A stretch of DNA of 64,000 bases from Nitrosopumilus adriaticus (GTDB lineage Archaea; Thermoproteota; Nitrososphaeria; Nitrososphaerales; Nitrosopumilaceae), in contig NZ_CP011070.1 of the NCBI RefSeq assembly GCF_000956175.1, forward strand, positions 1 to 64,000. The letters run 5' to 3'. Position 1 is the first letter of the stretch. Every line of letters begins with the position of its first letter. The translations under genes and the position numbers were made by a program. Of this stretch, positions 1 to 64,000 are shown one piece after another. The notes below the pieces were generated by a model that made no database searches, had not been told where the DNA came from, and worked only from the letters and a program-made list of their open reading frames with translations.

Positions 1-1364
1 AAATAATTTGGTGTTCCGTCACCGTCAGTGTCATCGTCATTAGGATTACCGTTATTGTTTAGATCTTCATCTTCATTGAATATACTATCACCATCTAAAT
101 CATGAACCACAGTTACGGTAACTGTGGTAAAAGCTTCATTAGATGTTGGTAACGCATCATCTGAGATTGTAGCCTTAATAGTATGAACAGTTGGGGGAGC
201 AATACCAAATATTCGTTGTACAGTAGCTCCAGTATCAAAGAATACGGTATTATCTTCCCAATCAATATTAGCGCTTATATCATTTAATACTCCATAACCA
301 TCAATATCTTCAGCAGTAGCATCAAAGGTTACTGGGAATGCATTTGGTACATTTCCACTTGATGGTGAATTAATTGTTATTGTTGGTGCACATTTATCAA
401 TTGGTTCTTCAGAACCAATAGCAAAAGAACCAGAAATTTTACCACAAGAATTTTCTAGAAAACTATCGGGATCTGAAAATAAATCATTTTCAAAACTAGA
501 TCCCGATTCAATTATTAGATGTCCCGTTAAAGTAATTTCTGCTTGTCCATTATTGGATAAGATACTTGAATCTTTTACTGCAACTATACCATCAAGATTG
601 AAACTGGTGGCTGGAAGTAGATTGAACGTATCATGAGACATAATTGTACCAGCAGGATCTAGTGATATGAAAAAAGCATTCTCTAAAAGATTGTTATTTG
701 TAAAATTTCCCTCTATATTCAAAACAAAATTGTTATAAAATTCACCGTCATTAATAAATTCAATACTTCCAGGTGGTCCTGATGGGCCCGTGATAAAAAA
801 TGATCCACCATTTTCATTAGTTACAACACCAAATTCAGTATTATGAAATAAATTGTCAATTGTTACAGAACCACTGACATTTACAAATTCGCCATTATTC
901 TCAAAACTTCCATCACCATCTATTGAACCATCATTTTCAACATAATCATTATTTACAAAAGTACCAGGATCATTTACCTCAAGATCTCCTTCATTGTAAA
1001 AATCATCACCATTGTTTTCAAGATCACCATTAACTGACAAAAAGTCTACATTTTCAAAAGACAGATTATTTACAAAAGTTCCTGATTCGTCAATTGTAAA
1101 AGTTCCTAAGTTTGACAAAGTAAAATCGTTGACAAGAGTAGTACCTGCTTCAATAGTTAATGTATCAGGAACAATCTCATCAATAGTAAAATCCCCAGAT
1201 AATGTACAGATATTATTGATATCATCCCATGTACCAAATATTGCACAACTTCCTCCTACAGGATCATCACTAATTGTATAATCAATAGCAAATGAGTTTT
1301 GAACGCCTATTATGCTAAAACCAAGCACAGTAATCAATAATAACGAAAATATTGATTTTATCAT
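1..1364 (-). CDS. secreted protein with TSP3-like Asp-rich repeats, C-terminus cut by window edge
   Basis: Reading frame open from ATG at 1364 down to base 1, so about 454 residues are visible and the C-terminus lies outside the window. It starts with a signal peptide (MIKSIFSLLLITVLGFSI, cleavage probably after SFA). A long Asn/Asp/Glu-rich region follows, with repeated short elements ending in NNG or NDG, probably beta-structured. Next comes a PKD/Ig-like segment (INSPSSGNVPNAFPVTF, residues about 325-410). The visible end is Asp-rich (DLDGDSIFNEDEDLNNNGN, DDDTDGDGTPN), typical of thrombospondin type 3 or dockerin-like calcium-binding repeats. A TATA-like box at 1385-1394 supports a leaderless ATG at 1364. 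It lies 140 bp downstream of the giant surface gene on the same strand. An exported surface protein is likely; specific function unknown. Confidence 0.8.
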   Translation of the reverse strand, partial: MIKSIFSLLLITVLGFSIIGVQNSFAIDYTISDDPVGGSCAIFGTWDDINNICTLSGDFTIDEIVPDTLTIEAGTTLVNDFTLSNLGTFTIDESGTFVNNLSFENVDFLSVNGDLENNGDDFYNEGDLEVNDPGTFVNNDYVENDGSIDGDGSFENNGEFVNVSGSVTIDNLFHNTEFGVVTNENGGSFFITGPSGPPGSIEFINDGEFYNNFVLNIEGNFTNNNLLENAFFISLDPAGTIMSHDTFNLLPATSFNLDGIVAVKDSSILSNNGQAEITLTGHLIIESGSSFENDLFSDPDSFLENSCGKISGSFAIGSEEPIDKCAPTITINSPSSGNVPNAFPVTFDATAEDIDGYGVLNDISANIDWEDNTVFFDTGATVQRIFGIAPPTVHTIKATISDDALPTSNEAFTTVTVTVVHDLDGDSIFNEDEDLNNNGNPNDDDTDGDGTPNY

Positions 1365-1384
1365 TGAAAAATAGGATGATTTTT

Positions 1385-1394
1385 GTAATAAAAG
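1385..1394 (-). promoter_or_regulatory. TATA box for the secreted protein at 1364
   Basis: The minus strand reads CTTTTATTAC, centred about 26 bases before the ATG at 1364. This is the expected archaeal TATA-to-start spacing for a leaderless mRNA. Confidence 0.5.
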
Positions 1395-1504
1395 AGTTGT
1401 CGAAAAATCCCAATTCTGGGTATTGCCATTATGGATCAATTTTAGATATCAGATTCCCCAATGGAATTCTACAAAAACAGTCTTTTTGAGAATTTAATCG
1501 GCAA

Positions 1505-4500
1505 TTATTCTGATTTTACAGTAATCGTTTCAGAATGATATCTGTATTTGACTTTCACAAAAGCATCATCTGTTGCATGTGCTTGCTGCAGTAATCCATC
1601 CTCAGTTTCAACTGATACACTCCACTTACCAGTGATTGGATCAATTGAGGTAATTGAGAATCTCTCAAGTGCGTTATCTGCTCCACTGTATCTGACTCTA
1701 AGTATTTGATCTCCATATGGAATACTTTCTAGCCCACCACGTTTTCCTTTGGTACTCTCATTGATTAGACATTCTTCGGTTCCACCAATGATACATTGTC
1801 CCAGAGGATCAGTTACTCTGAATCTTAAATCTGAATCAGCATTAGATGCGTAAATTAATGCAGGATCAGCTAATACTTGACCATCTTTTTCAATTACATC
1901 TAATGATATCGTATCATATGCTGAGATTGTTACAGTTCTTGGATGGGTAGAAACTTGTGCAGATATTGTAATAGTAGAGTGATCATACAAGTCAACTCTT
2001 CCTTGCAATTCTAGAATTGAGTCATCATCAGATATTGGAGCTTTCCAGTTAAAGATTACTTGAGTTTGTCCAATTCCAAAGAGTTGTGATTTCTTTGCAA
2101 CTACTTTACCATCAACTACTAAAGATGCTATTCCATATGATGGTGTATCATCGTTGAAGATGTATAATTCTGGTTTAACAAGTGAACCTGATGGAATTAT
2201 ATTTGGAATGTCCATTTCAATTGAAATATCACCCACTGTAGTTGGTTTTACACCAATACTGTAATGAGCAGATTCTGAAATGTTATCATTTTCGTCAGTA
2301 ATGTGCAACCAGTATGTCATACCAGGTTCTGCCATAGCAAATGATGGGATGGTGCCGCTAACAAGATATGTTGAATTTAGCATTTGTAATTTTTCAACAT
2401 TCATGTTAATTGCAATATATTGACTGTCTGGTTGTCCCATAACTAGAGATCTAAGCTCAACACGTTCTAGTGGAATATTGCTTTCAATGATTGAAGATAC
2501 CTTTAATTCTTGATTATCAATGTAAAGGAATTCAGATTCAGACTTTGCATCATATTTGGTACCGTTTGCAATTTGGATTTTGGTATCAAATATTCGAGTT
2601 TGACCAGTAATTTCAGGTACTGTATCTTCTGGTAGTTCAACAATCACTGTTGTTCCCTCACAAGATAGCAGTCTTACTGATGCCTGTACAACATTCTTTG
2701 ATGTGCCCTTTTCTTCTGTAACTACAATCATCAGGAATGATTCATCAGATGAAATTGGAACTTCATAGAGATATCTATCAATGCTAGTTAGTTTGTTCAA
2801 GTCCTCATATGGTTGAACTTCTGCCAATGATGCATAAACGACTCCAGATTTGGAGGTTGCCAATTTGACTGATGGTGGAACATCTGCATCACTTGAGACT
2901 AGAATTCTTGCCATATTTTCATTACATTTGTCATATGAGACCTCATTGATTGCTAGAGGAGTTGATAGAATTCCTCCAAATCCTACTGATGCGCCAGATG
3001 CAGAAGCGCCAGCACCAGTATTACCACCACCGCCACCAGTACTACTGCTACCAAGTCCTCCTGTTCCAGCTCCGGGACTAGATGATCTCTTGGAAGATAT
3101 TGCCTTGTTGGAATAGTGATCAGATTCTATCTCAACTTCACAGAAATCAGTCTTTGTTGTTGATGGAATGTTTGAAAGTATTGTATCTATGCCAGAAGTC
3201 CATACACCTCCAACTAGGGTGTGAACTTGAAGATCCCTACATCCGTTAGCAAGTGTGATTATATCAGTAGATGTTGGTTTTGGAACAAGTACTGTCATAA
3301 TAGGATCGGATGCAAAGTTTGATGAAGTACCCCAGTTAAATCCAACAGTATCTTCTTCATAACGATAATCTACGGAAATTTCTAATTCCAGATCTCTATC
3401 AATACTACTATCAGCTAATGTTACAGAGCTAATATGATCATTATCAACTTCAATTACAATCCAATCTTTATCTCCAGTAGTTGAAGATGTATCCTTTGAT
3501 GTAATATCAAGTTTTGATACACCACCAAAGCTAGGAATGAGTGTTGATTCAACTGGAAGTATCATTTGTTGTCCTGGAGTAACTTTGTTGAATGGTGGCG
3601 TAGATATCATTTGGTGAGTTGTTGATTCTTGAGATACCACTGCAGGAATGACTGTAGTTAATGATTTGTTTGATGGTAGATAGTATTTTGGAAGTTTTAA
3701 TCCTTCTTGTACAATTGAACCTTTAGTACCAACTGACCAATCATTTACATATTTGATATTCTTTTGCAGACTTACTGCATTAGTTTTTGCTGCAGCATTA
3801 TTAACACCAGCGGTAACTTGTGGAGGAAGATCATTGGATTTGGTAATGGATGTTTCTGTAGTGCCTTTGACAACACTTGCTGAAAATCCTGTCATCTTGT
3901 TAAGTGATGTTTGATTAAGTGATGGTGGAGATACTCCTATTCGTTCACCAGCTTGTGATAAATCAACAGTGTTACTTCGTAAAGAGAATATTTTCAACGG
4001 ATTTGCTTCATCACAGCAAAGTGATACAGTAGTTTGATTGACTTTAACATCATAGCCTGCAGGAATCTCAGTCATGACAATTTCATAGTCACCAAATGGA
4101 ACGTTTAGTATTCTTATTTCACCACTGGTTGAATTTGAATCAGTAACAGGATCAGGAGGGGAGACCCAACCATCAGTTATTGTGTAAGTGTCAGTTCCAT
4201 TAGTTGGACTAGGTGAGATTGTAAATGTAGCACCTGGTATTAAGGTACCACCATCAACTGATCTAATCTTCAAAGATCCTTTGAATGTTCCAAAGTTATC
4301 AGAGGTAGAAAGTGTCTCACTTAGATTTCTTGTAAATGTTGATGCTGTGGCTACAATATCAGTTAGTGATAGAATATCTGAAAGTGTAGTAACTACAGAT
4401 TTTGTTGCAAATATTGTGTCAGTTAGTGCAAGTGAGTCAGATAGTGTTGCAGAGATGGCTGATGTGGTTGCAATGGTGTCAGTTAGGGCTAATGAGTCAG

Positions 4501-7500
4501 ATAGTGTAGCAGAGATGGCTGATGTGGTTGCAATGGTGTCAGTTAGGGCTAATGAGTCAGATAGTGTTGCAGAGATGGCAGTAGTTGCGGATACTACATC
4601 AGTTAGTGCAAGTGAGTCAGATAGTGTTGCAGAGAAGACATTGTTTGAAGAGACTGTGTCAGTTAGGGCTAGTGAGTCAGATAGTGTTGCAGAGATGGCT
4701 GATGTGGTGGTGATCACATCAGTTAGGGCTAGTGAGTCAGATAGTGTAGCAGAGATGGCTGATGTGGTTGCAATGGTGTCAGTTAGGGCTAATGAGTCAG
4801 ATAGTGTTGCAATGATGCTTGCTGTGGTTGCTATAGTATCAGAGATAGCTAGAGAGTCATCAAGTGTTGCAATGATGCTTGCTGTGGTTGCTATAGTATC
4901 AGAGATAGCTAGAGAGTCATCAAGTGTTGCAATGATGCTTGCTGTGGTTGCTATAGTATCAGAGATAGTTAGAGAGTCATCAAGTGTTGCAATGATGCTT
5001 GCTGTGGTTGCTATAGTATCAGAGATAGTTAGAGAGTCATCAAGTGTAACTGAGAGATTTGCTGTGGTTGCTATAGTATCAGAGATAGCTAGAGAGTCAT
5101 CAAGTGTTGCAATGATGCTTGTTGTGGTTGCTATAGTATCAGAGATAGTTAGAGAGTCTGACATAGTACGTGATAACACTACTTGTGTTGTTAATGAATC
5201 AGAAAAGGATAATGATTCAGATATGGTTCCTTTTTTATTTAACCAGTCAATTACTTGATAAGTTATTTCAAAGTCTGATGCTCCATTTCCTCTAATTACT
5301 CTTACAGTAGTTGGATCGATAACTTCTAGAGTTGCTTGAATTTCATCAATTGCTCCTGCTGTTGAATTACTTGTAGTTCCTGTACCACAACCAAATGGAG
5401 CACAAACAGTACCAATGGCAAATGCTTTAGTCATGTTTAAAACTGGATTATCTAAAGCGAATGTGTTACTAACTACACCTGCACTTTGTGTATGATTACC
5501 ATGTCTAATTGTTGCAAATCCAACTGGAAGTTGAATTAAGGTCCAGTTAATATCAATAGCATTACTATCAGAAGTATTTCTTGTAAAAACTAAATTTCCA
5601 CTTTCTGTAATGGTTGCTCGAATGAAAGTTGTATGAGGTAAGTAGTTTGGATTAACTTCATCTTTGTTAAATGAAACAAATAACAAACTACGTGTTCTAT
5701 CAATGCCAGTAAAATCAATTCCAGCATCAAGGGTTTTTGCTGTAGAACCTGAAGAAATTTGTGTTTGTCCTCTTTGTGAAAAGACATCAAGATTATTCCA
5801 GTCAAATACTCCAAGATATGCTGTCGTATCTCCACTTCCAGGATCTGTTCTGACATTCCACTCCCAATTAGTGCTACTAGTCAATCTTACTCTTTCAAGT
5901 TCTTCATCACCTACTGATGATTCATTAGCATCATGAGTATGTCCTTGGAACCATTCCATAGTTTCACCAAGATCTACAGTTTGACCAATTGAATTAGAAA
6001 TTGTAGTAGCAGTTTCTGAGTTTGGATTTATGTAGATTGATGTTTTAGAGTCTACAGTTGAAGCACTTCCAAATTCAGTTATATAACAAACATAGTCTGC
6101 AGGAGAAACACCTGAATGTGTAGTTGCATGTATCTTTAGAACAGAATTGCTTTCAAGCTCCCATCCTTTGAAGGACTCAGAGTGATCATTTGTTACAGAA
6201 TGTCTGAAAGAACAAAGAGCAATTGCTTTATCAAAGTCAACAAGCGGTGGTGAAATTGTCACATCAGTTGTAGTAGTTACAGTTCCAGTAAGCTTTCTAA
6301 CGGTTAATGGTCTTGCATCTGGATCATCACCAGGAGTTCTTTTTTCTGCATCAATATTATCTGAAGAATTCAATGTTTCAGATAATATTTGGAGGAATGA
6401 AGAGTCTGTATTGAGTGAATCAGATATGGACAAAGTATCAGATAGAACAACAGTGTAAGAAGTTATTTGGCCATCAACAATATCAGATATGCTTAGAGTT
6501 TCAGATAGAGATGCTGTTTGGATAAGACTTGGAATAATTAAATCTGAAATTGAAAGTGTTTCAGAAAGATTTCTAACAAATAACTTTTGTGTAGTTAGTT
6601 GATCAGTTATGCTGAGAATTTCTTGAATTATCGCTCTTGCAAAGATTAGAGCACTCCAAATTTTAGGTGTTGTTGCACTTTCTTCAAACCATGTAGTGAA
6701 AATCCTTTTGTTATGAGATAAAGTCATTGATAGTGCTTGGTAGTTTCCAGTAGCAGTAGAAGCTTGTTCTTCAGTACCCCAAGTATCACCATTAGTAGTA
6801 GATATTTTATAATAAACATTTTTGTTAGTAGCTCCAGACCCTTCAATGTATCCAACATAGACATTGTTAGTTACATTATCAATTGCTAATGATGTATCCA
6901 TGATTAAATCGTTATCAGCATTGGTAGCTGGTTCTTGTAAGGTATACCATGTTGAATTATATGAATAGGCTCTTACAGAACTTGAAGTAGATGCAGGAGA
7001 TACAACTGCTGAAACAAAGAGAGTGTTATCAGGTCTTACTGCACCAGCAATAGTATTTTCATATGTAGTGCTATCAACTACACCAGTATCAATATTTGTC
7101 CAAGAGCCGCTCCATGATGATCCAGTCAAAATTTTATATCTTAATTCGTGTGTATTATCAGCTTGATTTACAAGCATGATATCACCACTTGTCAAAGGAA
7201 GAAGAATTAAAGCATATTCACCATCTTCTGTAGAACCCCATGGATGAGAACCAGCACTAGTCCAGCTTGATGTATTTGTACAAGAACCAGAACATTCTCT
7301 TATTGAAGACATTGTAGATTTAGGAGATGTATTATCAATTGTTCCTGCATAAACTGTTTCATCTGTCGCAACAGTAATTGTGATGTCATTTGATGATGCA
7401 AGACGACCAAGACAGCTAGAGGTACAGCCATTTTCATTTGATACTGTGTCAATTTGACCACTAGCGGTATTGTTTGTTGGATTAAACTGGAAGTACCATA

Positions 7501-10500
7501 TCTTGTCTGCTACAGTACCATATGATGCAAGATGAACAATTTTGCTGGTTAATCCAGGTGTCCATGGTTCATACCATGCAGCTACACCCTGAAATGTTCC
7601 AGATTGAATTACAGTTTTTGTCTGCCAGGTTACTCCATTATTTTTTGAATATTTGAAAGCAATATCGGCATTATCATCTATGAAAAATTCGTAGACGTGT
7701 GTAGAATTAATTGCAACAGATCTTTGCTGTGATTTGTTATGATGATCTCTTAGAAGACTTATGGCAGATTCAATAGCAATTTGCGGATCAACTGCTACAA
7801 ACCAGTTTCTAGCTTCTGTAAATGTTGGGATACCTTGTTGATCAATTTCCATTTTTCCTAGTGGGTAGAGCTCAGGTGTGATTAGAGGAACAGAATAGGC
7901 ATATCCTATTTCAACACGATTATCTTCTTGAGATATTGTCCAAGAAATTTCTTTCTTATTTCCAACTAGTTTTATGATACCATCTGTTTCAATGACTTCA
8001 AATTCAGCTGGAACATATTCTCTAATTGTTAGAGGGTGATCACCTACAAAAGAAGTAATTTCTATTTCAACATCAAATGCATTTCTATAATTGAACGGAT
8101 CTATTTTACTTTCAGTATGTCTAATAATATCATAGTCAAAGTTTTCTTGTACTACAAAATATGTTGAGAATTTTGCAATACCTGTTTCTGTTTCAGCAGA
8201 AATGTTTAGAGTGTAATTTCCTACTGATGTTGGAATATAGTTTGCATCATACAAGCCACAGTCTGGGCTTTGAATTATCTCATTTTCAGTCGATAGGTGT
8301 GTAGAGAAAAGATTTGGATCAGTAACTATCATAGATATGTTTGAATCACAAACTGGATTGCCGGTGGAATTTAGCACTACAATAATAAATTCTGCCAGAT
8401 CATTTGGTTTGTAAATACTTTTTATAGTATTTACAGATACAAGACCCCATGCAAATTCATTTTCTGAAATGAATTGTTTTCCATCAATATTTAATATTGT
8501 TTTAATTTTATAAATACCAGGTTTTGCATTTTGTGGATCAATTTTTATGTTAAATTTTCCTTCTCTTTGTTTTTCAAATGTTATATCTAATTCAACTTTA
8601 TTGTTATGTGCATCATAAATTTCTGCTATAATTGTTTCTTTATTATTTATCCAATTATCTTTTTGTTTTTCATTCTTTGTGATAATTTTTTCAATCTTTG
8701 TAATGAGTTTGTTTAATTTTTTAATCTTCTTTTCTTTGTTAGATTCTTTTACTTCATCTTTTAATTGTTCGACTAAAAGTTTTATTTTGTTCTTGATTGT
8801 ATTAAGCTCATCTTGTGAAATGTTATCTTTTTGTTTGATTTGAGAGATTTGTTTTTTGAGTTGCTTGATTTTTGCTTTGATTGAAGAACCATCATCTTTT
8901 GCTGCATCAGCTTCTGGGATTAGTTCTGATAATCCAAAGAAATCATCAAGGAGAGAATCAGATTCATTAAGAGATGAGTCTATTTCAGATTCTGATGAAT
9001 CAATCAATTCATCAAGATTTTCAAATTCCATTATCATGGCATCAGATTCATCATAAAATTCGAATGTGAATTCTGCATTTTCGGCAACGGTATAGGTATC
9101 TTTTAGGGATGTGATGTGAGGATTGATTTCAGGCACAGTAATGCTTGTGGAAGTGCTATTTTGTGCCTGGGATGATATTTGAGCCTCAGAAATGGTGAAT
9201 GAGAGGGCATCAGAGAATGATAGTTGTGCCTGGATATTTGATGAATTTTGTGCCTGGGATGATATTTGAGCCTCAGAAATGGTGAATGAGAGGGCATCAG
9301 AGAATGATAGTTGTGCCTGGATATTTGATGAATTTTGTATATAAAGTCCAGATTCTAGTTCAATTTCTCTTAGAATTTCATCAATGCTTTTTTCTTGAGA
9401 TGGGCCATGTGTAGGGAGTCCTTCAGAATACAATTGTATTATTTGGGTTTCTGAGAGTACAAAATCAAATAATCCTACATCGTCAATCATGCCTGAAAAC
9501 ATGCTATTAGGCGTGCCAAGATTGTTTTTTGTGGAAATGTAAGCACCTATTACAATATCATTTTCTGAGGAAATACTCTCAACATCTACAGATTCTAGTT
9601 TTCCATCTAAAGATATGGTAGGCACGCCTGCTACATGATTTTTAGCCTCAAATTCTCCGTTAACATAGATACTGATTGAATTATTGCTAAATGCTGCAGT
9701 TAGATATGTCCATTCTTGTGGAATTTCAGATATAGATTCAACCTGAGTCCATTTTATTCCATCAAAAATGGAGAATTTTGCAATATTATTAGATATTTGA
9801 TTATTGACTGATAATACAAATGAATTTTCCTTGCTAACTACAGTGAATTCAGGAGAACCTTCTGAATAATCTGGTTTTATCCAGGCACTAATGAAGAATG
9901 ATTGTAGATTATTTGTAGAATTTTCTGATAGATGAATGAAATCTTGATCACCATCTAATAATAGTGAATTTTCTTTACTAATTTTTGCATTATCTGATGC
10001 AGTTCCATTTTCCAGTGAATCAAATTCTAAAGATAGTTTCGCATCATCTAACGAGAAACCAGGCGTAAAAATTGTTGTTAATGAATCTGAAAATGAAATA
10101 GTTGATTCAGATACGTGTGAATCAGGTGTAGTGTTGTCTGAGAATCTTGATAGTGTTACGCTGAGTACGTCAGAGATAGCCATGATTGAATCAGATGTGC
10201 TAGAAAATATGGTCTCACCTGTAGATTTGGTTAATGTTGTACTGAGTACGTCAGAGATAGCCATGATTGAATCAGATACGTGTGAATCAGGTGTAGTGTT
10301 GTCTGAGAATCTTGATAGTGTTACGCTGAGTACGTCAGAGATAGCCATGATTGAATCAGATACGTGTGAATCAGGTGTAGTGTTGTCTGAGAATCTTGAT
10401 AGTGTTACGCTGAGTACGTCAGAGATAGCCATGATTGAATCAGATACGTGTGAATCAGGTGTAGTGTTGTCTGAGAATCTTGATAGTGTTACGCTGAGTA

Positions 10501-11494
10501 CGTCAGAGATAGATATTTCATTATTGAATTGCATTGAATTTAATTCAGATAAAATAATTTTTGAAAGATCTATTTCGGATAAATTTTCTGGATACTCAGA
10601 AATATTGGTCATATTATTTTGAGGAATTGTTTCTGTAGTTTCTAATTCTAAAATTGTTTCTGTACTATTATCAATTTGTCCAAATGCATATCCCCAATAA
10701 GATGATGAAATTGACATTGGTGTGATGACAGCAGATGAAAGAAGAATTACAATAAAAGCTAAAGTGAAAAATTGTTTTATTTGATAAAACTTAGTTTGTT
10801 CGTTATCATAACGAATTAAAACAAAACCTGCAAAAGGTATCAATAAAATTAATAAGATCGGATTTTCAACGTCAAATATCTGATCATTTAAAATTTCTAT
10901 ATTGTTTTGATTGAAAATTTTATCAATGTTGCTAAGGTTTGAAATTATTTTTTCTGAGTCAAAAATATTTGGGATAAAATTATTTACGCTAAGAAATATT
11001 TCATCAATTGATGAATCATAAATTGAAAATATTAAATTATTATCAATAAAATTTTGTTCATGATACAATAATGTTGATAGTGAAACAGTTTGCAATAATT
11101 TGGAGTTATTTTTTTCAAATTTTGATTGTCTATCAAAAATTCTTTCCATCATTAATTTTCTATCAGAATCATATTTGATCAAAATAATTTCATTTTTAGA
11201 TGGATTATTTGTTACATTGATACTTTCTTTTAATGTGATAGAATGTATTTTAGATTTATCTGATTGTTTTTTTGTTTCAGCGATTCCCATCTTTTCAGTC
11301 AAATTAATTGAAAAATATTTTGGAACTGAATCAAAATTTTCTGGAACTGAATCAAAATTTTCTGGAACTGAATCAAAATTTTCTGGAACTGAATCAAAAT
11401 TTTCTGGAACTGAATCAAAATTTTCTGGAACTGAATATGAAAAGACATAATCAGTTCCAGATGAAAGTGTAGACAAAACTAAAATCAAAAACAT
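1505..11494 (-). CDS. giant multidomain repeat-rich cell-surface protein (about 3,330 aa)
   Basis: One uninterrupted frame. Order of parts: hydrophobic signal-like N-terminus; five VPENFDS heptapeptides (residues about 21-55); a domain ending in a membrane segment (about 212-227); a short Lys-containing loop and a second hydrophobic segment (about 240-256); 28-residue ISDVLSVTLS-type repeats (about 325-460); a LamG/concanavalin-like lectin domain (about 505-695, with FFISAWIKP); two 29-residue repeats; a Lys/Glu-rich coiled coil (about 865-960); Ig-like domains; a BNR/sialidase-like region (about 1240-1630, with SKNNGVTWQ); about thirteen 20-residue DSLAISDTIATT repeats (about 2110-2370); a SpaA/prealbumin-like domain (about 2400-2490, PFGDYEIVMTEIPAGYDV); a Gly/Ser linker (about 2800-2840); and a C-terminal region of about 490 residues. 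Many N-glycosylation sequons. Probably an extracellular adhesin or cell-envelope protein. The start may be upstream at 11515 or 11518 (see the Shine-Dalgarno entry). Exact role unknown. Confidence 0.9.
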   Translation of the reverse strand: MFLILVLSTLSSGTDYVFSYSVPENFDSVPENFDSVPENFDSVPENFDSVPENFDSVPKYFSINLTEKMGIAETKKQSDKSKIHSITLKESINVTNNPSKNEIILIKYDSDRKLMMERIFDRQSKFEKNNSKLLQTVSLSTLLYHEQNFIDNNLIFSIYDSSIDEIFLSVNNFIPNIFDSEKIISNLSNIDKIFNQNNIEILNDQIFDVENPILLILLIPFAGFVLIRYDNEQTKFYQIKQFFTLAFIVILLSSAVITPMSISSSYWGYAFGQIDNSTETILELETTETIPQNNMTNISEYPENLSEIDLSKIILSELNSMQFNNEISISDVLSVTLSRFSDNTTPDSHVSDSIMAISDVLSVTLSRFSDNTTPDSHVSDSIMAISDVLSVTLSRFSDNTTPDSHVSDSIMAISDVLSTTLTKSTGETIFSSTSDSIMAISDVLSVTLSRFSDNTTPDSHVSESTISFSDSLTTIFTPGFSLDDAKLSLEFDSLENGTASDNAKISKENSLLLDGDQDFIHLSENSTNNLQSFFISAWIKPDYSEGSPEFTVVSKENSFVLSVNNQISNNIAKFSIFDGIKWTQVESISEIPQEWTYLTAAFSNNSISIYVNGEFEAKNHVAGVPTISLDGKLESVDVESISSENDIVIGAYISTKNNLGTPNSMFSGMIDDVGLFDFVLSETQIIQLYSEGLPTHGPSQEKSIDEILREIELESGLYIQNSSNIQAQLSFSDALSFTISEAQISSQAQNSSNIQAQLSFSDALSFTISEAQISSQAQNSTSTSITVPEINPHITSLKDTYTVAENAEFTFEFYDESDAMIMEFENLDELIDSSESEIDSSLNESDSLLDDFFGLSELIPEADAAKDDGSSIKAKIKQLKKQISQIKQKDNISQDELNTIKNKIKLLVEQLKDEVKESNKEKKIKKLNKLITKIEKIITKNEKQKDNWINNKETIIAEIYDAHNNKVELDITFEKQREGKFNIKIDPQNAKPGIYKIKTILNIDGKQFISENEFAWGLVSVNTIKSIYKPNDLAEFIIVVLNSTGNPVCDSNISMIVTDPNLFSTHLSTENEIIQSPDCGLYDANYIPTSVGNYTLNISAETETGIAKFSTYFVVQENFDYDIIRHTESKIDPFNYRNAFDVEIEITSFVGDHPLTIREYVPAEFEVIETDGIIKLVGNKKEISWTISQEDNRVEIGYAYSVPLITPELYPLGKMEIDQQGIPTFTEARNWFVAVDPQIAIESAISLLRDHHNKSQQRSVAINSTHVYEFFIDDNADIAFKYSKNNGVTWQTKTVIQSGTFQGVAAWYEPWTPGLTSKIVHLASYGTVADKIWYFQFNPTNNTASGQIDTVSNENGCTSSCLGRLASSNDITITVATDETVYAGTIDNTSPKSTMSSIRECSGSCTNTSSWTSAGSHPWGSTEDGEYALILLPLTSGDIMLVNQADNTHELRYKILTGSSWSGSWTNIDTGVVDSTTYENTIAGAVRPDNTLFVSAVVSPASTSSSVRAYSYNSTWYTLQEPATNADNDLIMDTSLAIDNVTNNVYVGYIEGSGATNKNVYYKISTTNGDTWGTEEQASTATGNYQALSMTLSHNKRIFTTWFEESATTPKIWSALIFARAIIQEILSITDQLTTQKLFVRNLSETLSISDLIIPSLIQTASLSETLSISDIVDGQITSYTVVLSDTLSISDSLNTDSSFLQILSETLNSSDNIDAEKRTPGDDPDARPLTVRKLTGTVTTTTDVTISPPLVDFDKAIALCSFRHSVTNDHSESFKGWELESNSVLKIHATTHSGVSPADYVCYITEFGSASTVDSKTSIYINPNSETATTISNSIGQTVDLGETMEWFQGHTHDANESSVGDEELERVRLTSSTNWEWNVRTDPGSGDTTAYLGVFDWNNLDVFSQRGQTQISSGSTAKTLDAGIDFTGIDRTRSLLFVSFNKDEVNPNYLPHTTFIRATITESGNLVFTRNTSDSNAIDINWTLIQLPVGFATIRHGNHTQSAGVVSNTFALDNPVLNMTKAFAIGTVCAPFGCGTGTTSNSTAGAIDEIQATLEVIDPTTVRVIRGNGASDFEITYQVIDWLNKKGTISESLSFSDSLTTQVVLSRTMSDSLTISDTIATTTSIIATLDDSLAISDTIATTANLSVTLDDSLTISDTIATTASIIATLDDSLTISDTIATTASIIATLDDSLAISDTIATTASIIATLDDSLAISDTIATTASIIATLSDSLALTDTIATTSAISATLSDSLALTDVITTTSAISATLSDSLALTDTVSSNNVFSATLSDSLALTDVVSATTAISATLSDSLALTDTIATTSAISATLSDSLALTDTIATTSAISATLSDSLALTDTIFATKSVVTTLSDILSLTDIVATASTFTRNLSETLSTSDNFGTFKGSLKIRSVDGGTLIPGATFTISPSPTNGTDTYTITDGWVSPPDPVTDSNSTSGEIRILNVPFGDYEIVMTEIPAGYDVKVNQTTVSLCCDEANPLKIFSLRSNTVDLSQAGERIGVSPPSLNQTSLNKMTGFSASVVKGTTETSITKSNDLPPQVTAGVNNAAAKTNAVSLQKNIKYVNDWSVGTKGSIVQEGLKLPKYYLPSNKSLTTVIPAVVSQESTTHQMISTPPFNKVTPGQQMILPVESTLIPSFGGVSKLDITSKDTSSTTGDKDWIVIEVDNDHISSVTLADSSIDRDLELEISVDYRYEEDTVGFNWGTSSNFASDPIMTVLVPKPTSTDIITLANGCRDLQVHTLVGGVWTSGIDTILSNIPSTTKTDFCEVEIESDHYSNKAISSKRSSSPGAGTGGLGSSSTGGGGGNTGAGASASGASVGFGGILSTPLAINEVSYDKCNENMARILVSSDADVPPSVKLATSKSGVVYASLAEVQPYEDLNKLTSIDRYLYEVPISSDESFLMIVVTEEKGTSKNVVQASVRLLSCEGTTVIVELPEDTVPEITGQTRIFDTKIQIANGTKYDAKSESEFLYIDNQELKVSSIIESNIPLERVELRSLVMGQPDSQYIAINMNVEKLQMLNSTYLVSGTIPSFAMAEPGMTYWLHITDENDNISESAHYSIGVKPTTVGDISIEMDIPNIIPSGSLVKPELYIFNDDTPSYGIASLVVDGKVVAKKSQLFGIGQTQVIFNWKAPISDDDSILELQGRVDLYDHSTITISAQVSTHPRTVTISAYDTISLDVIEKDGQVLADPALIYASNADSDLRFRVTDPLGQCIIGGTEECLINESTKGKRGGLESIPYGDQILRVRYSGADNALERFSITSIDPITGKWSVSVETEDGLLQQAHATDDAFVKVKYRYHSETITVKSE
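4381..5160 (-). repeat. 60-bp in-frame tandem repeats in the giant surface gene (about 13 copies)
   Basis: Units recur every 60 bases, recognisable by agtgagtcagatagtgttgc or agagagtcatcaagtgttgc. Each encodes 20 residues of the type DSLAISDTIATTASIIATL. Two subfamilies are seen: DDSLAISDTIATT toward the N-terminal side (4800-5160) and SDSLALTDT toward the C-terminal side (4381-4800). Near-identical neighbouring copies indicate recent duplication or gene conversion. Confidence 0.9.
9159..9332 (-). repeat. two 87-bp in-frame repeats in the giant surface gene
   Basis: Two near-identical 87-bp units starting at 9159 and 9246 encode a 29-residue block (QNSSNIQAQLSFSDALSFTI, then SEAQISSQA). The core again carries the SFSDALSFT motif shared with the other repeat families of this protein. 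Confidence 0.85.
10110..10526 (-). repeat. 84-bp in-frame tandem repeats in the giant surface gene (five copies)
   Basis: Units begin with gatacgtgtgaatc or a variant at 10110, 10194, 10275, 10359 and 10443. They encode 28 residues (ISDVLSVTLSRFSDNTTPDS, then HVSDSIMA). The unit at 10194 is 81 bp and diverged (TTLTKSTGETIF). The others are almost identical, so the array is likely unstable in length. Confidence 0.9.
11322..11435 (-). repeat. 21-bp repeats encoding VPENFDS (five copies plus a partial)
   Basis: The unit ggaactgaatcaaaattttct starts at 11322, 11343, 11364, 11385 and 11406, with a partial copy at 11427. It encodes tandem VPENFDS heptapeptides just after the signal-like N-terminus of the giant protein. 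Confidence 0.9.
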
Positions 11495-11512
11495 GGATAT
11501 GGCTAAAGATTT

Positions 11513-11567
11513 CAGAATTGCTCACCTCCAAAAATTTTAGGATATGGAAATGAATTAGAGATAAATC
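11513..11567 (-). promoter_or_regulatory. TATA box, Shine-Dalgarno and probable non-ATG start of the giant surface gene
   Basis: On the minus strand, GATTTATCTC (11567-11558) is a TATA-like box placing transcription start near 11536. A clear Shine-Dalgarno GGAGG follows at 11529-11525. The annotated ATG at 11494 is 30 bases past it, too far. The in-frame codons ATT (11518) and CTG (11515) lie 6 and 9 bases past it and are followed by AAATCTTTAGCC, which would give the usual positively charged signal-peptide start (M-K-S-L-A-I-S). An in-frame TGA lies further upstream at 11524-11522. The real start is therefore probably ATT or CTG. Confidence 0.55.
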
Positions 11568-11788
11568 TACAGAAATGAATTTTTGTAAAACTTACGTTTA
11601 CAGATGTACTAAATTCAAGTGCCATATCCAACAAAATTTGGTCTGATCAAAGCATAAAGAGCAAGGAAATTTCTCGGATTGTCAAGATCCATGATGGAAA
11701 TATGAGGATTTATTGATACCAAAATGGAATTAATTTTTTGGAAGATGATCGATGAACTTGTAACATTTATGAAAAAATTAAAAATTTT

Positions 11789-12156
11789 AGCTGTTGATTC
11801 ATTGTAGTGTAAGCTGTTGATTCATTGTAGTGTAAGCTGTTGATTCATTGTAGTGTAAGCTGTTGATTCATTGTAGTGTAAGCTGTTGATTCATTGTAGT
11901 GTAAGCTGTTGATTCATTGTAGTGTAAGCTGTTGATTCATTGTAGTGTAAGCTGCTGATTCATTGTAGTGTAAGCTGTTGATTCATTGTAGTGTAAGCTG
12001 TTGATTCATTGTAGTGTAAGCTGTTGATTCATTGTAGTGTAAGCTGTTGATTCATTGTAGTGTAAGCTGTTGATTCATTGTAGTGTAAGCTGTTGATTCA
12101 TTGTAGTGTAAGCTGTTGATTCATTGTAGTGTAAGCTGTTGATTCATTGTAGTGTA
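11789..12156. repeat. 16-copy 23-bp tandem repeat (minisatellite)
   Basis: Sixteen head-to-tail copies of a 23-bp unit (agctgttgattcattgtagt plus gta), starting at 11789 and ending at 12156 with no spacers. All are identical except the copy at 11950, which has one T-to-C change (gctgctgat). Because 23 is not a multiple of three and stops occur on both strands, the array is not protein-coding as a whole. It lies between the promoter of the giant surface gene and the racemase homolog. Its last copy supplies the stop codon and last few codons of that gene. The preceding stretch 11568-11788 shows no gene. Confidence 0.97.
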
Positions 12157-12908
12157 AATTTTGAGATATTATTTTTGATCCTTAAATGAATAAGTTTATT
12201 TTTAAATGATTTAATATTTCCAGAAGTATAGATTTGTAAACTATTTCTTTTTTTAGAATGATCATTATATTTATTCTTTAATTTTATTGATAGTGGTTTA
12301 CTTGGATCAAGAAAGGTAATATTTGGAAATATTTCTTTAAAAAATTCTAAAAGGAATGGTAAATGTGTGCTAGACAAAGTGGCTACATCCACATTATTCT
12401 TTGTAAACTTTGGTGTTAGAAGTTTACGAATAATTGTTTTACAAAGTTGAGAATTTGAATAAAATTTACCAGATTCTACTAATTGGATTAATGGAGATGC
12501 ATTAATTTTAATAATCTTAAAATTATTTTTTTTAAAATTCTCCAGATAATCATCTAATAATTTACTCTTCACAATAGATTCAGTAGCTAATACTGCAATA
12601 CATTTTGATTTTGAAATGCTTTTTGCTTGGTTAATTGGTGGTATTATAGTTAGAATATTTTTTGGATGTGAATCTAATGTTAGTGATAGTGTGTTCGAAC
12701 CTACTACAATTAATTCAGGCTCAAATCTTTTCTGAAGAGAATAAATTGATTCTAATGTAATTTTTCTTAATTCTTTTATAGTTTTTTTTCCATATGGAAA
12801 ATTTTTTGAATCTGCAAAATAGATAATATTACATTTCATTTGTTTTTGTATTTGTTTTATGACGCTTAATGAGCCTAAACCAGAATCAAAAACTACAATT
12901 CTTACCAT
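12144..12908 (-). CDS. glutamate/aspartate racemase homolog with both catalytic cysteines replaced by serine
   Basis: 254 residues, the length of MurI-type cofactor-independent glutamate racemases, with the family landmarks in order: FDSGLGSLSV (residues 7-16), YFADSKNFPYG (30-40), GSNT (70-73), VLATES (106-111), ASPLIQLVESG (137-147) and SSTHLP (179-184). In active enzymes the third and last motifs carry the two catalytic cysteines (CNT and GCTH). Here they are Ser71 (codon TCG) and Ser180 (codon AGC). Archaea of this group make no peptidoglycan. Racemase activity is therefore doubtful; a binding or altered catalytic role is inferred. The stop codon TGA at 12144-12146 and the last codons fall inside the last copy of the 23-bp array, so the original C-terminus may have been changed. 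Confidence 0.8.
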   Translation of the reverse strand: MVRIVVFDSGLGSLSVIKQIQKQMKCNIIYFADSKNFPYGKKTIKELRKITLESIYSLQKRFEPELIVVGSNTLSLTLDSHPKNILTIIPPINQAKSISKSKCIAVLATESIVKSKLLDDYLENFKKNNFKIIKINASPLIQLVESGKFYSNSQLCKTIIRKLLTPKFTKNNVDVATLSSTHLPFLLEFFKEIFPNITFLDPSKPLSIKLKNKYNDHSKKRNSLQIYTSGNIKSFKNKLIHLRIKNNISKFTLQ

Positions 12909-12973
12909 GAAATATTGAAAATATGGATCTGATTTAGATTTTGTTAGCTAAATTTAATCTAAAACTGATCTAA

Positions 12974-12982
12974 ATTTACACC
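12974..12982 (+). promoter_or_regulatory. promoter motif ATTTACACC shared with the second ESCRT-III paralog
   Basis: ATTTACACC lies exactly 33 bases before the ATG at 13016 and is followed by ATTAAG and AAATCA at fixed spacing. The same arrangement with the same 33-base spacing precedes the paralog at 40642 (motif at 40684-40676). The TTTA part may be the TATA box; the rest looks like a shared regulatory element. Confidence 0.55.
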
Positions 12983-13015
12983 GTGTATTAAGACTGAATT
13001 TCTAAATCACCAACC

Positions 13016-13666
13016 ATGCCAAACTTCGATAAAACTTGGGCTCGACAAGAGACTCAAAGTGTAACTGGCAAACTCCGTGAAGCAGTAAAGCCTCAAGGTG
13101 CATTAAAACCACGAATCCAAACTGCAGTAAACAAACTACAAGTTCAGATTTCAAAGATGGACTCTATGTTAAGTAAGCTGCATGAAAGAGATGCGCAACT
13201 CTTTCAACGAGTCGTAACAGCAATGCAACAACATGATACTAGCACAAGTAGAGTTTTGTCTAACGAATTAGCTGAAATTCGTAAGGTTACAAAGATGCTC
13301 GGCAATGCAAGAATGTCATTAGAACAAGTCCAACTAAGACTGACAACTATTCATGATCTTGGTGATGCTATGGTAGCAATTGGACCAGCAATGTCTACAA
13401 TGAAGGGATTGAAGTCATCGCTAGGAAGATTCATGCCAGAAGCAGATTCAGAATTGAACAGTATGACCCAGACACTTAATGGACTGATGATGGACTCCCT
13501 GGCAGGAGATTCATTTAGTATGGAATCTGATGTTTCAAGTGAAGAAACTGATAAGATTCTACAAGAAGCATCTGCAGTAGCTGAACAACAGATAGGAGAT
13601 AAATTCCCATCTGTACCATCTTCAACTGGACTTTCGTCTCAATCCTCTACTTCTACTTTTGAGTAG
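13016..13666 (+). CDS. ESCRT-III / CdvB-like cell-division protein (paralog 1)
   Basis: 216 residues resembling the Snf7/ESCRT-III core of archaeal CdvB proteins, which polymerise at the membrane in cell division and vesicle budding. A basic N-terminal part with KPQGALKPRIQTAVNKLQ (residues about 25-43) precedes long amphipathic helices (about 45-135), with the characteristic ERDAQLFQRVV and NELAEIRKVTKML. An acidic Ser-rich tail follows (about 165-216). It lacks the C-terminal winged helix seen in the canonical Sulfolobus CdvB, so it is more like CdvB1/CdvB2. The protein at 39995-40642 is a close paralog sharing length, motifs and promoter element. Downstream is a 10-bp palindrome (13680-13689) followed by T-rich DNA, possibly a transcription end. 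Confidence 0.88.
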   Translation: MPNFDKTWARQETQSVTGKLREAVKPQGALKPRIQTAVNKLQVQISKMDSMLSKLHERDAQLFQRVVTAMQQHDTSTSRVLSNELAEIRKVTKMLGNARMSLEQVQLRLTTIHDLGDAMVAIGPAMSTMKGLKSSLGRFMPEADSELNSMTQTLNGLMMDSLAGDSFSMESDVSSEETDKILQEASAVAEQQIGDKFPSVPSSTGLSSQSSTSTFE

Positions 13667-13718
13667 GAATATTGGAAAAGACGATCGTCATTATTTTTGT
13701 TTTAATTTTTACTAACTA

Positions 13719-14885
13719 CTAATTCCATAATTTTTCTTTAAAAGTCCATTTTTTATTTAAAATAAAATTTCCAAATGCAGCAAACCCTACTGCACCAATA
13801 AGAGAAATTGGATAAGAAATATTTTGAATATCAACTAGATAAAAAACTAGTCCAAGTTGTAGTAATGCACCTAGAGAGCTAAATGTGATAAATTTTCCAT
13901 ATTGCTTTAAAGTTTTAATTAAAGAAAAATCAGAATCATTGAAGGTCCAAATTTTATTTAAAAGAAAATTACTAGTCATTGAAGAGATAATTCCTATAGT
14001 GGTTGCGTGGATATACCACAAATTAGAAATTCCATCTGCAAACAATAAAGAAATTAAATAATTTACCCCTAATCCAATTGTTCCAACTGTAAAAAATCTT
14101 GCAGCTTTTGAAAAGAATTTTACTGATGGTCTTTTCTCTTGTTTTTCTGCAATTTTTCCATATTTGTATAATTTTAAAATAGATTTGATGTAATCGATAA
14201 TTATTCCAGAACCAAGTTTACTTGAGCCAAATTTTCTATCCTCAAACGTATATGGAATTTCTTTGATTTGAATTCCTCTTTTTTTAACAAGAATTTCTAG
14301 TAAAATTTTGTAACCAATTGCATCAAAATTCAATCCAGCAATAATATTTTTCTTAAATGCAAAAAAGCCAGACATTGGATCTTTAATTTTTACACCCAAT
14401 CCTTTTTTTGCAATAATTGTTGCAGTTTTACTTATCATCTGACGTTTTTTATTCCACCCTAAAATTTTACCACCTGTAATGTATCTTGATGCAATAACAA
14501 GATCACATTGATATTGTTTAAGTGCATCAATCATTTTTGGAATAATTTGTGGTGGATGAGAAAGATCACTATCCATTACTACAATAGTATCACCACTTGC
14601 ACGTTGAATTCCACTCAAAATAGCTGAACTAAGACCATTTTTTGTTGTTCTATGAATAACGTCAATTGTGTATCCTGCAATTTTTTTAACGTTTTTTAGA
14701 TAATCATCAACGAGTTTTCCTGTTCCATCTGGTGAATTATCATCTACTACAATAGCCTGTGTTAAAATATTTTTAGGGATATTTTCTCCAATGGATTTTA
14801 AAATATTTAGAATATTTTGAGATTCATTATATGTTGGAATTATAATTGAAATTTGTGCTTTATTTTCAATTATATTATTTCTCAT
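13719..14885 (-). CDS. dolichyl-phosphate sugar synthase (GT2) fused to GtrA membrane domain
   Basis: 388 residues. The N-terminal half is a GT-A family 2 glycosyltransferase of the DPM1 type: ISIIIPTYNES (residues about 12-22), VVDDNSPDGTG, the DxD-type metal site in VMDSDLSHPP (about 103-112) and GSSKLG (about 218-223). The C-terminal part (about 255-385) has four predicted membrane helices typical of GtrA, including FFTVGTIGLGVNYLISLLF and IWTFND. Likely role: transfer of mannose or glucose to dolichyl phosphate at the cytoplasmic face of the membrane, supplying protein N-glycosylation or envelope glycans. The fusion of both modules is known from archaea and bacteria. Downstream genes encode secreted proteins. 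Confidence 0.88.
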   Translation of the reverse strand: MRNNIIENKAQISIIIPTYNESQNILNILKSIGENIPKNILTQAIVVDDNSPDGTGKLVDDYLKNVKKIAGYTIDVIHRTTKNGLSSAILSGIQRASGDTIVVMDSDLSHPPQIIPKMIDALKQYQCDLVIASRYITGGKILGWNKKRQMISKTATIIAKKGLGVKIKDPMSGFFAFKKNIIAGLNFDAIGYKILLEILVKKRGIQIKEIPYTFEDRKFGSSKLGSGIIIDYIKSILKLYKYGKIAEKQEKRPSVKFFSKAARFFTVGTIGLGVNYLISLLFADGISNLWYIHATTIGIISSMTSNFLLNKIWTFNDSDFSLIKTLKQYGKFITFSSLGALLQLGLVFYLVDIQNISYPISLIGAVGFAAFGNFILNKKWTFKEKLWN

Positions 14886-14961
14886 AATTGTTAAAAAATT
14901 TGTCTAGTTATTAATATTTAAAAAAATACTTTTAGGCACATTATATTTGGAAAAAGAATAT

Positions 14962-15756
14962 TTAATGAAAATATACTTTAGAAATTCTATTTTTAGTTAT
15001 GAAACTAGTAATTAGAAATATCGGTATTATGAATAAGAGAAATATTGAATAATTAAATTCAGGAAGAGATTTGTCAGGGGATATAATATCACCCCACTGC
15101 GAGGGGCTTGGAATTTTTAATGGACTAGAAGTATCAAGTTGTTTTGGCCATGAATATTTTTTATATGAATTTGCATCAAATGTTGAAAAATAAAAACCAT
15201 AGTTATCAGACCGTCCTAAAAGATCTATTGGGATTTTGAATTCATAAGTAGGATGTGGTTTAGCATCGTATCGATCATATTTACCAGAAACATTTCCAAT
15301 TGCAATGTAATCTTTATGGTTTTGAATTTTTTTGAAATTTCCATTTAGGGAAACTGGACTACCACCTTGATATGTGAAAGAATTTTTTCCATTTAGAGTA
15401 GTAAAAAAGCAGTAGTCATCATTTTTCGAAATTGAGGACTTGTCATTTTTTGAATCAAAACACAAAGTAGCACTATCTGAACCTTTGTCAAGTGTGAAAT
15501 CACTAACTGCATTAATTTGTATGTAGATAAAATCATCTTGATGTGCAGATCTTAAAACTATCTTACTGTTATCATCAGCAAAATGGAATTGATCATAACT
15601 TGAAGTTTTCCATTCAAGATTATCAGACCATTTTCCATCAAAAATAATTTTATCTGCTACTCCACTACTAGTGATGAGTATTGGTTCTACTGCATAAACA
15701 GAAGAAAATGAAAACGAGAGAATAACAAAGATGCCTAAAACGATCTTGCTAAGCAT
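14962..15756 (-). CDS. secreted, C-terminally anchored CBM9-like / DOMON-like protein
   Basis: 264 residues: signal peptide (KIVLGIFVILSFSFSSVYA, residues 4-22), one beta-rich domain (about 28-200) and a C-terminal membrane helix (IFLLFIIPIFLITSFI, about 236-251) followed by a short basic tail. The domain resembles the carbohydrate-binding module 9 / DOMON-like fold: DGKWSDNLEW near its start, DFIYIQINAVSDFT, a Cys-containing strand, and PTYEFKIPIDLLG. This suggests an outward-facing ligand-binding domain, perhaps for sugar or haem, but no specific ligand residues can be assigned. It is the last minus-strand gene before the divergent small membrane gene at 15829. Confidence 0.65.
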   Translation of the reverse strand: MLSKIVLGIFVILSFSFSSVYAVEPILITSSGVADKIIFDGKWSDNLEWKTSSYDQFHFADDNSKIVLRSAHQDDFIYIQINAVSDFTLDKGSDSATLCFDSKNDKSSISKNDDYCFFTTLNGKNSFTYQGGSPVSLNGNFKKIQNHKDYIAIGNVSGKYDRYDAKPHPTYEFKIPIDLLGRSDNYGFYFSTFDANSYKKYSWPKQLDTSSPLKIPSPSQWGDIISPDKSLPEFNYSIFLLFIIPIFLITSFITKNRISKVYFH

Positions 15757-15800
15757 GATAAAATAAAATCAACTATGACTAGAAAAATTTTCCTACTATT

Positions 15801-15808
15801 TTTATATC
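15801..15808 (+). promoter_or_regulatory. TATA box for the 59-residue membrane protein
   Basis: tttatatc, centred about 25 bases before the GTG at 15829, the spacing expected for a leaderless archaeal transcript. Confidence 0.5.
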
Positions 15809-15828
15809 ATTATAATTCATAGCAAACT

Positions 15829-16008
15829 GTGAATAAGACACTAATTATTGGAATTGCAGTTTTTATTGTTATAGGAATTGCATTTGGCATAATGCAAATG
15901 AATGATAATGATAGTAATGATATAGTTATTGAACAAACAGGTGATGAGCCCAAAAGAATCATAGTTGGATTATCTGAGAGCCTAGGCGTCACAGAAAAAG
16001 ATCCATAA
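15829..16008 (+). CDS. small single-span membrane protein (59 aa, GTG start)
   Basis: GTG start at 15829 and TAA at 16006-16008. The product has one N-terminal membrane helix (TLIIGIAVFIVIGIAFGIM, residues 4-22) followed by an Asp/Glu-rich extracytoplasmic tail (NDNDSNDIVIEQTGDEP) ending in GLSESLGVTEKDP. A TATA box lies about 25 bases upstream. The coding reading is supported by this promoter fit, the clean signal-anchor and the presence of a gene-sized gap. An opposite-strand frame here has no such support. Function unknown. Confidence 0.65.
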   Translation: MNKTLIIGIAVFIVIGIAFGIMQMNDNDSNDIVIEQTGDEPKRIIVGLSESLGVTEKDP

Positions 16009-16090
16009 TTTATGTATAATTCCACAATGGATCATTAAAAAATGGAAATTTTCCAGAAACTCTATTAACCATTTATTAATTAAAAATTTA

Positions 16091-16774
16091 ATGAAAAAAT
16101 ACCAAAGCTTTGGTTTTATTGCCTCAGTAGTCTTTGCAGTAGGTATGATGGGATTTAACCTATCTGATGGTACATTTGGTTCTAATCAAATGGATTCATC
16201 TGCAATGAATTCTGGTACAATGATAACCGGACACTTAGAAGCTATTCACACAGACAGTGATGGTAACATTTTGAGTTACATACAAACAGACAATGCAATC
16301 ACCAACCAAGGCATTAATTGTGCAATGGTTGAATTATTTGGCATTCCTCAAGCAACCCTTGATTTGTCAGGTACCGATACAAGTTGTGCTGCCTCACCAG
16401 GAGATTTCAACTATATTGGATTGTATAGTGCAGATGCTGATGCAGTTGGATTGAATGTTAATGCAACATCAAGTATCTACACAGACAGTGGATTAACTCC
16501 ATTGCAAGACACTTCTGTAACATTCAATACAGTAGCTAGTGGTGCTGCAAGAGCAACAGATGTTCAAGTCGTAATTGATGCAACATTTACAGCAACTGAT
16601 GATACAAATTCTGTCTTTGGTGCAAGTTTGTTAAATGGCACAGCAAATAACGGAATCTTTGCATTCAAAGATTTTAACAGTGCTGATACAGCAATTGTCT
16701 TGAATACAAACGATCAACTAACTGTGAATTGGCAAATTTCAATGACTGGCACTACAGCAATAGACCAGACATAG
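16091..16774 (+). CDS. secreted protein of unknown function
   Basis: 227 residues with an N-terminal signal peptide (FGFIASVVFAVGMMGFNLS). The mature part is rich in Thr, Ala, Asp and Asn with few charged Lys/Arg residues, suggesting a beta-rich extracellular protein. Segments such as GHLEAIHTDSDGNILSYIQT and VNWQISMTGTT resemble the small exported structural proteins common in Nitrosopumilus genomes, but I cannot name the family. Two cysteines (INCAM, TSCAA) could form a disulfide. A TATA-like element (tctattaa, 16061-16068) lies about 26 bases before the ATG. The gene ends next to the convergent cbiF; T-rich DNA at 16786-16802 may end both transcripts. Confidence 0.7.
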   Translation: MKKYQSFGFIASVVFAVGMMGFNLSDGTFGSNQMDSSAMNSGTMITGHLEAIHTDSDGNILSYIQTDNAITNQGINCAMVELFGIPQATLDLSGTDTSCAASPGDFNYIGLYSADADAVGLNVNATSSIYTDSGLTPLQDTSVTFNTVASGAARATDVQVVIDATFTATDDTNSVFGASLLNGTANNGIFAFKDFNSADTAIVLNTNDQLTVNWQISMTGTTAIDQT

Positions 16775-16793
16775 TCAAACCAATTTTTTTTCT

Positions 16794-17552
16794 TTATTTT
16801 TTCTTTCTATAGCCATGGCTAAAGCTCTTGTCATATAGTTTAGAATATTCATAAGTCTCAGGATCAATTACATCACTAATAATCACAATTGCAGTTCTAG
16901 TAATTTTTTCATCTTTAACTTTTTTTGCAATATCTTGCAATGTTGCTTTAACAATTTTTTGATCTTTCCAGCTTGCTCTGTAAACTACAGCTACAGGAGT
17001 TGTCTTTTTGTAACCTCCTTCTATTGCTTCTTTAGCTAGTTTAGAAAGTAAATGTACACTAAGATAAAAGATCAATGTAGCTTTGTGTTTTGACAGTTCT
17101 GAAATTCTTTCACGCTTTGGAACTTTGGTTCTTGATTCTGCTCTTGTGACTATGATGGTCTGAGTTACTCCAGGAAGGGTTAGCTGAGTTCCAAGTGCAG
17201 CAGCTGAGGCTAAAAACGCAGTTACTCCAGGTACAACTGTAGACTTTATTCCTTTTTTCTCAAGATTATCAATCTGTTCTTTGATTGCACCATAAATTGA
17301 TGGATCTCCATCATGTAGTCTTACAACAAGTTTGTCTTTTATTGCATTCTTGTATAATAAATCGAAAATTTCTTCTCTGACTAGTTTAGCAGCATCAAAT
17401 AGTTTTCCCTTTTTGCAAAGTTTCAAGATTGGTTCAGGAATCAAAGAGCCAGAGTATACTACAACGTCTGCCTTTTGAATTAGTTTTTTGGCCTTTACAG
17501 TAATTAGTTCAGGATCCCCAGGGCCACAGCCTACAAAGAATACATCAGACAC
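16794..17552 (-). CDS. cbiF: cobalt-precorrin-4 / precorrin-4 C11-methyltransferase
   Basis: 252 residues of the tetrapyrrole SAM-methyltransferase fold. VFFVGCGPGDPELITVKA is at residues 4-21, SGSLIPEPIL in the typical position, RLHDGDPSIYGAIKEQ (about 78-93) and VVPGVTAFLASAAALG (about 106-121). SGSL and DPSIYGA are characteristic of CbiF/CobM. The enzyme methylates C-11 of the corrin ring during cobalamin synthesis in the cytoplasm. It starts at GTG 17552, overlapping the end of cbiL by 8 bases, so translation is probably coupled. It is the last gene of the cobalamin operon here; the C-terminus is Lys-rich. Confidence 0.93.
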   Translation of the reverse strand: MSDVFFVGCGPGDPELITVKAKKLIQKADVVVYSGSLIPEPILKLCKKGKLFDAAKLVREEIFDLLYKNAIKDKLVVRLHDGDPSIYGAIKEQIDNLEKKGIKSTVVPGVTAFLASAAALGTQLTLPGVTQTIIVTRAESRTKVPKRERISELSKHKATLIFYLSVHLLSKLAKEAIEGGYKKTTPVAVVYRASWKDQKIVKATLQDIAKKVKDEKITRTAIVIISDVIDPETYEYSKLYDKSFSHGYRKKK

Positions 17553-18267
17553 GTTTTACCACCAAAATTGAGAAATATTTTGTAGTTAGAGTATCATCAT
17601 TTACTTCACCTAAAGTAAGTTTTCGAATAATTTCTTTGTCTGTTCCAAGATCTTGACCAATTGCAAAGATAGAATTATCTGGAAATCCAGATTCTTTGAG
17701 AACTTGGATTACTTGATCAAAATATCTTCCATCTTTTAGAAATATCATGGACTCAGAATTTTTTGCAATCTCTTTAACACTAGATAGATCATAGCATGAT
17801 GGAATTATTGCAACCTTTTCTGCACCTTCTGCTACACTTACACCAACTTTTGCTGCAAATGTAAACATGGAGACAATTCCTGGAATTACGCTAATATCCA
17901 TGTCAGGATAGTTTTCTTTGAGATCTTTGTGCATGTAAATCCATGTACTATACAAAAAAGGATCACCTACTGTAAGATATACAACATTTTTTCCTGACAA
18001 AACAGTTTCTGCCATTATTTTGGCATTTTTTTTCCATGTTTGTTCTAGAATGTCTTTGTCTTTGGTCATTGGGAAAATTAATTTTATAATTTCTTGATTT
18101 TTTGATTTATCAATTAATGATGAAACAACAGACAATGCAATACTTGGTCGGTCTTGATTAGAAGCAGGGCACATGATAATATCTGCATTATTTATTGCAT
18201 TTACTGCCTTTACAGTAAGTAATTCTGGATCTCCAGGACCCACTCCAATTCCAATTAATCCAGGCAT
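17545..18267 (-). CDS. cbiL: cobalt-factor II / precorrin-2 C20-methyltransferase
   Basis: 240 residues. LIGIGVGPGDPELLTVKAVN (4-23) is the SAM-methyltransferase signature, followed by a Cys/Pro loop (MCPASNQDRPSIA), YLTVGDPFLYSTW (about 97-109) and VIPGIVSMFTFAAKVG (about 125-140). The combination PGDPELLTVKA...GDPFLYST...PGI.S fits CbiL/CobI, which methylates C-20. Gene order cbiT-cbiL-cbiF on the minus strand with a 36-base gap before cbiL and an 8-base overlap after it supports one operon. Confidence 0.92.
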   Translation of the reverse strand: MPGLIGIGVGPGDPELLTVKAVNAINNADIIMCPASNQDRPSIALSVVSSLIDKSKNQEIIKLIFPMTKDKDILEQTWKKNAKIMAETVLSGKNVVYLTVGDPFLYSTWIYMHKDLKENYPDMDISVIPGIVSMFTFAAKVGVSVAEGAEKVAIIPSCYDLSSVKEIAKNSESMIFLKDGRYFDQVIQVLKESGFPDNSIFAIGQDLGTDKEIIRKLTLGEVNDDTLTTKYFSILVVKRV

Positions 18268-18303
18268 AAAAAATCTGACTTTGTTCCCAATTAAATATCT
18301 AGA

Positions 18304-18894
18304 TTAGACTCTAGTAGCAGAAATTATAGTTACAGGATTTCTAGCAAGCATCATGGTACCAGTAGTAGTCTTTCTACTCTTTGAAATAGTAACTTGAGTA
18401 ATATCTATTGATTTAAACTGTAACTTGTCTAAAATTTGCAATACAGAATAAAGTGTCTCAATTAGAATAATCCCAATTACAATTCTACCACCTGACTTTA
18501 GTTTATTCTCAGATAGTTCAACTATATCTCTAGTATCGCCACCTGTTCCTCCAATTATTATGACATCAGCTGGTTCAAGATCTTGTATCTTTTCTTTGGC
18601 ATCACCAAATATTACTGAAATATTTGAAAGGCCAAACTTTTGTATGTTCTTTTTTGTTAGTTCTATTGCATTCTCATCATGATCAATAGCTAAGACTTTT
18701 CCTGATGATTCAACTTGAAGTCCAGCTTCAACGGAAATTGAACCACTTCCACAACCAATATCATAAACAGTTTGACCAGGTTTTAATCGAGCTTTACTAA
18801 TTTGTATTGTTCTAACTTCTTCTTTTGTGATTGGAACCTTTTCTGTTCTCTCAAAGTTTTCATCAGGAATTCCAGGTGTTTTAAAATCCCACAT
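18304..18894 (-). CDS. cbiT: cobalt-precorrin-6B C15-methyltransferase (decarboxylating)
   Basis: 196 residues with a class I Rossmann methyltransferase fold: YDIGCGSGSISVEAG (about 44-58) is the SAM-binding motif I, AIDHDENAIELTKKN (about 71-85) is motif post-I, and DVIIIGGTGGDTRDIV corresponds to the CbiT GG-rich strand. The N-terminal GIPDENFERTEKVPITKEEVR is typical of CbiT, which acts at C-15 of the corrin ring. No CbiE domain is fused; a separate cbiE is at 58884-59600. An ATG start is used and the preceding membrane-protein gene ends 18 bases upstream. Confidence 0.93.
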   Translation of the reverse strand: MWDFKTPGIPDENFERTEKVPITKEEVRTIQISKARLKPGQTVYDIGCGSGSISVEAGLQVESSGKVLAIDHDENAIELTKKNIQKFGLSNISVIFGDAKEKIQDLEPADVIIIGGTGGDTRDIVELSENKLKSGGRIVIGIILIETLYSVLQILDKLQFKSIDITQVTISKSRKTTTGTMMLARNPVTIISATRV

Positions 18895-18912
18895 ATCTAA
18901 TCGCTATTGTGT

Positions 18913-19392
18913 TTAAAGATTAATCCCACTAGAAACACTTCCAGAATGAACTAGGGTATATGTCACAATCCATGTAAACAAATACAAAAAGACATAGCTA
19001 CCAATCGCCTGAGTAACAATTTTCTTTCTATCTGATGATGGCAGTTGCATTTTCATCCCTTTTGCAACTATAATTGTTCCAAAGAACACTATAATCATAA
19101 ATGCAATTGATGCCCATCTTCTGTCTTCGCCTTCAATATCTTCAAAGATAAAAGTTGCAGCAGTTCCTGCAATTACTGCCAAGGCAACACGCATCCAAAA
19201 TAATTTATTTAATTTTCTATCCTTTTCACTTTTCTCAGCTACACTTACTGGTGGATCAGTTGATGAATTATCTTCAACAGGCTCAGATTTTTCTGTTTCA
19301 GGAACATCAACTGGATTCTCTTTTACAGATTCTTTTTTAGAATCTTCAGGTCCAGTGGTAGGAGCAGATTTTTTCTTTTTGAATTTTGCCAA
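18913..19392 (-). CDS. membrane protein with charged N-terminal tail, unknown function
   Basis: 159 residues, TTG start. Residues 1-62 are Lys/Glu/Pro/Ser-rich and probably disordered (KFKKKKSAPTTGPEDSKKES). Three hydrophobic helices follow at about 68-84 (WMRVALAVIAGTAATFIF), 92-109 (WASIAFMIIVFFGTIIVA) and 128-146 (AIGSYVFLYLFTWIVTYTLV). It is the first gene of the minus-strand unit that continues with cbiT, cbiL and cbiF, yet nothing in it points to cobalamin work. I do not recognise the family. A perfect inverted repeat in the divergent promoter region (19435-19455) may control it and the RqcH gene opposite. Confidence 0.7.
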   Translation of the reverse strand: MAKFKKKKSAPTTGPEDSKKESVKENPVDVPETEKSEPVEDNSSTDPPVSVAEKSEKDRKLNKLFWMRVALAVIAGTAATFIFEDIEGEDRRWASIAFMIIVFFGTIIVAKGMKMQLPSSDRKKIVTQAIGSYVFLYLFTWIVTYTLVHSGSVSSGINL

Positions 19393-19434
19393 GGTAATTT
19401 TCTAGCGTGACTCGGGTAAACCATGTTTAATATC

Positions 19435-19455
19435 TTTGGTCAAAGATTGACCAAA
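19435..19455. promoter_or_regulatory. perfect 9-bp inverted repeat between divergent genes
   Basis: TTTGGTCAA-AGA-TTGACCAAA forms a perfect dyad with 9-bp arms in the 104-bp space between the gene starting at 19392 (minus) and the RqcH gene at 19497 (plus). It sits 12 bases upstream of the likely TATA box of the latter (ggtataattt, 19466-19475). The size and symmetry fit a dimeric wHTH regulator site. Confidence 0.5.
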
Positions 19456-19496
19456 TCATAGCAAGGGTATAATTTTAGATATAAAATAGCATATTC

Positions 19497-21443
19497 ATGA
19501 CACTTTCTGGAATAGAACTTCGATATTTGGTTAATCAAATTTCAGAGCAAGTTCAAGACTATTACATTAGTAATATTTACGGCATTACAAAAGACAGTAT
19601 TCTCTTCAAGCTTCATCATACAGAGAAAAGTGATCTTTTCATGATGATTTCAACATCAGGTGTTTGGTTGACCAAGGTAAAAATTGATCAAATAGAACCC
19701 AACAGACTTCTCAAAAGATTACGTAGTGATCTATTACGATTAAAATTAAAAAAGATTGAACAGATTGGTGCTGAAAGAATTGCATATTTTACGTTTGAAG
19801 GATTTGGAAAAGAATTTGTTCTAGTTGGAGAATTTTTTGGCGATGGGAATATTCTATTATGCAATAATGAAATGAAAATTCTTGCATTGCAGCATTCGAT
19901 AGAAGTTAGACATCGTAAGTTAAGCGTAGGATTAGAATACGCGCAACCGCCAACTAGTGGACTAGATATCTTTAATCTCTCAGAATCAGATTTTGATGAT
20001 CTAAAAACAACAGAATTAATTTGTGCTAAATGGTTTGGTCGAACTTTGGGCTTGCCAAAAAAATATGTTGAAGGAATTTTTGAAACTGCAAATGTTGATG
20101 GGAAAAAAATTGGTAATCTCTTAACAGTTGAAGAAATAAATAGAATTTTTGAAACTACAAAAAAAATTGTTTCAGACATAGTGTCAGGAAATCATGATCC
20201 AATAATAGTAAGAAATGAAAAAGTGGAAGTTCTTCCAATAAGATTAGGGAAAATAGAAGGAGAGATTACAAAAGCTAATAGCTTTATCGAAGGATTAGAT
20301 ACTGTATTTACTGAAAAAATTGTTGATAAAGGCAAGTCAATTCAGTCAAGTGGATCTGATAAAAAAATTAAAGAGCTTGAAACTCAAATTTCTGAACAAG
20401 AAAAAGCAATTGAAACAGTAAAAGAAAGATCAAAAAACATTACAAATGTAGCAAATTCTCTTTATCAAATGGTATCACAGGGAATAATATCAATAGAAGA
20501 CAATTCTGCTCAGGATATTTTATCAGGTAATAATGCAAAGTTAATCACAGAAAAAGGAATTCCATTAATCGTAATTCAGGATGAAAAAATCAAAATAAAT
20601 ACCAAGGCTCCTCTTCAATCAATTGCTTCAGTATTATTCAATGAGGCAAAAAAACAATCAGGTGCAATAAAATCAATTGAGTCAATCAAAGAGAAAACTC
20701 TGAAAAAATTAGAAAAGCTTCAAAACAAAACAGAAGCTGAAAAAGATATCAGTATGATTTCAGAGATTAGAAAGAAAAATTGGTATGAAAGATATAGATG
20801 GTTCTTTACATCGGATGGCTTACTTACAATTGGTGGAAGAGATGCTGCATCAAATTCTGCTGTTGTTAGGAAACATTTGGTAAAAAATGACAAAATATTT
20901 CATGGTGATATTTTTGGTTCGCCTTTTTTCATTCTAAAAGAAGCTGAAAACGCCCCTGATAGGAGTATGAATGAAGTTGCACATGCCACTGTCTGCTTTA
21001 GTCGTGCATGGAAAGAAGGAATGTATGGTGTAAGTGCGTTTTGGGTTAATCCAGAACAGGTGAAAAAATCTGCTCCTAGTGGAGAATTTTTACCAAAAGG
21101 TTCCTTTACTATTGAAGGGCAAAGAAATTTTATCAAATCAGATACGCTCAAGCTTGCAGTGGGAATAATTCCACAAGATGATGATTATGTATTAACTTGT
21201 GGTCCACCAGAACCAATTAAAAAAAATTCTATTTGCTATGCAGTGATAGAACCACATGGGCTAGAGATGGCTGAGGCGGCAAAAAAAATACGTATTGAAT
21301 TTTTGAAAATGCATGAAGAGATTGCAAGAAAAATTAATCTTGATGATTTTGTTCGTGTTTTGCCTTCAGGTAAAAGTCAGATTAAAGAGATATCTGTTGG
21401 AGATTTAGATATTAAGAAATTTACTGATACTGAATTAGATTAG
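19497..21443 (+). CDS. rqcH: RqcH/NEMF-like ribosome quality-control factor (NFACT protein)
   Basis: 648 residues, full length for archaeal NFACT proteins. The NFACT-N domain (about 1-190) begins SGIELRYLVNQISEQV. A helical segment and a coiled coil follow (about 285-320 and 385-420, rich in Lys/Glu). The NFACT-R (DUF814) domain starts at about 425 with WYERYRWFFTSDGLLTIGGR and contains VRKHL. Family role: binding 60S/50S ribosomal subunits blocked by peptidyl-tRNA and elongating or marking the nascent chain. Leaderless ATG with a TATA box about 26 bases upstream. The 3' end overlaps the convergent aconitase-X small-subunit gene by 23 bases. Confidence 0.9.
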   Translation: MTLSGIELRYLVNQISEQVQDYYISNIYGITKDSILFKLHHTEKSDLFMMISTSGVWLTKVKIDQIEPNRLLKRLRSDLLRLKLKKIEQIGAERIAYFTFEGFGKEFVLVGEFFGDGNILLCNNEMKILALQHSIEVRHRKLSVGLEYAQPPTSGLDIFNLSESDFDDLKTTELICAKWFGRTLGLPKKYVEGIFETANVDGKKIGNLLTVEEINRIFETTKKIVSDIVSGNHDPIIVRNEKVEVLPIRLGKIEGEITKANSFIEGLDTVFTEKIVDKGKSIQSSGSDKKIKELETQISEQEKAIETVKERSKNITNVANSLYQMVSQGIISIEDNSAQDILSGNNAKLITEKGIPLIVIQDEKIKINTKAPLQSIASVLFNEAKKQSGAIKSIESIKEKTLKKLEKLQNKTEAEKDISMISEIRKKNWYERYRWFFTSDGLLTIGGRDAASNSAVVRKHLVKNDKIFHGDIFGSPFFILKEAENAPDRSMNEVAHATVCFSRAWKEGMYGVSAFWVNPEQVKKSAPSGEFLPKGSFTIEGQRNFIKSDTLKLAVGIIPQDDDYVLTCGPPEPIKKNSICYAVIEPHGLEMAEAAKKIRIEFLKMHEEIARKINLDDFVRVLPSGKSQIKEISVGDLDIKKFTDTELD

Positions 21444-21804
21444 AGTCAGTATCAAGAGATAATTTCATTCCAGTTTTAATAGATTCAAATTCTTCATTGC
21501 TAATTGTAACTAATGGAATATTTGCCAATGCACAACCAGTAGCTACGGTAAGATCTGCTTTCTGACATATCATGGCTAGAGGTGCAGAATTATTTGATTT
21601 GATGGAATAAATTGTATATGCACCAACACTGCTTCCAACTCCTGATGGAAATACAAGAATAACATCCTTGATTGATTCACCATAAAGATCATGATTATTG
21701 TCACTAATGATTCCAGTTTTTTTGTCAACGGTTCCAAGAAAATTTATGGGGTTTGTAGATTTTAAAACAGTTCCTTGAGCCTTGCCTGCAACTAGAACTT
21801 TCAT
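21421..21804 (-). CDS. aconitase X swivel-domain subunit (phosphomevalonate dehydratase small subunit)
   Basis: 127 residues of the DUF126/AcnX small-subunit type. GKAQGTVLKSTNPINFLGTVD (begins at residue 7), PSGVGSSVGAYTIYS and the Ala/Ile-rich CALANIPLV are typical of the swivel domain. The gene overlaps the large-subunit gene by four bases (ATGA), so the subunits are made together. In archaea this heterodimer dehydrates 5-phosphomevalonate in the modified mevalonate pathway to isopentenyl phosphate, needed for membrane ether lipids. Other AcnX heterodimers act on hydroxyproline derivatives, but here the lipid role is far more likely. Confidence 0.88.
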   Translation of the reverse strand: MKVLVAGKAQGTVLKSTNPINFLGTVDKKTGIISDNNHDLYGESIKDVILVFPSGVGSSVGAYTIYSIKSNNSAPLAMICQKADLTVATGCALANIPLVTISNEEFESIKTGMKLSLDTDSNLIQYQ

Positions 21805-22955
21805 CTTGTCTCATCTTGAATTATTTCTGATAAAGATTTTAGATTTACATCTACGCCGTTAGAATTTTTAAGATAAAATGCGCCCTTTATGCTATTTGTA
21901 GTAACTGCATCAACATTTTCTTTGTTTATCAAAGGAGTCAAGCACGTACAACAGTCAGAAAGAATTTCACATCCTGCACGCTCAAGTTCTGTTGTGTATC
22001 CAATTTTTTTTGCTTGCTCCTTTACAGTTCTAGGTAAAAATACCATACATCTTTTTTTAAAAGATCTTCCTTTTAGCATACTTGTAAGATCAGAAATCTC
22101 ATCTAAACCCAATTGTGGACTACCGAGTGTGATTACATCACCTTTTTCTGCAGTGTTTAGCTCATCATGCACATTTTTCATCTCTTTTTCATCAAAATCT
22201 ATTTTTTCACAATCAGAATCGCCTTCATCAAAAATGAATTTTGCACAAGTTCCTGATGTTCCCATCCCGCCACACATTGCTTTGCATTGTCTTTTATCCA
22301 TCTCTGCAAGCCCTGAAATATTTACAGAAGTATCGCCAATTTTTCCTGCAAAAAATCCTAGCATCCCATATGTCAACTCGTTTGGATTTTTTACTTTCAT
22401 GTTAATTGTAATGTTTGGTGAATCATCTTTTCTTAGTGAAGAGTATGGGCTTTTTCCAACGATTGCGCTTGCAAGTGCACTGAATGCGCTTTCTTTGTTT
22501 GTTTTTAGACTATCAAAAGAGTTTGCATGGATTGCAGCATTAGATTCTGCAAATGCGACTTGGGTTCCATCTTTTGGTATCTCAAAAATTTCATAAGGAA
22601 TGCATGAAAATGAGGGGATGACACCCATTGTTTCATATGAGTTTTTAATAGAAAGCTGTTTTGAAATAAAATTTTCATCCAATCCATAATTTTTTACATT
22701 GTCTATATCAAATCCCATTGGGTTAAGAGTGGTTTTTACTGAAACTCTAGCAATCTTGCTAATATTAGATAGGAATTCCTCTCCCGCATCACCTATTGTA
22801 TTGTAGTTTACACCCGAAAGATGAGCCCACTCAATTGGTATTAGTTTGTCAGCATCAGTTGCCTCACCTGTTGCAACTAAAATTCTGTATGCCATCTGCA
22901 TAATTTCACCATGTTCACCTTTTAATGCAGATTCTTCTTCTCTGGTAAGCTCCAT
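21801..22955 (-). CDS. aconitase X catalytic subunit (phosphomevalonate dehydratase large subunit)
   Basis: 384 residues of the DUF521/AcnX catalytic type. It starts MELTREEESALKGEHG, the usual family opening, and contains YGMLGFFAGKIGD (about 196-208). Cysteines that could bind an iron-sulfur cluster are in QCKAMCGGMGTSGTCAKF (about 222-240) and CEILSDCCTCLTPL (about 331-344). With the small subunit it would convert 5-phosphomevalonate to trans-anhydromevalonate 5-phosphate. The AcnX family, the archaeal mevalonate variant and the tight gene pair support this; substrate is inferred, not shown. Confidence 0.88.
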   Translation of the reverse strand: MELTREEESALKGEHGEIMQMAYRILVATGEATDADKLIPIEWAHLSGVNYNTIGDAGEEFLSNISKIARVSVKTTLNPMGFDIDNVKNYGLDENFISKQLSIKNSYETMGVIPSFSCIPYEIFEIPKDGTQVAFAESNAAIHANSFDSLKTNKESAFSALASAIVGKSPYSSLRKDDSPNITINMKVKNPNELTYGMLGFFAGKIGDTSVNISGLAEMDKRQCKAMCGGMGTSGTCAKFIFDEGDSDCEKIDFDEKEMKNVHDELNTAEKGDVITLGSPQLGLDEISDLTSMLKGRSFKKRCMVFLPRTVKEQAKKIGYTTELERAGCEILSDCCTCLTPLINKENVDAVTTNSIKGAFYLKNSNGVDVNLKSLSEIIQDETR

Positions 22956-23009
22956 TGGTAAAGCTTTGTTACTACAGTTATAATACTTGTACGTAATTTT
23001 TAATTGAAA

Positions 23010-23660
23010 ATGGAAAAAATTCTTCGCGGAATGACTGATACAATGAATTCTGTAAAGCCACCAAGAATTACTGCATTACAAGATCTTCATGATGCGGAGA
23101 CCGGGCCTTTTAGTATTTTAATTGGAACAATACTTTCAGCTAGGACTAAAGATGAGGCTACAACAAAAGCAGTAAAAGCATTATTCTTAAAATATAAAAA
23201 TCCAAAAGAACTTGCAAAGGCCAAAATTAAAGATGTAGAGAAAATAATAAAATCAATTGGGTTCTATCATGTAAAATCCAAAAGAATAATCGAAGTTGCA
23301 AGTATTATTGATAAAAAATACAAAGGAAAAGTTCCAGATGATTTAGATACTTTGGTGCAATTGCCAGGGGTTGGAAGAAAAACAGCTAATTGTGTATTGG
23401 TTTATGCATTTGAAAAACCCGCAATTCCAGTAGATATCCATGTTCATAGAATATCAAATAGATTAGGATTAGTAGATACCAAAAATCCCGAGGAGACAGA
23501 ACAGGAATTGATGAAAAAAATTCAGAAAAAGTATTGGATTGATATTAATGATACATTTGTAATGTATGGACAAAATATTTGCAAACCAATATCACCAATG
23601 TGTAATGTATGTAAGATTAAAAAAAGTTGTAAATATTACAAAACTAAGAACGCTTCTTAG
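23010..23660 (+). CDS. nth: endonuclease III-type DNA glycosylase/AP lyase
   Basis: About 216 residues. The helix-hairpin-helix LVQLPGVGRKTANCVLVYAF, the following catalytic-Asp region PVDIHVHRISNRLG, and the [4Fe-4S] loop with C-x6-C-x2-C-x5-C spacing (ICKPISPMCNVCKIKKSCKY) near the C-terminus are all present. The Lys of the HhH (GRKTAN) is the expected nucleophile. Role: removal of oxidised pyrimidines in base excision repair. The start is ATG 23010 or TTG 23004; a TATA box at 22978-22985 points to transcription start near 23008. The last 17 bases overlap the convergent secreted-protein gene. Confidence 0.93.
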   Translation: MEKILRGMTDTMNSVKPPRITALQDLHDAETGPFSILIGTILSARTKDEATTKAVKALFLKYKNPKELAKAKIKDVEKIIKSIGFYHVKSKRIIEVASIIDKKYKGKVPDDLDTLVQLPGVGRKTANCVLVYAFEKPAIPVDIHVHRISNRLGLVDTKNPEETEQELMKKIQKKYWIDINDTFVMYGQNICKPISPMCNVCKIKKSCKYYKTKNAS

Positions 23661-24309
23661 TTAGAAATAATACTCCTACAATTATTCCAACACCTGCTGC
23701 CATGTAAAATGGAAACATAGCAAATGCGTTCTTTGCAGGATCTCCAGAAAGAAATTCTATAATCATACTTCCAGAGTTTACAGCTGGTGGATCAGTAGAG
23801 CCTTCTTTTCCATATACTGAGTATGCGTCTATTGCAAATGTACCAATATCCAAATTAGTAACTACTATTCTTGCTCCATTATTGACTGTTAGTCCTGCCC
23901 TATCAGTATAGGATATTATAGATTTTGCTTGTGGATACCAACCTCTATCAAGATCCTTATGAACTACAATGTATCCTTCTTTTGGAGTTTGAACTGCAAC
24001 CCAAAACTTGTTGTCAGGTTGAGATCCCATACCAACTTCAATAAATTCATCATGAGTCTCTTGATCATATAGTCTAAGAACTGCATTTCCATTTGGATTA
24101 GCATATAGTAAATTGTTATCAATAGTTACTTGCCAGCTAACAGCATGAACATCATCAAGAAATACTACTGGAGCTTCTCGCAATATTCGATTAAATTCAT
24201 TTGAAGGAATATCTATTGTATCTATAAGTAATGATGGATTTGTTAATTCCTGTGCAAATGCAGGAGTTAAAGAAAATCCTAACAACAAAATTATGAATAG
24301 ATACTTCAC
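23644..24309 (-). CDS. secreted protein with C-terminal membrane anchor, unknown function
   Basis: 221 residues: signal peptide ending at AFAQ (residues 1-19), an extracytoplasmic beta-rich domain (about 25-185) and a C-terminal membrane helix (FPFYMAAGVGIIVGVLFL) followed by TKKRS. The layout is that of an outward-facing single-anchor protein. Segments such as TDRAGLTVNNGARIVVTN and GWYPQAKSI do not identify a family to me. The domain architecture is common in this group of archaea. It follows sat and cysH in the same direction with a 30-base gap but a link to sulfate metabolism is not evident. Confidence 0.7.
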   Translation of the reverse strand: MKYLFIILLLGFSLTPAFAQELTNPSLLIDTIDIPSNEFNRILREAPVVFLDDVHAVSWQVTIDNNLLYANPNGNAVLRLYDQETHDEFIEVGMGSQPDNKFWVAVQTPKEGYIVVHKDLDRGWYPQAKSIISYTDRAGLTVNNGARIVVTNLDIGTFAIDAYSVYGKEGSTDPPAVNSGSMIIEFLSGDPAKNAFAMFPFYMAAGVGIIVGVLFLTKKRS

Positions 24310-24339
24310 AAGCTAGAACAGACTTGATTGAATAAAAAG

Positions 24340-25482
24340 CTAATCAACAAATGGTTTTGGATGATCCAAAATCACTTTAGCAACTTCTGGTCGTAGAATA
24401 AATTCAGAAGGTGCTTGCCCATTTTGAATCATTTCTCTAAGTTTAGTTCCACTGATTTGCTCTTTATCATCATCTCCATGTGGACATGCTTTTGGGGTTG
24501 TATACGTTAGACATTTCCTGCAGTAGAAAAATGGTGGGAAAAATACTGGAGAAATTTCTAATTCAGGATAATCATCAAAGATTTTTTGTGCTGCAAATGG
24601 ATCATAGAATTTTCCAACACCTGCGTGATCTCGTCCAATAATGATATGTGTGCATCCATAGTTTTGTCTCATAATTGCATGATGAATTGCCTCTTTTGGA
24701 CCAGCATATTTCATTTCAGTGTGTAAAGTTCCAAGCATACATCTGTTTTCTGGATAGTATGATTTTATCATGGTTTCATAGCACTTGACAATAACCTCAT
24801 CAACAAAGTCACCTGACTTTTTCTTTCCAATTATTGGATTAACAAATACGCCATCACGTGTAGTAATTGATGTTTTTTGCAGCATCTCATGTGCTACATG
24901 TGGTGGATTTCTGGTTTGAAATGCACAAATAGTCTTCCAGCCTGCCTTGACAAATGCTTCTCTAGTTTGATTTGGTGTTAGTCTATTGTTTCTAATTTCA
25001 CTATCATTTGGTCTCTGAATATAGTCAATCTTTCCACCCACCAATTTATCTTTCATAGACATTGTCTTTGCAACACCTGGATGAGAATTATCATTTGTTC
25101 CATATACTCCCTGAACAGTTTTTTCCTTATCAAAAGAATAGATTTCATCAACGTGTAATACTGCAACTCCAACTCCGTCTGGATTTTTTAGCAATACGTC
25201 TTTTTCTTCTTTCATTTTAGATGCAGTTTGTTCATCTACATCGAGTACTATTGGAATAGTCCATGCTAGATCATTGGCCAATCTTCCTCGCGATACAACA
25301 CTTTCAAAGTCTTGCTTTCCCAAAAATCCTTCAAGAGGACTAAATATCCCATCTGCAATATTTTCAACGTCATTTGCAAGATCTTCTGTAATTGTAATTG
25401 AGAATAATCCTGTGGTATCTACTTTGGTAATTCTGTTTACTAAAATTCCACCATGTGGTTTAATGGAGTTATCTTCTGACAT
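24340..25482 (-). CDS. sat: sulfate adenylyltransferase (ATP sulfurylase)
   Basis: 380 residues. The nucleotide-binding motifs [12 protein letters not shown] (about 188-199) and [16 protein letters not shown] (about 276-291) are characteristic of the homo-oligomeric ATP sulfurylase. A Cys-rich insert ([16 protein letters not shown], about 322-337) probably binds zinc, as in archaeal and bacterial enzymes. It activates sulfate with ATP to APS in the cytoplasm. It lies 9 bases downstream of cysH, so the two are an operon for assimilatory sulfate reduction. Confidence 0.96.
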
Positions 25483-25491
25483 AATATTCCT

Positions 25492-26208
25492 CTATTCAGG
25501 GTCTATATGAAGGCCACACTCTTTATTTCCTCCTTGTTCCCACCACCATCTTCCTGCACGAATGTCTTCTCCAGGTTTTATTGCTCTGGTACATGGCTCA
25601 CATCCAATACTAGGATAACCCTTGTCAAGTAGACTGTTGTATGGTAAGTCGTTATTTTTGATATATTCTTGAATTTGATCCCAAGTCCAGTCAATTATCG
25701 GATTAATTTTTAGAATTCCACCATGTCCATGGTCTAGTTGAAACATTGTAACATTTTCTCTATTTTTTGTCTGCTCTCGTCTTAATCCTGTAATCCAGCC
25801 ATCCAAAGTCTTTAGCATTTTGTTCATTGGGTGAACTTTGCGAATATCACAGCAAAGTTTCCTGTTCTCAATACTTTCATAGAACAAATTCATTCCTTTT
25901 TCTCTAACCATTTCTTCTACTTCTTTTGTATCAGGAAATAGAACTTCGATTGAAATGTTGTATTTTTTACTTACAATATCAATAATATCATAGGTTTCCT
26001 GGGGCAGTCTTCCTGTATCTAAAGTAAAGAATCGAAATTTTGGATTAATTTTTAGCATGATATCCATTAATACGGCATCTTCAGCACCAAAGCTGGAGGC
26101 TTTTGCAACTTTTGGATGAAGATTCTCAGAAACCCACTCAAGTGCGCCTTCTGTTGTATGAATATTAGAGTTTAAAGTATCTATTTGTTCTTGTGTAAAT
26201 TGCACCAC
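25492..26208 (-). CDS. cysH: APS/PAPS reductase, iron-sulfur type
   Basis: 238 residues of the adenylyl-sulfate reductase family: KASSFGAEDAVLMD (PP-loop-like, about 36-49), DTGRLPQETY, the first Cys pair in LCCDIRKVHP (about 118-127), GLRREQT, the second Cys pair in GCEPCTRAI and the catalytic Cys near the end in KECGLH. Two Cys pairs bind a [4Fe-4S] cluster and favour APS as substrate rather than PAPS (family knowledge). GTG start. First gene of the cysH-sat pair. Confidence 0.93.
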   Translation of the reverse strand: MVQFTQEQIDTLNSNIHTTEGALEWVSENLHPKVAKASSFGAEDAVLMDIMLKINPKFRFFTLDTGRLPQETYDIIDIVSKKYNISIEVLFPDTKEVEEMVREKGMNLFYESIENRKLCCDIRKVHPMNKMLKTLDGWITGLRREQTKNRENVTMFQLDHGHGGILKINPIIDWTWDQIQEYIKNNDLPYNSLLDKGYPSIGCEPCTRAIKPGEDIRAGRWWWEQGGNKECGLHIDPE

Positions 26209-26292
26209 ATTTTTACATAAAGTATTTGTTTTATATTGATTACCCGAAATTTTATCCTAAATTATAAACAAGTAGATTTCAATTTAAAAAAT

Positions 26293-27408
26293 ATGGATGA
26301 AATATCATATGTTATAGTTTTTCCAACTATTTTTTCAAAAAATAAAATCCCATTATTAATTACAAATATTAAAAAAATTTTAAAGATAAAAAAGCAGGAA
26401 TTCAAATCTGTCAAACGAGATGATGACATAATTTTAGTTGATGCAAATGATCCTGTGTTTGCATCATCTGCAATCAATCTATTATTTGGAGTTGAAAAAA
26501 TAGCAATTGCAAGACAGATAAAAAATGATTTTCAAAATATTATTTCAGAAATTACATCTATTGGTGGAAATCTACTACTAAAAGGCGAAAAATTTCTGGT
26601 TAAAGTTGAAGGAACCTCTAAAGGATTTCTTACAAAGGATGTTGAAATTGCTACAACATCAAGTATTATTGAAAAGAAACAAAATCTTGGTGCACATCCT
26701 GGAACTGATGAAAATTATGACAAATTACTATATTCATATTTAACAAAAAATAATGCATACATCTGTATTTTCTCAGACAAAGGTAATGGTGGTATTCCAA
26801 ATGAAATACAAAAGGAGAAAACAATTTGTGCAGTATATGACGAATTATCTGCTGTATCATGTTTTGAAACCATTAAACAAGGAAATGATGTAAAGATAAT
26901 AGTTTGTTACAGACAAAAATCTGAATTGATGAATCTAGCTAAAATCATTAATCAAATTTTACCAAGGCTTGCACAAGATAATGTGGAATTAGAGTTCTTT
27001 GAATTAAAAATCAAACCAACTGGAATTAAAAACTATTTGATTTATATAAATTCAATTTTACAAATAATGCTGCAGTATACAAACACCCGCATTTCAATAG
27101 CATTATCACCCTTGATATTTTCTTCAAATTTTATTGATAATTCACTAAAACAGATATTTGAAAAAAAGAAAATTCCAATAATGCCACTTGCAGGAGTAGA
27201 TTCCAGATTATTTAATGATGCAAAAGAGATTGGTCTAGAAAGGAATTTGAAAAAACTAGAAAAGATAATCCCCATTACCACAGATGAAGTTCCAATTTAC
27301 GCAAAAAAAGAAGTAGAATCTTGCTTTAAAACAAAGAAAATCATTTCAATTAAAGTGGGACCTAACAATGTTCACGATATTCTAGATTCATTTGAAGAGA
27401 ACCACTGA
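26293..27408 (+). CDS. ThiI-like THUMP protein with degenerate PP-loop
   Basis: 371 residues from ATG 26293; an in-frame TTG at 26236 overlaps a TATA element and is unlikely to be used. A THUMP domain (about 40-165) contains KVEGTSKGF and the ThiI-like THUMP end (AYICIFSDKGNGGIP, about 155-169, matching the ThiI segment ending in GGLP). In ThiI the next element is the PP-loop SGGIDSPVAA that binds ATP. Here that stretch reads AVYDELSAVS (about 180-189), with no SGGxDS. Later regions (PLAGVDSRLFNDAKEIGLE) still match the ThiI C-terminal half, but with no CC motif. Likely binds tRNA through THUMP but cannot make 4-thiouridine by the usual route. Role unknown. Confidence 0.72.
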   Translation: MDEISYVIVFPTIFSKNKIPLLITNIKKILKIKKQEFKSVKRDDDIILVDANDPVFASSAINLLFGVEKIAIARQIKNDFQNIISEITSIGGNLLLKGEKFLVKVEGTSKGFLTKDVEIATTSSIIEKKQNLGAHPGTDENYDKLLYSYLTKNNAYICIFSDKGNGGIPNEIQKEKTICAVYDELSAVSCFETIKQGNDVKIIVCYRQKSELMNLAKIINQILPRLAQDNVELEFFELKIKPTGIKNYLIYINSILQIMLQYTNTRISIALSPLIFSSNFIDNSLKQIFEKKKIPIMPLAGVDSRLFNDAKEIGLERNLKKLEKIIPITTDEVPIYAKKEVESCFKTKKIISIKVGPNNVHDILDSFEENH

Positions 27409-27438
27409 GAATTTAAACGGCATAATTGGTTTTATGTC

Positions 27439-28671
27439 ATGCTCAAAATAGGAGAATTCATCTATCCCTGGGGAAGCGGTCATTATTCAAGAATGATGAG
27501 ACTAAATCAAGTACTCGAAGATCATATAAAAGAAAAATTTGAAGTTCATTTTTCAAGTAAAGATCATGTTTATGAAAAATTATTGAAGAAATTTCCAGAT
27601 CAAAAAGAGAAAATTCATGAGATTCTGATGCCAACTCCAATTGATGGAAAATTTGGTCCGAGTGTAACAATGTCTTTAATGAATCTATTATTACCAATTT
27701 CAAAAAACCCACCACTCGTAAGACAAATTGCAAATTATTTGAGAGAGGAAAGAAAACTCTACAATAAAGAAAAATTTGATTTGGTAATTAATGATGGAGA
27801 TATGGGATCAAATATCTTAGCAAAAAATAGAAACATTCCAAGTTTATTTGTAACAAATCAATTTAGACCAAAACTATACAATTCAAGAGCATATCTTTAT
27901 CCATCATTAATTTTTGTTGCAAAACAAATTGCAAAAGCTACAAAAATTCTAGTTGCAGATTCCCCACCACCATATACAATGTGTGAGTATAATCTAAATT
28001 TCATTAGTGAAGTCAAAGATAAAGTAATCTATGTAGGTCATTTTACTGGTAATAAAATTCTAAATGAGGAAAAAACTGATCTTGAAAAGCTAGTTGAGAA
28101 TAGTGAATTTGGATATTGGATGAGAACTGGAAACAAATCTGCAAATGATGGAACTGGTCAGAGATATGAAAAAGTTTTTCAACAAAAAGAGATGAAAAAT
28201 GAAAAAAGAATTATCTCACATGCAAGAAATGAATCAGATATAGATTCTGTAACAGCTAAAAATGGCAAGAAATATTCAATTATAGAAGCACTAGATAAAA
28301 AAATTGATTGGATACAAATTGATATTGGTTTTCTATCTGAGAATCAAAAAGATACAATACTGAATTTATGTAAATATGCAGTAGTTAATGGTTCACATAC
28401 TGTAATGGGTGAAATAATGGGCGGAAAATCAAAACCAATTATCGGGATTCCAATTCATGATGAACATACAAACAACATTTTATGGGCACAAGAAAAGAAT
28501 TTAGGAATTCTGGCTACTAAAACATCGCATGTAATTGATGCAATTTCCAAAATTAAGAATGATTATCAAGTATTTGAGGGGCATTTGAATGAATTCTCAA
28601 AAAATTTCGTTCCTAATGGAGCAGAAAACTCAGCAAGGATTGCAGCTGAAATGCTAGAAGAAAAGAGATAA
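27439..28671 (+). CDS. MurG/GT28-like glycosyltransferase
   Basis: 410 residues with a GT-B fold. The N-terminal EFIYPWGSGHYSRMMRLNQVL resembles the Gly/His loop of UDP-sugar transferases. DLVINDGDMGSNILAKNRNIPS has the DxD-like acceptor-side region. The C-terminal NGSHTVMGEIMGGKSKPIIG and HDEHTNNILWAQEKNLGI match the donor-binding end of GT28/MurG proteins (H-T-x-x-E and E-Q/H-x-x-N). Probably transfers a sugar to a lipid or protein-bound glycan at the inner face of the membrane. It lies 30 bases after the ThiI-like gene in the same direction and is followed by a structured RNA candidate. Confidence 0.75.
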   Translation: MLKIGEFIYPWGSGHYSRMMRLNQVLEDHIKEKFEVHFSSKDHVYEKLLKKFPDQKEKIHEILMPTPIDGKFGPSVTMSLMNLLLPISKNPPLVRQIANYLREERKLYNKEKFDLVINDGDMGSNILAKNRNIPSLFVTNQFRPKLYNSRAYLYPSLIFVAKQIAKATKILVADSPPPYTMCEYNLNFISEVKDKVIYVGHFTGNKILNEEKTDLEKLVENSEFGYWMRTGNKSANDGTGQRYEKVFQQKEMKNEKRIISHARNESDIDSVTAKNGKKYSIIEALDKKIDWIQIDIGFLSENQKDTILNLCKYAVVNGSHTVMGEIMGGKSKPIIGIPIHDEHTNNILWAQEKNLGILATKTSHVIDAISKIKNDYQVFEGHLNEFSKNFVPNGAENSARIAAEMLEEKR

Positions 28672-28697
28672 TAGATTATTTTAAGAATTTTGCTCAT

Positions 28698-28761
28698 CTG
28701 GCACGCGGGATTTCGATGGGCGAACGGACCGCAAGGGATGATGAAAAAATCCGCGTGTCAG
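28698..28761 (+). ncRNA. structured RNA candidate with long stem, GCAA loop and box C-like motif
   Basis: In an otherwise gene-free 153-bp gap the GC content rises sharply. A stem of 15 pairs joins CTGGCACGCGG-ATTT (28698-28713, one bulged G) to AAATCCGCGTGTCAG (28747-28761). The enclosed part contains CC-GCAA-GG, a GNRA-type tetraloop closed by two GC pairs, and ATGATGA (28738-28744), matching box C (RUGAUGA) of kink-turn RNAs bound by L7Ae. No box D CUGA or proper ACA box is found at the right distance, so it is not a standard C/D or H/ACA guide. A T/A-rich element at 28675-28684 could be its promoter. Class unknown. Confidence 0.55.
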
Positions 28762-28824
28762 ATTAATGACGATCAACATATTATGTGGGAACGCTTTTAT
28801 GGAAAAAATTAAGCAAAATCAGCA

Positions 28825-29139
28825 GTGCCTAACTGTCCAGAATGTACATCAAGAGAGAAAAAGAAAATAGAAGCCAAGTATATTGAAGATTTTCCAGAAG
28901 AAGAAGACAGAAGTAGAGATGCATTGTTCAAATTATTTGATGAAATTGATATTCCAATGAAGATGGATGAAAAAAACAGAAGGCATTTCATTTGTAAGCG
29001 ATGTGGATTATATGCAACAAGAGAAGAAATTTCAGATATCAGATTTAAGTTAAATCAAAGAGAAAGAACTCGAGATGATAAACATGATGATTATCTTGAA
29101 TGGTGGTCAAAAAGTAAAAAAGAAAAAGCAGAAAGCTAG
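28825..29139 (+). CDS. small zinc-ribbon protein
   Basis: 104 residues from GTG 28825. An N-terminal CPEC (residues 4-7) and CKRCG (58-62) form a plausible split four-Cys zinc site. Between and after them the protein is highly charged and helical (REKKKIEAKYIED, DIRFKLNQRERTRDDKH). A TATA-like cttttatgg (28794-28802) lies about 27 bases before the GTG, in line with a leaderless mRNA. The gene is followed after 12 bases by an equally charged unknown protein, suggesting a two-gene unit. Nucleic-acid or protein binding is plausible; no precise function. Confidence 0.72.
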   Translation: MPNCPECTSREKKKIEAKYIEDFPEEEDRSRDALFKLFDEIDIPMKMDEKNRRHFICKRCGLYATREEISDIRFKLNQRERTRDDKHDDYLEWWSKSKKEKAES

Positions 29140-29151
29140 AGTGGGTTTAGT

Positions 29152-29550
29152 ATGGTAAAAAAGAAAGAAGACGATATTCCTGATTGGGTTACAGATGAAA
29201 TTCAAAATGCAAAATTTAAGAAACCTCAAGAGATGAAAAAATCAGGATATATTTTAGAATTTTATTATGAAGACAACAAAATTGATGTACAGTTGTATGA
29301 TCCTGTAGAAGATGGACGACACATAGTTACTATGGATGTTTCAAAAAAAATAAAGATTGACGATTTAGTAAAAGGTGAAGTTTATGAATTCGTTTTTGAT
29401 CAGCATAAAGCACCATTAAGCAAAAAAGTTTCAGATTATCTAGAAAAAGAAAAAGAAATTGATATGAAGGCAATTTATCAATTTGATTTAAAATCATTAG
29501 AATTGTTAGACGTAGGCTCTAGTGAGGCTTCAGACGATTTAGAAGAATAA
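29152..29550 (+). CDS. conserved-looking hypothetical protein
   Basis: 132 residues, acidic, with no signal peptide or membrane segment. The middle (YILEFYYEDNKIDVQLYDPVEDGRHIVTMD in pieces) alternates like a small beta-barrel or OB-like domain (about 30-90), then KKVSDYLEKEKEIDMKAIYQFD. Follows the zinc-ribbon gene with a 12-base gap, probably cotranscribed. I do not recognise the family. Confidence 0.65.
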   Translation: MVKKKEDDIPDWVTDEIQNAKFKKPQEMKKSGYILEFYYEDNKIDVQLYDPVEDGRHIVTMDVSKKIKIDDLVKGEVYEFVFDQHKAPLSKKVSDYLEKEKEIDMKAIYQFDLKSLELLDVGSSEASDDLEE

Positions 29551-29552
29551 AC

Positions 29553-30353
29553 TTAATTCTTCTTTGTTGAATCCAATTGCTTTTTGAAAGATTTTCCTAT
29601 TATTGGATTTATGAAAAATGGGAATGAACTTTTTAGCCATATAGCACCACGTACCACTGATGGCACAACAATTTCCAATCTTGAAGAATTTGCAGCTTTG
29701 ATAATTGATTTTGCTACAGTTTTAGGATCAAGTGATGTAGGTGAATATTTTGGCATTTTTTCAAAGGATGAATGATCAAAAAAGTTAGTTCTTACCATTA
29801 TTGGACTTACAACAGTAAGCCCCACCCCAGTATCTTTTAATTCATGTTTAAGACCTTCAGAAAATCCTAACATTGCAAATTTAGATGCACAATACGAAGC
29901 AATTCCAGGTAAACCAAAGCTTGCAGCAACAGAAGCAACGTTAACTATATGCCCAGATTTGTTCTTTAACATCGATGGGAGAAACTCTTTGATACAATAT
30001 ACCATACCAAAATAATTTGTCTCCATTTGAGATTCTATATCATGAATTGAAAGATCAGAAACAGAGCCATATATGGCAAATCCAGCATTGTTTACCAAAA
30101 CATCAACAGAATCAAATTTTTCAAAGATTAATTGTGACATTTCTTTGACTTGATCTTTTTTTGAAACATCACACTGACAAACTAATGTCAATACATGAAA
30201 TTTTTTTAATTCACTTGCAATTTGCTCTAGTTTATCTTTTCTTCTGGCAACTAAAATTATGTTAGCTCCCAATTTGGCAAACTCTATTGCAGATTCTTTA
30301 CCAATTCCAGATGATGCACCTGTGATTAAAACGACCTTATTTTTGAAATTCAT
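29553..30353 (-). CDS. short-chain dehydrogenase/reductase
   Basis: 266 residues, classical SDR. Cofactor loop TGASSGIGKE (about 10-19), NNAG (about 88-91), catalytic Ser in NVASVAASFG, and YCASKFA (about 154-160) with the Tyr-x3-Lys pair. A Lys/Arg-containing VARRKDK after the second strand suggests NADP(H). The C-terminus has a hydrophobic stretch (GAIWLKSSFPFFINPIIG) as in membrane-associated SDRs of lipid metabolism. Substrate cannot be deduced. It is followed on the same strand by nothing and preceded at 35 bases by a flippase-like gene that ends just beyond it. Confidence 0.9.
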   Translation of the reverse strand: MNFKNKVVLITGASSGIGKESAIEFAKLGANIILVARRKDKLEQIASELKKFHVLTLVCQCDVSKKDQVKEMSQLIFEKFDSVDVLVNNAGFAIYGSVSDLSIHDIESQMETNYFGMVYCIKEFLPSMLKNKSGHIVNVASVAASFGLPGIASYCASKFAMLGFSEGLKHELKDTGVGLTVVSPIMVRTNFFDHSSFEKMPKYSPTSLDPKTVAKSIIKAANSSRLEIVVPSVVRGAIWLKSSFPFFINPIIGKSFKKQLDSTKKN

Positions 30354-30388
30354 TAACCCAAAAAAAATGTTTGAAGATAAAGTGGTTT

Positions 30389-31405
30389 CTATGATTCAGA
30401 AGGTTTTGATATTTTACTCAAGGCTAATTTGACTAAAAGCAACCAGGTAATCACAATTGGTACATAATAAGTTGCAATTCTCCAACCAATAACTGCATCC
30501 CAAGCAACTATTCCTTCTGGTACTTCAAAAGCAAAAGGATCCAAGTTATTCAAATAGGCAACAATTCCAAATTCAGCTAAACCAGATCCACCTATAGTTA
30601 TTGGCAAGTTACCAATTGCATTTGCACCCATTACTGCCATTATAGAATCAAATGCACTAATCACATAACCAGTTCCCATTGCAATAATCATAAATGAAAT
30701 TCCATAAAATGACCAAGATACAACTGAAAATAAAAATGAAATTGTAAAGATTTTTTTAGATTCAGGAGTTTTTAGATTTTCTCGACTCATTGTACATACT
30801 TCATTCATCCAAAGATTTGTTTTATCAATAGCTTTTTCACCCTTGTCTTTTCCAAACCTTTTTACAAGATTTTCTAGAATTTTTGGAACTTGGAATGTAT
30901 GTTTAGATGAAAGAAAGAACATGACCATCCATAAAGATGTAATAATAATACTAGTAGCTAAAATTACAGCTCCTACAACATATGCACCATTAAGTAATGC
31001 AATAATTCCTGCCATTATAGATAACAAACCGGCTGCAAAAACTTCAGTTACAATATCCATAATTGCAATCCATGCTGATTTTGCAGGATTAACTCCTTTC
31101 TTATGCAAATAATAGATTACAACAAATTCTGCTCCAACAAACATAGGGGTTGTAAATTTGATAAATTCACTTCCTACTCTAACACCCACTAATTTTAAAA
31201 ATGAATCAAAATTTCCAAGATATTTCCTTGTGATATATGCAAATTTGATTCCCTGTAATCCTAATTTGATCAACATAGCTATTACTGCACCAACAAACGG
31301 AAAGATCCCAATTGCCAGAACATCATCTATTTGAATATCAAATTGAATGGCAATAATGAAAATAGGAATTAAGGTAACAGGAATGGCAACTATTCTCCAG
31401 TTCAT
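30389..31405 (-). CDS. flippase-like membrane protein (UPF0104 / LPG-synthase TM family)
   Basis: 338 residues from ATG 31405; the TTG at 31429 lies within the TATA region (TTCATATTTG, 31437-31428), which favours the ATG as leaderless start. Eight or so membrane helices. The conserved pattern of the TIGR00374/UPF0104 family is visible: LVGVRVGSEFIKFTTPMFVGAE (split Arg and Glu), PITIGGSGLAEFGIVAYL near the C-terminal half. Members include AglD-associated and lysyl-phosphatidylglycerol synthase-type membrane domains; lipid-linked sugar or lipid flipping is suggested, not proved. Confidence 0.82.
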   Translation of the reverse strand: MNWRIVAIPVTLIPIFIIAIQFDIQIDDVLAIGIFPFVGAVIAMLIKLGLQGIKFAYITRKYLGNFDSFLKLVGVRVGSEFIKFTTPMFVGAEFVVIYYLHKKGVNPAKSAWIAIMDIVTEVFAAGLLSIMAGIIALLNGAYVVGAVILATSIIITSLWMVMFFLSSKHTFQVPKILENLVKRFGKDKGEKAIDKTNLWMNEVCTMSRENLKTPESKKIFTISFLFSVVSWSFYGISFMIIAMGTGYVISAFDSIMAVMGANAIGNLPITIGGSGLAEFGIVAYLNNLDPFAFEVPEGIVAWDAVIGWRIATYYVPIVITWLLLVKLALSKISKPSES

Positions 31406-31497
31406 TTGATAATTTTTTTGAGGGATCAAATATGAAAGTTGAGTAAATTCCTAGTCATCAAATAATACACACCTAAAATTAGGCATAAAAAATTGAT

Positions 31498-31650
31498 TTA
31501 ATTGATGTTTTTTTGTTGATTTTCGAGTTCTTGCTTTAGATCTTCAAACAATGAATCCAACATGTCAAAATCAGATAGTTTTCTTTCTTGGAGGAGTTTA
31601 ATCACTAAATCTTTAAGATAATTTTCTTTTTTAGAAATACTATCAATCAT
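31498..31650 (-). CDS. small charged protein (50 aa)
   Basis: From ATG 31650 to stop at 31498: MIDSISKKENYLKDLVIKLL followed by a charged amphipathic helical tail (LFEDLKQELENQQKNIN). A TATA-like CTTTATCT at 31679-31672 lies about 26 bases upstream, the leaderless spacing. A longer in-frame reading to 31713 would add a hydrophobic stretch but would overlap the promoter. Helical, possibly dimeric; no known family. Confidence 0.5.
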   Translation of the reverse strand: MIDSISKKENYLKDLVIKLLQERKLSDFDMLDSLFEDLKQELENQQKNIN

Positions 31651-31783
31651 AAACCAAATTAAATAGAATGAGATAAAGAGAAAGTGGAATTTTGTTAAAA
31701 AATTAAATGCCAATTTGGAATTTATTATAAAAATAGATCATCAAGTTAGTTTGAAATATAAGCAAATAAAGAACCAGACAGGT

Positions 31784-32542
31784 TTGAAAACTATTTTTGT
31801 TTCTGGTACTGCTGGTTCTGGAAAATCATTGCTTACATCAAAATTATTGGATTATTATACAAAAAATGGTGCTTTTGCTGCCGTCTTGAATTTGGATCCA
31901 GGAGTAGAAAGTATGCCCTATACCTGTGATGTCGATGTTAGAGATTATGTGGACATTGTATCAATAATGAATCAATATGAACTTGGCCCAAACGGTGCAA
32001 TGATTATGGCAAGTGATTTGATTGCATCTAAAATTGACGATATTCAAAATGAAGTAAATAGAATAAATCCAGATTATCTAATTGTTGATACTCCTGGTCA
32101 AATAGAACTATTTGCATATCGTTCTAGCGGTCGTTTTCTTGTAGATAATATTTCATCAGATGAAAAAACAAATATTTTTCTTTTTGATGGAGCTTTGATC
32201 ACTACTCCTGTTAATTTTGTGTCAATTGCACTTCTTGCAACATCAATAAGATTACGTTTGAATTTACCTACAATTAATGTAGTAACAAAAACAGATCTTA
32301 TTGAAGATAGATTAAAACAAATTCTACAATGGTCTACAAATTTGAATACTTTAGAGAATGCAATTTCTAAAGAGGCAGATGGTGATACCTACACATTAAC
32401 AACGAGTATTTTACGAGGATTAAATTTAGGAGGATTTGCACAGGGTTTAATCCCAATTTCTAATGTAACAGGAGATGGTTTAGTAAATCTTGAAGGTGCT
32501 TTGAGCAGAATTCTTAATTTGGGCGAGGAAGTAGAAGATTAA
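31784..32542 (+). CDS. GPN-loop GTPase
   Basis: About 252 residues from TTG 31784. This start gives MKTIFVSGTAGSGKS, the normal family opening with the Walker A motif, and a TATA-like aaatataag lies about 26 bases upstream; in-frame upstream TTGs at 31751 and 31715 are alternatives. Other motifs: LNLDPGVESMPY, the diagnostic GPN tripeptide in LGPNGAM, DTPGQIELF (switch II), and TKTDLIEDR (G4). Eukaryotic relatives help assemble RNA polymerase; the archaeal homodimer role is unclear. It overlaps thrB by one base (TAATG), so translational coupling is likely. Confidence 0.9.
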   Translation: MKTIFVSGTAGSGKSLLTSKLLDYYTKNGAFAAVLNLDPGVESMPYTCDVDVRDYVDIVSIMNQYELGPNGAMIMASDLIASKIDDIQNEVNRINPDYLIVDTPGQIELFAYRSSGRFLVDNISSDEKTNIFLFDGALITTPVNFVSIALLATSIRLRLNLPTINVVTKTDLIEDRLKQILQWSTNLNTLENAISKEADGDTYTLTTSILRGLNLGGFAQGLIPISNVTGDGLVNLEGALSRILNLGEEVED

Positions 32543-33462
32543 TGAAATCAATATCAGTAAAAGCACCATCATCTACTGCCAATTTAGGACCAGGTTTTGA
32601 TGTATTTGGATTAGCAATTGATGCATTTTATGATGAAATTACATTAACCAAAACTAAAAGTGGGATTACAATAACTACTGAAGATAATATTCCAACAAGC
32701 CCTGAAAACAATACTGCAGGATTAGTAGTAAAAAATATGAAAAAAAAATTTAGAATTAAAAGCGGTATTGAAATTAAAATTAAAAAAGGAATTCCTGCAG
32801 GGTTTGGAATGGGCAGTAGTGCTGCATCAGCGGCTGCAACTGCAATAGCATTTGACAAATTATTTGGACTAAAACTTGATGGGAACACTTTGGTGGAATA
32901 TGCAGGTTCTGGTGAAAAAGCTAGTGCTGGAACAATTCACTATGATAATGTAGCCGCATCAGTTTTAGGTGGATTTGTTATAGTTAAGACCAATCCTTTA
33001 GATGTAATTCGAATAGATCCGCCAATTAATCTTCGAATGTGTGTTGCAGTTCCAAAACTTGTTGTACCAAAAAAGAAAACCAAGGTGTCAAGAGGAGTAA
33101 TTCCAAATAAAGTGAAATTAACTGACAGTATTTTGAATTTATCAAATGCATCTGCAATTGTTGCAGGATTTATGAAAAAAGATCCAAAGATGATTGGTAA
33201 TTCAGTCAAGGATGTAATAGTTGAACCAGCTAGACAGCATATGATCCCAGGTTATGCTAAAGTAAAGCAAAATGCACTAAAGGCAGGTGCATTTGGTGTC
33301 ACAATTAGTGGCGCAGGACCATCAATTATTGCATTTTCAGAAAAATCTGCTAATTTGAAAAAAATTAGTTTGGCAATGTCTAAAGGATTTACTTCTGCCA
33401 ATACTGAATGTCAAACAATTATCTGTAAACCAAGTAAAGGTGCATCTATTAAGAAAAAGTGA
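32542..33462 (+). CDS. thrB: homoserine kinase (GHMP family)
   Basis: 306 residues. The GHMP landmarks are APSSTANLGPGFDVFGLA (about 8-25), IPAGFGMGSSAASAAATA (about 85-102, ATP-binding loop) and FGVTISGAGPSIIAF (about 252-266). PSSTANLGPGFD is characteristic of ThrB. It phosphorylates homoserine for threonine synthesis. It overlaps the GPN GTPase stop codon by one base and is followed after 13 bases by queC. Confidence 0.94.
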   Translation: MKSISVKAPSSTANLGPGFDVFGLAIDAFYDEITLTKTKSGITITTEDNIPTSPENNTAGLVVKNMKKKFRIKSGIEIKIKKGIPAGFGMGSSAASAAATAIAFDKLFGLKLDGNTLVEYAGSGEKASAGTIHYDNVAASVLGGFVIVKTNPLDVIRIDPPINLRMCVAVPKLVVPKKKTKVSRGVIPNKVKLTDSILNLSNASAIVAGFMKKDPKMIGNSVKDVIVEPARQHMIPGYAKVKQNALKAGAFGVTISGAGPSIIAFSEKSANLKKISLAMSKGFTSANTECQTIICKPSKGASIKKK

Positions 33463-33475
33463 TTATTGAAATAAT

Positions 33476-34150
33476 ATGAAAAAAGCAGTAATAGTATTTA
33501 GCGGAGGAGTAGATTCTGTTTGTTCAGTTTCATTTTTAAAGTCAAAATATGAATTATATGGAATTACATTTTCATATGGACAAAAGGCAAGTAACGAAAT
33601 TTCTGCTGCAAAAACGTTTGCAAAAAAACTAGGATTAAAGCAGCATAAAATAATTGATATTGGATTTATGAAAGACTTGTATGGGAATTCTAATGTATTA
33701 ACTAGCTCAAAAAAGAAAATTCCAAGTAAATTTGAGTATTCAATAGTAGTTCCAATTAGAAATGCAGTATTTCTATCGATTGCGTCTGCTTGGGCTTTTA
33801 CCTTAAATGCACAACTAGTTGCATATGGCGCACATACAGGTGATCAACATTATCCTGATTGTAGACCAAATTTTGCAAAAAAACTAGAAGCAGCATTTAA
33901 TGAAGGTGAAACAGATGGAATTAAATCGAAAATTCGAAAGAATATAGAAATTTGGTCTCCTTATCGAAAAGGATTATCAAAAAGTGATTTATTAAAATCT
34001 GGAATGAAAGTTTTGGGAGATTCTATTTTTAAAACTTGGAGTTGTTATGCAAATAAAAAATTTCATTGCGGGATTTGTGAATCTTGCAATAATAGAAAAA
34101 TTGCATTTAAAAAAGCAGGTATTAATGATAAAACAAGATATCTAAAATAA
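33476..34150 (+). CDS. queC: 7-cyano-7-deazaguanine (preQ0) synthase
   Basis: 224 residues with the PP-loop VFSGGVDSVCSVSFL (about 7-21), GAHTGDQHYPDCRP (substrate region) and the zinc site CYANKKFHCGICESCNNR (about 191-208). QueC converts carboxydeazaguanine to preQ0 with ATP and ammonia. In archaea preQ0 is the precursor of archaeosine at tRNA position 15. Third gene in the GPN-thrB-queC run, and close to folE and queE, which make the earlier intermediates. Confidence 0.95.
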   Translation: MKKAVIVFSGGVDSVCSVSFLKSKYELYGITFSYGQKASNEISAAKTFAKKLGLKQHKIIDIGFMKDLYGNSNVLTSSKKKIPSKFEYSIVVPIRNAVFLSIASAWAFTLNAQLVAYGAHTGDQHYPDCRPNFAKKLEAAFNEGETDGIKSKIRKNIEIWSPYRKGLSKSDLLKSGMKVLGDSIFKTWSCYANKKFHCGICESCNNRKIAFKKAGINDKTRYLK

Positions 34151-34152
34151 TT

Positions 34153-34404
34153 CTAGTATCTATTTTCAAGAATTTTCTTTTTTAGAATAAAACCTCTTAT
34201 TCCAATATACCAAGCTAAGAAAATCAATCCAGCGATTCCCAAGAACATATAGTTTTGTGTTTGTGGATCAAGTCCTTCAAAGGAATCAGTAATTTTACTT
34301 GATGCTACCAAAGATATTGCCAAAACAATAATGCATTCAATTGCATACCATGTCCAACTAGGCCAAGATTCTTTTGGAATATGGATATATGGATTTACTC
34401 CCAT
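34153..34404 (-). CDS. small two-span membrane protein
   Basis: 83 residues with two hydrophobic helices: TWYAIECIIVLAISLVAS (about 18-35) and MFLGIAGLIFLAWYIGI (about 53-69), and a basic C-terminus (KKKILENRY). Ends 2 bases from the convergent queC. I do not recognise the family. Confidence 0.65.
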   Translation of the reverse strand: MGVNPYIHIPKESWPSWTWYAIECIIVLAISLVASSKITDSFEGLDPQTQNYMFLGIAGLIFLAWYIGIRGFILKKKILENRY

Positions 34405-34447
34405 GATGGTAATGAAATATGTTGATTATTTAATTTTTCACTATACC

Positions 34448-35005
34448 TTAGAAAGAAGAGTCTGAGGCACGTTTTCTAATGAGTGTCATTATTCCAGCTT
34501 TTTCTTCTTTCTTCTCATAAATTCCTCTAAATGCTGACGAAGAAAGTGTTGCGTCATTTCTAACACCACGCATTTTCATACATAGATGTTCTGCATCAGC
34601 TAAAACAACTACGCCTTTAACACCTTGAGCGAACAATTCATCTGCAATATTCTTTGTTAATCGTTCCTGAATTTGTAATCTCTTTGAGTATTTTTCAACC
34701 AATCTAACAAGTTTTGAAATTCCAAATACTCTTCCATTTGGAGAATAAGCAATGTGAATTTTTCCGAAAAATGGCAACATGTGGTGTTCGCACATCGAAT
34801 AAAATTGAATATCACGAGCAATTACAACATCAGAATCTTCTGAAAATTGTACGGATAATTCTGAATCAGAGTCATATCCTTCAAAGATTTCTTTGTACAT
34901 ATTTGCAATTCTGTCGGGAGTTTCTCGTAGGCCCTCACGTGTAGGATCTTCACCAATTTCAATAATTAGTTCTCTAACTAGTTTTTCTACACGTTCTTTG
35001 TCCAT
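34448..35005 (-). CDS. folE: GTP cyclohydrolase I
   Basis: 185 residues of the FolE type I. EDPTREGLRETPDRIANMY (about 19-37), YSMCEHHMLPFFGKIHIAY (about 69-87) with the Cys and His zinc ligands, KLVRLVEKYSKRLQIQERL and EHLCMKMRGVR with the second zinc Cys. Makes dihydroneopterin triphosphate from GTP; here most likely the first step to preQ0/archaeosine, possibly also for pterins. queE follows 62 bases upstream on the same strand (queE is the upstream gene), supporting one pathway cluster. Confidence 0.95.
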   Translation of the reverse strand: MDKERVEKLVRELIIEIGEDPTREGLRETPDRIANMYKEIFEGYDSDSELSVQFSEDSDVVIARDIQFYSMCEHHMLPFFGKIHIAYSPNGRVFGISKLVRLVEKYSKRLQIQERLTKNIADELFAQGVKGVVVLADAEHLCMKMRGVRNDATLSSSAFRGIYEKKEEKAGIMTLIRKRASDSSF

Positions 35006-35067
35006 GTTATTCTCACAGAATTTTTCTAGTATTTGAACCTAATTAGATTTTTAGTCAGGTGCTAACG

Positions 35068-35781
35068 CTATGGAGCTCCAATAAATTTGTGTAATTGAGG
35101 AACAACCTTTACTTCAATATAATGTGGATATACAATATCATACAAATTCAATAGTAGTTCCAATGATGGCTCAGAAACACCATATGTTGGTTGAATGATA
35201 AATCCATCTATATCATCTTTAGAAACAATTTTAAAAATTTCATTGGTTAATTCTTTAAATTCCTCTAGCTTTGTCTTAGAGCTAACAACAATTTTGATAT
35301 ATGTTGTTTTTTTTGCTTGTATTGATGATTTTAGACATTTCATTGTATGTCCAATTAATTTTTCATAGTGTTGAGAATCTACAAAATCAGAATCTTTTGT
35401 TTTAAATTCAATTTTAACAATATCAATAAACGGTAACACATGATTGAATCTATCAATATCAAAACATGAAGATTCAAGATATGTAGGAATTTTTTTATCT
35501 TGGATATGTTTTGCAAGTAAAGCTACGGCCTGATGTTGAATTAGTGGATCACCTCCAGTGAAATTTACTTTGTAAGTTTGGTTTTTAAGATTCGTATCAA
35601 TTAGTTGATTTGCTTCTTCGATTGAATATTCCGTTCCAGAGTCAAGTGGAAGAGATTCTTTAGTGTCACAATAAAAACAGGTAAAAGGACATCCTGCAAG
35701 TCTAACAAACAGAGTCTTTGTCCCATAAAGAATTCCTTCTCCTTCAACTGATGTAAATATTTCAAATAATCTTACTTTCAA
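35068..35781 (-). CDS. queE: 7-carboxy-7-deazaguanine synthase (radical SAM)
   Basis: 237 residues, TTG start. The N-terminal VRLFEIFTSVEGEG is typical of QueE. The radical-SAM cluster motif is RLAGCPFTCFYCDT (C-x3-C-x2-C, about 29-42), and NFTGGDPLIQ (about 74-83) is the GGE-like SAM-binding region. Converts carboxytetrahydropterin to carboxydeazaguanine. The intermediate enzyme QueD is not seen in the window. Confidence 0.93.
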   Translation of the reverse strand: MKVRLFEIFTSVEGEGILYGTKTLFVRLAGCPFTCFYCDTKESLPLDSGTEYSIEEANQLIDTNLKNQTYKVNFTGGDPLIQHQAVALLAKHIQDKKIPTYLESSCFDIDRFNHVLPFIDIVKIEFKTKDSDFVDSQHYEKLIGHTMKCLKSSIQAKKTTYIKIVVSSKTKLEEFKELTNEIFKIVSKDDIDGFIIQPTYGVSEPSLELLLNLYDIVYPHYIEVKVVPQLHKFIGAP

Positions 35782-35822
35782 GTAATAACCGTAATTTTTT
35801 TCATTATTTATTCAATGATGTT

Positions 35823-36017
35823 CTAATGCATGACTGGTTCTTTTCTATAAAACAATCCAGAGATGAAAAATATTACTCCTAAAATTCCAATAGTACTTCC
35901 AACAAGTTCTACTTGATTTTGATATGTTACTTCTGATGGAGCCCATAGCCAAGCCATCAAAGCACCAACAATAATCATAGGAATGCCTACTCCAACAACT
36001 ATTGCTTTAGAAGCCAT
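35823..36017 (-). CDS. small two-span membrane protein
   Basis: 64 residues from ATG 36017; a TATA-like TTCATATAC (36050-36040) is about 26 bases upstream, favouring this ATG over the TTG at 36023. Two hydrophobic helices: AIVVGVGIPMIIVGALMAWL and GSTIGILGVIFFISGLFY, with a short acidic loop between. Unknown family. Confidence 0.65.
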   Translation of the reverse strand: MASKAIVVGVGIPMIIVGALMAWLWAPSEVTYQNQVELVGSTIGILGVIFFISGLFYRKEPVMH

Positions 36018-36061
36018 GCACAATGCTGATTAGAAAATGTATATGAAGTTTATGATGAGTA

Positions 36062-37090
36062 TTAGCGCGAATTTTTAATTTCTTGTAATTGTTTTGCCAA
36101 ATCTCTCAAAAGTTCATTGGCTGTATCAAATTCTCCATCATACAAATGACGTTTAATACTTTGAAGCGTATCTCTGGCATGTATCAAATCATTTTCATCT
36201 ACTCCATCCATTTGAGATAATCGAGATATGGTTTTTTCAACTTGTAATACTCTGGATTCAAGTCTATCATTTTTTGTTAATTCAAACTGTTTCTTTATTG
36301 ACAAGATTTCTCTAATTTCTTTGATGATATCATTTGGATTATCTGCTGAAGAGAGTTTTTCTCTGGCATTTTCTAATTTTTTGATTATTTCATCAGATAA
36401 GCCCTGTTTTTTGGCATTTTCAATTAATCTATCTAATTGCTCTAGATATTTTTGGGCATACTCTTTAGCACGCTGAGATTCTTTTTTTGATGCCTCATCT
36501 CTAATTTCTTTATTGACTTCTACAATGATTTCTTTAATTTTCTGAAGTGTTTCTAACGCTAAAGCAAATTGATTATTGTTGATTTGTTGTTTAGATAATC
36601 TAAATAAATTATCAAGTTCAGAGAAATCAATTGGGGCATCGTATTTTTTAGCAATCGTTTTTAGACTATTTACATAAATTTGTAATCTTTGAAGATCATT
36701 TGATGGATCTTTAACAGTTGATCTTACAGAATCAGATGTTGTTTTTGCTGCAACTTCTGGTGTTGATTCTTTAGTCACATCTGATGATGACACTCTAGAA
36801 ATTTGAGTAAAAATCTTCATTGCAGTAAGAAAATGTTTTTTTGCAGCATCAGCATCATTATTTCTAATTGCCTTTTCAAGTGAATTGACATTTTGAACTC
36901 CTTCTTCAAATAATCTTTTTATTTTATCTGGAGATTCAGAAGAAATTTGATTTTGAACTTGGTTTTGTGCACGCTTTGCGAGTTTAAGGAGGATTTTTGA
37001 ATCATCCTGAGCATAAACATTACTTATTGGTCCACCAAAAACCATACTAACAACTAAAATTAATAATGCAAAAGTAACTATGTTTTTCAT
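36062..37090 (-). CDS. secreted, almost entirely helical protein
   Basis: 342 residues: signal peptide (IVTFALLILVVSMVFGG, cleavage near VYAQ, residue 28), then long amphipathic helices rich in Lys, Glu, Asn and Leu to the end, with repeated LEKAIRNNDADAAKKHFLTA and LSSADNPNDIIKEIREIL-type segments that look like imperfect helical-hairpin repeats. Starts with a four-base overlap (ATGA) with the membrane-tethered regulator, so the pair is translationally coupled. A natural idea is that it is the extracellular partner or ligand carrier of that sensor; this is inference only. No enzyme motifs. Confidence 0.75.
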   Translation of the reverse strand: MKNIVTFALLILVVSMVFGGPISNVYAQDDSKILLKLAKRAQNQVQNQISSESPDKIKRLFEEGVQNVNSLEKAIRNNDADAAKKHFLTAMKIFTQISRVSSSDVTKESTPEVAAKTTSDSVRSTVKDPSNDLQRLQIYVNSLKTIAKKYDAPIDFSELDNLFRLSKQQINNNQFALALETLQKIKEIIVEVNKEIRDEASKKESQRAKEYAQKYLEQLDRLIENAKKQGLSDEIIKKLENAREKLSSADNPNDIIKEIREILSIKKQFELTKNDRLESRVLQVEKTISRLSQMDGVDENDLIHARDTLQSIKRHLYDGEFDTANELLRDLAKQLQEIKNSR

Positions 37091-38145
37091 TCTTCTTCCT
37101 CCAATTCTGTTTTTAGTTTAACTAGGTTTTGTAAGTCTTTTTTAGAAATTTCAATCACTCCTTGTCTTTCTAGTCGTTTAACTGCTCTCCACATAGTAGT
37201 TCTTGGTTGAAGGAATTTTTTTCTTAAATCACTTTCTAAAACCTGACCACCATTTTGAGAAATGAATTTAATAATTTCTTTATCATCCTCACGCATTTCA
37301 GGTCTTAGATTGAAAATTGTTTCAGGATCATTAGAATTAGATTTTATTTTAGATTCAGTGATTTCGTTTTGAATAGCTGAAGATGATTTTGCTTTTCTTT
37401 TAACCATAAAAATTGCTCCAACTACAGCTGCAGTAATGGATACACCAATAACTGAAAGTGTAAAAATATCAGCAGTAGACTCTTCAGTATTTGTTACTGG
37501 TGGGTTTGTTACTGGTGGGTTTGTTACTGGTGGGTTTGTTACTGGTGGGTTTGAGGTACCAAGAATATAATTAATTTCCGATAATCCAGTACTTAGTTCT
37601 AACTGAGTTTGATCATTTACAATAACCATATTTGATGGCAATGCATTCATACCAACAATTATTGAGTTTGCTGGCATTAATAATGAATAATCAGTTGGTG
37701 AATTAAGGGAAAAAGTCCAAACTCTTCCTTCTTTGGAAATTAAGTCATGAATGTCATAATCAATTGTAATAGAAGATGTTCCAAAAGTATCGATTGTTAC
37801 TTTATTATCAATTATTTCACTAGATAATAAAAAACCATTTTCGCCAACTGCTACAAAATTATCAATGGAGGGACCAAATAGATTAACCTCAAAATCTGGA
37901 TCTAAAGGATCCACCTCTAATTGTGATGATATATGCGCAGAACCATCTGAATAAACTGTAATATCTAAAATTCGAGTAGAGCTGAATGAGGTCTGAATAG
38001 GCATCGCTAATGCGACAACGATTAAGCTAGCAATTATCAAAGGTGCTTTAACCATTGTTTCGAGGATACCCTCAGTCCTTACAAAAAGCATTCCATCTTC
38101 TCTAAGAAACTCTTTTCTATGAATTGGTACGATTTCGGGATTCAT
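37087..38145 (-). CDS. membrane-tethered winged-helix regulator with extracytoplasmic domain
   Basis: 352 residues. A hydrophobic signal-anchor (APLIIASLIVVALAMPI, about 34-50) is followed by an extracytoplasmic beta-rich domain (about 55-195, starting TRILDITVYSDGSAHISSQL), a stalk of four PPVTN repeats (about 199-218), a membrane helix (FTLSVIGVSITAAVVGAIFMV, about 228-248), a basic linker, and a cytoplasmic winged-helix DNA-binding domain (about 285-345: EIIKFISQNGGQVLESDLRK, TTMWRAVKRLERQGVIEI). A one-piece sensor-regulator that could pass an outside signal to DNA is inferred. The start may instead be Met31 just before the signal-anchor. It lies 4 bases after a small wHTH gene and overlaps the secreted helical gene by 4. 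Confidence 0.82.
   Translation of the reverse strand: MNPEIVPIHRKEFLREDGMLFVRTEGILETMVKAPLIIASLIVVALAMPIQTSFSSTRILDITVYSDGSAHISSQLEVDPLDPDFEVNLFGPSIDNFVAVGENGFLLSSEIIDNKVTIDTFGTSSITIDYDIHDLISKEGRVWTFSLNSPTDYSLLMPANSIIVGMNALPSNMVIVNDQTQLELSTGLSEINYILGTSNPPVTNPPVTNPPVTNPPVTNTEESTADIFTLSVIGVSITAAVVGAIFMVKRKAKSSSAIQNEITESKIKSNSNDPETIFNLRPEMREDDKEIIKFISQNGGQVLESDLRKKFLQPRTTMWRAVKRLERQGVIEISKKDLQNLVKLKTELEEEE
37492..37551 (-). repeat. 15-bp tandem repeat encoding PPVTN (four copies)
   Basis: The unit tgttactggtgggtt starts at 37492, 37507, 37522 and 37537 and encodes four PPVTN pentapeptides that form the extracellular stalk of the membrane-tethered regulator. Confidence 0.9.
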
Positions 38146-38149
38146 TGGA

Positions 38150-38437
38150 TCAATACCTTAGATTCATGCTTTCTACTAATCCCTGAAACCTCTTAAATTC
38201 CTGGAAAAATTGAAGTCCTTTTTCGGTAATCAAAAAGACTCTATTCCTATCATTTTTGACGGATTCGACTAAGCCTGCTTCTACCAGTTTCTCACATTTG
38301 TCTAGTACTGCGTAGTGAGATAGGTTGGCTTTGCGAGATATTGCAGATACAATGATTCCATTACGACCCCCATCGGCGGTAACGTCTAAGATATCACCCA
38401 TTATGCCCATTTCGGACCTGTATTGTTGTTTTGACAT
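38150..38437 (-). CDS. ArnR1-like winged-helix transcriptional regulator
   Basis: 95 residues, no membrane segment. DILDVTADGGRNGIIVSAIS (about 16-35), RKANLSHYAVLDKCEKLVEAG (recognition helix region) and VFLITEKGLQFFQEFKRF (wing and dimer helix) match the small wHTH family named after ArnR1 that is abundant in Thaumarchaeota. First gene of the regulator cassette; a TATA box (38467-38459) and a palindrome (38450-38461) lie just upstream. Confidence 0.88.
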   Translation of the reverse strand: MSKQQYRSEMGIMGDILDVTADGGRNGIIVSAISRKANLSHYAVLDKCEKLVEAGLVESVKNDRNRVFLITEKGLQFFQEFKRFQGLVESMNLRY

Positions 38438-38449
38438 GCTCTAGTATAG

Positions 38450-38461
38450 AACTAATTAGTT
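38450..38461. promoter_or_regulatory. perfect 12-bp palindrome in the wHTH cassette promoter
   Basis: AACTAATTAGTT is its own reverse complement. It sits between the ATG (38437) and the likely TATA box (CTCATAAAC on the minus strand, 38467-38459) and touches the latter. Binding there would block initiation, as expected of an autorepressor site. Confidence 0.45.
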
Positions 38462-38486
38462 TATGAGGAACATTTTGAAACTTCGT

Positions 38487-38508
38487 AGCGGAACACAAAG
38501 CGGAACAC
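38487..38508. promoter_or_regulatory. direct repeat AGCGGAACAC x2 upstream of the wHTH cassette
   Basis: AGCGGAACAC occurs at 38487-38496 and 38499-38508, 12 bases apart, about one helical turn. It lies 20-50 bases upstream of the cassette TATA box. The 318-bp gap 38438-38755 holds this, the palindrome and the promoter of the gene at 38756 (tagtatataagg, 38688-38699). TTCGTAGC also occurs twice (38482-38489 and near 38711). A 73-codon frame at 38463-38684 is not convincing as a gene. Confidence 0.4.
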
Positions 38509-38755
38509 CCATTTCAGTAAAAAAAACTGTGATTTTTTGTGAAAATGGATGGGGGAGAAAAATTCTTGGGAAAATTATGCCTAGAAAATTAGTTGAAAAA
38601 AAGATGATTTTCTTAAAAAAAATGATTTTTTCGTATTTTTGTAAAATTAGGAAAATTTTGCCAGATTTTCAAGTGTTTTGCTGAAATTTAGTATATAAGG
38701 AACAGGATGTTTCGTAGCCATCCCTAATCTATAATATTCACAATCTATTCTCATA

Positions 38756-39439
38756 ATGAAATCACAAAAAAGATCCAAAGTAATTCTAATCCTTTTGATG
38801 CTTTTTAGTTCAACATTATCTGTTAACTACTCGTTTGCAGAATCTGAAGAAAATCAGGAAGAAAAAAGCAAGTTAGAAAATTCAGAAAATATAAGAAAAG
38901 ATAGACTTTGGACAATTTTAACTGAAAAAGTAGTAAATGGGAAGTTAGAAGTTCAACAGTATGCTTTACCATCTAACATTTCTGAGGAGGATATGCATAG
39001 GGAATTATCTTTAGATGGACAAACAACAGGTTGGGCTTATGTAAATTATAAGGCATATCACTCAGGAATCATCCTTTTTGATGGAAAAGCTTCGAAAGTT
39101 GGAGAAAATCTGTGGAAAATTTCCTCAAATGATATATTAAATTTTAGAGAAAGTCAATTCAACTTTGAATCAAATGGAGAATCCAATAAAGTAATACAAG
39201 AATCGGCCTTTGATGAGGAACTTAATTTCAGAATCATATTTACCGGAAAATTAGCAGAGACGAACCAAGATGTATTATCCCTATATTTTACAATTTTAGG
39301 ATTAAAAAATACAACTACAGTTCAAAATTTGAATTTTTTACCTATTGGAATTATGAGTGATTTTTCAGAAAAAGTAGTTCATTCTAACCAAGGATTTGGA
39401 AATTCAGTTTTTGCAAATAATCATCATTATTTTCTTTAA
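38756..39439 (+). CDS. secreted protein, unknown function
   Basis: 227 residues: signal peptide (KVILILLMLFSSTLSVNYSFA, residues 8-28), acidic linker, and a beta-rich domain to the end (about 50-227) with WAYVNYKAYHSGIILFDGKA and FRIIFTGKLAETNQDVLSLYF. No membrane anchor at the C-terminus, so likely released or envelope-associated. Not recognised. Two TATA-like elements are possible (38688-38699 and 38728-38737). Confidence 0.7.
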   Translation: MKSQKRSKVILILLMLFSSTLSVNYSFAESEENQEEKSKLENSENIRKDRLWTILTEKVVNGKLEVQQYALPSNISEEDMHRELSLDGQTTGWAYVNYKAYHSGIILFDGKASKVGENLWKISSNDILNFRESQFNFESNGESNKVIQESAFDEELNFRIIFTGKLAETNQDVLSLYFTILGLKNTTTVQNLNFLPIGIMSDFSEKVVHSNQGFGNSVFANNHHYFL

Positions 39440-39518
39440 TTGAATAAAAATCATTCATAAGGTCAGCTTTGAGATTCATAATAACTTTTTATTCCCATTT
39501 TAAAAAGAAAATCATAAA

Positions 39519-39986
39519 ATGTTTGATAAATTCAAAAATGATGAAGGAGGAGAAATGGTAAAAGAAAATACGGAATCAGATGAATCTGTAGAATCAAAGT
39601 CAACAGTCGAATCTACAAGTGAGATTGGAATTGGGGAGTTGATGGGAAAACGTGCAAAATTAGAGGAAGCAATAGATTATGTTGGTTTAATGATTAAAAA
39701 TCTTAAAGATAAAAGAACCTCACTTGAAAAAGACATTGAAGAGGAATCTGTAGATATTAAGAATCTTAAAGAAAAACTACAAAAAGTTAGTGAGTATATC
39801 GATGAGGAAAATAGAGGAATTAAGGAACTTGCAAGTAAAAGACAACAAGTAGAACATGAGGCAGACGAGGTCGGGTCAATCATCAATTCGTTGAGAGAAA
39901 AACTATCAAATGTAGATAGAGTAATTGATGATGAAGGTACTAGAGTTAAAAGAATTAAAGAATCCCGAGAATCAGTATCTGATTAA
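39519..39986 (+). CDS. coiled-coil protein made of 21-residue repeats
   Basis: 155 residues, cytoplasmic. After an acidic Ser/Glu-rich head (1-37) the rest is a chain of 21-residue units at 38-58, 59-79, 80-100, 101-121, 122-142 and a partial 143-155. The pattern has Ile, Leu, Lys-Arg, Leu-Glu, Ile-Asp at fixed positions, hydrophobic residues at 1, 4, 8, 11, 15 and 18: three heptads per unit, a continuous coiled coil. A second start is possible: ATG 39555 has a strong GGAGG at 39546-39550, while ATG 39519 fits a leaderless TATA start. It faces the ESCRT-III paralog gene (8-base gap), so a role in the same machinery is imaginable but unproved. Confidence 0.75.
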   Translation: MFDKFKNDEGGEMVKENTESDESVESKSTVESTSEIGIGELMGKRAKLEEAIDYVGLMIKNLKDKRTSLEKDIEEESVDIKNLKEKLQKVSEYIDEENRGIKELASKRQQVEHEADEVGSIINSLREKLSNVDRVIDDEGTRVKRIKESRESVSD

Positions 39987-39994
39987 TTTTACAA

Positions 39995-40642
39995 TTAATA
40001 GAATTTTGAACTTGTTGTAGTTGCTTCTTGAGTACCAGTAGGAACTGAAGGGAACATCTGACCTGTAGTACTTTCTGCAACAGCAGCAGCTTCTTTTAGG
40101 ATGCTCTCAGACTCTGCACTAGTAGTTGCATCTATTCCAAATGCTGAATCTCCTGAGAAACTATCTGTCATAAATCCTCCAAGCATTTCTGCCATTTGAC
40201 CAATTTCTTGTTCAGCACCGGGCATGATTTTTCCAAGTGATGATTTTAGATTTTTCATCAGACCCATAGTTGGCATTATTGCAACTACTGTATCTCCGAG
40301 ATCACTACATGTAGTTAGCCGTAATTCAATTTGCTCTAATGCTATTCTAGCACCACTCAAAATTTTAGTAACTTTTCTTACTTCAGCCAGTTCATTTCCT
40401 AGAACTTTGGTTGTTTGGGTATCATGTTTTTGTGTTGCATCTACAATTCTTTGAAATAGTTTTGCATCACGTTCTTGTAAATTTTTTAACATTGTATCTA
40501 ATTTTTTAATTTGAATTTGAATTTTTTTTATTCCATCTTGAACTCTTGGTTTTAATGCACCCTTAGGCTTGATCGTCTCATTAATTTTTTCAGATATAGT
40601 AGGCTTTGGTTGCTTTGACCAATCTTTAGATAAATTAGGCAT
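39995..40642 (-). CDS. ESCRT-III / CdvB-like cell-division protein (paralog 2)
   Basis: 215 residues, clearly paralogous to 13016-13666: the same start (MPN-x-x-K-x-W), KPKGALKPRVQDGIKKIQIQ, ERDAKLFQRIVDATQKHDTQ, NELAEVRKVTKIL, and MKNLKSSLGKIMPG followed by an acidic Ser/Thr tail. No C-terminal winged helix. Such proteins form membrane-bound filaments in cell division; the two copies may build mixed polymers. Its promoter shares the ATTTACACC element and exact 33-base spacing with paralog 1, suggesting joint timing. Confidence 0.88.
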   Translation of the reverse strand: MPNLSKDWSKQPKPTISEKINETIKPKGALKPRVQDGIKKIQIQIKKLDTMLKNLQERDAKLFQRIVDATQKHDTQTTKVLGNELAEVRKVTKILSGARIALEQIELRLTTCSDLGDTVVAIMPTMGLMKNLKSSLGKIMPGAEQEIGQMAEMLGGFMTDSFSGDSAFGIDATTSAESESILKEAAAVAESTTGQMFPSVPTGTQEATTTSSKFY

Positions 40643-40675
40643 TGAGTCTGATTTTAGAATATGTACTTAATCTCA

Positions 40676-40684
40676 GGTGTAAAT
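40676..40684 (-). promoter_or_regulatory. promoter motif ATTTACACC shared with ESCRT-III paralog 1
   Basis: On the minus strand ATTTACACC is 33 bases before the ATG at 40642 and is followed by ATTAAG four bases later and AAATCA further on, exactly as at 12974-12982. The rest of the 218-bp gap 40643-40860 shows no clear gene. Confidence 0.55.
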
Positions 40685-40860
40685 AATGGTTAACAGTACA
40701 TTAAATTTTACTAACTAAAGATGAACATTAGAAATCATCTCTTTTTGAGGCTGATTTTGCCATTATTCTAAGGAATAAGACAATTTTAAATTGAAAACAG
40801 TTTCTCAATCTTACAGTGTCACTCTAAAATCTTTAAGATAGATTAGTAGAAATCGTTTTA

Positions 40861-41292
40861 GTGAACAAAAAAATTCTCATAATTCCGATAGCTGTTCTCA
40901 TTGGTATTTTTCTGATAAATTTTGGTTCAGATCAATCCTTGAATGAGAAAAATATTGTATTTCATGTAACTCTGGCAGATCCTAGTCTATATTCCGATGG
41001 GGCTTATAGAAATTCATTTTTTATTGATGAGGGCCATTATTCTTTTAGATTTGTACCAAATGGAAGTAGTCCAGAAAAATTATCAATTAAATTAAATGGA
41101 GAAAAATTTGATTTTTCTGAAGATTTTATCCTTGAAGGTACATTACATCAAACAGGAATATCTGAATACTTTACATGGAATTATGTTGGAGAAGGAAATA
41201 TTTGGATTTCAGAGAACCAAGAAATTTTGATAACGATTAATCCAAATGGAAATACAATGGGTTCTGTGTCCGTAGATATTTTAGAAAATTAA
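40861..41292 (+). CDS. membrane-anchored extracytoplasmic beta-domain protein
   Basis: 143 residues, GTG start with a TATA-like ctttaagata (40831-40840) about 25 bases upstream. One N-terminal membrane helix (ILIIPIAVLIGIFLINFG, 5-22), then a beta-rich domain: IVFHVTLADPSLY, YSFRFVPNGSSPEKLSIKLN, ENQEILITINPNGNTMGSVSVDIL. This order looks like a small jelly-roll or CBM-like domain. Unknown function. A structured RNA candidate begins right at its stop codon. Confidence 0.7.
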   Translation: MNKKILIIPIAVLIGIFLINFGSDQSLNEKNIVFHVTLADPSLYSDGAYRNSFFIDEGHYSFRFVPNGSSPEKLSIKLNGEKFDFSEDFILEGTLHQTGISEYFTWNYVGEGNIWISENQEILITINPNGNTMGSVSVDILEN

Positions 41293-41392
41293 GAGGCGTA
41301 AACCCCTTCATTGCAGAACTTTGAGAGATTTCCTCTCTTTCTCAGATGCTAAATGTCTGATTACCTTTTACGTTCTGCGGGGTTACGCAGTG
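41293..41392 (+). ncRNA. structured RNA candidate: three-way junction with 17-bp closing helix
   Basis: The closing helix has three blocks: GCGTAA (41296-41301) with TTACGC (41383-41388), CCCC (41303-41306) with GGGG (41379-41382) after a bulged A, and GCAGAAC (41313-41319) with GTTCTGC (41372-41378) after a 6-base bulge. Inside are two hairpins: GAGAG/CTCTC (41323-41337) and TCAGA/TCTGA (41342-41360). CTGCG (41375-41379) can also pair with CGCAG (41386-41390), giving an alternative fold. It starts just after the stop at 41292 and is about 130 bases before the TATA box of the next gene, so it is a 3'-UTR element or separate small RNA rather than a leader. Not a tRNA or a riboswitch I recognise. 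Confidence 0.6.
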
Positions 41393-41556
41393 TTAGTCGA
41401 TAGAAATTATATCTATTGACATCATCTATTATAGTAACTTTAAGTATTTATAATTTTATGTAAATTATTATAAAAAAATGATGTATTTTTTAAAATATTT
41501 TATACCTAATTTTGAGTTTATTGAAGTATAAATTACGATTTTCAATCTAAAAACTA

Positions 41557-42300
41557 TTGAAATTATCTGGAAAAGTTGCAATAGTAACAGGTGGAAGTCG
41601 TGGAATAGGTTTTGCCACTGCCAAAATTTTATCAGAAAATGGGGCAACGGTGGTAATTACAGCAAAAAATCAGGAAAGACTAGAGAAAGCATCATTAGAT
41701 ATTCCAAATTCTATTGGCATCGTAGCTGACATCAGAAACAAAGAAGATGTAAAAAATACAGTAGATAAAACAGTTGAAAAATTTGGGAAAATAGATATTC
41801 TAGTAAATAATGCTGGAATTTTTCCAAAAATTAAGGAATTACATGATATTGATGAAGATGAATGGAATGAAGTTTTGGATGTGAATCTTACTGGACAGTT
41901 TAGGTTTACCAAAGAGGTAATTCCTTATCTACAAAAAACATCAGGTTCAATAATTAATATTTCATCAGATGCTGGATTAAAGGCATATCAAGGGTTTAAT
42001 GCTGATGCGTATTCTGCAACCAAAGCTGCATTGATTTTGTTAACAAAATGCTGGGCACTTGAATATGCTAAAGACAAGATCCGTGTAAATTGTATTTGCC
42101 CAGGGGTAGTAGATACAGACATGACAAAACCATTTTTGAAAACCAAAAAAGACAAAGATTTCATGAATGCTGAGCATCCAATTGGTAGAATTGGACAACC
42201 TGAGGAAGTAGGAAAAGCTGTGTTGTATTTTGCATCTGATGATGCATTATGGACTACAGGAGCAATTCTTGCTGTGGATGGAGGAGAATCCATAAAATGA
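41557..42300 (+). CDS. FabG-like short-chain dehydrogenase/reductase
   Basis: 247 residues, TTG start with TATA-like agtataaatt (41526-41535) about 26 bases upstream. VTGGSRGIGFA (about 9-19), NNAGIFP (about 85-91), INISSDAG (catalytic Ser), YSATKAALILL (Tyr-x3-Lys, about 149-159) and the C-terminal WTTGAILAVDGG, the usual end of FabG-type enzymes. Oxidoreductase on an alcohol or 3-ketoacyl-type substrate; true substrate unknown because these archaea do not use bacterial fatty-acid synthesis. Confidence 0.92.
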   Translation: MKLSGKVAIVTGGSRGIGFATAKILSENGATVVITAKNQERLEKASLDIPNSIGIVADIRNKEDVKNTVDKTVEKFGKIDILVNNAGIFPKIKELHDIDEDEWNEVLDVNLTGQFRFTKEVIPYLQKTSGSIINISSDAGLKAYQGFNADAYSATKAALILLTKCWALEYAKDKIRVNCICPGVVDTDMTKPFLKTKKDKDFMNAEHPIGRIGQPEEVGKAVLYFASDDALWTTGAILAVDGGESIK

Positions 42301-42337
42301 ATTCACATGAATTTAATACAACACAGGAGCATGAAAA

Positions 42338-42547
42338 ATGATGAAAGATAGAAAATCAAAGGCTAAATTGTTTATACTTTTAGGGATTATTTGGATAATT
42401 GTTACATTACCACTTCCATGGATTGTGAATAATCCAGAAGTTTCAGAATCGCAATTTAATACCATTCTTGGAATTATTGGAGTCATGTCAATTCCATTTA
42501 TTGTTCTTGGAATTGCTTGGACATTAAAGCCAGAGCTGACAACTTAG
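42338..42547 (+). CDS. small two-span membrane protein
   Basis: 69 residues. A Shine-Dalgarno AGGAG (42325-42329) sits 8 bases before the ATG, unlike many leaderless neighbours. Two helices: LFILLGIIWIIVTLPLPWIV and TILGIIGVMSIPFIVLGIAW. Lies between the SDR and cysQ on the same strand, probably cotranscribed. Unknown family. Confidence 0.7.
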   Translation: MMKDRKSKAKLFILLGIIWIIVTLPLPWIVNNPEVSESQFNTILGIIGVMSIPFIVLGIAWTLKPELTT

Positions 42548-42556
42548 GTTTTTCAA

Positions 42557-43372
42557 TTGAAAGACATTCCAATTACAGATAAGCTTCCCGAATTAGAAAT
42601 AGCTATCAAGGCTGTTGAAAAGGCAAGTAAAGCAATTTTAGAAATTTATCAGAAAGATTTTAAATCTTTTACAAAAAGTGATGATTCACCAATTACAGAG
42701 GCAGATATCAAAAGTAACGATATCATTAAAGAGATTTTATCCCAAACGGATCATCCTATATTATCTGAAGAAGATAATGATGATCTTAATAGATTATCAG
42801 CAGATACCATTTGGATAGTAGATCCACTTGATGGAACTTCTGATTTTATTGATAAAACAGGTGAATTTACAGTTATGATTGGATTGATTAAAAATAAAAA
42901 ACCAATTCTTGGGGTGATTGGTTGGCCAACAGAAAAAACATTATTTATTGCACAAAAAGGAAGAGGAGCCTTTAGACATTCTAATGATGAATGGAGAAAA
43001 ATTTCTGTAACTAAAGTTTCAGATCTTTCAAAATGCAGAGCAGTGGGATCAAGACATCATTTGTCAGAAAAGGAAAAATCATTTATCAAAAAATTAGGTA
43101 TTGAAGCTTTTACTAGTATTGGTAGCTCATTAAAAGTAGGAAAAATTAGTTCGGGAGAAGCTGAAGCATACATTACTACTACAAATAAAATGAAAGAGTG
43201 GGATTCTGCAGCTTCATATTGTATAATTTCAGAAGCTGGAGGAAAAATGACAGATATGTCCGGAAATGAAATAACATACAACAACAAAGAGGTTTATCAC
43301 CAAAATGGAATTTTAGTAACAAATGGATTAGTTCATGATAAAATTATTGAAGAATTTAAAAAATTAGAGTAG
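42557..43372 (+). CDS. cysQ: 3'(2'),5'-bisphosphate nucleotidase / inositol monophosphatase family
   Basis: 271 residues, TTG start. Metal-binding motifs of the Li+-sensitive phosphatase superfamily: SDDSPITEADIKSN, EED (ILSEEDND), WIVDPLDGTSDFI (about 91-103) and EWDSAASYCIISEAGG (about 213-228). DPLDGTSDF is typical of CysQ. It removes PAP, the by-product of sulfotransferases or PAPS reduction, and could also act on inositol phosphates. cysC faces it and the ends overlap by 9 bases, which fits sulfate metabolism. Confidence 0.88.
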   Translation: MKDIPITDKLPELEIAIKAVEKASKAILEIYQKDFKSFTKSDDSPITEADIKSNDIIKEILSQTDHPILSEEDNDDLNRLSADTIWIVDPLDGTSDFIDKTGEFTVMIGLIKNKKPILGVIGWPTEKTLFIAQKGRGAFRHSNDEWRKISVTKVSDLSKCRAVGSRHHLSEKEKSFIKKLGIEAFTSIGSSLKVGKISSGEAEAYITTTNKMKEWDSAASYCIISEAGGKMTDMSGNEITYNNKEVYHQNGILVTNGLVHDKIIEEFKKLE

Positions 43373-43879
43373 GTTTCTTTCTTTAAGAAAGTCCTTTACT
43401 TTGCTTGCGCTATCAGAAAGAGGTTCATTTTCTGTATCAATTACCAAATCAGCATTTTCAGGTGCTTCATAAGGATCATCAATGCCTGTAAAACCCTTGA
43501 TTTCTCCTTTTCGTGCCTTGGCATACATACCCTTGACATCTCTTTCTTCACATTTTGCAAGTGAGCATTTCACATAAACTTCTGCAAATTGGTTTCCAGC
43601 ATCAATAATTTCTCTGGCATTTTTTCTGTTTTCAGAATATGGAGAAACTAGAGATACTACACTTGGAACACCATGATTTAGCAAAAGCTTTGCCAAATGA
43701 GCAACTTTTTTGTTATGCTCATCACGTCCAGCTTTTGAAAAATCTTTTGGAGAGAACCATTCTCGAAGTTCATCTCCATCAAGCATTGCCAAATTTGGAA
43801 TATCATTTTGCAAATCTTTTACGATGGTAGTCTTTCCTGAACAAGGTAGACCAGTCATCCAAAGAACAAAAGGCTTCAT
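43364..43879 (-). CDS. cysC: adenylylsulfate (APS) kinase
   Basis: 171 residues from ATG 43879; the TATA-like CTCTTTATG is about 26 bases upstream, so the five-codon longer reading from 43894 is less likely. Walker A TGLPCSGKTTI (about 9-19), LDGDELREWFS (about 32-42), FSKAGRDEHNKKV and KGFTGIDDPYEAPENADL are classic APS-kinase motifs. Makes PAPS from APS. Since the reductase at 25492-26208 looks APS-specific, PAPS may serve sulfation, with CysQ clearing the PAP. Confidence 0.95.
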   Translation of the reverse strand: MKPFVLWMTGLPCSGKTTIVKDLQNDIPNLAMLDGDELREWFSPKDFSKAGRDEHNKKVAHLAKLLLNHGVPSVVSLVSPYSENRKNAREIIDAGNQFAEVYVKCSLAKCEERDVKGMYAKARKGEIKGFTGIDDPYEAPENADLVIDTENEPLSDSASKVKDFLKERNLL

Positions 43880-43916
43880 AATCAAAATTATCAAAATAAC
43901 CCATAAAGAGCTTACG

Positions 43917-44459
43917 TTAATTTTTAGCCCAAGGTTGATTTTCTAAATAATCAATCTCTGCAATCATTTCATCTACCTTTTTTACTATTGCAAAGACAGA
44001 TCTGTATTGCTCATACATTTCAATTTCTTCTTCTTTGGATAATACATTAGCTTCTGCATCATCAAAAAATTTGTTTTCTTTGTTTAGATGATCATTTAAG
44101 AAAATAGCATAGGTTCTCAAATATCTCGATACAGGTTCTTGGGCATCTTCACCATTTTTCCATCTTTTTAGATGGTGTGATATTTGTCGTGCAATATTTC
44201 TTCCAAATTCATGTTCTATCATAAATTTTCGAATTTCTTCTTTTAGAGTATCATAGCTTGCAACACATGGGAAATACGAATCTTCTTCCCTAGAGTGATG
44301 GATAGTATCTATGAATTCTGAAATCACCATGGTAATTTTTGTCAGGTCTGAAAATGGAATTTTGGTGCCTTTATAGAGTTCAGCAGAACATTTGAATACA
44401 ATTTTTTCTAGACGACGAACTTGATCATGATCAGCACGTAGTTGATTTGTAGCACTCAA
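43917..44459 (-). CDS. hemerythrin-like HHE-domain protein
   Basis: 180 residues, TTG start. The HHE pattern of diiron ligands is present: LRADHDQV (about 8-15), IHHSREEDSYF (about 54-64), MIEHEFGRNI (about 80-89), and FLNDHLNKENKFF (about 120-132). Four-helix bundle that could bind oxygen, NO or iron. It lies before a cation/proton antiporter gene on the opposite strand. Function in these archaea is not established. Confidence 0.88.
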   Translation of the reverse strand: MSATNQLRADHDQVRRLEKIVFKCSAELYKGTKIPFSDLTKITMVISEFIDTIHHSREEDSYFPCVASYDTLKEEIRKFMIEHEFGRNIARQISHHLKRWKNGEDAQEPVSRYLRTYAIFLNDHLNKENKFFDDAEANVLSKEEEIEMYEQYRSVFAIVKKVDEMIAEIDYLENQPWAKN

Positions 44460-44575
44460 GTAAGAAATTTACTTTCATAGTGGATTTAATGTGTATCTAA
44501 AATCAATCAAGGAGCTAAAATTATCAAATAAATCTGATTTAATTTCGTTTTGTAAAAGAATAATTCTAGTCACAA

Positions 44576-46033
44576 ATGAATCCCATAATTTTATCGGTAT
44601 TGCAATTGTTTAGAGGACAAATAGAAGATTTGATTTCGCTATCAAATTTTGATTCTAACTCAGTTTTAAGCAAACTGACTGAAATACAAAATTCTATAGG
44701 TACATTATCCATTCAAGATGGACCTATTGCTTCAGCCCATGTTATTTTGCTTGCTGCAGGAGTTGTAATTTTTCTAGGAGTTGCAGGTGAGGCATTCTTC
44801 AAAAAAACTGGAATTCCTGATGTTGCATTTTTAATGATTCTAGGAGTAATTATTGGACCAGTGTTTGGTATAATTCAGCCAGAAGCTGTTATTCAAGTAG
44901 TTCCATACTTTGCAGCACTTGCACTAATAATCATCATGTTTGATGGAGGATTAAATCTTGATATCAAACATGTTATTAGAACTGCGCATTTTTCAGTAAC
45001 ATTAGCAGTTTTAGGTTTCATTCTATCTGTTGCCATGATTACATTTGCAGCTCATTATGCATTGGGGTGGTTATGGCTGGAAAGTATTCTGCTAGGATCA
45101 ATTGTAGGTGGAAGTAGTTCTGCAATTGTTTTTGGTCTTGTTAGAAATATCAAAATATCTGAAGAGACCAAATCTATGCTAAGTTTTGAATCTGCACTAA
45201 CTGATATTTTAGCGACAATTATTGCATTCATATTATTTGAAGCAGTGCTTGCAGGGCATTTTGATATGCAGACATTAGAACAAACTCTTGGAAGGGCAAT
45301 CATTGTAGGTTTAGTTCTTGGATTTGGTGTAGGAATTCCTTGGATGTATATTTCAACAAAGCTTGGGAATGCTCAGCATGCATACATGTTGACGTTAGGG
45401 GTTCTGTTTGTTTTATTTTTCTTGGCAAATTCATTTGGAGAATCAGGAGCTTTAACAGCTCTAGTGTTTGGTTTAATGGTTGGAAATAAAAAACATCTTT
45501 CAAAAATACTAAGATTCAAGCTTCCAAAAATAGAGATGGATGATCCTACACATAATCAATTAACATTCTTGGTAAGATCATTCTTTTTTGTATTTGTTGG
45601 ATTAATGGCAAGTTTTGGACAAATAGAGTATATGATATTTGGAATTTTAATTACGGTCGCTGTTTATTTTGGAAGAATATTTGTTGGAAAAGTAACACTG
45701 ACAAAGAGATTTTCACTTTTAGATAGGGCAGTCACAAATGCTATGATTCCAAGAGGATTAGCAGCTGCAGTTCTTGCTACTTATCCAATAACTATGGGAA
45801 TACCAAATGCAGAAGCCTATCCACAACTTGTTTTCTTTATCATTTTATCATCTGTAATAATTACCACAATTGGATTAGCAAAATCAAAGAAGATTCCTCC
45901 ACCTGAATCAGTTGAGGGTGGTTTTGTTAAACCAGATGAGGGGGAGTCAGATGAAGGAATACTTGCTGATAATCATCTAGATAAATCAGTTGGAGGTGGT
46001 TTTGTTAAACCGACTGAAGATTCCCAAAAATAG
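44576..46033 (+). CDS. cation/proton antiporter (CPA family, NhaP-like)
   Basis: 485 residues with about 12-13 membrane helices after an N-terminal hydrophilic part (1-55). IMFDGGLNLDIKHV and FESALTDILATIIAF (about 204-218) are the core motifs; the Ser-Ala-Leu-Thr-Asp segment takes the place of the usual ND/DD ion-binding pair. VAVYFGRIFVG and RGLAAAVLATYPI are typical of CPA exchangers. The cytoplasmic tail (about 440-485) carries GGFVKP twice. Likely exports Na+ or K+ for H+; ion unproved. Confidence 0.88.
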   Translation: MNPIILSVLQLFRGQIEDLISLSNFDSNSVLSKLTEIQNSIGTLSIQDGPIASAHVILLAAGVVIFLGVAGEAFFKKTGIPDVAFLMILGVIIGPVFGIIQPEAVIQVVPYFAALALIIIMFDGGLNLDIKHVIRTAHFSVTLAVLGFILSVAMITFAAHYALGWLWLESILLGSIVGGSSSAIVFGLVRNIKISEETKSMLSFESALTDILATIIAFILFEAVLAGHFDMQTLEQTLGRAIIVGLVLGFGVGIPWMYISTKLGNAQHAYMLTLGVLFVLFFLANSFGESGALTALVFGLMVGNKKHLSKILRFKLPKIEMDDPTHNQLTFLVRSFFFVFVGLMASFGQIEYMIFGILITVAVYFGRIFVGKVTLTKRFSLLDRAVTNAMIPRGLAAAVLATYPITMGIPNAEAYPQLVFFIILSSVIITTIGLAKSKKIPPPESVEGGFVKPDEGESDEGILADNHLDKSVGGGFVKPTEDSQK

Positions 46034-46067
46034 ATTGTCCTAAACTATGCAGAACTAGGCATTTTGG

Positions 46068-46973
46068 TTATAGATCTAATGATTCTTTGAGGCCTTTGTA
46101 CCTATTTCGAATGGTTACTTCAGTAACGTTTGCAGCTTCTGCGATATCACGCTGAGTCTTGTCTTCACCGTTTTTAACACAAGAAAGATACAAAGCAGCA
46201 GCAGCCAATCCCATAGGATCTTTTCCGGCTGAGACTTCATTGTCTTGAGCCATTTTTAGCACCTTTGTTGCATGTCTTTTTGTTTTCTCTGCGATTCCAA
46301 TTCTGCTTGCAATTCTTGCAACACATTGAATTGAATCAGTTACTGGCATCTTCAAATCAAGTTCTTTTACTAGCAATCTGTAACATCTTGCAATATCTTT
46401 TCTTTTGATGTTAGCTGCTTGCTCTACATCCTTGAGGTTTCTTGGAGTTTCAGTATCTCTGCATGCAGCATAAAGAGCTGATGCCATAAGGGCTGAAATG
46501 GAGCGACCTCGCACTAGGCCTTTCTCTAGTGCTTTTCTGTAAATGTATGCAGCTTTTTCAATTACTGCATCAGAGATTGCCAGTTTGTCTTTTAGTCTGT
46601 TTAATTCACTAAATGCCTGCCTGAAATTTCTATCAACTGGTTCATGAACTTGGCTTCTACTATCCCAAGTTCTTAGTCTTTCAATGGTACTTTTCATAGA
46701 TGATGTTAGTGGTCTGCCAGACGCATCCTTGTTTACAGGATTGATTATTGTTGCAAGACCCATGTCGTGCATTGTAAGTGATGTTGGAGCGCCGGCTCTT
46801 GCCTTGTTTCCACCCTCATCTTGGGTAAAGGATCTCCATTCAGGTCCTGCTTCTTGTAATTTTTCAGTAATTACAAATCCACACTTTGAGCAAAACATTT
46901 CTCCTGATTCATTATCAGTTACTAGTTTCCCTTGTGCACATCTTGGACATAGATCCTTACCCTTGCTTACCAT
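46068..46973 (-). CDS. tfb: transcription initiation factor TFB
   Basis: 301 residues. N-terminal zinc ribbon with C-x2-C pairs (LCPRCAQGK and FCSKCGF, residues about 8-36), B-reader/linker region (EWRSFTQDEGGNKARAGAP), and two cyclin-like repeats (about 110-195 and 205-300) with SALMASALYAACRDTETPR and LAAAALYLSCVKNGEDKTQR. The C-terminal helix-turn-helix (AEAANVTEVTIRNRYKGL) contacts the BRE. A TATA-like sequence lies at 47001-47010 and an inverted repeat at 46980-46995. One of two TFBs in this window. Confidence 0.96.
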   Translation of the reverse strand: MVSKGKDLCPRCAQGKLVTDNESGEMFCSKCGFVITEKLQEAGPEWRSFTQDEGGNKARAGAPTSLTMHDMGLATIINPVNKDASGRPLTSSMKSTIERLRTWDSRSQVHEPVDRNFRQAFSELNRLKDKLAISDAVIEKAAYIYRKALEKGLVRGRSISALMASALYAACRDTETPRNLKDVEQAANIKRKDIARCYRLLVKELDLKMPVTDSIQCVARIASRIGIAEKTKRHATKVLKMAQDNEVSAGKDPMGLAAAALYLSCVKNGEDKTQRDIAEAANVTEVTIRNRYKGLKESLDL

Positions 46974-46979
46974 GACTAT

Positions 46980-46995
46980 TTCTAGAATCCTAGAA
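46980..46995. promoter_or_regulatory. inverted repeat at the start of the TFB transcript
   Basis: TTCTAG-AATC-CTAGAA lies 7-22 bases upstream of the TFB ATG, between the predicted TATA box (GGTATTTATG on the plus strand, 47001-47010) and the start codon. Position fits a repressor site. Confidence 0.35.
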
Positions 46996-47094
46996 CTTAT
47001 GGTATTTATGAATCAACAAGTTTTTTCTTGAAATTTTGTGCCAGATTTGATATTAACAATAATACTGAATAGTCATTATTGAATAATTCAGAGC

Positions 47095-48042
47095 ATGAGG
47101 TTTTGGTTTGTCCCTCTCCTAATTGGAGTGTTTGTTTTGATTCCACCAATACATGCTGAAACTATTACACAAAATTTGGATGGGGGAATGGATATTCAAA
47201 TTACATATCCTGATGAGATAGTAGTTGGCAGAGAAGGAGTAATCTCAATTTTAATTAAAAATAATGGATGGGAAAACAAAGAGAACATTTCATTTGGGTT
47301 TTCCTTATCAGCAATTCCTGCACTAATCATAGAACCATCAGATAGCATTACTTTGGATAAACTTGCTCAGGGGGGATCATATGGTGAAAATATTAGTTTA
47401 CAAATCCCAAATGATGCCAGTGCTGGGGTATACTATCTAAATTTGAAATATTCTCACGTTCTTGTTGCAAATAATGAAACCTTACAGCCTCCATTTTTTC
47501 ATGACATTGCAATTCCATTTTCAATAAAGAAAGACCCAAGCATAACAATTTACACAAAAATGCCTGAATCAATTTTTTCAAACGCAGAGTTTCCAATTGA
47601 GATTGAAGTTTTATCAAAAGACATTGATATTGAAAATGTTAGAATTAAGATAATTCCACCAAAAGACATTGAATTTAGGGGAGAAACGCTTCATTCTTTC
47701 TCAAAAATAGAGAAAAACACACCTGTAGCAATTACATCGCAAATCATAACACCAGTTAATGAAGTAAATACAGAATACAAACTTCCATTTCAAATCATTG
47801 TAACATATACTGATGATATAGGAGCAGACAAAGAAGATTCACAGACAGTCTCAGTTGTTTTACGACCTAGAACGTTTATGGAATTAACTACAGATGGAGG
47901 TATATGGATTGGAAGTTTCTTTATTGCACCATATGTTAGTCTTGGAACAATTATTGGAATTCCTGCAGGTGTCATAATATCAGTATTAGTTAGAAAAAAA
48001 CAAAATTCCAGTAAAAAACGTCCAAAAAAGAAAAGACTCTAA
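47095..48042 (+). CDS. secreted C-terminally anchored protein with NEW3/CARDB-like domains
   Basis: 315 residues. Signal peptide (FWFVPLLIGVFVLIPPIHA), two Ig-like beta domains (about 28-145 and 155-255): EIVVGREGVISILIKNNGWE and SIFSNAEFPIEIEVLSKD, typical of NEW3/CARDB modules, and a C-terminal helix (FIAPYVSLGTIIGIPAGVIISVLV) followed by a strongly basic tail (KKQNSSKKRPKKKRL), which fixes the orientation with domains outside. Function unknown, probably protein or glycan contact. Confidence 0.72.
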   Translation: MRFWFVPLLIGVFVLIPPIHAETITQNLDGGMDIQITYPDEIVVGREGVISILIKNNGWENKENISFGFSLSAIPALIIEPSDSITLDKLAQGGSYGENISLQIPNDASAGVYYLNLKYSHVLVANNETLQPPFFHDIAIPFSIKKDPSITIYTKMPESIFSNAEFPIEIEVLSKDIDIENVRIKIIPPKDIEFRGETLHSFSKIEKNTPVAITSQIITPVNEVNTEYKLPFQIIVTYTDDIGADKEDSQTVSVVLRPRTFMELTTDGGIWIGSFFIAPYVSLGTIIGIPAGVIISVLVRKKQNSSKKRPKKKRL

Positions 48043-48338
48043 GATTCCAGTTTTTCTTTAATTCTTTGAGTGTATTTTTTACTATATTCATTGAATAATT
48101 TAATTTTGTTTTGAGCTAGTGCCATTGCGCCAGGTCTAGTGTTAATGTGATCTTCAGCAATTTTTTGCTCTTCTAATAATTTTTCAAGATTCTCTTTTGA
48201 GGATGATTCTAGTTGTGAAAGTAAAGAAACAAGCTCTTTTTCAAGATTTTCTTTAGTGTCAGGAATTTCAGGTGGATCTGCACCAATAATTTCTTTAGTA
48301 GTTATTTTTCCAAACACTTTCTTGTCTAATTCAAGCAA
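48039..48338 (-). CDS. small coiled-coil protein
   Basis: 99 residues, TTG start. KEIIGADPPEIPDTKENLEK is followed by a long amphipathic helix (ELVSLLSQLESSSKENLEKL) and a basic end. Ends with a 4-base overlap against the convergent secreted-protein gene. No family recognised. Confidence 0.6.
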   Translation of the reverse strand: MLELDKKVFGKITTKEIIGADPPEIPDTKENLEKELVSLLSQLESSSKENLEKLLEEQKIAEDHINTRPGAMALAQNKIKLFNEYSKKYTQRIKEKLES

Positions 48339-48444
48339 TAGTTGAAAATTAAATTAGCGGTATAAATTTTATTTTATAATATTTCAAAAAACGAGTGCAG
48401 TGCAATCAAACGTTTTATCTTTTTGATTGTTTTAGTATTTAATC

Positions 48445-48654
48445 ATGGCATATTGTGTAGGCGAATGCAAAAAGTACAAGGCTCTCAAGCCATTGCAGAT
48501 TGGCAGGTATGCTGCAGGACAAAAAAGGTGTAATTATTGTGAGATATTTGTAGAAGTTGATGGAATTGTCTGCCCATGCTGTAAAAGTCAACTGAGATGT
48601 CTGCCTAGAAGTAGAAAGGGAAAGGAAAAGTATCTGTCTCAAATTGAAAGATAA
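48445..48654 (+). CDS. small zinc-ribbon protein
   Basis: 69 residues. Cys pairs in CVGEC (4-8), CNYC (about 29-32) and CPCC (about 43-46) plus C52 allow at least one zinc site. Basic overall (RSRKGKEKYL at the C-terminus), which suits nucleic-acid binding. Resembles small zinc ribbons common in Thaumarchaeota; no precise function. Confidence 0.72.
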   Translation: MAYCVGECKKYKALKPLQIGRYAAGQKRCNYCEIFVEVDGIVCPCCKSQLRCLPRSRKGKEKYLSQIER

Positions 48655-48754
48655 ATTTGATGTAAATGCACTATTTTTAAAAATTGCAAATTTGAGAATT
48701 TATCACGCCTAATGGTTAAAGTTCTATTTATAAGAAATCAAATCAAGTAAGAAT

Positions 48755-49027
48755 ATGGCAATTCCAGCAGATATTCAAGAGTATGTTGAAAAACATATCA
48801 AACTAATGATTTCCCAGACGGAAACATACTTGCCATTTATCAAAGTTGCATTTCCATATTCAAATAACGTAGCTGATGGAGTTTACAGTCTAATAATTGG
48901 AAGTGCGCTATCTGTATTTGTAAATCAGTATGGAATGAAAATGAAATATCCAACTGCAGAAGATTTTGAAGACTTTGGAAAGGTTGCTCTAAAATACAGA
49001 GATCAAGTAGACAAATTTTTTACATAA
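48755..49027 (+). CDS. conserved-looking hypothetical protein (90 aa)
   Basis: 90 residues, mostly helical: MAIPADIQEYVEKHIKLMIS, a hydrophobic centre (VYSLIIGSALSVFVNQYG) not long or hydrophobic enough to be sure of a membrane helix, and FEDFGKVALKYRDQVDKFF. Ends at the convergent gene with no gap. Not recognised. Confidence 0.65.
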   Translation: MAIPADIQEYVEKHIKLMISQTETYLPFIKVAFPYSNNVADGVYSLIIGSALSVFVNQYGMKMKYPTAEDFEDFGKVALKYRDQVDKFFT

Positions 49028-49258
49028 TCAAGCCAATTCACCTAGAAAATGAACTGTGTCATTAGTTACAACAACCGTTCTATCTTTTGGAACATGATAT
49101 AGTTTTTTTGAACCATTAGATGACTGAATTATAATCTTTGAGAATGGATCTTTGAGTGATTTGTACAAAATTCCTTTGTCACCAACTGATTGTGACCAAT
49201 GAGTACCTTGAACAAAAGATATTGTTTGAAATTTTACAACTTGGTAAGAGTAAACCAT
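49028..49258 (-). CDS. hypothetical protein (76 aa)
   Basis: 76 residues, beta-rich, with no signal or membrane segment (VVKFQTISFVQGTHWSQS, YHVPKDRTVVVTNDTVHFLG). Lies 5 bases downstream of crcB on the same strand and looks cotranscribed with it. Function unknown. Confidence 0.55.
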   Translation of the reverse strand: MVYSYQVVKFQTISFVQGTHWSQSVGDKGILYKSLKDPFSKIIIQSSNGSKKLYHVPKDRTVVVTNDTVHFLGELA

Positions 49259-49263
49259 TTCTA

Positions 49264-49644
49264 TTAATTGTTAATTATTGCACTCATTAAGGATTTTCCT
49301 CCAATTAATGCTGTAATTGATAAACCAATATTTGCAACAACATTGATTGCAAGTGCTCCATAGTGATTATTCTCAAGAAGATTGCTAGAATCCAGTGCAA
49401 ATGATGACATTGTAGTAAGTGAGCCACAAAATCCTACAGCTGCAAAAAGAGAGTATCGACCATCAAGATTCCATTGTTCTGACAACACTACAAATGCACC
49501 AAGGATAAATGCACCAATAATATTGACTATCAAAACATTGACTGGTAATGTATTGAAAAGTAAAGGAGATTCAGTAATTTTGTACCTTAGAAATGCTCCA
49601 AGAACGGAACCTGCTGCTAGAAAAATAAATTCTAAACCCTTCAT
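49264..49644 (-). CDS. crcB: fluoride channel/exporter CrcB
   Basis: 126 residues with four membrane helices. The hallmark sequence GFCGSLTTMSSF (about 71-82) and the N-terminal GSVLGAFLRYKI and LIVNIIGAFILG are those of Fluc/CrcB fluoride channels. It would lower cytoplasmic fluoride as a dimer. No crcB riboswitch is visible upstream. Confidence 0.93.
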   Translation of the reverse strand: MKGLEFIFLAAGSVLGAFLRYKITESPLLFNTLPVNVLIVNIIGAFILGAFVVLSEQWNLDGRYSLFAAVGFCGSLTTMSSFALDSSNLLENNHYGALAINVVANIGLSITALIGGKSLMSAIINN

Positions 49645-49774
49645 CTACATCATACAGATTAATTATCATTATTAGTGCTATTTGGAAGATTTTGAGGCTA
49701 ATTTGTGCCTAATCAAGTTTGATTTTGATATACAAGTCTATAGTTTTTATAGGTTCAATATTTTTCCAGACTAA

Positions 49775-49966
49775 ATGACCCTTAAACTGAGATGTGACGA
49801 TTATGGTTTTGAGTGTGAATTTATCCTAGATGGAGAAAAAACTGTAGGTCTAATCGAGAAATTAAGAAATCATTTTGAAGAAGAACATGGAATTGATTAT
49901 ACGATGGAGGCAGTAACTCAAATGATTACAAACCGTGGACATTCTTTAGAATCAATTAGAAAATAA
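49775..49966 (+). CDS. DUF1059-like small protein
   Basis: 63 residues: KLRCDDYGFECEFILDGEKT, HFEEEHGIDYTMEAVTQMI. Two cysteines and the E-E-H-G segment match the pattern of the DUF1059 family (C-x5-C-x-F ... H-x2-x-H-G). A TATA box (tttttatagg) lies about 26 bases before the ATG. The gap 49967-50129 shows only A/T-rich DNA and the promoter of the next gene. Confidence 0.75.
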   Translation: MTLKLRCDDYGFECEFILDGEKTVGLIEKLRNHFEEEHGIDYTMEAVTQMITNRGHSLESIRK

Positions 49967-50141
49967 TTTTTTCAAAAAATATTTTTCATTTTTAACATTT
50001 ATTACAATGTGTGTTGTTTTACAATTAACAAGTTAATTTTAAAGGAATTCTAGGAATTTTTGGTTTGTAATGTTATGATCTTAATACAAAATTACCTGAA
50101 ACACGTCCTTTTTATTTTATAATCACTAATTGTTACTAGTA

Positions 50142-51062
50142 GTGTTAGAAAATTATTCAAATGATTATGATGTCAAGTGTGAACTAGATACTTGCAAAAC
50201 CTATCCTGCAATAACAGATTCTGAAAGAGGAGAAATTGTTTGTGGGGGTTGCGGTCTTATTCTAGTGCAAAACATGTCTGACGCATCATATGAAAGCAAC
50301 GGTTACACTCAGGAAGACTTTATGAAGTTAGCAAGAACAGGTCCTGCAACATCATTAACAATGAATGATAAAGGATTATCAACTGTAATTGGTACCAATA
50401 AAGATTCTACTGGAAAAGCATTATCCAACAAAACAAAATATGAATTCAACAGACTACGAACATGGGATCAAAGAAGTAAGTCAAGAAAGACTGCTGCATT
50501 AAGCAAGGCCTTTACATTACTTCACGGAATGAAAACAAAGTTAGGAATACCAGATAATGTTGTTGAAAATGCTGCCTATATTTACAGAAAAACAGTTAAT
50601 GCAAAATTAACTAGAGGACGAACAATGGTTTCATTGGTTTCAGCCTCCCTGTATGCAGCATGTAGAGAAAATAATATCCCCAGAACATTAGACGATGTTG
50701 CTGAGGCTGGAAATGTTGAAAGAAGAATACTTTCCCGAGATTTGAGAACCATAATCAAAAAGCTTGAATTGAATCTAAATCAATACGACACTTCATCATT
50801 TATCTCAAAAATTTCAAACAATATGAATCTGAAAGAAAAGACCAAACGAGATGCATTTGAGATTTTAAAAAGATGTGAGAAAGAAGACATTACTGCTGGA
50901 AAGCATCCAGTAGCACAAGCTGCTGCTTCGTTATACCTTGCATGTATAATGAATGGTGAAAGAATTAGTCAAAAGAAATTTTCAGTAGAATCTGGAGTAA
51001 GCGATGTTACAATTAGAAACAGAGCTGTATTGATAAAGAAAACATTAAAGCTTAATGAGTAA
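50142..51062 (+). CDS. divergent TFB-type transcription factor
   Basis: 306 residues from GTG 50142; TATA-like tttataat (50116-50123) fits a leaderless start there, and the TTG at 50130 is less likely. Zinc ribbon KCELDTCKTYPAIT...VCGGCG: the first pair is spaced C-x4-C instead of the usual C-x2-C. Two cyclin-like repeats (about 105-200 and 205-300) keep SLVSASLYAACRENNIPR and AQAASLYLACIMNGE. The B-reader segment differs from the main TFB. Probably an alternative TFB directing a subset of promoters, as gene families in this phylum suggest. Confidence 0.88.
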   Translation: MLENYSNDYDVKCELDTCKTYPAITDSERGEIVCGGCGLILVQNMSDASYESNGYTQEDFMKLARTGPATSLTMNDKGLSTVIGTNKDSTGKALSNKTKYEFNRLRTWDQRSKSRKTAALSKAFTLLHGMKTKLGIPDNVVENAAYIYRKTVNAKLTRGRTMVSLVSASLYAACRENNIPRTLDDVAEAGNVERRILSRDLRTIIKKLELNLNQYDTSSFISKISNNMNLKEKTKRDAFEILKRCEKEDITAGKHPVAQAAASLYLACIMNGERISQKKFSVESGVSDVTIRNRAVLIKKTLKLNE

Positions 51063-51069
51063 AGCATTC

Positions 51070-51097
51070 AAAAAAATCCTACAAGTTGATTGTAGGA
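51070..51097 (-). terminator. hairpin plus T-run terminator on the minus strand
   Basis: TCCTACAA (51077-51084) pairs with TTGTAGGA (51090-51097) over a 5-base loop. On the minus strand the stem is followed by seven T (51076-51070). It ends the gene 51079-51516 and includes its stop codon TAG. Confidence 0.6.
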
Positions 51098-51516
51098 GAA
51101 AATATTTTTTCAAATAATACATCTTTTAGTCTATTTGCCAAATCCATGATTACACGTATTTGCTCCATTGTAATTTCTTTAAGACTTGTAATAGTATCAT
51201 TTAGTTCTGTTATTTGTTCTTGTAATCTAGTCTTTTCATTTTTTAGTGCAGATATATCTCCTTGAAGATTGGTGATTTGTTCTTTTAGTTTATCATTTTC
51301 TTCAGTTAATCGTTTTATTTTTTCAGAGTCAGATTCTTCTGGGAATGGTGATGGTGCAGGTGCAGGTTCTGGCATACGAATAGGTTCTGGTTCTGGTGAA
51401 GGTTCTGGCATTTTAGGTGGTTTGGGCTCTTGTTCTGTTTCTTCAATTGCAAAAACGAGTGTCATGCTTGTCAGTAGAATCATTATAGTTATACCAAAAA
51501 TTAGACTATCTTTCAT
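51079..51516 (-). CDS. secreted coiled-coil protein with Pro/Glu-rich linker
   Basis: 145 residues: signal peptide (SLIFGITIMILLTSMTLVFA), a Pro/Glu repeat linker (KPPKMPEPSPEPEPIRMPEP, about 32-60), a heptad coiled coil (LTEENDKLKEQITNLQGDIS, about 68-115) and a short end. Likely forms extracellular trimers or dimers. Unknown function. Confidence 0.7.
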   Translation of the reverse strand: MKDSLIFGITIMILLTSMTLVFAIEETEQEPKPPKMPEPSPEPEPIRMPEPAPAPSPFPEESDSEKIKRLTEENDKLKEQITNLQGDISALKNEKTRLQEQITELNDTITSLKEITMEQIRVIMDLANRLKDVLFEKIFSPTINL

Positions 51517-51587
51517 TTTTTCTCATACAGACTAGAATAATTTTGTATTTGAATATGATTACTAATCTCTAATAATGAAAAAGAGAG

Positions 51588-51806
51588 TTATTTGTAGAAA
51601 TCAGGCTCTTGATCTTTCTTTTGTTTAGGAAGATCTTCCATTACTGCTTGAACTACTTCGTTGTGGTTGTATGTTAGGTGTCGAAGAAACTTTGCTGATT
51701 CATCTGCTCTAGTTTTTTCATCAGCAAATAACATCTCAGGACTACTCAATTCTGCCATCATAGTATTGCACTCTTGGCACGGATTAAAGTCAAGATACAG
51801 TTTCAT
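51588..51806 (-). CDS. hypothetical protein (72 aa)
   Basis: 72 residues with one C-x2-C pair near the start (NPCQEC, 8-13), charged helices and no membrane segment. RHLTYNHNEVVQAVMEDL may be a helix pair. It lies 30 bases downstream of the Cdc48 gene's end on the same strand. Not recognised. Confidence 0.55.
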   Translation of the reverse strand: MKLYLDFNPCQECNTMMAELSSPEMLFADEKTRADESAKFLRHLTYNHNEVVQAVMEDLPKQKKDQEPDFYK

Positions 51807-51836
51807 TGATTTGTCTCATCACCCTTAGTATTTAGA

Positions 51837-53990
<2,154 letters not shown>

Positions 53991-54018
53991 ATCATTTCCT
54001 CAAAAATTTAGGAGGGGT

Positions 54019-54519
54019 TTATTCAACCTCCACCGTTTTGCCTTTTGGTTTTTCTTCTTCAATTAGTTTGAAGAGTATTTCCAAAACTCCATTTTTGTAA
54101 GTAGCCTTTGCAGAGTTCTCATCAATTTTTTGTTGAACTGGAACTTTAACATGATATTTCTTTTGATCATGTTCTGCAGAGAGATCTACAGTTTTGTTTT
54201 CAACTACAATTTTGACATCAGTTTTTTCTACTCCTGGCATCTCAGCTATGAGTTTTACTACTTTTTCTTTTTCATCGACTATAGTATCGACTATTGGTTC
54301 TCTTGTATCAGAAGTTGGGAGAAGGCCTGGTTTGACATTTCCATACTCCTTTACAACGGGCTTTCCATCTGGACCAACGGTCATTGTATATCCATAATAA
54401 AATGGACCAGAGGTAGAACCATTACCCTTGAATTCCTCAAAAATGTCATCTATATCAAAAAAAGAGTTCGACATTCTCTTGAAGATTCTATCAAATTCAC
54501 TATCAAAGAACATTGTCAT
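54019..54519 (-). CDS. hsp20: Hsp20-family small heat-shock protein
   Basis: About 166 residues (ATG 54519; other starts at GTG 54525 and ATG 54513). N-terminal amphipathic part (FFDSEFDRIFKRMSNSFFDI), an alpha-crystallin domain (about 70-160: LIAEMPGVEKTDVKIVVENK, KATYKNGVLEILFK) and a C-terminal tail. GVLEILF is the consensus strand of the family. Molecular chaperone that holds unfolded proteins. TATA box at 54551-54559 with an inverted repeat beside it. Confidence 0.9.
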   Translation of the reverse strand: MTMFFDSEFDRIFKRMSNSFFDIDDIFEEFKGNGSTSGPFYYGYTMTVGPDGKPVVKEYGNVKPGLLPTSDTREPIVDTIVDEKEKVVKLIAEMPGVEKTDVKIVVENKTVDLSAEHDQKKYHVKVPVQQKIDENSAKATYKNGVLEILFKLIEEEKPKGKTVEVE

Positions 54520-54535
54520 ATTCACCTATATTATG

Positions 54536-54552
54536 TAATGTATATGACATTA
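54536..54552. promoter_or_regulatory. inverted repeat beside the hsp20 TATA box
   Basis: TAATGT-ATATG-ACATTA lies just downstream of, and touching, the TATA box TATATAAAG (54551-54559, read from the other strand) of the hsp20-cdc48 operon. Position suits a heat-shock repressor. The site belongs to no named consensus I can recall. Confidence 0.4.
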
Positions 54553-54638
54553 TATAAAGATTATTGTGATTTCTTTGATTTCTTACATAATCCTATTATA
54601 ACTGACATACTATAATAATTTTAATGAGATCTGCAAGC

Positions 54639-55289
54639 ATGTCAATACCTGAGGTTGTAAGGGAGATCATTACTAGAAATCGCTCGATTTATGACTGCAT
54701 GAAAATGGATTTGATAAATTATACAGCATTAGCTGTAAAGATTCAACCAGAGATTGAGAAGATTCTTGGGAATTCAGTCAACCTCAATACAGTTGTAGTT
54801 GCAATCAAGAGGTATGCAGATTCATTTGAGATTAAAGAAGAGGTAAGAGATGAATCAGTTTTGAAAAATGCTAGATTGGCATTAACTGATGGAATTATGG
54901 ACATAAAATTTTCAGTTAAAGAATCAGATGGTATGGATCCTATGGCTATTTTAGATAAATTCTCAAAGGTTACAAACAATTATGAGTTTTTTAGATTATC
55001 TGACTCTTTTAGATTCCTTACAGAAGATTTAGAGGACATCAGACAAATTTTCAGCAATGTATCAAGCAGAGATGATATGTTCAGTACAGGTCTTGCAAAG
55101 ATTAGAATCTCAATACCTAATACACAAAACCAATCAGATGTAGTCTCTTATGTTGCTGAAGTATTACATGAAAATGGAATTGAGCTTGTAAATGCATTTT
55201 TCAGCCAAGATAGTATTATTATAATTTTAAATGAAAAAGATGCATCAAAGGCTTATGAGATATTACATTCAGATATTATGAGAACTTGA
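54639..55289 (+). CDS. ACT-domain regulatory protein with helical DNA-binding-like N-terminus
   Basis: 216 residues from ATG 54639; the TATA-like actataataa (54608-54617) is about 26 bases upstream, so ATG 54624 is less likely. The first part (SIPEVVREIITRNRSIYDCM) resembles archaeal helix-turn-helix regulators; the C-terminal half (about 145-212) reads like an ACT domain (AKIRISIPNTQNQSDVVSYV, NGIELVNAFFSQDSIIIIL). Probably a cytoplasmic regulator sensing an amino acid. Ligand unknown. Confidence 0.65.
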   Translation: MSIPEVVREIITRNRSIYDCMKMDLINYTALAVKIQPEIEKILGNSVNLNTVVVAIKRYADSFEIKEEVRDESVLKNARLALTDGIMDIKFSVKESDGMDPMAILDKFSKVTNNYEFFRLSDSFRFLTEDLEDIRQIFSNVSSRDDMFSTGLAKIRISIPNTQNQSDVVSYVAEVLHENGIELVNAFFSQDSIIIILNEKDASKAYEILHSDIMRT

Positions 55290-55361
55290 AAAGTTGTGAA
55301 TAACCCCATTTAAGATATTGATCTCATAGGATATATTCAGTAATTTTGAGAGTAGAGGTAA

Positions 55362-56717
55362 ATGGCTCGAAATAAGAAAAAGGTGGTTATTTTAGGTGGG
55401 GGTTTTGCTGGCCTTGAATGCACTAGAAAATTAGAGAATTATTTTAAGAATGATTCAGAAATTGAGATTGTTTTAGTAAGTGAGGATAATTTCTTGCTTT
55501 TTACACCGATGTTGCCTCAGGTAGCATCAGGAATGATTGAAACTAGACATATTGTAATGCCAATTAGAACAATTACAAAAAAAGCAGTTTTTTATGAAGG
55601 TAGAGTCAAAAACATTGATCCATATGGAAAGATTGTAAATTTATGGGGAAGTAGAGACAAAAGAGGAATTTCAATTCATTATGATTTTTTAGTAGTTGCA
55701 TTAGGTAGTGAAACCAACTTTTTTGGAATGAGTGATCTTGAAAAAAATGCATATCAAATGAAGACACTCAATGATGCAGTAATTGTGAGAAATAGAATAA
55801 TCGATATGCTCGAACAGGCTGAAAATGAAACTAATCCAATTTTAAAGAAAAGTCTACTTACATTTGTTATTGTAGGTGGGGGTTTTGCAGGAATTGAAAC
55901 AGCAGGAGAATTAATAGATCTTCTTATGGATGTAAGAAAATATTATCCAAATATCAAAAAAGAAGACATCCGTGTAATTGTTTTAGAAGCATTACCAAAT
56001 ATTTTACCTGGATTTAGTGAAAGTCTAGCAAAATTTGCACAAGAAAAATTAGTTGGACATGGTGTTGAGATAAAGCTTCAGACAGCTGTAACGAGTTTTA
56101 ATGGAGATGAGGTTATGATTAAAAGATTAGATGTCGATAAGGATGCAATAGATGATTCAATAGTCAGTTCCATACAATCTAAAACTGTAATTTGGACTGC
56201 TGGGGTAACACCAGTTAATACAATCAAAAGATCATTATTCAAAACAGACAAAGGAAAAATTATTGTTGATGATACTTTAGAAGTAGTTGATTTTCCAGGT
56301 GTTTTTGCAATAGGAGATTGTGCTTTATTTTTAGATCCTAAAACTCAAAGACCTTTTGCACCTACTGCTCAAATTGCAGAAGCTCAGGCAAAGGTTGCAG
56401 CTAAAAATCTTTATTCATTAATTAAAAATGAAGAAAAAACAAAATTTGTTTATGAATCTAAAGGCCAGATGGCAATAATTGGAAAAAGAACAGGGATTGC
56501 AAACTTTTTGGGAATGAATATTCACGGTATTGTAGCATGGCTTCTTTGGAGAAATGTTTACTTGTCAAAAATACCTACATGGGATAAGCGTTTTAGAGTA
56601 TTTCTTGATTGGACAGCAGATATTTTCTTTGATAGAGATATTTCCAGATTAAAATTCATGAGACGCGAGCCAGAAAAAGAATATAAAGTTCTTGATGAAG
56701 TAGATGACGTTTGGTAA
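55362..56717 (+). CDS. ndh: type II NADH dehydrogenase-like FAD oxidoreductase
   Basis: 451 residues with two Rossmann motifs: VVILGGGFAGLECTRKL (about 8-24, FAD) and VIVGGGFAGIETAGEL (about 171-186, NADH). GVFAIGDCALF (about 310-320) is the conserved FAD end motif. The C-terminal helices (AWLLWRNVYLSKIPTWDKRF) are typical of the membrane-surface part of NDH-2. It would pass electrons from NAD(P)H to quinone without pumping protons. TATA-like ggatatattc upstream and a GAGGT close to the start. Confidence 0.9.
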   Translation: MARNKKKVVILGGGFAGLECTRKLENYFKNDSEIEIVLVSEDNFLLFTPMLPQVASGMIETRHIVMPIRTITKKAVFYEGRVKNIDPYGKIVNLWGSRDKRGISIHYDFLVVALGSETNFFGMSDLEKNAYQMKTLNDAVIVRNRIIDMLEQAENETNPILKKSLLTFVIVGGGFAGIETAGELIDLLMDVRKYYPNIKKEDIRVIVLEALPNILPGFSESLAKFAQEKLVGHGVEIKLQTAVTSFNGDEVMIKRLDVDKDAIDDSIVSSIQSKTVIWTAGVTPVNTIKRSLFKTDKGKIIVDDTLEVVDFPGVFAIGDCALFLDPKTQRPFAPTAQIAEAQAKVAAKNLYSLIKNEEKTKFVYESKGQMAIIGKRTGIANFLGMNIHGIVAWLLWRNVYLSKIPTWDKRFRVFLDWTADIFFDRDISRLKFMRREPEKEYKVLDEVDDVW

Positions 56718-56759
56718 TTCAAAAATTTATTTTTAAAAATTAAGAAATCAAACTAGAAT

Positions 56760-58316
56760 TTACAAAAATTTTCTTTTCAAGCCATACACAATGATTGTAG
56801 GTGCCATAAAGTACATACCCATATTCATTACAATTATTCCAATACCATATCCTAACATTTCTTCTTCAGAATCAATATCTACATAATTTAGAATTGATAA
56901 AGATGATAGCATTGGTGTAATTGAGATTTTTACTACTTCTTTGAAAATAGAATTTTCTCTTTCATAATCAGCTATTATTGGAGAAAAGGAATAGTATAGT
57001 TGGTTGAATCCTGTCATAAATGTAGTTCCAGATTTAGTTGATAATATTGTACCGTCTCTAAGTTCCCTTAATTGTTGAACTTGTGGTGCAAGTTCAGAAC
57101 CATATGTTGCAGTTGCAATTAAGCAACCACCACCTTCTTGATTATCACTAGTTTCTGTAGAAGAAGTGTTGGTATCTTTTGATTCAGATAAAATTTTAAA
57201 AGAATCAACAGTCTCCTCAAATCTTGGGAGTTGAGAATCAAATTCATTCATTCCATTACTATACGAAAGAGAGTAAAATTTTTCAGTGCCATAAACCATA
57301 ATTTCTCTAAATTTAACATTGTAACTTTGACCATTTGATGAAAAAGTTCCTTCTGCATCAATTGCAAAAGCTTCATTTCCATGTACAGTAATTTTTTCTT
57401 GGGAAATGATATTCAGTTCTCCAGATTCAATTACAGGTTTTATTGTATCCATTTTTTCAGAAATTAGGTCATCAAGACTTCTTTGATTAGTTTGTTGAAC
57501 TGTTAAAGAAATGACTGGGTTAATCTCTCCTATTTTTGGTCCTACGGCAACTACATCAGGAGAGTTTGGTTGGGTCTTATCAGGTTGTTGTAATAACCAA
57601 CCTTCAGGTGCACTAAATGCAATACCATGTTCAACACTTTCATATTTTTGATTACCAGGTGATGGGGATGCAATGGATTGTGTTCGTTCTGGTTCTGATA
57701 ACATCATTAAATTTGGAACATCAGCTTCATTTACAATTGTAACTTTTGTAATTTTAACTTCTTCAGGATCTATTGGTCTATCATTTGCATCTGTTTGAAC
57801 TTCAGCAATTTTATCAAGGGTTTCAAAGCTTTCTTCAGTAACTAGTCTGCCAAATACAGTATATTGTTCATCAAGAAAGTTAGAATCTTTGTGAACTATA
57901 AAAAATTGTGAACCTCCACTATTTGGATCAGCAGATCTTGCCATTGAAACAATCCCACGATTATGTTTTATTGTATTAAATTCTGCATCTACTCTTTCAT
58001 CAGGGCCTCCCATTCCCCATGTGTTTGGATCACCATCGACAGTGTTTGGATCACCGCCCTGAATCATAAAACCTGGAATAATTCTATGAAAGAGAGTTTC
58101 ATCATAATAACCGCTTGAAGATAATTTGATAAAATTTTCAACATGTTTTGGTGCATCGTCATAGAAAAATCCAATAGCAATTTTTCCTAAATTAGTTTCT
58201 AAAATAACAATTGGGTTTGTAAGATTATGATAGTCAACAGAAATTTGAGCAAATGCCTGATTTCCAAAACTTACTAATAATAAAGACATAGTCATTATCA
58301 GAAATATTTTATTCAA
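56760..58316 (-). CDS. secreted cyclophilin with PsbP-like domain and CFI-box C-terminus
   Basis: 518 residues: signal peptide (KIFLIMTMSLLLVSFGNQAFA), a cyclophilin-type peptidyl-prolyl isomerase domain (about 35-200: HRIIPGFMIQGGDP, ANDRP), a PsbP/DUF-like middle domain (about 225-375), and a CFI-box segment GGCLIATATYGSELAPQVQQ (about 396-415) followed by two membrane helices to the C-terminus. This architecture places the isomerase outside the membrane, probably for folding exported proteins. CFI-box C-termini are a feature of these archaea, known from family knowledge. Confidence 0.86.
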   Translation of the reverse strand: MNKIFLIMTMSLLLVSFGNQAFAQISVDYHNLTNPIVILETNLGKIAIGFFYDDAPKHVENFIKLSSSGYYDETLFHRIIPGFMIQGGDPNTVDGDPNTWGMGGPDERVDAEFNTIKHNRGIVSMARSADPNSGGSQFFIVHKDSNFLDEQYTVFGRLVTEESFETLDKIAEVQTDANDRPIDPEEVKITKVTIVNEADVPNLMMLSEPERTQSIASPSPGNQKYESVEHGIAFSAPEGWLLQQPDKTQPNSPDVVAVGPKIGEINPVISLTVQQTNQRSLDDLISEKMDTIKPVIESGELNIISQEKITVHGNEAFAIDAEGTFSSNGQSYNVKFREIMVYGTEKFYSLSYSNGMNEFDSQLPRFEETVDSFKILSESKDTNTSSTETSDNQEGGGCLIATATYGSELAPQVQQLRELRDGTILSTKSGTTFMTGFNQLYYSFSPIIADYERENSIFKEVVKISITPMLSSLSILNYVDIDSEEEMLGYGIGIIVMNMGMYFMAPTIIVYGLKRKFL

Positions 58317-58389
58317 TATTTTTTTTCAAAACGGCTTACATAAAAGCTAATTGTATTAGTTTTTAACAACCTCAAATAAAATAATCAAT

Positions 58390-58881
58390 ATGAACCCTGA
58401 TGAGAAAATTCAGGCACATTTAGTTTCGGTCTGGAGAGAATCTAAAAAGTTCTTTTCTATTGGTGGGAAAGAAGGTATGTTGATTTTAACTGATAAACAT
58501 TTGATGTTTATTCATAAAACAGAGTCCAAAATGAATTGGTGGAAGGCAATTACTCAAAGACAGGTGGTGAATTTTATCAAATCAAAAAACACAATGATTC
58601 GTCATGATGGTTATGATGAAGAAGAATTAATGAATGATGTAGAAGATGTGAGGAATGTTGAGTTATCATTTGATGATATTTCCAGTATTAGTTATGAGGA
58701 AAAGGATTGGGGAAGTCCATTATTGATAGAATATGAAAAAGATGGAAAACAAGAGAAATTTCAGTATTCAATTGCTCAAGATTGGGTAAAATATCCAGTA
58801 AAAGAGCCTATGAAATACATGAAGGTTGATTGGAAACCATTTGTGCAATATATTAAAGAAAGGCAAAAATTTACAAAATAA
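58390..58881 (+). CDS. PH-like (GRAM-type) hypothetical protein
   Basis: 163 residues, cytoplasmic. GKEGMLILTDKHLMFIHKTE, a strongly beta section and DDISSISYEEKDWGSPLLIE are arranged as in bacterial PH-like or GRAM domains, which bind lipids or proteins. It precedes cbiE with 2 bases between them. Function unknown. Confidence 0.65.
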   Translation: MNPDEKIQAHLVSVWRESKKFFSIGGKEGMLILTDKHLMFIHKTESKMNWWKAITQRQVVNFIKSKNTMIRHDGYDEEELMNDVEDVRNVELSFDDISSISYEEKDWGSPLLIEYEKDGKQEKFQYSIAQDWVKYPVKEPMKYMKVDWKPFVQYIKERQKFTK

Positions 58882-58883
58882 AA

Positions 58884-59600
58884 TTGGGAAAAATTTTTGC
58901 TGTTGGTGTTGGGCCTGGTTCTCCAAAATATGTAACTGAGATTGTTAAGGAGATTATTCAGAATTGTGATGTATTAATTGGATACAAATACACGTTAAAA
59001 ACAATAGAGCACCTCATTGAAGGAAAAGAAGTTTATGAAATTACCATGAATGATCAAGAAAAATCCTATCAAGAAATTCTTCCAAAACTCGGTGATAGAA
59101 AATTAGTGATTCCATTTACTGGTGATGTTAATTTTTCAGAATCAGAAGTGGTAGATAGGTTAATTGAAATTTTTGGCAAAGTGGAAATCATTCCAGGAAT
59201 TAGTTCAATTCAAGTTGCTGCATCAAGGGCTCAAGTTCCTTTAGATAAATCCAAAGTAATTACAATGCATGTTACAACTCCAATTGAAGATAAAAAATTA
59301 GAATTGCAAAAAGCTTTGATTGATGGTTTTAGTGTAATTTTAGTTCCAAGGCCTTGGCCAAAACAACCAGACAAACACTTTATGCCATCAGAGATTGCAA
59401 TTTATCTCAGAAAAAATAATTTTGATACTAGTAAAATTAAAGTTCATGTTTATGAGGCTATAACAACTGAAAATGAAACAAGTTTCGAAGGAACAGTAAA
59501 AAACTTGGAAGGAAAAGAATTTTCTGACTTGTCAGTTATGGTTTTCAATCAAACGAGTTTAGATTCGTATATGAATTATAGATGGCAATGGGAAAATTAA
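58884..59600 (+). CDS. cbiE: cobalt-precorrin-7 C5-methyltransferase
   Basis: 238 residues, TTG start. IFAVGVGPGSPKYVTEIVKE (about 4-23), GYKYTLKTIE, FTGDVNFSESEVVDRL and IIPGISSIQVAASRAQVP (about 106-123) match CbiE. It methylates C-5 of the ring; CbiT at 18304-18894 acts at C-15. The two are fused in some organisms and 40 kb apart here. The end overlaps the cupredoxin-like gene by 4 bases. Confidence 0.9.
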   Translation: MGKIFAVGVGPGSPKYVTEIVKEIIQNCDVLIGYKYTLKTIEHLIEGKEVYEITMNDQEKSYQEILPKLGDRKLVIPFTGDVNFSESEVVDRLIEIFGKVEIIPGISSIQVAASRAQVPLDKSKVITMHVTTPIEDKKLELQKALIDGFSVILVPRPWPKQPDKHFMPSEIAIYLRKNNFDTSKIKVHVYEAITTENETSFEGTVKNLEGKEFSDLSVMVFNQTSLDSYMNYRWQWEN

Positions 59601-60493
59601 TTTCCCAAGTTTTGGCCTTTACCTAAAACTAAACTATCTGAAGTTGGAAACACGTATGCTACAATCTTCATCCAAGTGTAATCAGGATCATACAATCTAT
59701 AAAATCCTGCATTCTCAAATGTAATGTTTATTGATTCACCTGGAGCTATAATACCAGTTGAAATTCTTCCATCAGATTCAAAAGGATTGTGTCGGTCACC
59801 ATAGTTTTCTTTTCCACTAAGAATACTATGAGATGCTACATCATCATTTACAATAGTTATAGTTGCACCTGGTGCCACTGAAATTCTATCATTAGAAAAG
59901 AATCTTAAATTAATTGCAGAGTTAACACCTGGAGTAATATCATCAGCTGTTTTTAATGCAGATGAGCCTTTAAGAATATGAATAGTTAGATTTTCGGATT
60001 GTTTTGTCTCTGTAGAAACTGGGGAAATTTTAGAGAGTTTGGATAATTTAGTAGTATAAAGTATTTTGTAACTATCATCTGTAGTTGTAATTCTTCCAGT
60101 AAATCCATAGACTGATGCATCTTTGCTTTCTTCAACTAATCTTCCAAAGAAGCTAATTGAAGTATCAAATCCATTTGAACTTTCTATATTTCCATTAATT
60201 CTAACATATTGACCTTCACGTAAGAATTTTCCATTTAGTTTAGAGATTGTAAATTCTTCGTTATCTAATGTTACAAATCCATCTTCAATAATAAAATTAA
60301 TTGTACTTCCACTTTGTTTTTGAGAAGATAGCCCCAAATCAATTTCAGATGTTCTAATTGATTCTTCAGTAACAGCAAATCCAGATCCTTCTAAAAGGAA
60401 TGCTTGATTTTCAGAAATTTCAGCAAATGATTCATTTATGAAATATCCTGATGAAAATACAAGTAATGGTAATAGAAATAGAAGTGCTTTCAT
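59597..60493 (-). CDS. secreted cupredoxin-like protein lacking copper ligands
   Basis: 298 residues: signal peptide (residues 1-24), a beta-rich central part (about 40-165), and a C-terminal cupredoxin fold (about 195-290). In copper-binding members the loop reads G-x-Y-x-Y-x-C-x-x-H-P-x-M. Here GFYRLYDPDYTWM (263-275) keeps Gly, Tyr and Met275, but the Cys is Asp269 and the His is Tyr272. His222 (VASHSI) is kept. It probably cannot hold a type 1 copper and may act structurally or bind another metal. These archaea otherwise use many copper proteins. Confidence 0.78.
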   Translation of the reverse strand: MKALLFLLPLLVFSSGYFINESFAEISENQAFLLEGSGFAVTEESIRTSEIDLGLSSQKQSGSTINFIIEDGFVTLDNEEFTISKLNGKFLREGQYVRINGNIESSNGFDTSISFFGRLVEESKDASVYGFTGRITTTDDSYKILYTTKLSKLSKISPVSTETKQSENLTIHILKGSSALKTADDITPGVNSAINLRFFSNDRISVAPGATITIVNDDVASHSILSGKENYGDRHNPFESDGRISTGIIAPGESINITFENAGFYRLYDPDYTWMKIVAYVFPTSDSLVLGKGQNLGN

Positions 60494-60577
60494 GATTAAT
60501 TTCTCTTTTAATTTGGTTTATAATTTGCTACTAAATTATTTTAGACATATTAGGCAAAACCAAATTTGTATGAAAAA

Positions 60578-61114
60578 TTAGAATCCAGGTAGCTTAAAAC
60601 CTTCTTGTTGAGCTAATTCTATCATATAAAATTCAAGATATCCTCCTGCTAAAAGAAGTCCAATTACAACTCCAATTTCTATTGCAGTTGGTTTGATAAA
60701 TGATGTGAGATTGACTTTTTTAGTTATTGCTCTAATCAAGATAAAACTTCTAGAAATCCCTAAAGAGTAGGCTACAAGTTCCATCAAACCAAATGGGGAT
60801 AAGAAAAGAATTGTAAGTGGAGGAACATCTGCCAGAATTGGAGCAGTGGTAGCAATTGCTGCAAAAGCATATCCAGTAGACCAAGCAGAGAATAGTCCCC
60901 ATGCTACTCCAAAACCGGGAATAAACATGGGTAATGCAATAGTAGTGTTATGTGTAAAGATTCCAAATGCATCAATATCTAATACTAATTTCTCAAATTC
61001 AGACATGAACATTTTAGCTTCTTCATCACCTACAGTTGAAAAAGATCCAATCTGATAAGCCGAAGCGAAAATTATTAGAAATATAAAAAATGTTATAATT
61101 CGAATTTTATTCAT
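60578..61114 (-). CDS. SpoIIM/DUF95-like membrane protein
   Basis: 178 residues with about five membrane helices. IFTHNTTIALPMFIPGFGVA (about 53-72), the segment LSPFGLMELVAYSLGISRSF and GVVIGLLLAGGYLEFYMIEL are the usual SpoIIM family landmarks. Role in archaea unknown; relatives take part in membrane remodelling or transport. It precedes the cupredoxin-like gene by 84 bases in the same direction. Confidence 0.82.
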   Translation of the reverse strand: MNKIRIITFFIFLIIFASAYQIGSFSTVGDEEAKMFMSEFEKLVLDIDAFGIFTHNTTIALPMFIPGFGVAWGLFSAWSTGYAFAAIATTAPILADVPPLTILFLSPFGLMELVAYSLGISRSFILIRAITKKVNLTSFIKPTAIEIGVVIGLLLAGGYLEFYMIELAQQEGFKLPGF

Positions 61115-61190
61115 ATTGGCATTGATTACGAATGATATTTGAGGGTTAGTGTGGGCGCAGATTTAATTAAACCAGATAATATTTTTGTAT

Positions 61191-62636
61191 ATGAAAAAGG
61201 AATTGTCCTTTGCGTTAAACTATGCATTAAACAAAGGATTTCAAATTCATCCAGATGCTTTTAAAATATTAGAAAATGTAGATGTTAAAAAATTAGAGAA
61301 AATTATCAAAGAAATAGTAAGAGAGAAAACCAAACAGAAATTATTTCAGATAAATCAAGATGATTTGGAGACATATTTAGGGATCAAAGAGGATCTTACA
61401 TTACAAAGTGAAATTAAGATAATTTCTGAGCCTAGTAGTAAAATAACATCAGGAGAAGGGGTAAAAGGTTACAATGCTTTGTTTTCTAGTCGATTTAACA
61501 AGCTTAAACGAATAATTTCAGATAGGCCAGAGTCTAAAATGCTCAAATCTGCAGCTTCTGTAAAAACAGCAAAATCGGAAGAAGACATCTATGTGTGTGG
61601 TCTTCTAACTACAAGAAATATTGAAAGAAATATCACCAAATTGATTTTAGAAGATCCCTCTGGGACTTTTGAGGGTATTATTTTTGATAATGAATTACAA
61701 AAAACGGCAAATACGCTATTAATGGATCAATTTGTCATGGCTAGAATTAGCACAGGAAAGAATTCAGGATATATTATTAAAGATTTGATTTTGCCTGACA
61801 TTCCAGATCAAGCTAAAAACAAATCAGAATCTGAAGCGTATGCAGTTTTTCTATCAGATCTTCATATTGGAAGTAAGTACTTTATGGAGGAGGAATTCTC
61901 AGAGTTTGTTTCTTGGTTATCAAGTCCGGATCCTGTTGCAAGAAAAATTCGTTTTGTCCTTATTGGTGGAGATGTTGTAGATGGTGTTGGAATTTACCCA
62001 AATCAGGATAAAGAATTAGTTTGTCAAACTATTCAAGAGCAATTAAAAAAAGCAGAAGATTTGATTGATAAAATTCCAAAAAATGTAAAAATTATCATAA
62101 TGCCGGGTAATCACGACCCTGGCAGAAGAGCACTTCCTCAGCCTGCTATTCCAAAAAAATACAATTCAGGGTTGTGGGAAAGAGAAAATGTAGTAATGGT
62201 TGGAAATCCGGCCTTGGTGTCTTTGAATGGGGTCAAAATTATGATGTTTCATGGACAAAGTATCGATGATATTGTAAAGACCACCCCAGGCCTAAGTTAT
62301 GATAAACCAACCAATGTGATGAGACATCTATTGCGAGCAAGACATCTTAGTCCCATTTATGGCAGTCAAACACCAATAGCTCCTGAAATGGAAGATCTTT
62401 TAGTAATTGAGGATATTCCAGATATTTTTCATGTAGGTCATGTTCATAGAGCAGAATTAGACATGTACAAGGGAATTTTGTTAGTTAATTCTGGTTCATG
62501 GCAAAAACAGACACCATTTCAAGCCAGTGTTGGTATGACTCCAAATCCAGGAATTGCCATAATGGTGAATTTGAAAACTTTTCAAGTCTTCCATGAAAAT
62601 TATAGTTCAAACTCAAACAATATCTTGCAAAGTTAA
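61191..62636 (+). CDS. dp1: DNA polymerase D small subunit (DP1)
   Basis: 481 residues from ATG 61191 (TTG at 61185 is an alternative); a TATA-like gatttaattaaa (61159-61170) is about 26 bases upstream. An OB-fold part (about 125-205) precedes a calcineurin-like phosphoesterase domain with FLSDLHIGSKYF (about 221-232), VLIGGDVVDGVG, MPGNHDPGRRALPQP (about 305-319) and HVGHVHRAELDM. These residues form the 3'-5' exonuclease metal site of DP1. Together with DP2 (not in the window) it makes the replicative PolD. The 3' end overlaps cdc6 by 24 bases. Confidence 0.95.
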   Translation: MKKELSFALNYALNKGFQIHPDAFKILENVDVKKLEKIIKEIVREKTKQKLFQINQDDLETYLGIKEDLTLQSEIKIISEPSSKITSGEGVKGYNALFSSRFNKLKRIISDRPESKMLKSAASVKTAKSEEDIYVCGLLTTRNIERNITKLILEDPSGTFEGIIFDNELQKTANTLLMDQFVMARISTGKNSGYIIKDLILPDIPDQAKNKSESEAYAVFLSDLHIGSKYFMEEEFSEFVSWLSSPDPVARKIRFVLIGGDVVDGVGIYPNQDKELVCQTIQEQLKKAEDLIDKIPKNVKIIIMPGNHDPGRRALPQPAIPKKYNSGLWERENVVMVGNPALVSLNGVKIMMFHGQSIDDIVKTTPGLSYDKPTNVMRHLLRARHLSPIYGSQTPIAPEMEDLLVIEDIPDIFHVGHVHRAELDMYKGILLVNSGSWQKQTPFQASVGMTPNPGIAIMVNLKTFQVFHENYSSNSNNILQS

Positions 62637-63818
62637 ATCATCTTTGAAAGTCTTTTTAATCATTTCAGATGCTATTGTAAGTTTGTATTTTTTTGTCCTT
62701 CCATGAATTCCTTGATGAATTAATCTTCCAGAGATTAATCCAGATAATTCAATTTCACTTAGCATTTGCGTGATTCTTCTTTGAGTTAATTCGTCTTTTC
62801 CAACCACTTTACAGAGATTTTTGTATGAAGAGTAAATCTCCCCAGTAGAAGAGCCATTTGCCTTCATTATTGCTATAAGAACCAATTTTTCGTGTAGTGG
62901 GAATGATTTAAGAGATTTTTCTTCTTTATTTTCCTCAATTTTTTGGGAGGCTTCTCTAACATGCTCTATTGTAACTTTATCAGATTGTTGTCGCTCAGCA
63001 AGCTCACCGGCAACACGTAGTAAATCAATAGCTCTCCGTGCATCACCATGCTCTCCACCTGCCAGAGCAGCTATGAGGTTTAGGGCTGGTACATCTACAG
63101 AGTTTTCAATAAATGATTCATTGATTCTTTCTTGAAGAATTTTTTTTATTTGTTCAACATCATAGTTTGTAAAAACTACTTCCTCTTCTCCCAGACTGCT
63201 AATCACTCTAGGATCTAGTTTTTCTTTAAAAGTCAGGTCATTAGATATTCCAACCAAAGTTAGAGAACCCCCTTCTTCAAGTCGTTCGTTTGCTCTTGTA
63301 AGTTGATAGAGAATATCTTTTCCTGTTTTAGCCACTAATTGGGCTAGATAATCAATTTCATCAATTACAAAAATTGCATTAAGTTTCCCACTTCTTATTT
63401 TATTGAGTAGTCTTTTGAAGACCTCACTAATTGCAAGGCCTGTATTGGGTAATTCGTCCTCTTCTAAGCCTAATTGCCTACCTAAACTTACTAATAATCC
63501 ATATAATGTTGTCTCTTCTTTTGAATTAGTGTAAATTAATTTTATTGGAAAATCGGATTTTTCCACTCTTTCTTGAATTTTATCAATAACTCTTCTCACC
63601 ACAAGTGTCTTACCTGTTCCAGGTTTTCCATAAACTAATAGATTTGATGGTCTTGATTGTTTTAGGATTGGTAGTAATGATTGGGTTACTTGTTCTAATT
63701 CAGATTCTCTATGTAAGATAATTGGTGGTTTGTAAGAATAATGAAGACTTTCTCGATTTTTAATAATTGATTTTCCAGATTCGGCTGCATCTAACAATCT
63801 ATCTATAGGATCAGACAT
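62613..63818 (-). CDS. cdc6: Orc1/Cdc6 replication initiator
   Basis: About 401 residues from ATG 63818 (GTG 63824 also possible). AAA+ core: VYGKPGTGKTLVVRRV (Walker A, about 62-77) and IFVIDEIDYLAQ (Walker B, about 149-160), then GEHGDARRAIDLLRVAGELA (sensor 2). The C-terminal winged helix (about 310-395: YKNLCKVVGKDELTQRRITQ, HGRTKKYKL) binds origin DNA. It starts inside the first ORB-like element of the candidate origin and overlaps DP1 at its 3' end, so replication genes cluster here. Confidence 0.96.
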   Translation of the reverse strand: MSDPIDRLLDAAESGKSIIKNRESLHYSYKPPIILHRESELEQVTQSLLPILKQSRPSNLLVYGKPGTGKTLVVRRVIDKIQERVEKSDFPIKLIYTNSKEETTLYGLLVSLGRQLGLEEDELPNTGLAISEVFKRLLNKIRSGKLNAIFVIDEIDYLAQLVAKTGKDILYQLTRANERLEEGGSLTLVGISNDLTFKEKLDPRVISSLGEEEVVFTNYDVEQIKKILQERINESFIENSVDVPALNLIAALAGGEHGDARRAIDLLRVAGELAERQQSDKVTIEHVREASQKIEENKEEKSLKSFPLHEKLVLIAIMKANGSSTGEIYSSYKNLCKVVGKDELTQRRITQMLSEIELSGLISGRLIHQGIHGRTKKYKLTIASEMIKKTFKDDLTLQDIV

Positions 63819-63840
63819 ACTCACACACCTTCATTTCCAA
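63819..63840 (-). other. ORB-like element 1
   Basis: Minus-strand sequence TTGGAAATGAAGGTGTGTGA plus GT. It matches element 2 at 17 of 22 positions in inverted orientation. The TGGAAA core followed by a G-rich half resembles archaeal origin recognition boxes. Confidence 0.55.
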
Positions 63841-63968
63841 TGTATCTATCATATCCATATCTAAATTAAGAGAGTATAGAATACAACAGTAATTGTAGTT
63901 TAGTTTGTAATTAATTATTTTTAGTTAGTTTTAGATTTTCTTAAAAAAAATAATTAAAAAAAGATAGA
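63841..63968. other. AT-rich unwinding-type stretch of the candidate replication origin
   Basis: 128 bp between the two inverted ORB-like elements, very AT-rich (aattaattatttttagttag, ttcttaaaaaaaataattaa) and with no open frame. This is the usual place for a duplex unwinding element beside cdc6. The origin may continue beyond base 64000. Confidence 0.5.
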
Positions 63969-63990
63969 GTGGAAATATTGGTGTGTGGGT
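63969..63990 (+). other. ORB-like element 2
   Basis: GTGGAAATATTGGTGTGTGG followed by GT. The first part (GTGGAAA) and the later G-rich part resemble the known archaeal ORB layout (GTGGAAAC then GGGG). Inverted relative to element 1. Confidence 0.55.
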
Positions 63991-64000
63991 TTAGTCCAAA

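Follow-up and report, generated by a model that had tools for sequence, protein, structure and literature searches.

The window, by which we mean the whole stretch of 64,000 nucleotides from Nitrosopumilus adriaticus that we analysed, carries a small RNA gene. Comparison across genomes establishes this as a stand-alone gene, together with its fold, its reading frame and their spacing. The features are as follows, in window positions.

About 41425-41281, minus strand: the predicted RNA gene, ~140 nt, with promoter, leaderless ATG, nine codons, stop codon, 3-4 nt, three-way junction and U-rich 3′ end.
41445-41472, minus strand: the putative promoter, with an upstream element (TNNAA....T), a BRE (AAAT) and a TATA box (TATAAATA at 41452-41445), conserved from -50 to -23 in 98 members.
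41393-41422, minus strand: the putative leaderless micro-ORF ATG TCA ATA GAT ATA ATT TCT ATC GAC TAA (MSIDIISID), overlapping hairpin P0 and recognised by start spacing, frame statistics and P0 covariation.
41296-41388, minus strand: the structured domain, with closing helix P1 (three blocks and an asymmetric bulge) and hairpins P2 and P3, recognised by folds, covariation and G-U excess.
41360-41371, minus strand: junction J1/2 (GUAAAAGGUAAU; mostly GAAAAAGGCAAU in relatives), a candidate for pairing with the 3′ tail GCCUUUU.
41275-41295, minus strand: the U-rich, terminator-like 3′ end (CTCTTAATTTTCTAAAA), where the conserved block ends, also in paralogs with unrelated flanks.

A second in-frame ATG lies three nt upstream of the micro-ORF (41425-41423), and its use would give ten codons. 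The convergent gene 40861-41292 has its stop codon within the U-rich 3′ end and encodes a 143-aa protein with no Pfam match; the divergent neighbour in the window encodes a short-chain dehydrogenase. At the other conserved locus, the convergent gene encodes a 363-aa protein, and different genes take this place elsewhere. At most loci, among them the three of this genome, the gene that follows the RNA is convergent with it; a few loci have a same-strand ORF there. Because it is stand-alone and convergent with the next gene, the RNA is not a leader, and it is not a 3′ UTR either; the preliminary description had also placed the element outside the next gene's leader.

That description, which rested on the letters of one strand only, had proposed a three-way-junction RNA at 41293-41392, read on the plus strand and starting immediately past the stop codon of 40861-41292. 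Its coordinates are right, and its closing helix of three blocks (GCGTAA/TTACGC, CCCC/GGGG and GCAGAAC/GTTCTGC) with two internal hairpins is the minimum-energy fold. Folding the plus strand of 41293-41392, we obtained -34.4 kcal/mol compared with -20.1 ± 2.8 kcal/mol for shuffled sequences (z = -5.1; 0 of 200 equal), which bears out the claim of structure beyond chance. The minus-strand complement of 41288-41424 folds nearly as well (z = -4.4). The functional unit runs ~30 nt past 41392, to about 41425, and its promoter to about 41472.

Searching at the DNA level, we found another copy in the N. adriaticus genome (1058321-1058418, 80% identity), and most genomes of the genus gave strong matches. 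A first covariance model matched 125 of 300 genomes of the order, all Nitrosopumilaceae. A second one, for which we used a diverse set of members, had matches in 179 of 350 genomes of the class, and these too were Nitrosopumilaceae only; neither model found the RNA in any other family sampled from the order or class. About 14 Nitrosopumilaceae genomes, some of them incomplete, gave no match in the covariance-model search, and the sampled genomes of genera g40, g41 and g43 were still empty in a more sensitive search. The usual number is 1-4 copies per genome. N. adriaticus has exactly three, all on the minus strand: 41288-41425, 1058323-1058460 and the divergent 1312073-1312200. The last one (L114, 1501-1628) represents a third subfamily, also found at L160, L166, L171 and L172, with promoter spacing, ORF and P1 unchanged and a different inner hairpin, GAGAAUGCUU replacing GAGGNAAUCUC. 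A decayed copy with broken helices and a disrupted ORF lies at the syntenic locus in another genome (L090 in G053, near 4001-4065, minus strand); therefore, copies can be lost. Two metagenome-assembled genomes titled Nitrososphaeraceae (L181 and L209; JAICHE010000001.1 and JAICOU010000033.1) carry copies that closely resemble those of Nitrosarchaeum-type genomes, and these assemblies are possibly mislabelled or contaminated. A mobile element is not supported: outside the gene and its promoter, the copies have no flanking sequence in common, and synteny is largely kept at two of the loci throughout the genus. Viral contigs, scanned once with an exact pattern (a weak test), gave no copy.

Performing covariation analyses, we found two-sided changes in 11 of 34 pairs among 64 Nitrosopumilus-type sequences (97 cells; 0/500 shuffles), while the inner helix GCAGAAC/GUUCUGC and hairpin P3 were almost invariant. 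With 99 sequences from many genera, in an alignment fitted to the model and hence leaning towards it (one of its rows is a weak match to the reverse strand within L080), the count rose to 31 of 34 pairs (322 cells; shuffle mean 76; 0/500). Sliding the partners destroyed the signal, and the 99-row result is consistent both with these controls and with the first alignment, which had not been fitted. Covariation in the GCGTAA/TTACGC and GCAGAAC/GTTCTGC pairs, which the preliminary description had named as a check, was found mostly after adding the members from other genera. The P0 hairpin inside the ORF shows two-sided covariation in all seven of its pairs. Compensatory change of this extent indicates that the fold is under selection, and the three-way junction first proposed from single-strand folding is thereby supported as a real RNA structure. 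The suggested shape switch fared differently. Its CTGCG/CGCAG hairpin is formable in 70 of the 99 members, and most of the distant ones lose it despite retaining the main fold; we therefore reject a conserved switch through this GCG/CGC hairpin. The P3 loop has a sequence near GGNAAUC, and an SD-like GAGG (GAGGUG in some distant members) is present at this loop in most members; it may resemble the sequence complementary to the 3′ end of archaeal 16S rRNA. Pairing between J1/2 and the tail is possible in most Nitrosopumilus sequences, with an AUGGC/GCCAU exchange in four; it is mismatched in one clade and weak in the 41288-41425 copy. Tentatively, J1/2 and the 3′ tail could form a pseudoknot or an alternative helix.

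Read on the minus strand, helices P1-P3 contain 120 G-U cells and 26 A-C cells, and the plus-strand reading swaps these numbers. Beyond 41392, the conserved block continues to a BRE/TATA box, and nearly every member has an ATG at a distance of 22 nt downstream of the TATA box. Since the wobble asymmetry, the promoter and the ORF all point there, we assign the gene, on this conservation, to the minus strand. Thus, of the candidate originally described, the structure, the covariation and the separation from a leader stand, and the plus strand and the position in the 3′ UTR of 40861-41292 do not; the leaderless nine-codon ORF, the P0 hairpin and the shared promoter were missing from it. Family-wide conservation from -75 to -23 extends beyond the BRE and TATA box, notably to T-50, A-47, A-46 and T-41. 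Allowing one mismatch or fewer, the promoter motif has seven sites in the genome, three being the RNA copies and three of the other four lying inside long open frames; the reversed-pattern control has eight sites, so the motif is not rare as such. Still, finding it at each of the three copies suggests that they are regulated in common.

The micro-ORF spans 8-10 codons in all 98 members and exactly nine in 89. Its start codon is ATG in 90, TTG in five and GTG in three. In archaeal promoter geometry, a TATA-ATG spacing of 22 nt leaves few leader nucleotides at most, and the RNA would thus be leaderless. The ATG has been lost in one clade of six members (L060, L066, L076 and L082-L084), where the start would be a TTG or GTG one codon later. 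The 73 distinct ORFs end in TAA (40), TAG (18) or TGA (15). Their 577 interior codons contain no in-frame stop, which is partly implied by selecting ORFs of 8-10 codons, yet every member has such an ORF at the fixed place; the other two frames have 68 of 504 and 43 of 504 (111 in 1008). Shuffled frames had a mean of 43 stops, with a minimum of 23 in 2000 trials. From the stop codon to the first GCG of P1 there are 3-4 nt in 86 of the 98 members, and length variants of the ORF differ by whole codons. The P0 hairpin and the ORF share nucleotides, and the sequence conservation there is partly structural. By these statistics, the frame, its length and its position are kept and the peptide is not, and the comparative evidence argues strongly that the ORF is translated.

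No Rfam (release 15) covariance model matched at its gathering score, nor did any at E ≤ 5 for 41200-41560. The SRP and RNase P RNAs are both located elsewhere in the genome, above the cut-off, and ARAGORN found no tRNA or tmRNA in the window. A U-rich tail follows CGCC in nearly all members and a conserved ANA is absent, as read from the alignment, which does not fit an H/ACA RNA. In the open-licence papers searched, we found no earlier description of the family. From these comparisons, we are nearly certain that the gene belongs to a new family of structured RNAs in which a leaderless micro-ORF is conserved.

The leading explanation, which in our judgement has about an even chance of being right, is a structured small RNA gated by the ribosome. 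Transcription would start at the AUG or a few nt away from it at most, and ribosomes would hence initiate on the bare 5′ end. The nine codons would be read while P0 melts, and termination would take place 3-4 nt before P1. The mRNA enters the ribosome ~6-7 nt past a stop codon in the A site. With the stop codon there, the entry channel would reach the first P1 pairs (GCG/CGC) and the rest of P1-P3 would stay folded; on account of this distance, the first P1 pairs would be opened at termination only. The ORF would be kept for its length and position rather than for its peptide, either loading and positioning a ribosome or reporting ribosome availability. The ribosome would protect the 5′ end of the RNA and might free the 3′ tail for pairing with J1/2, a possible consequence of gating that is contradicted in one clade. 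Gating itself we infer from geometry. The RNA most likely acts in trans, on a target mRNA or a protein partner, because its copies occupy unrelated loci behind one shared promoter type. We also propose, as a possibility somewhat less likely than not, that a fixed-length leaderless ORF without a conserved peptide, parking a terminating ribosome against a conserved fold, constitutes a new class of small RNA, a ribosome sensor or docking device in ammonia-oxidizing archaea. Few microbes of the sea are as abundant as these archaea, and to our knowledge few regulatory RNAs have been described from them. A multi-copy RNA that nearly every member of the Nitrosopumilaceae has kept, whose promoter signature is its own and whose frame is conserved in length though not in sequence, points to a translation-coupled RNA device.

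The most serious rival, which we consider rather unlikely, is an ordinary multi-copy base-pairing sRNA acting in trans, like bacterial Qrr or LhrC, in which the ORF is merely protective and the position of the ribosome carries no information. Several copies at unrelated loci with a common promoter motif would suit it, as would the unpaired purine-rich junction AAAAAGGC, conserved within Nitrosopumilus. However, it is the ORF length and the stop-to-P1 spacing that are conserved in other genera, not this junction, and an ORF serving for protection only would not need a constant nine codons.

We regard as improbable a dual-function RNA, with the nonapeptide as functional product and the structure as regulator or stabiliser. 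Strict maintenance of the frame and the recurring residues K3, D4 and an acidic one at position 9 speak for it, but the 73 distinct ORFs encode 71 different peptides, codons in the unpaired P0 loop vary freely, and the recurring residues fall largely within the paired arms of P0. A dual-function RNA with a conserved peptide is rejected on this diversity. Slightly less probable again is a non-translated RNA, whose start-to-P1 spacing would serve transcription or RNA folding and whose frame would be incidental. The covariation of P0 means that the 5′ region is structural too, as this reading expects; the missing in-frame stops (0 of 577 codons, compared with 111 of 1008 for the two alternative frames), the use of all three stop codons at one position and whole-codon length variants all argue against it.

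An element of the plus strand, either a 3′ UTR element or a terminator of 40861-41292, is very improbable. The structure does start just past that stop codon, and the other copies, too, are situated past the stop codon of a convergent gene, but the preceding genes differ at other loci, the wobble pairs suit the minus strand, and the promoter and ORF lie there. Least probable of all is that the RNA controls a downstream gene as a leader-peptide attenuator or riboswitch. A short ORF followed by structured RNA with a U-tract does look like an attenuator, but the opposite orientation of the next gene at most loci and an ORF in which no single codon is enriched speak against it.

The ribosome-gated reading can be set beside several known systems. 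In bacterial leader-peptide attenuators, the stop codon of a short ORF abuts an RNA structure whose fold the ribosome position could set. The RNA here shares a short ORF whose stop adjoins the structure, whereas it is stand-alone, has no control codons and mostly lacks a downstream same-strand gene. Bacterial tmRNA likewise combines RNA structure with a short, stop-terminated ORF; the RNA here differs in having no tRNA-like domain (ARAGORN negative) and an ORF that starts at its own 5′ AUG. The sRNA154 of Methanosarcina mazei, a proposed dual-function RNA with a leaderless small ORF at nt 4-66 (PMC11456600), is likewise an archaeal small RNA with a leaderless small ORF; compared by description, it encodes a conserved 20-aa protein as opposed to nine codons and a non-conserved peptide here. 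In Haloferax volcanii, the available text of PMC12482152 describes small RNAs occupied by ribosomes, most without evidence of coding potential. These too are archaeal small RNAs with ribosomes, and ribosome contact is a proposal in our case; the evidence there is experimental and ours comparative only, and that text describes no conserved ORF length or three-way junction. Tan1 of marine group II Euryarchaeota is another lineage-specific archaeal structured RNA with no assigned function; it has 229 nt and comes from another phylum, and the available text of the source reports no ORF (PMC5069720).

Two further genes on the minus strand of the window drew our attention. The frame 39995-40642 has a sub-threshold Pfam match to Snf7, and throughout the genus it is conserved close to the first RNA locus (cluster c2); its product is probably ESCRT-III/CdvB-like. 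The frame 37087-38145 encodes a tandem NPPVT repeat followed by a predicted membrane segment, and its C-terminal region looks winged-helix-like by eye.
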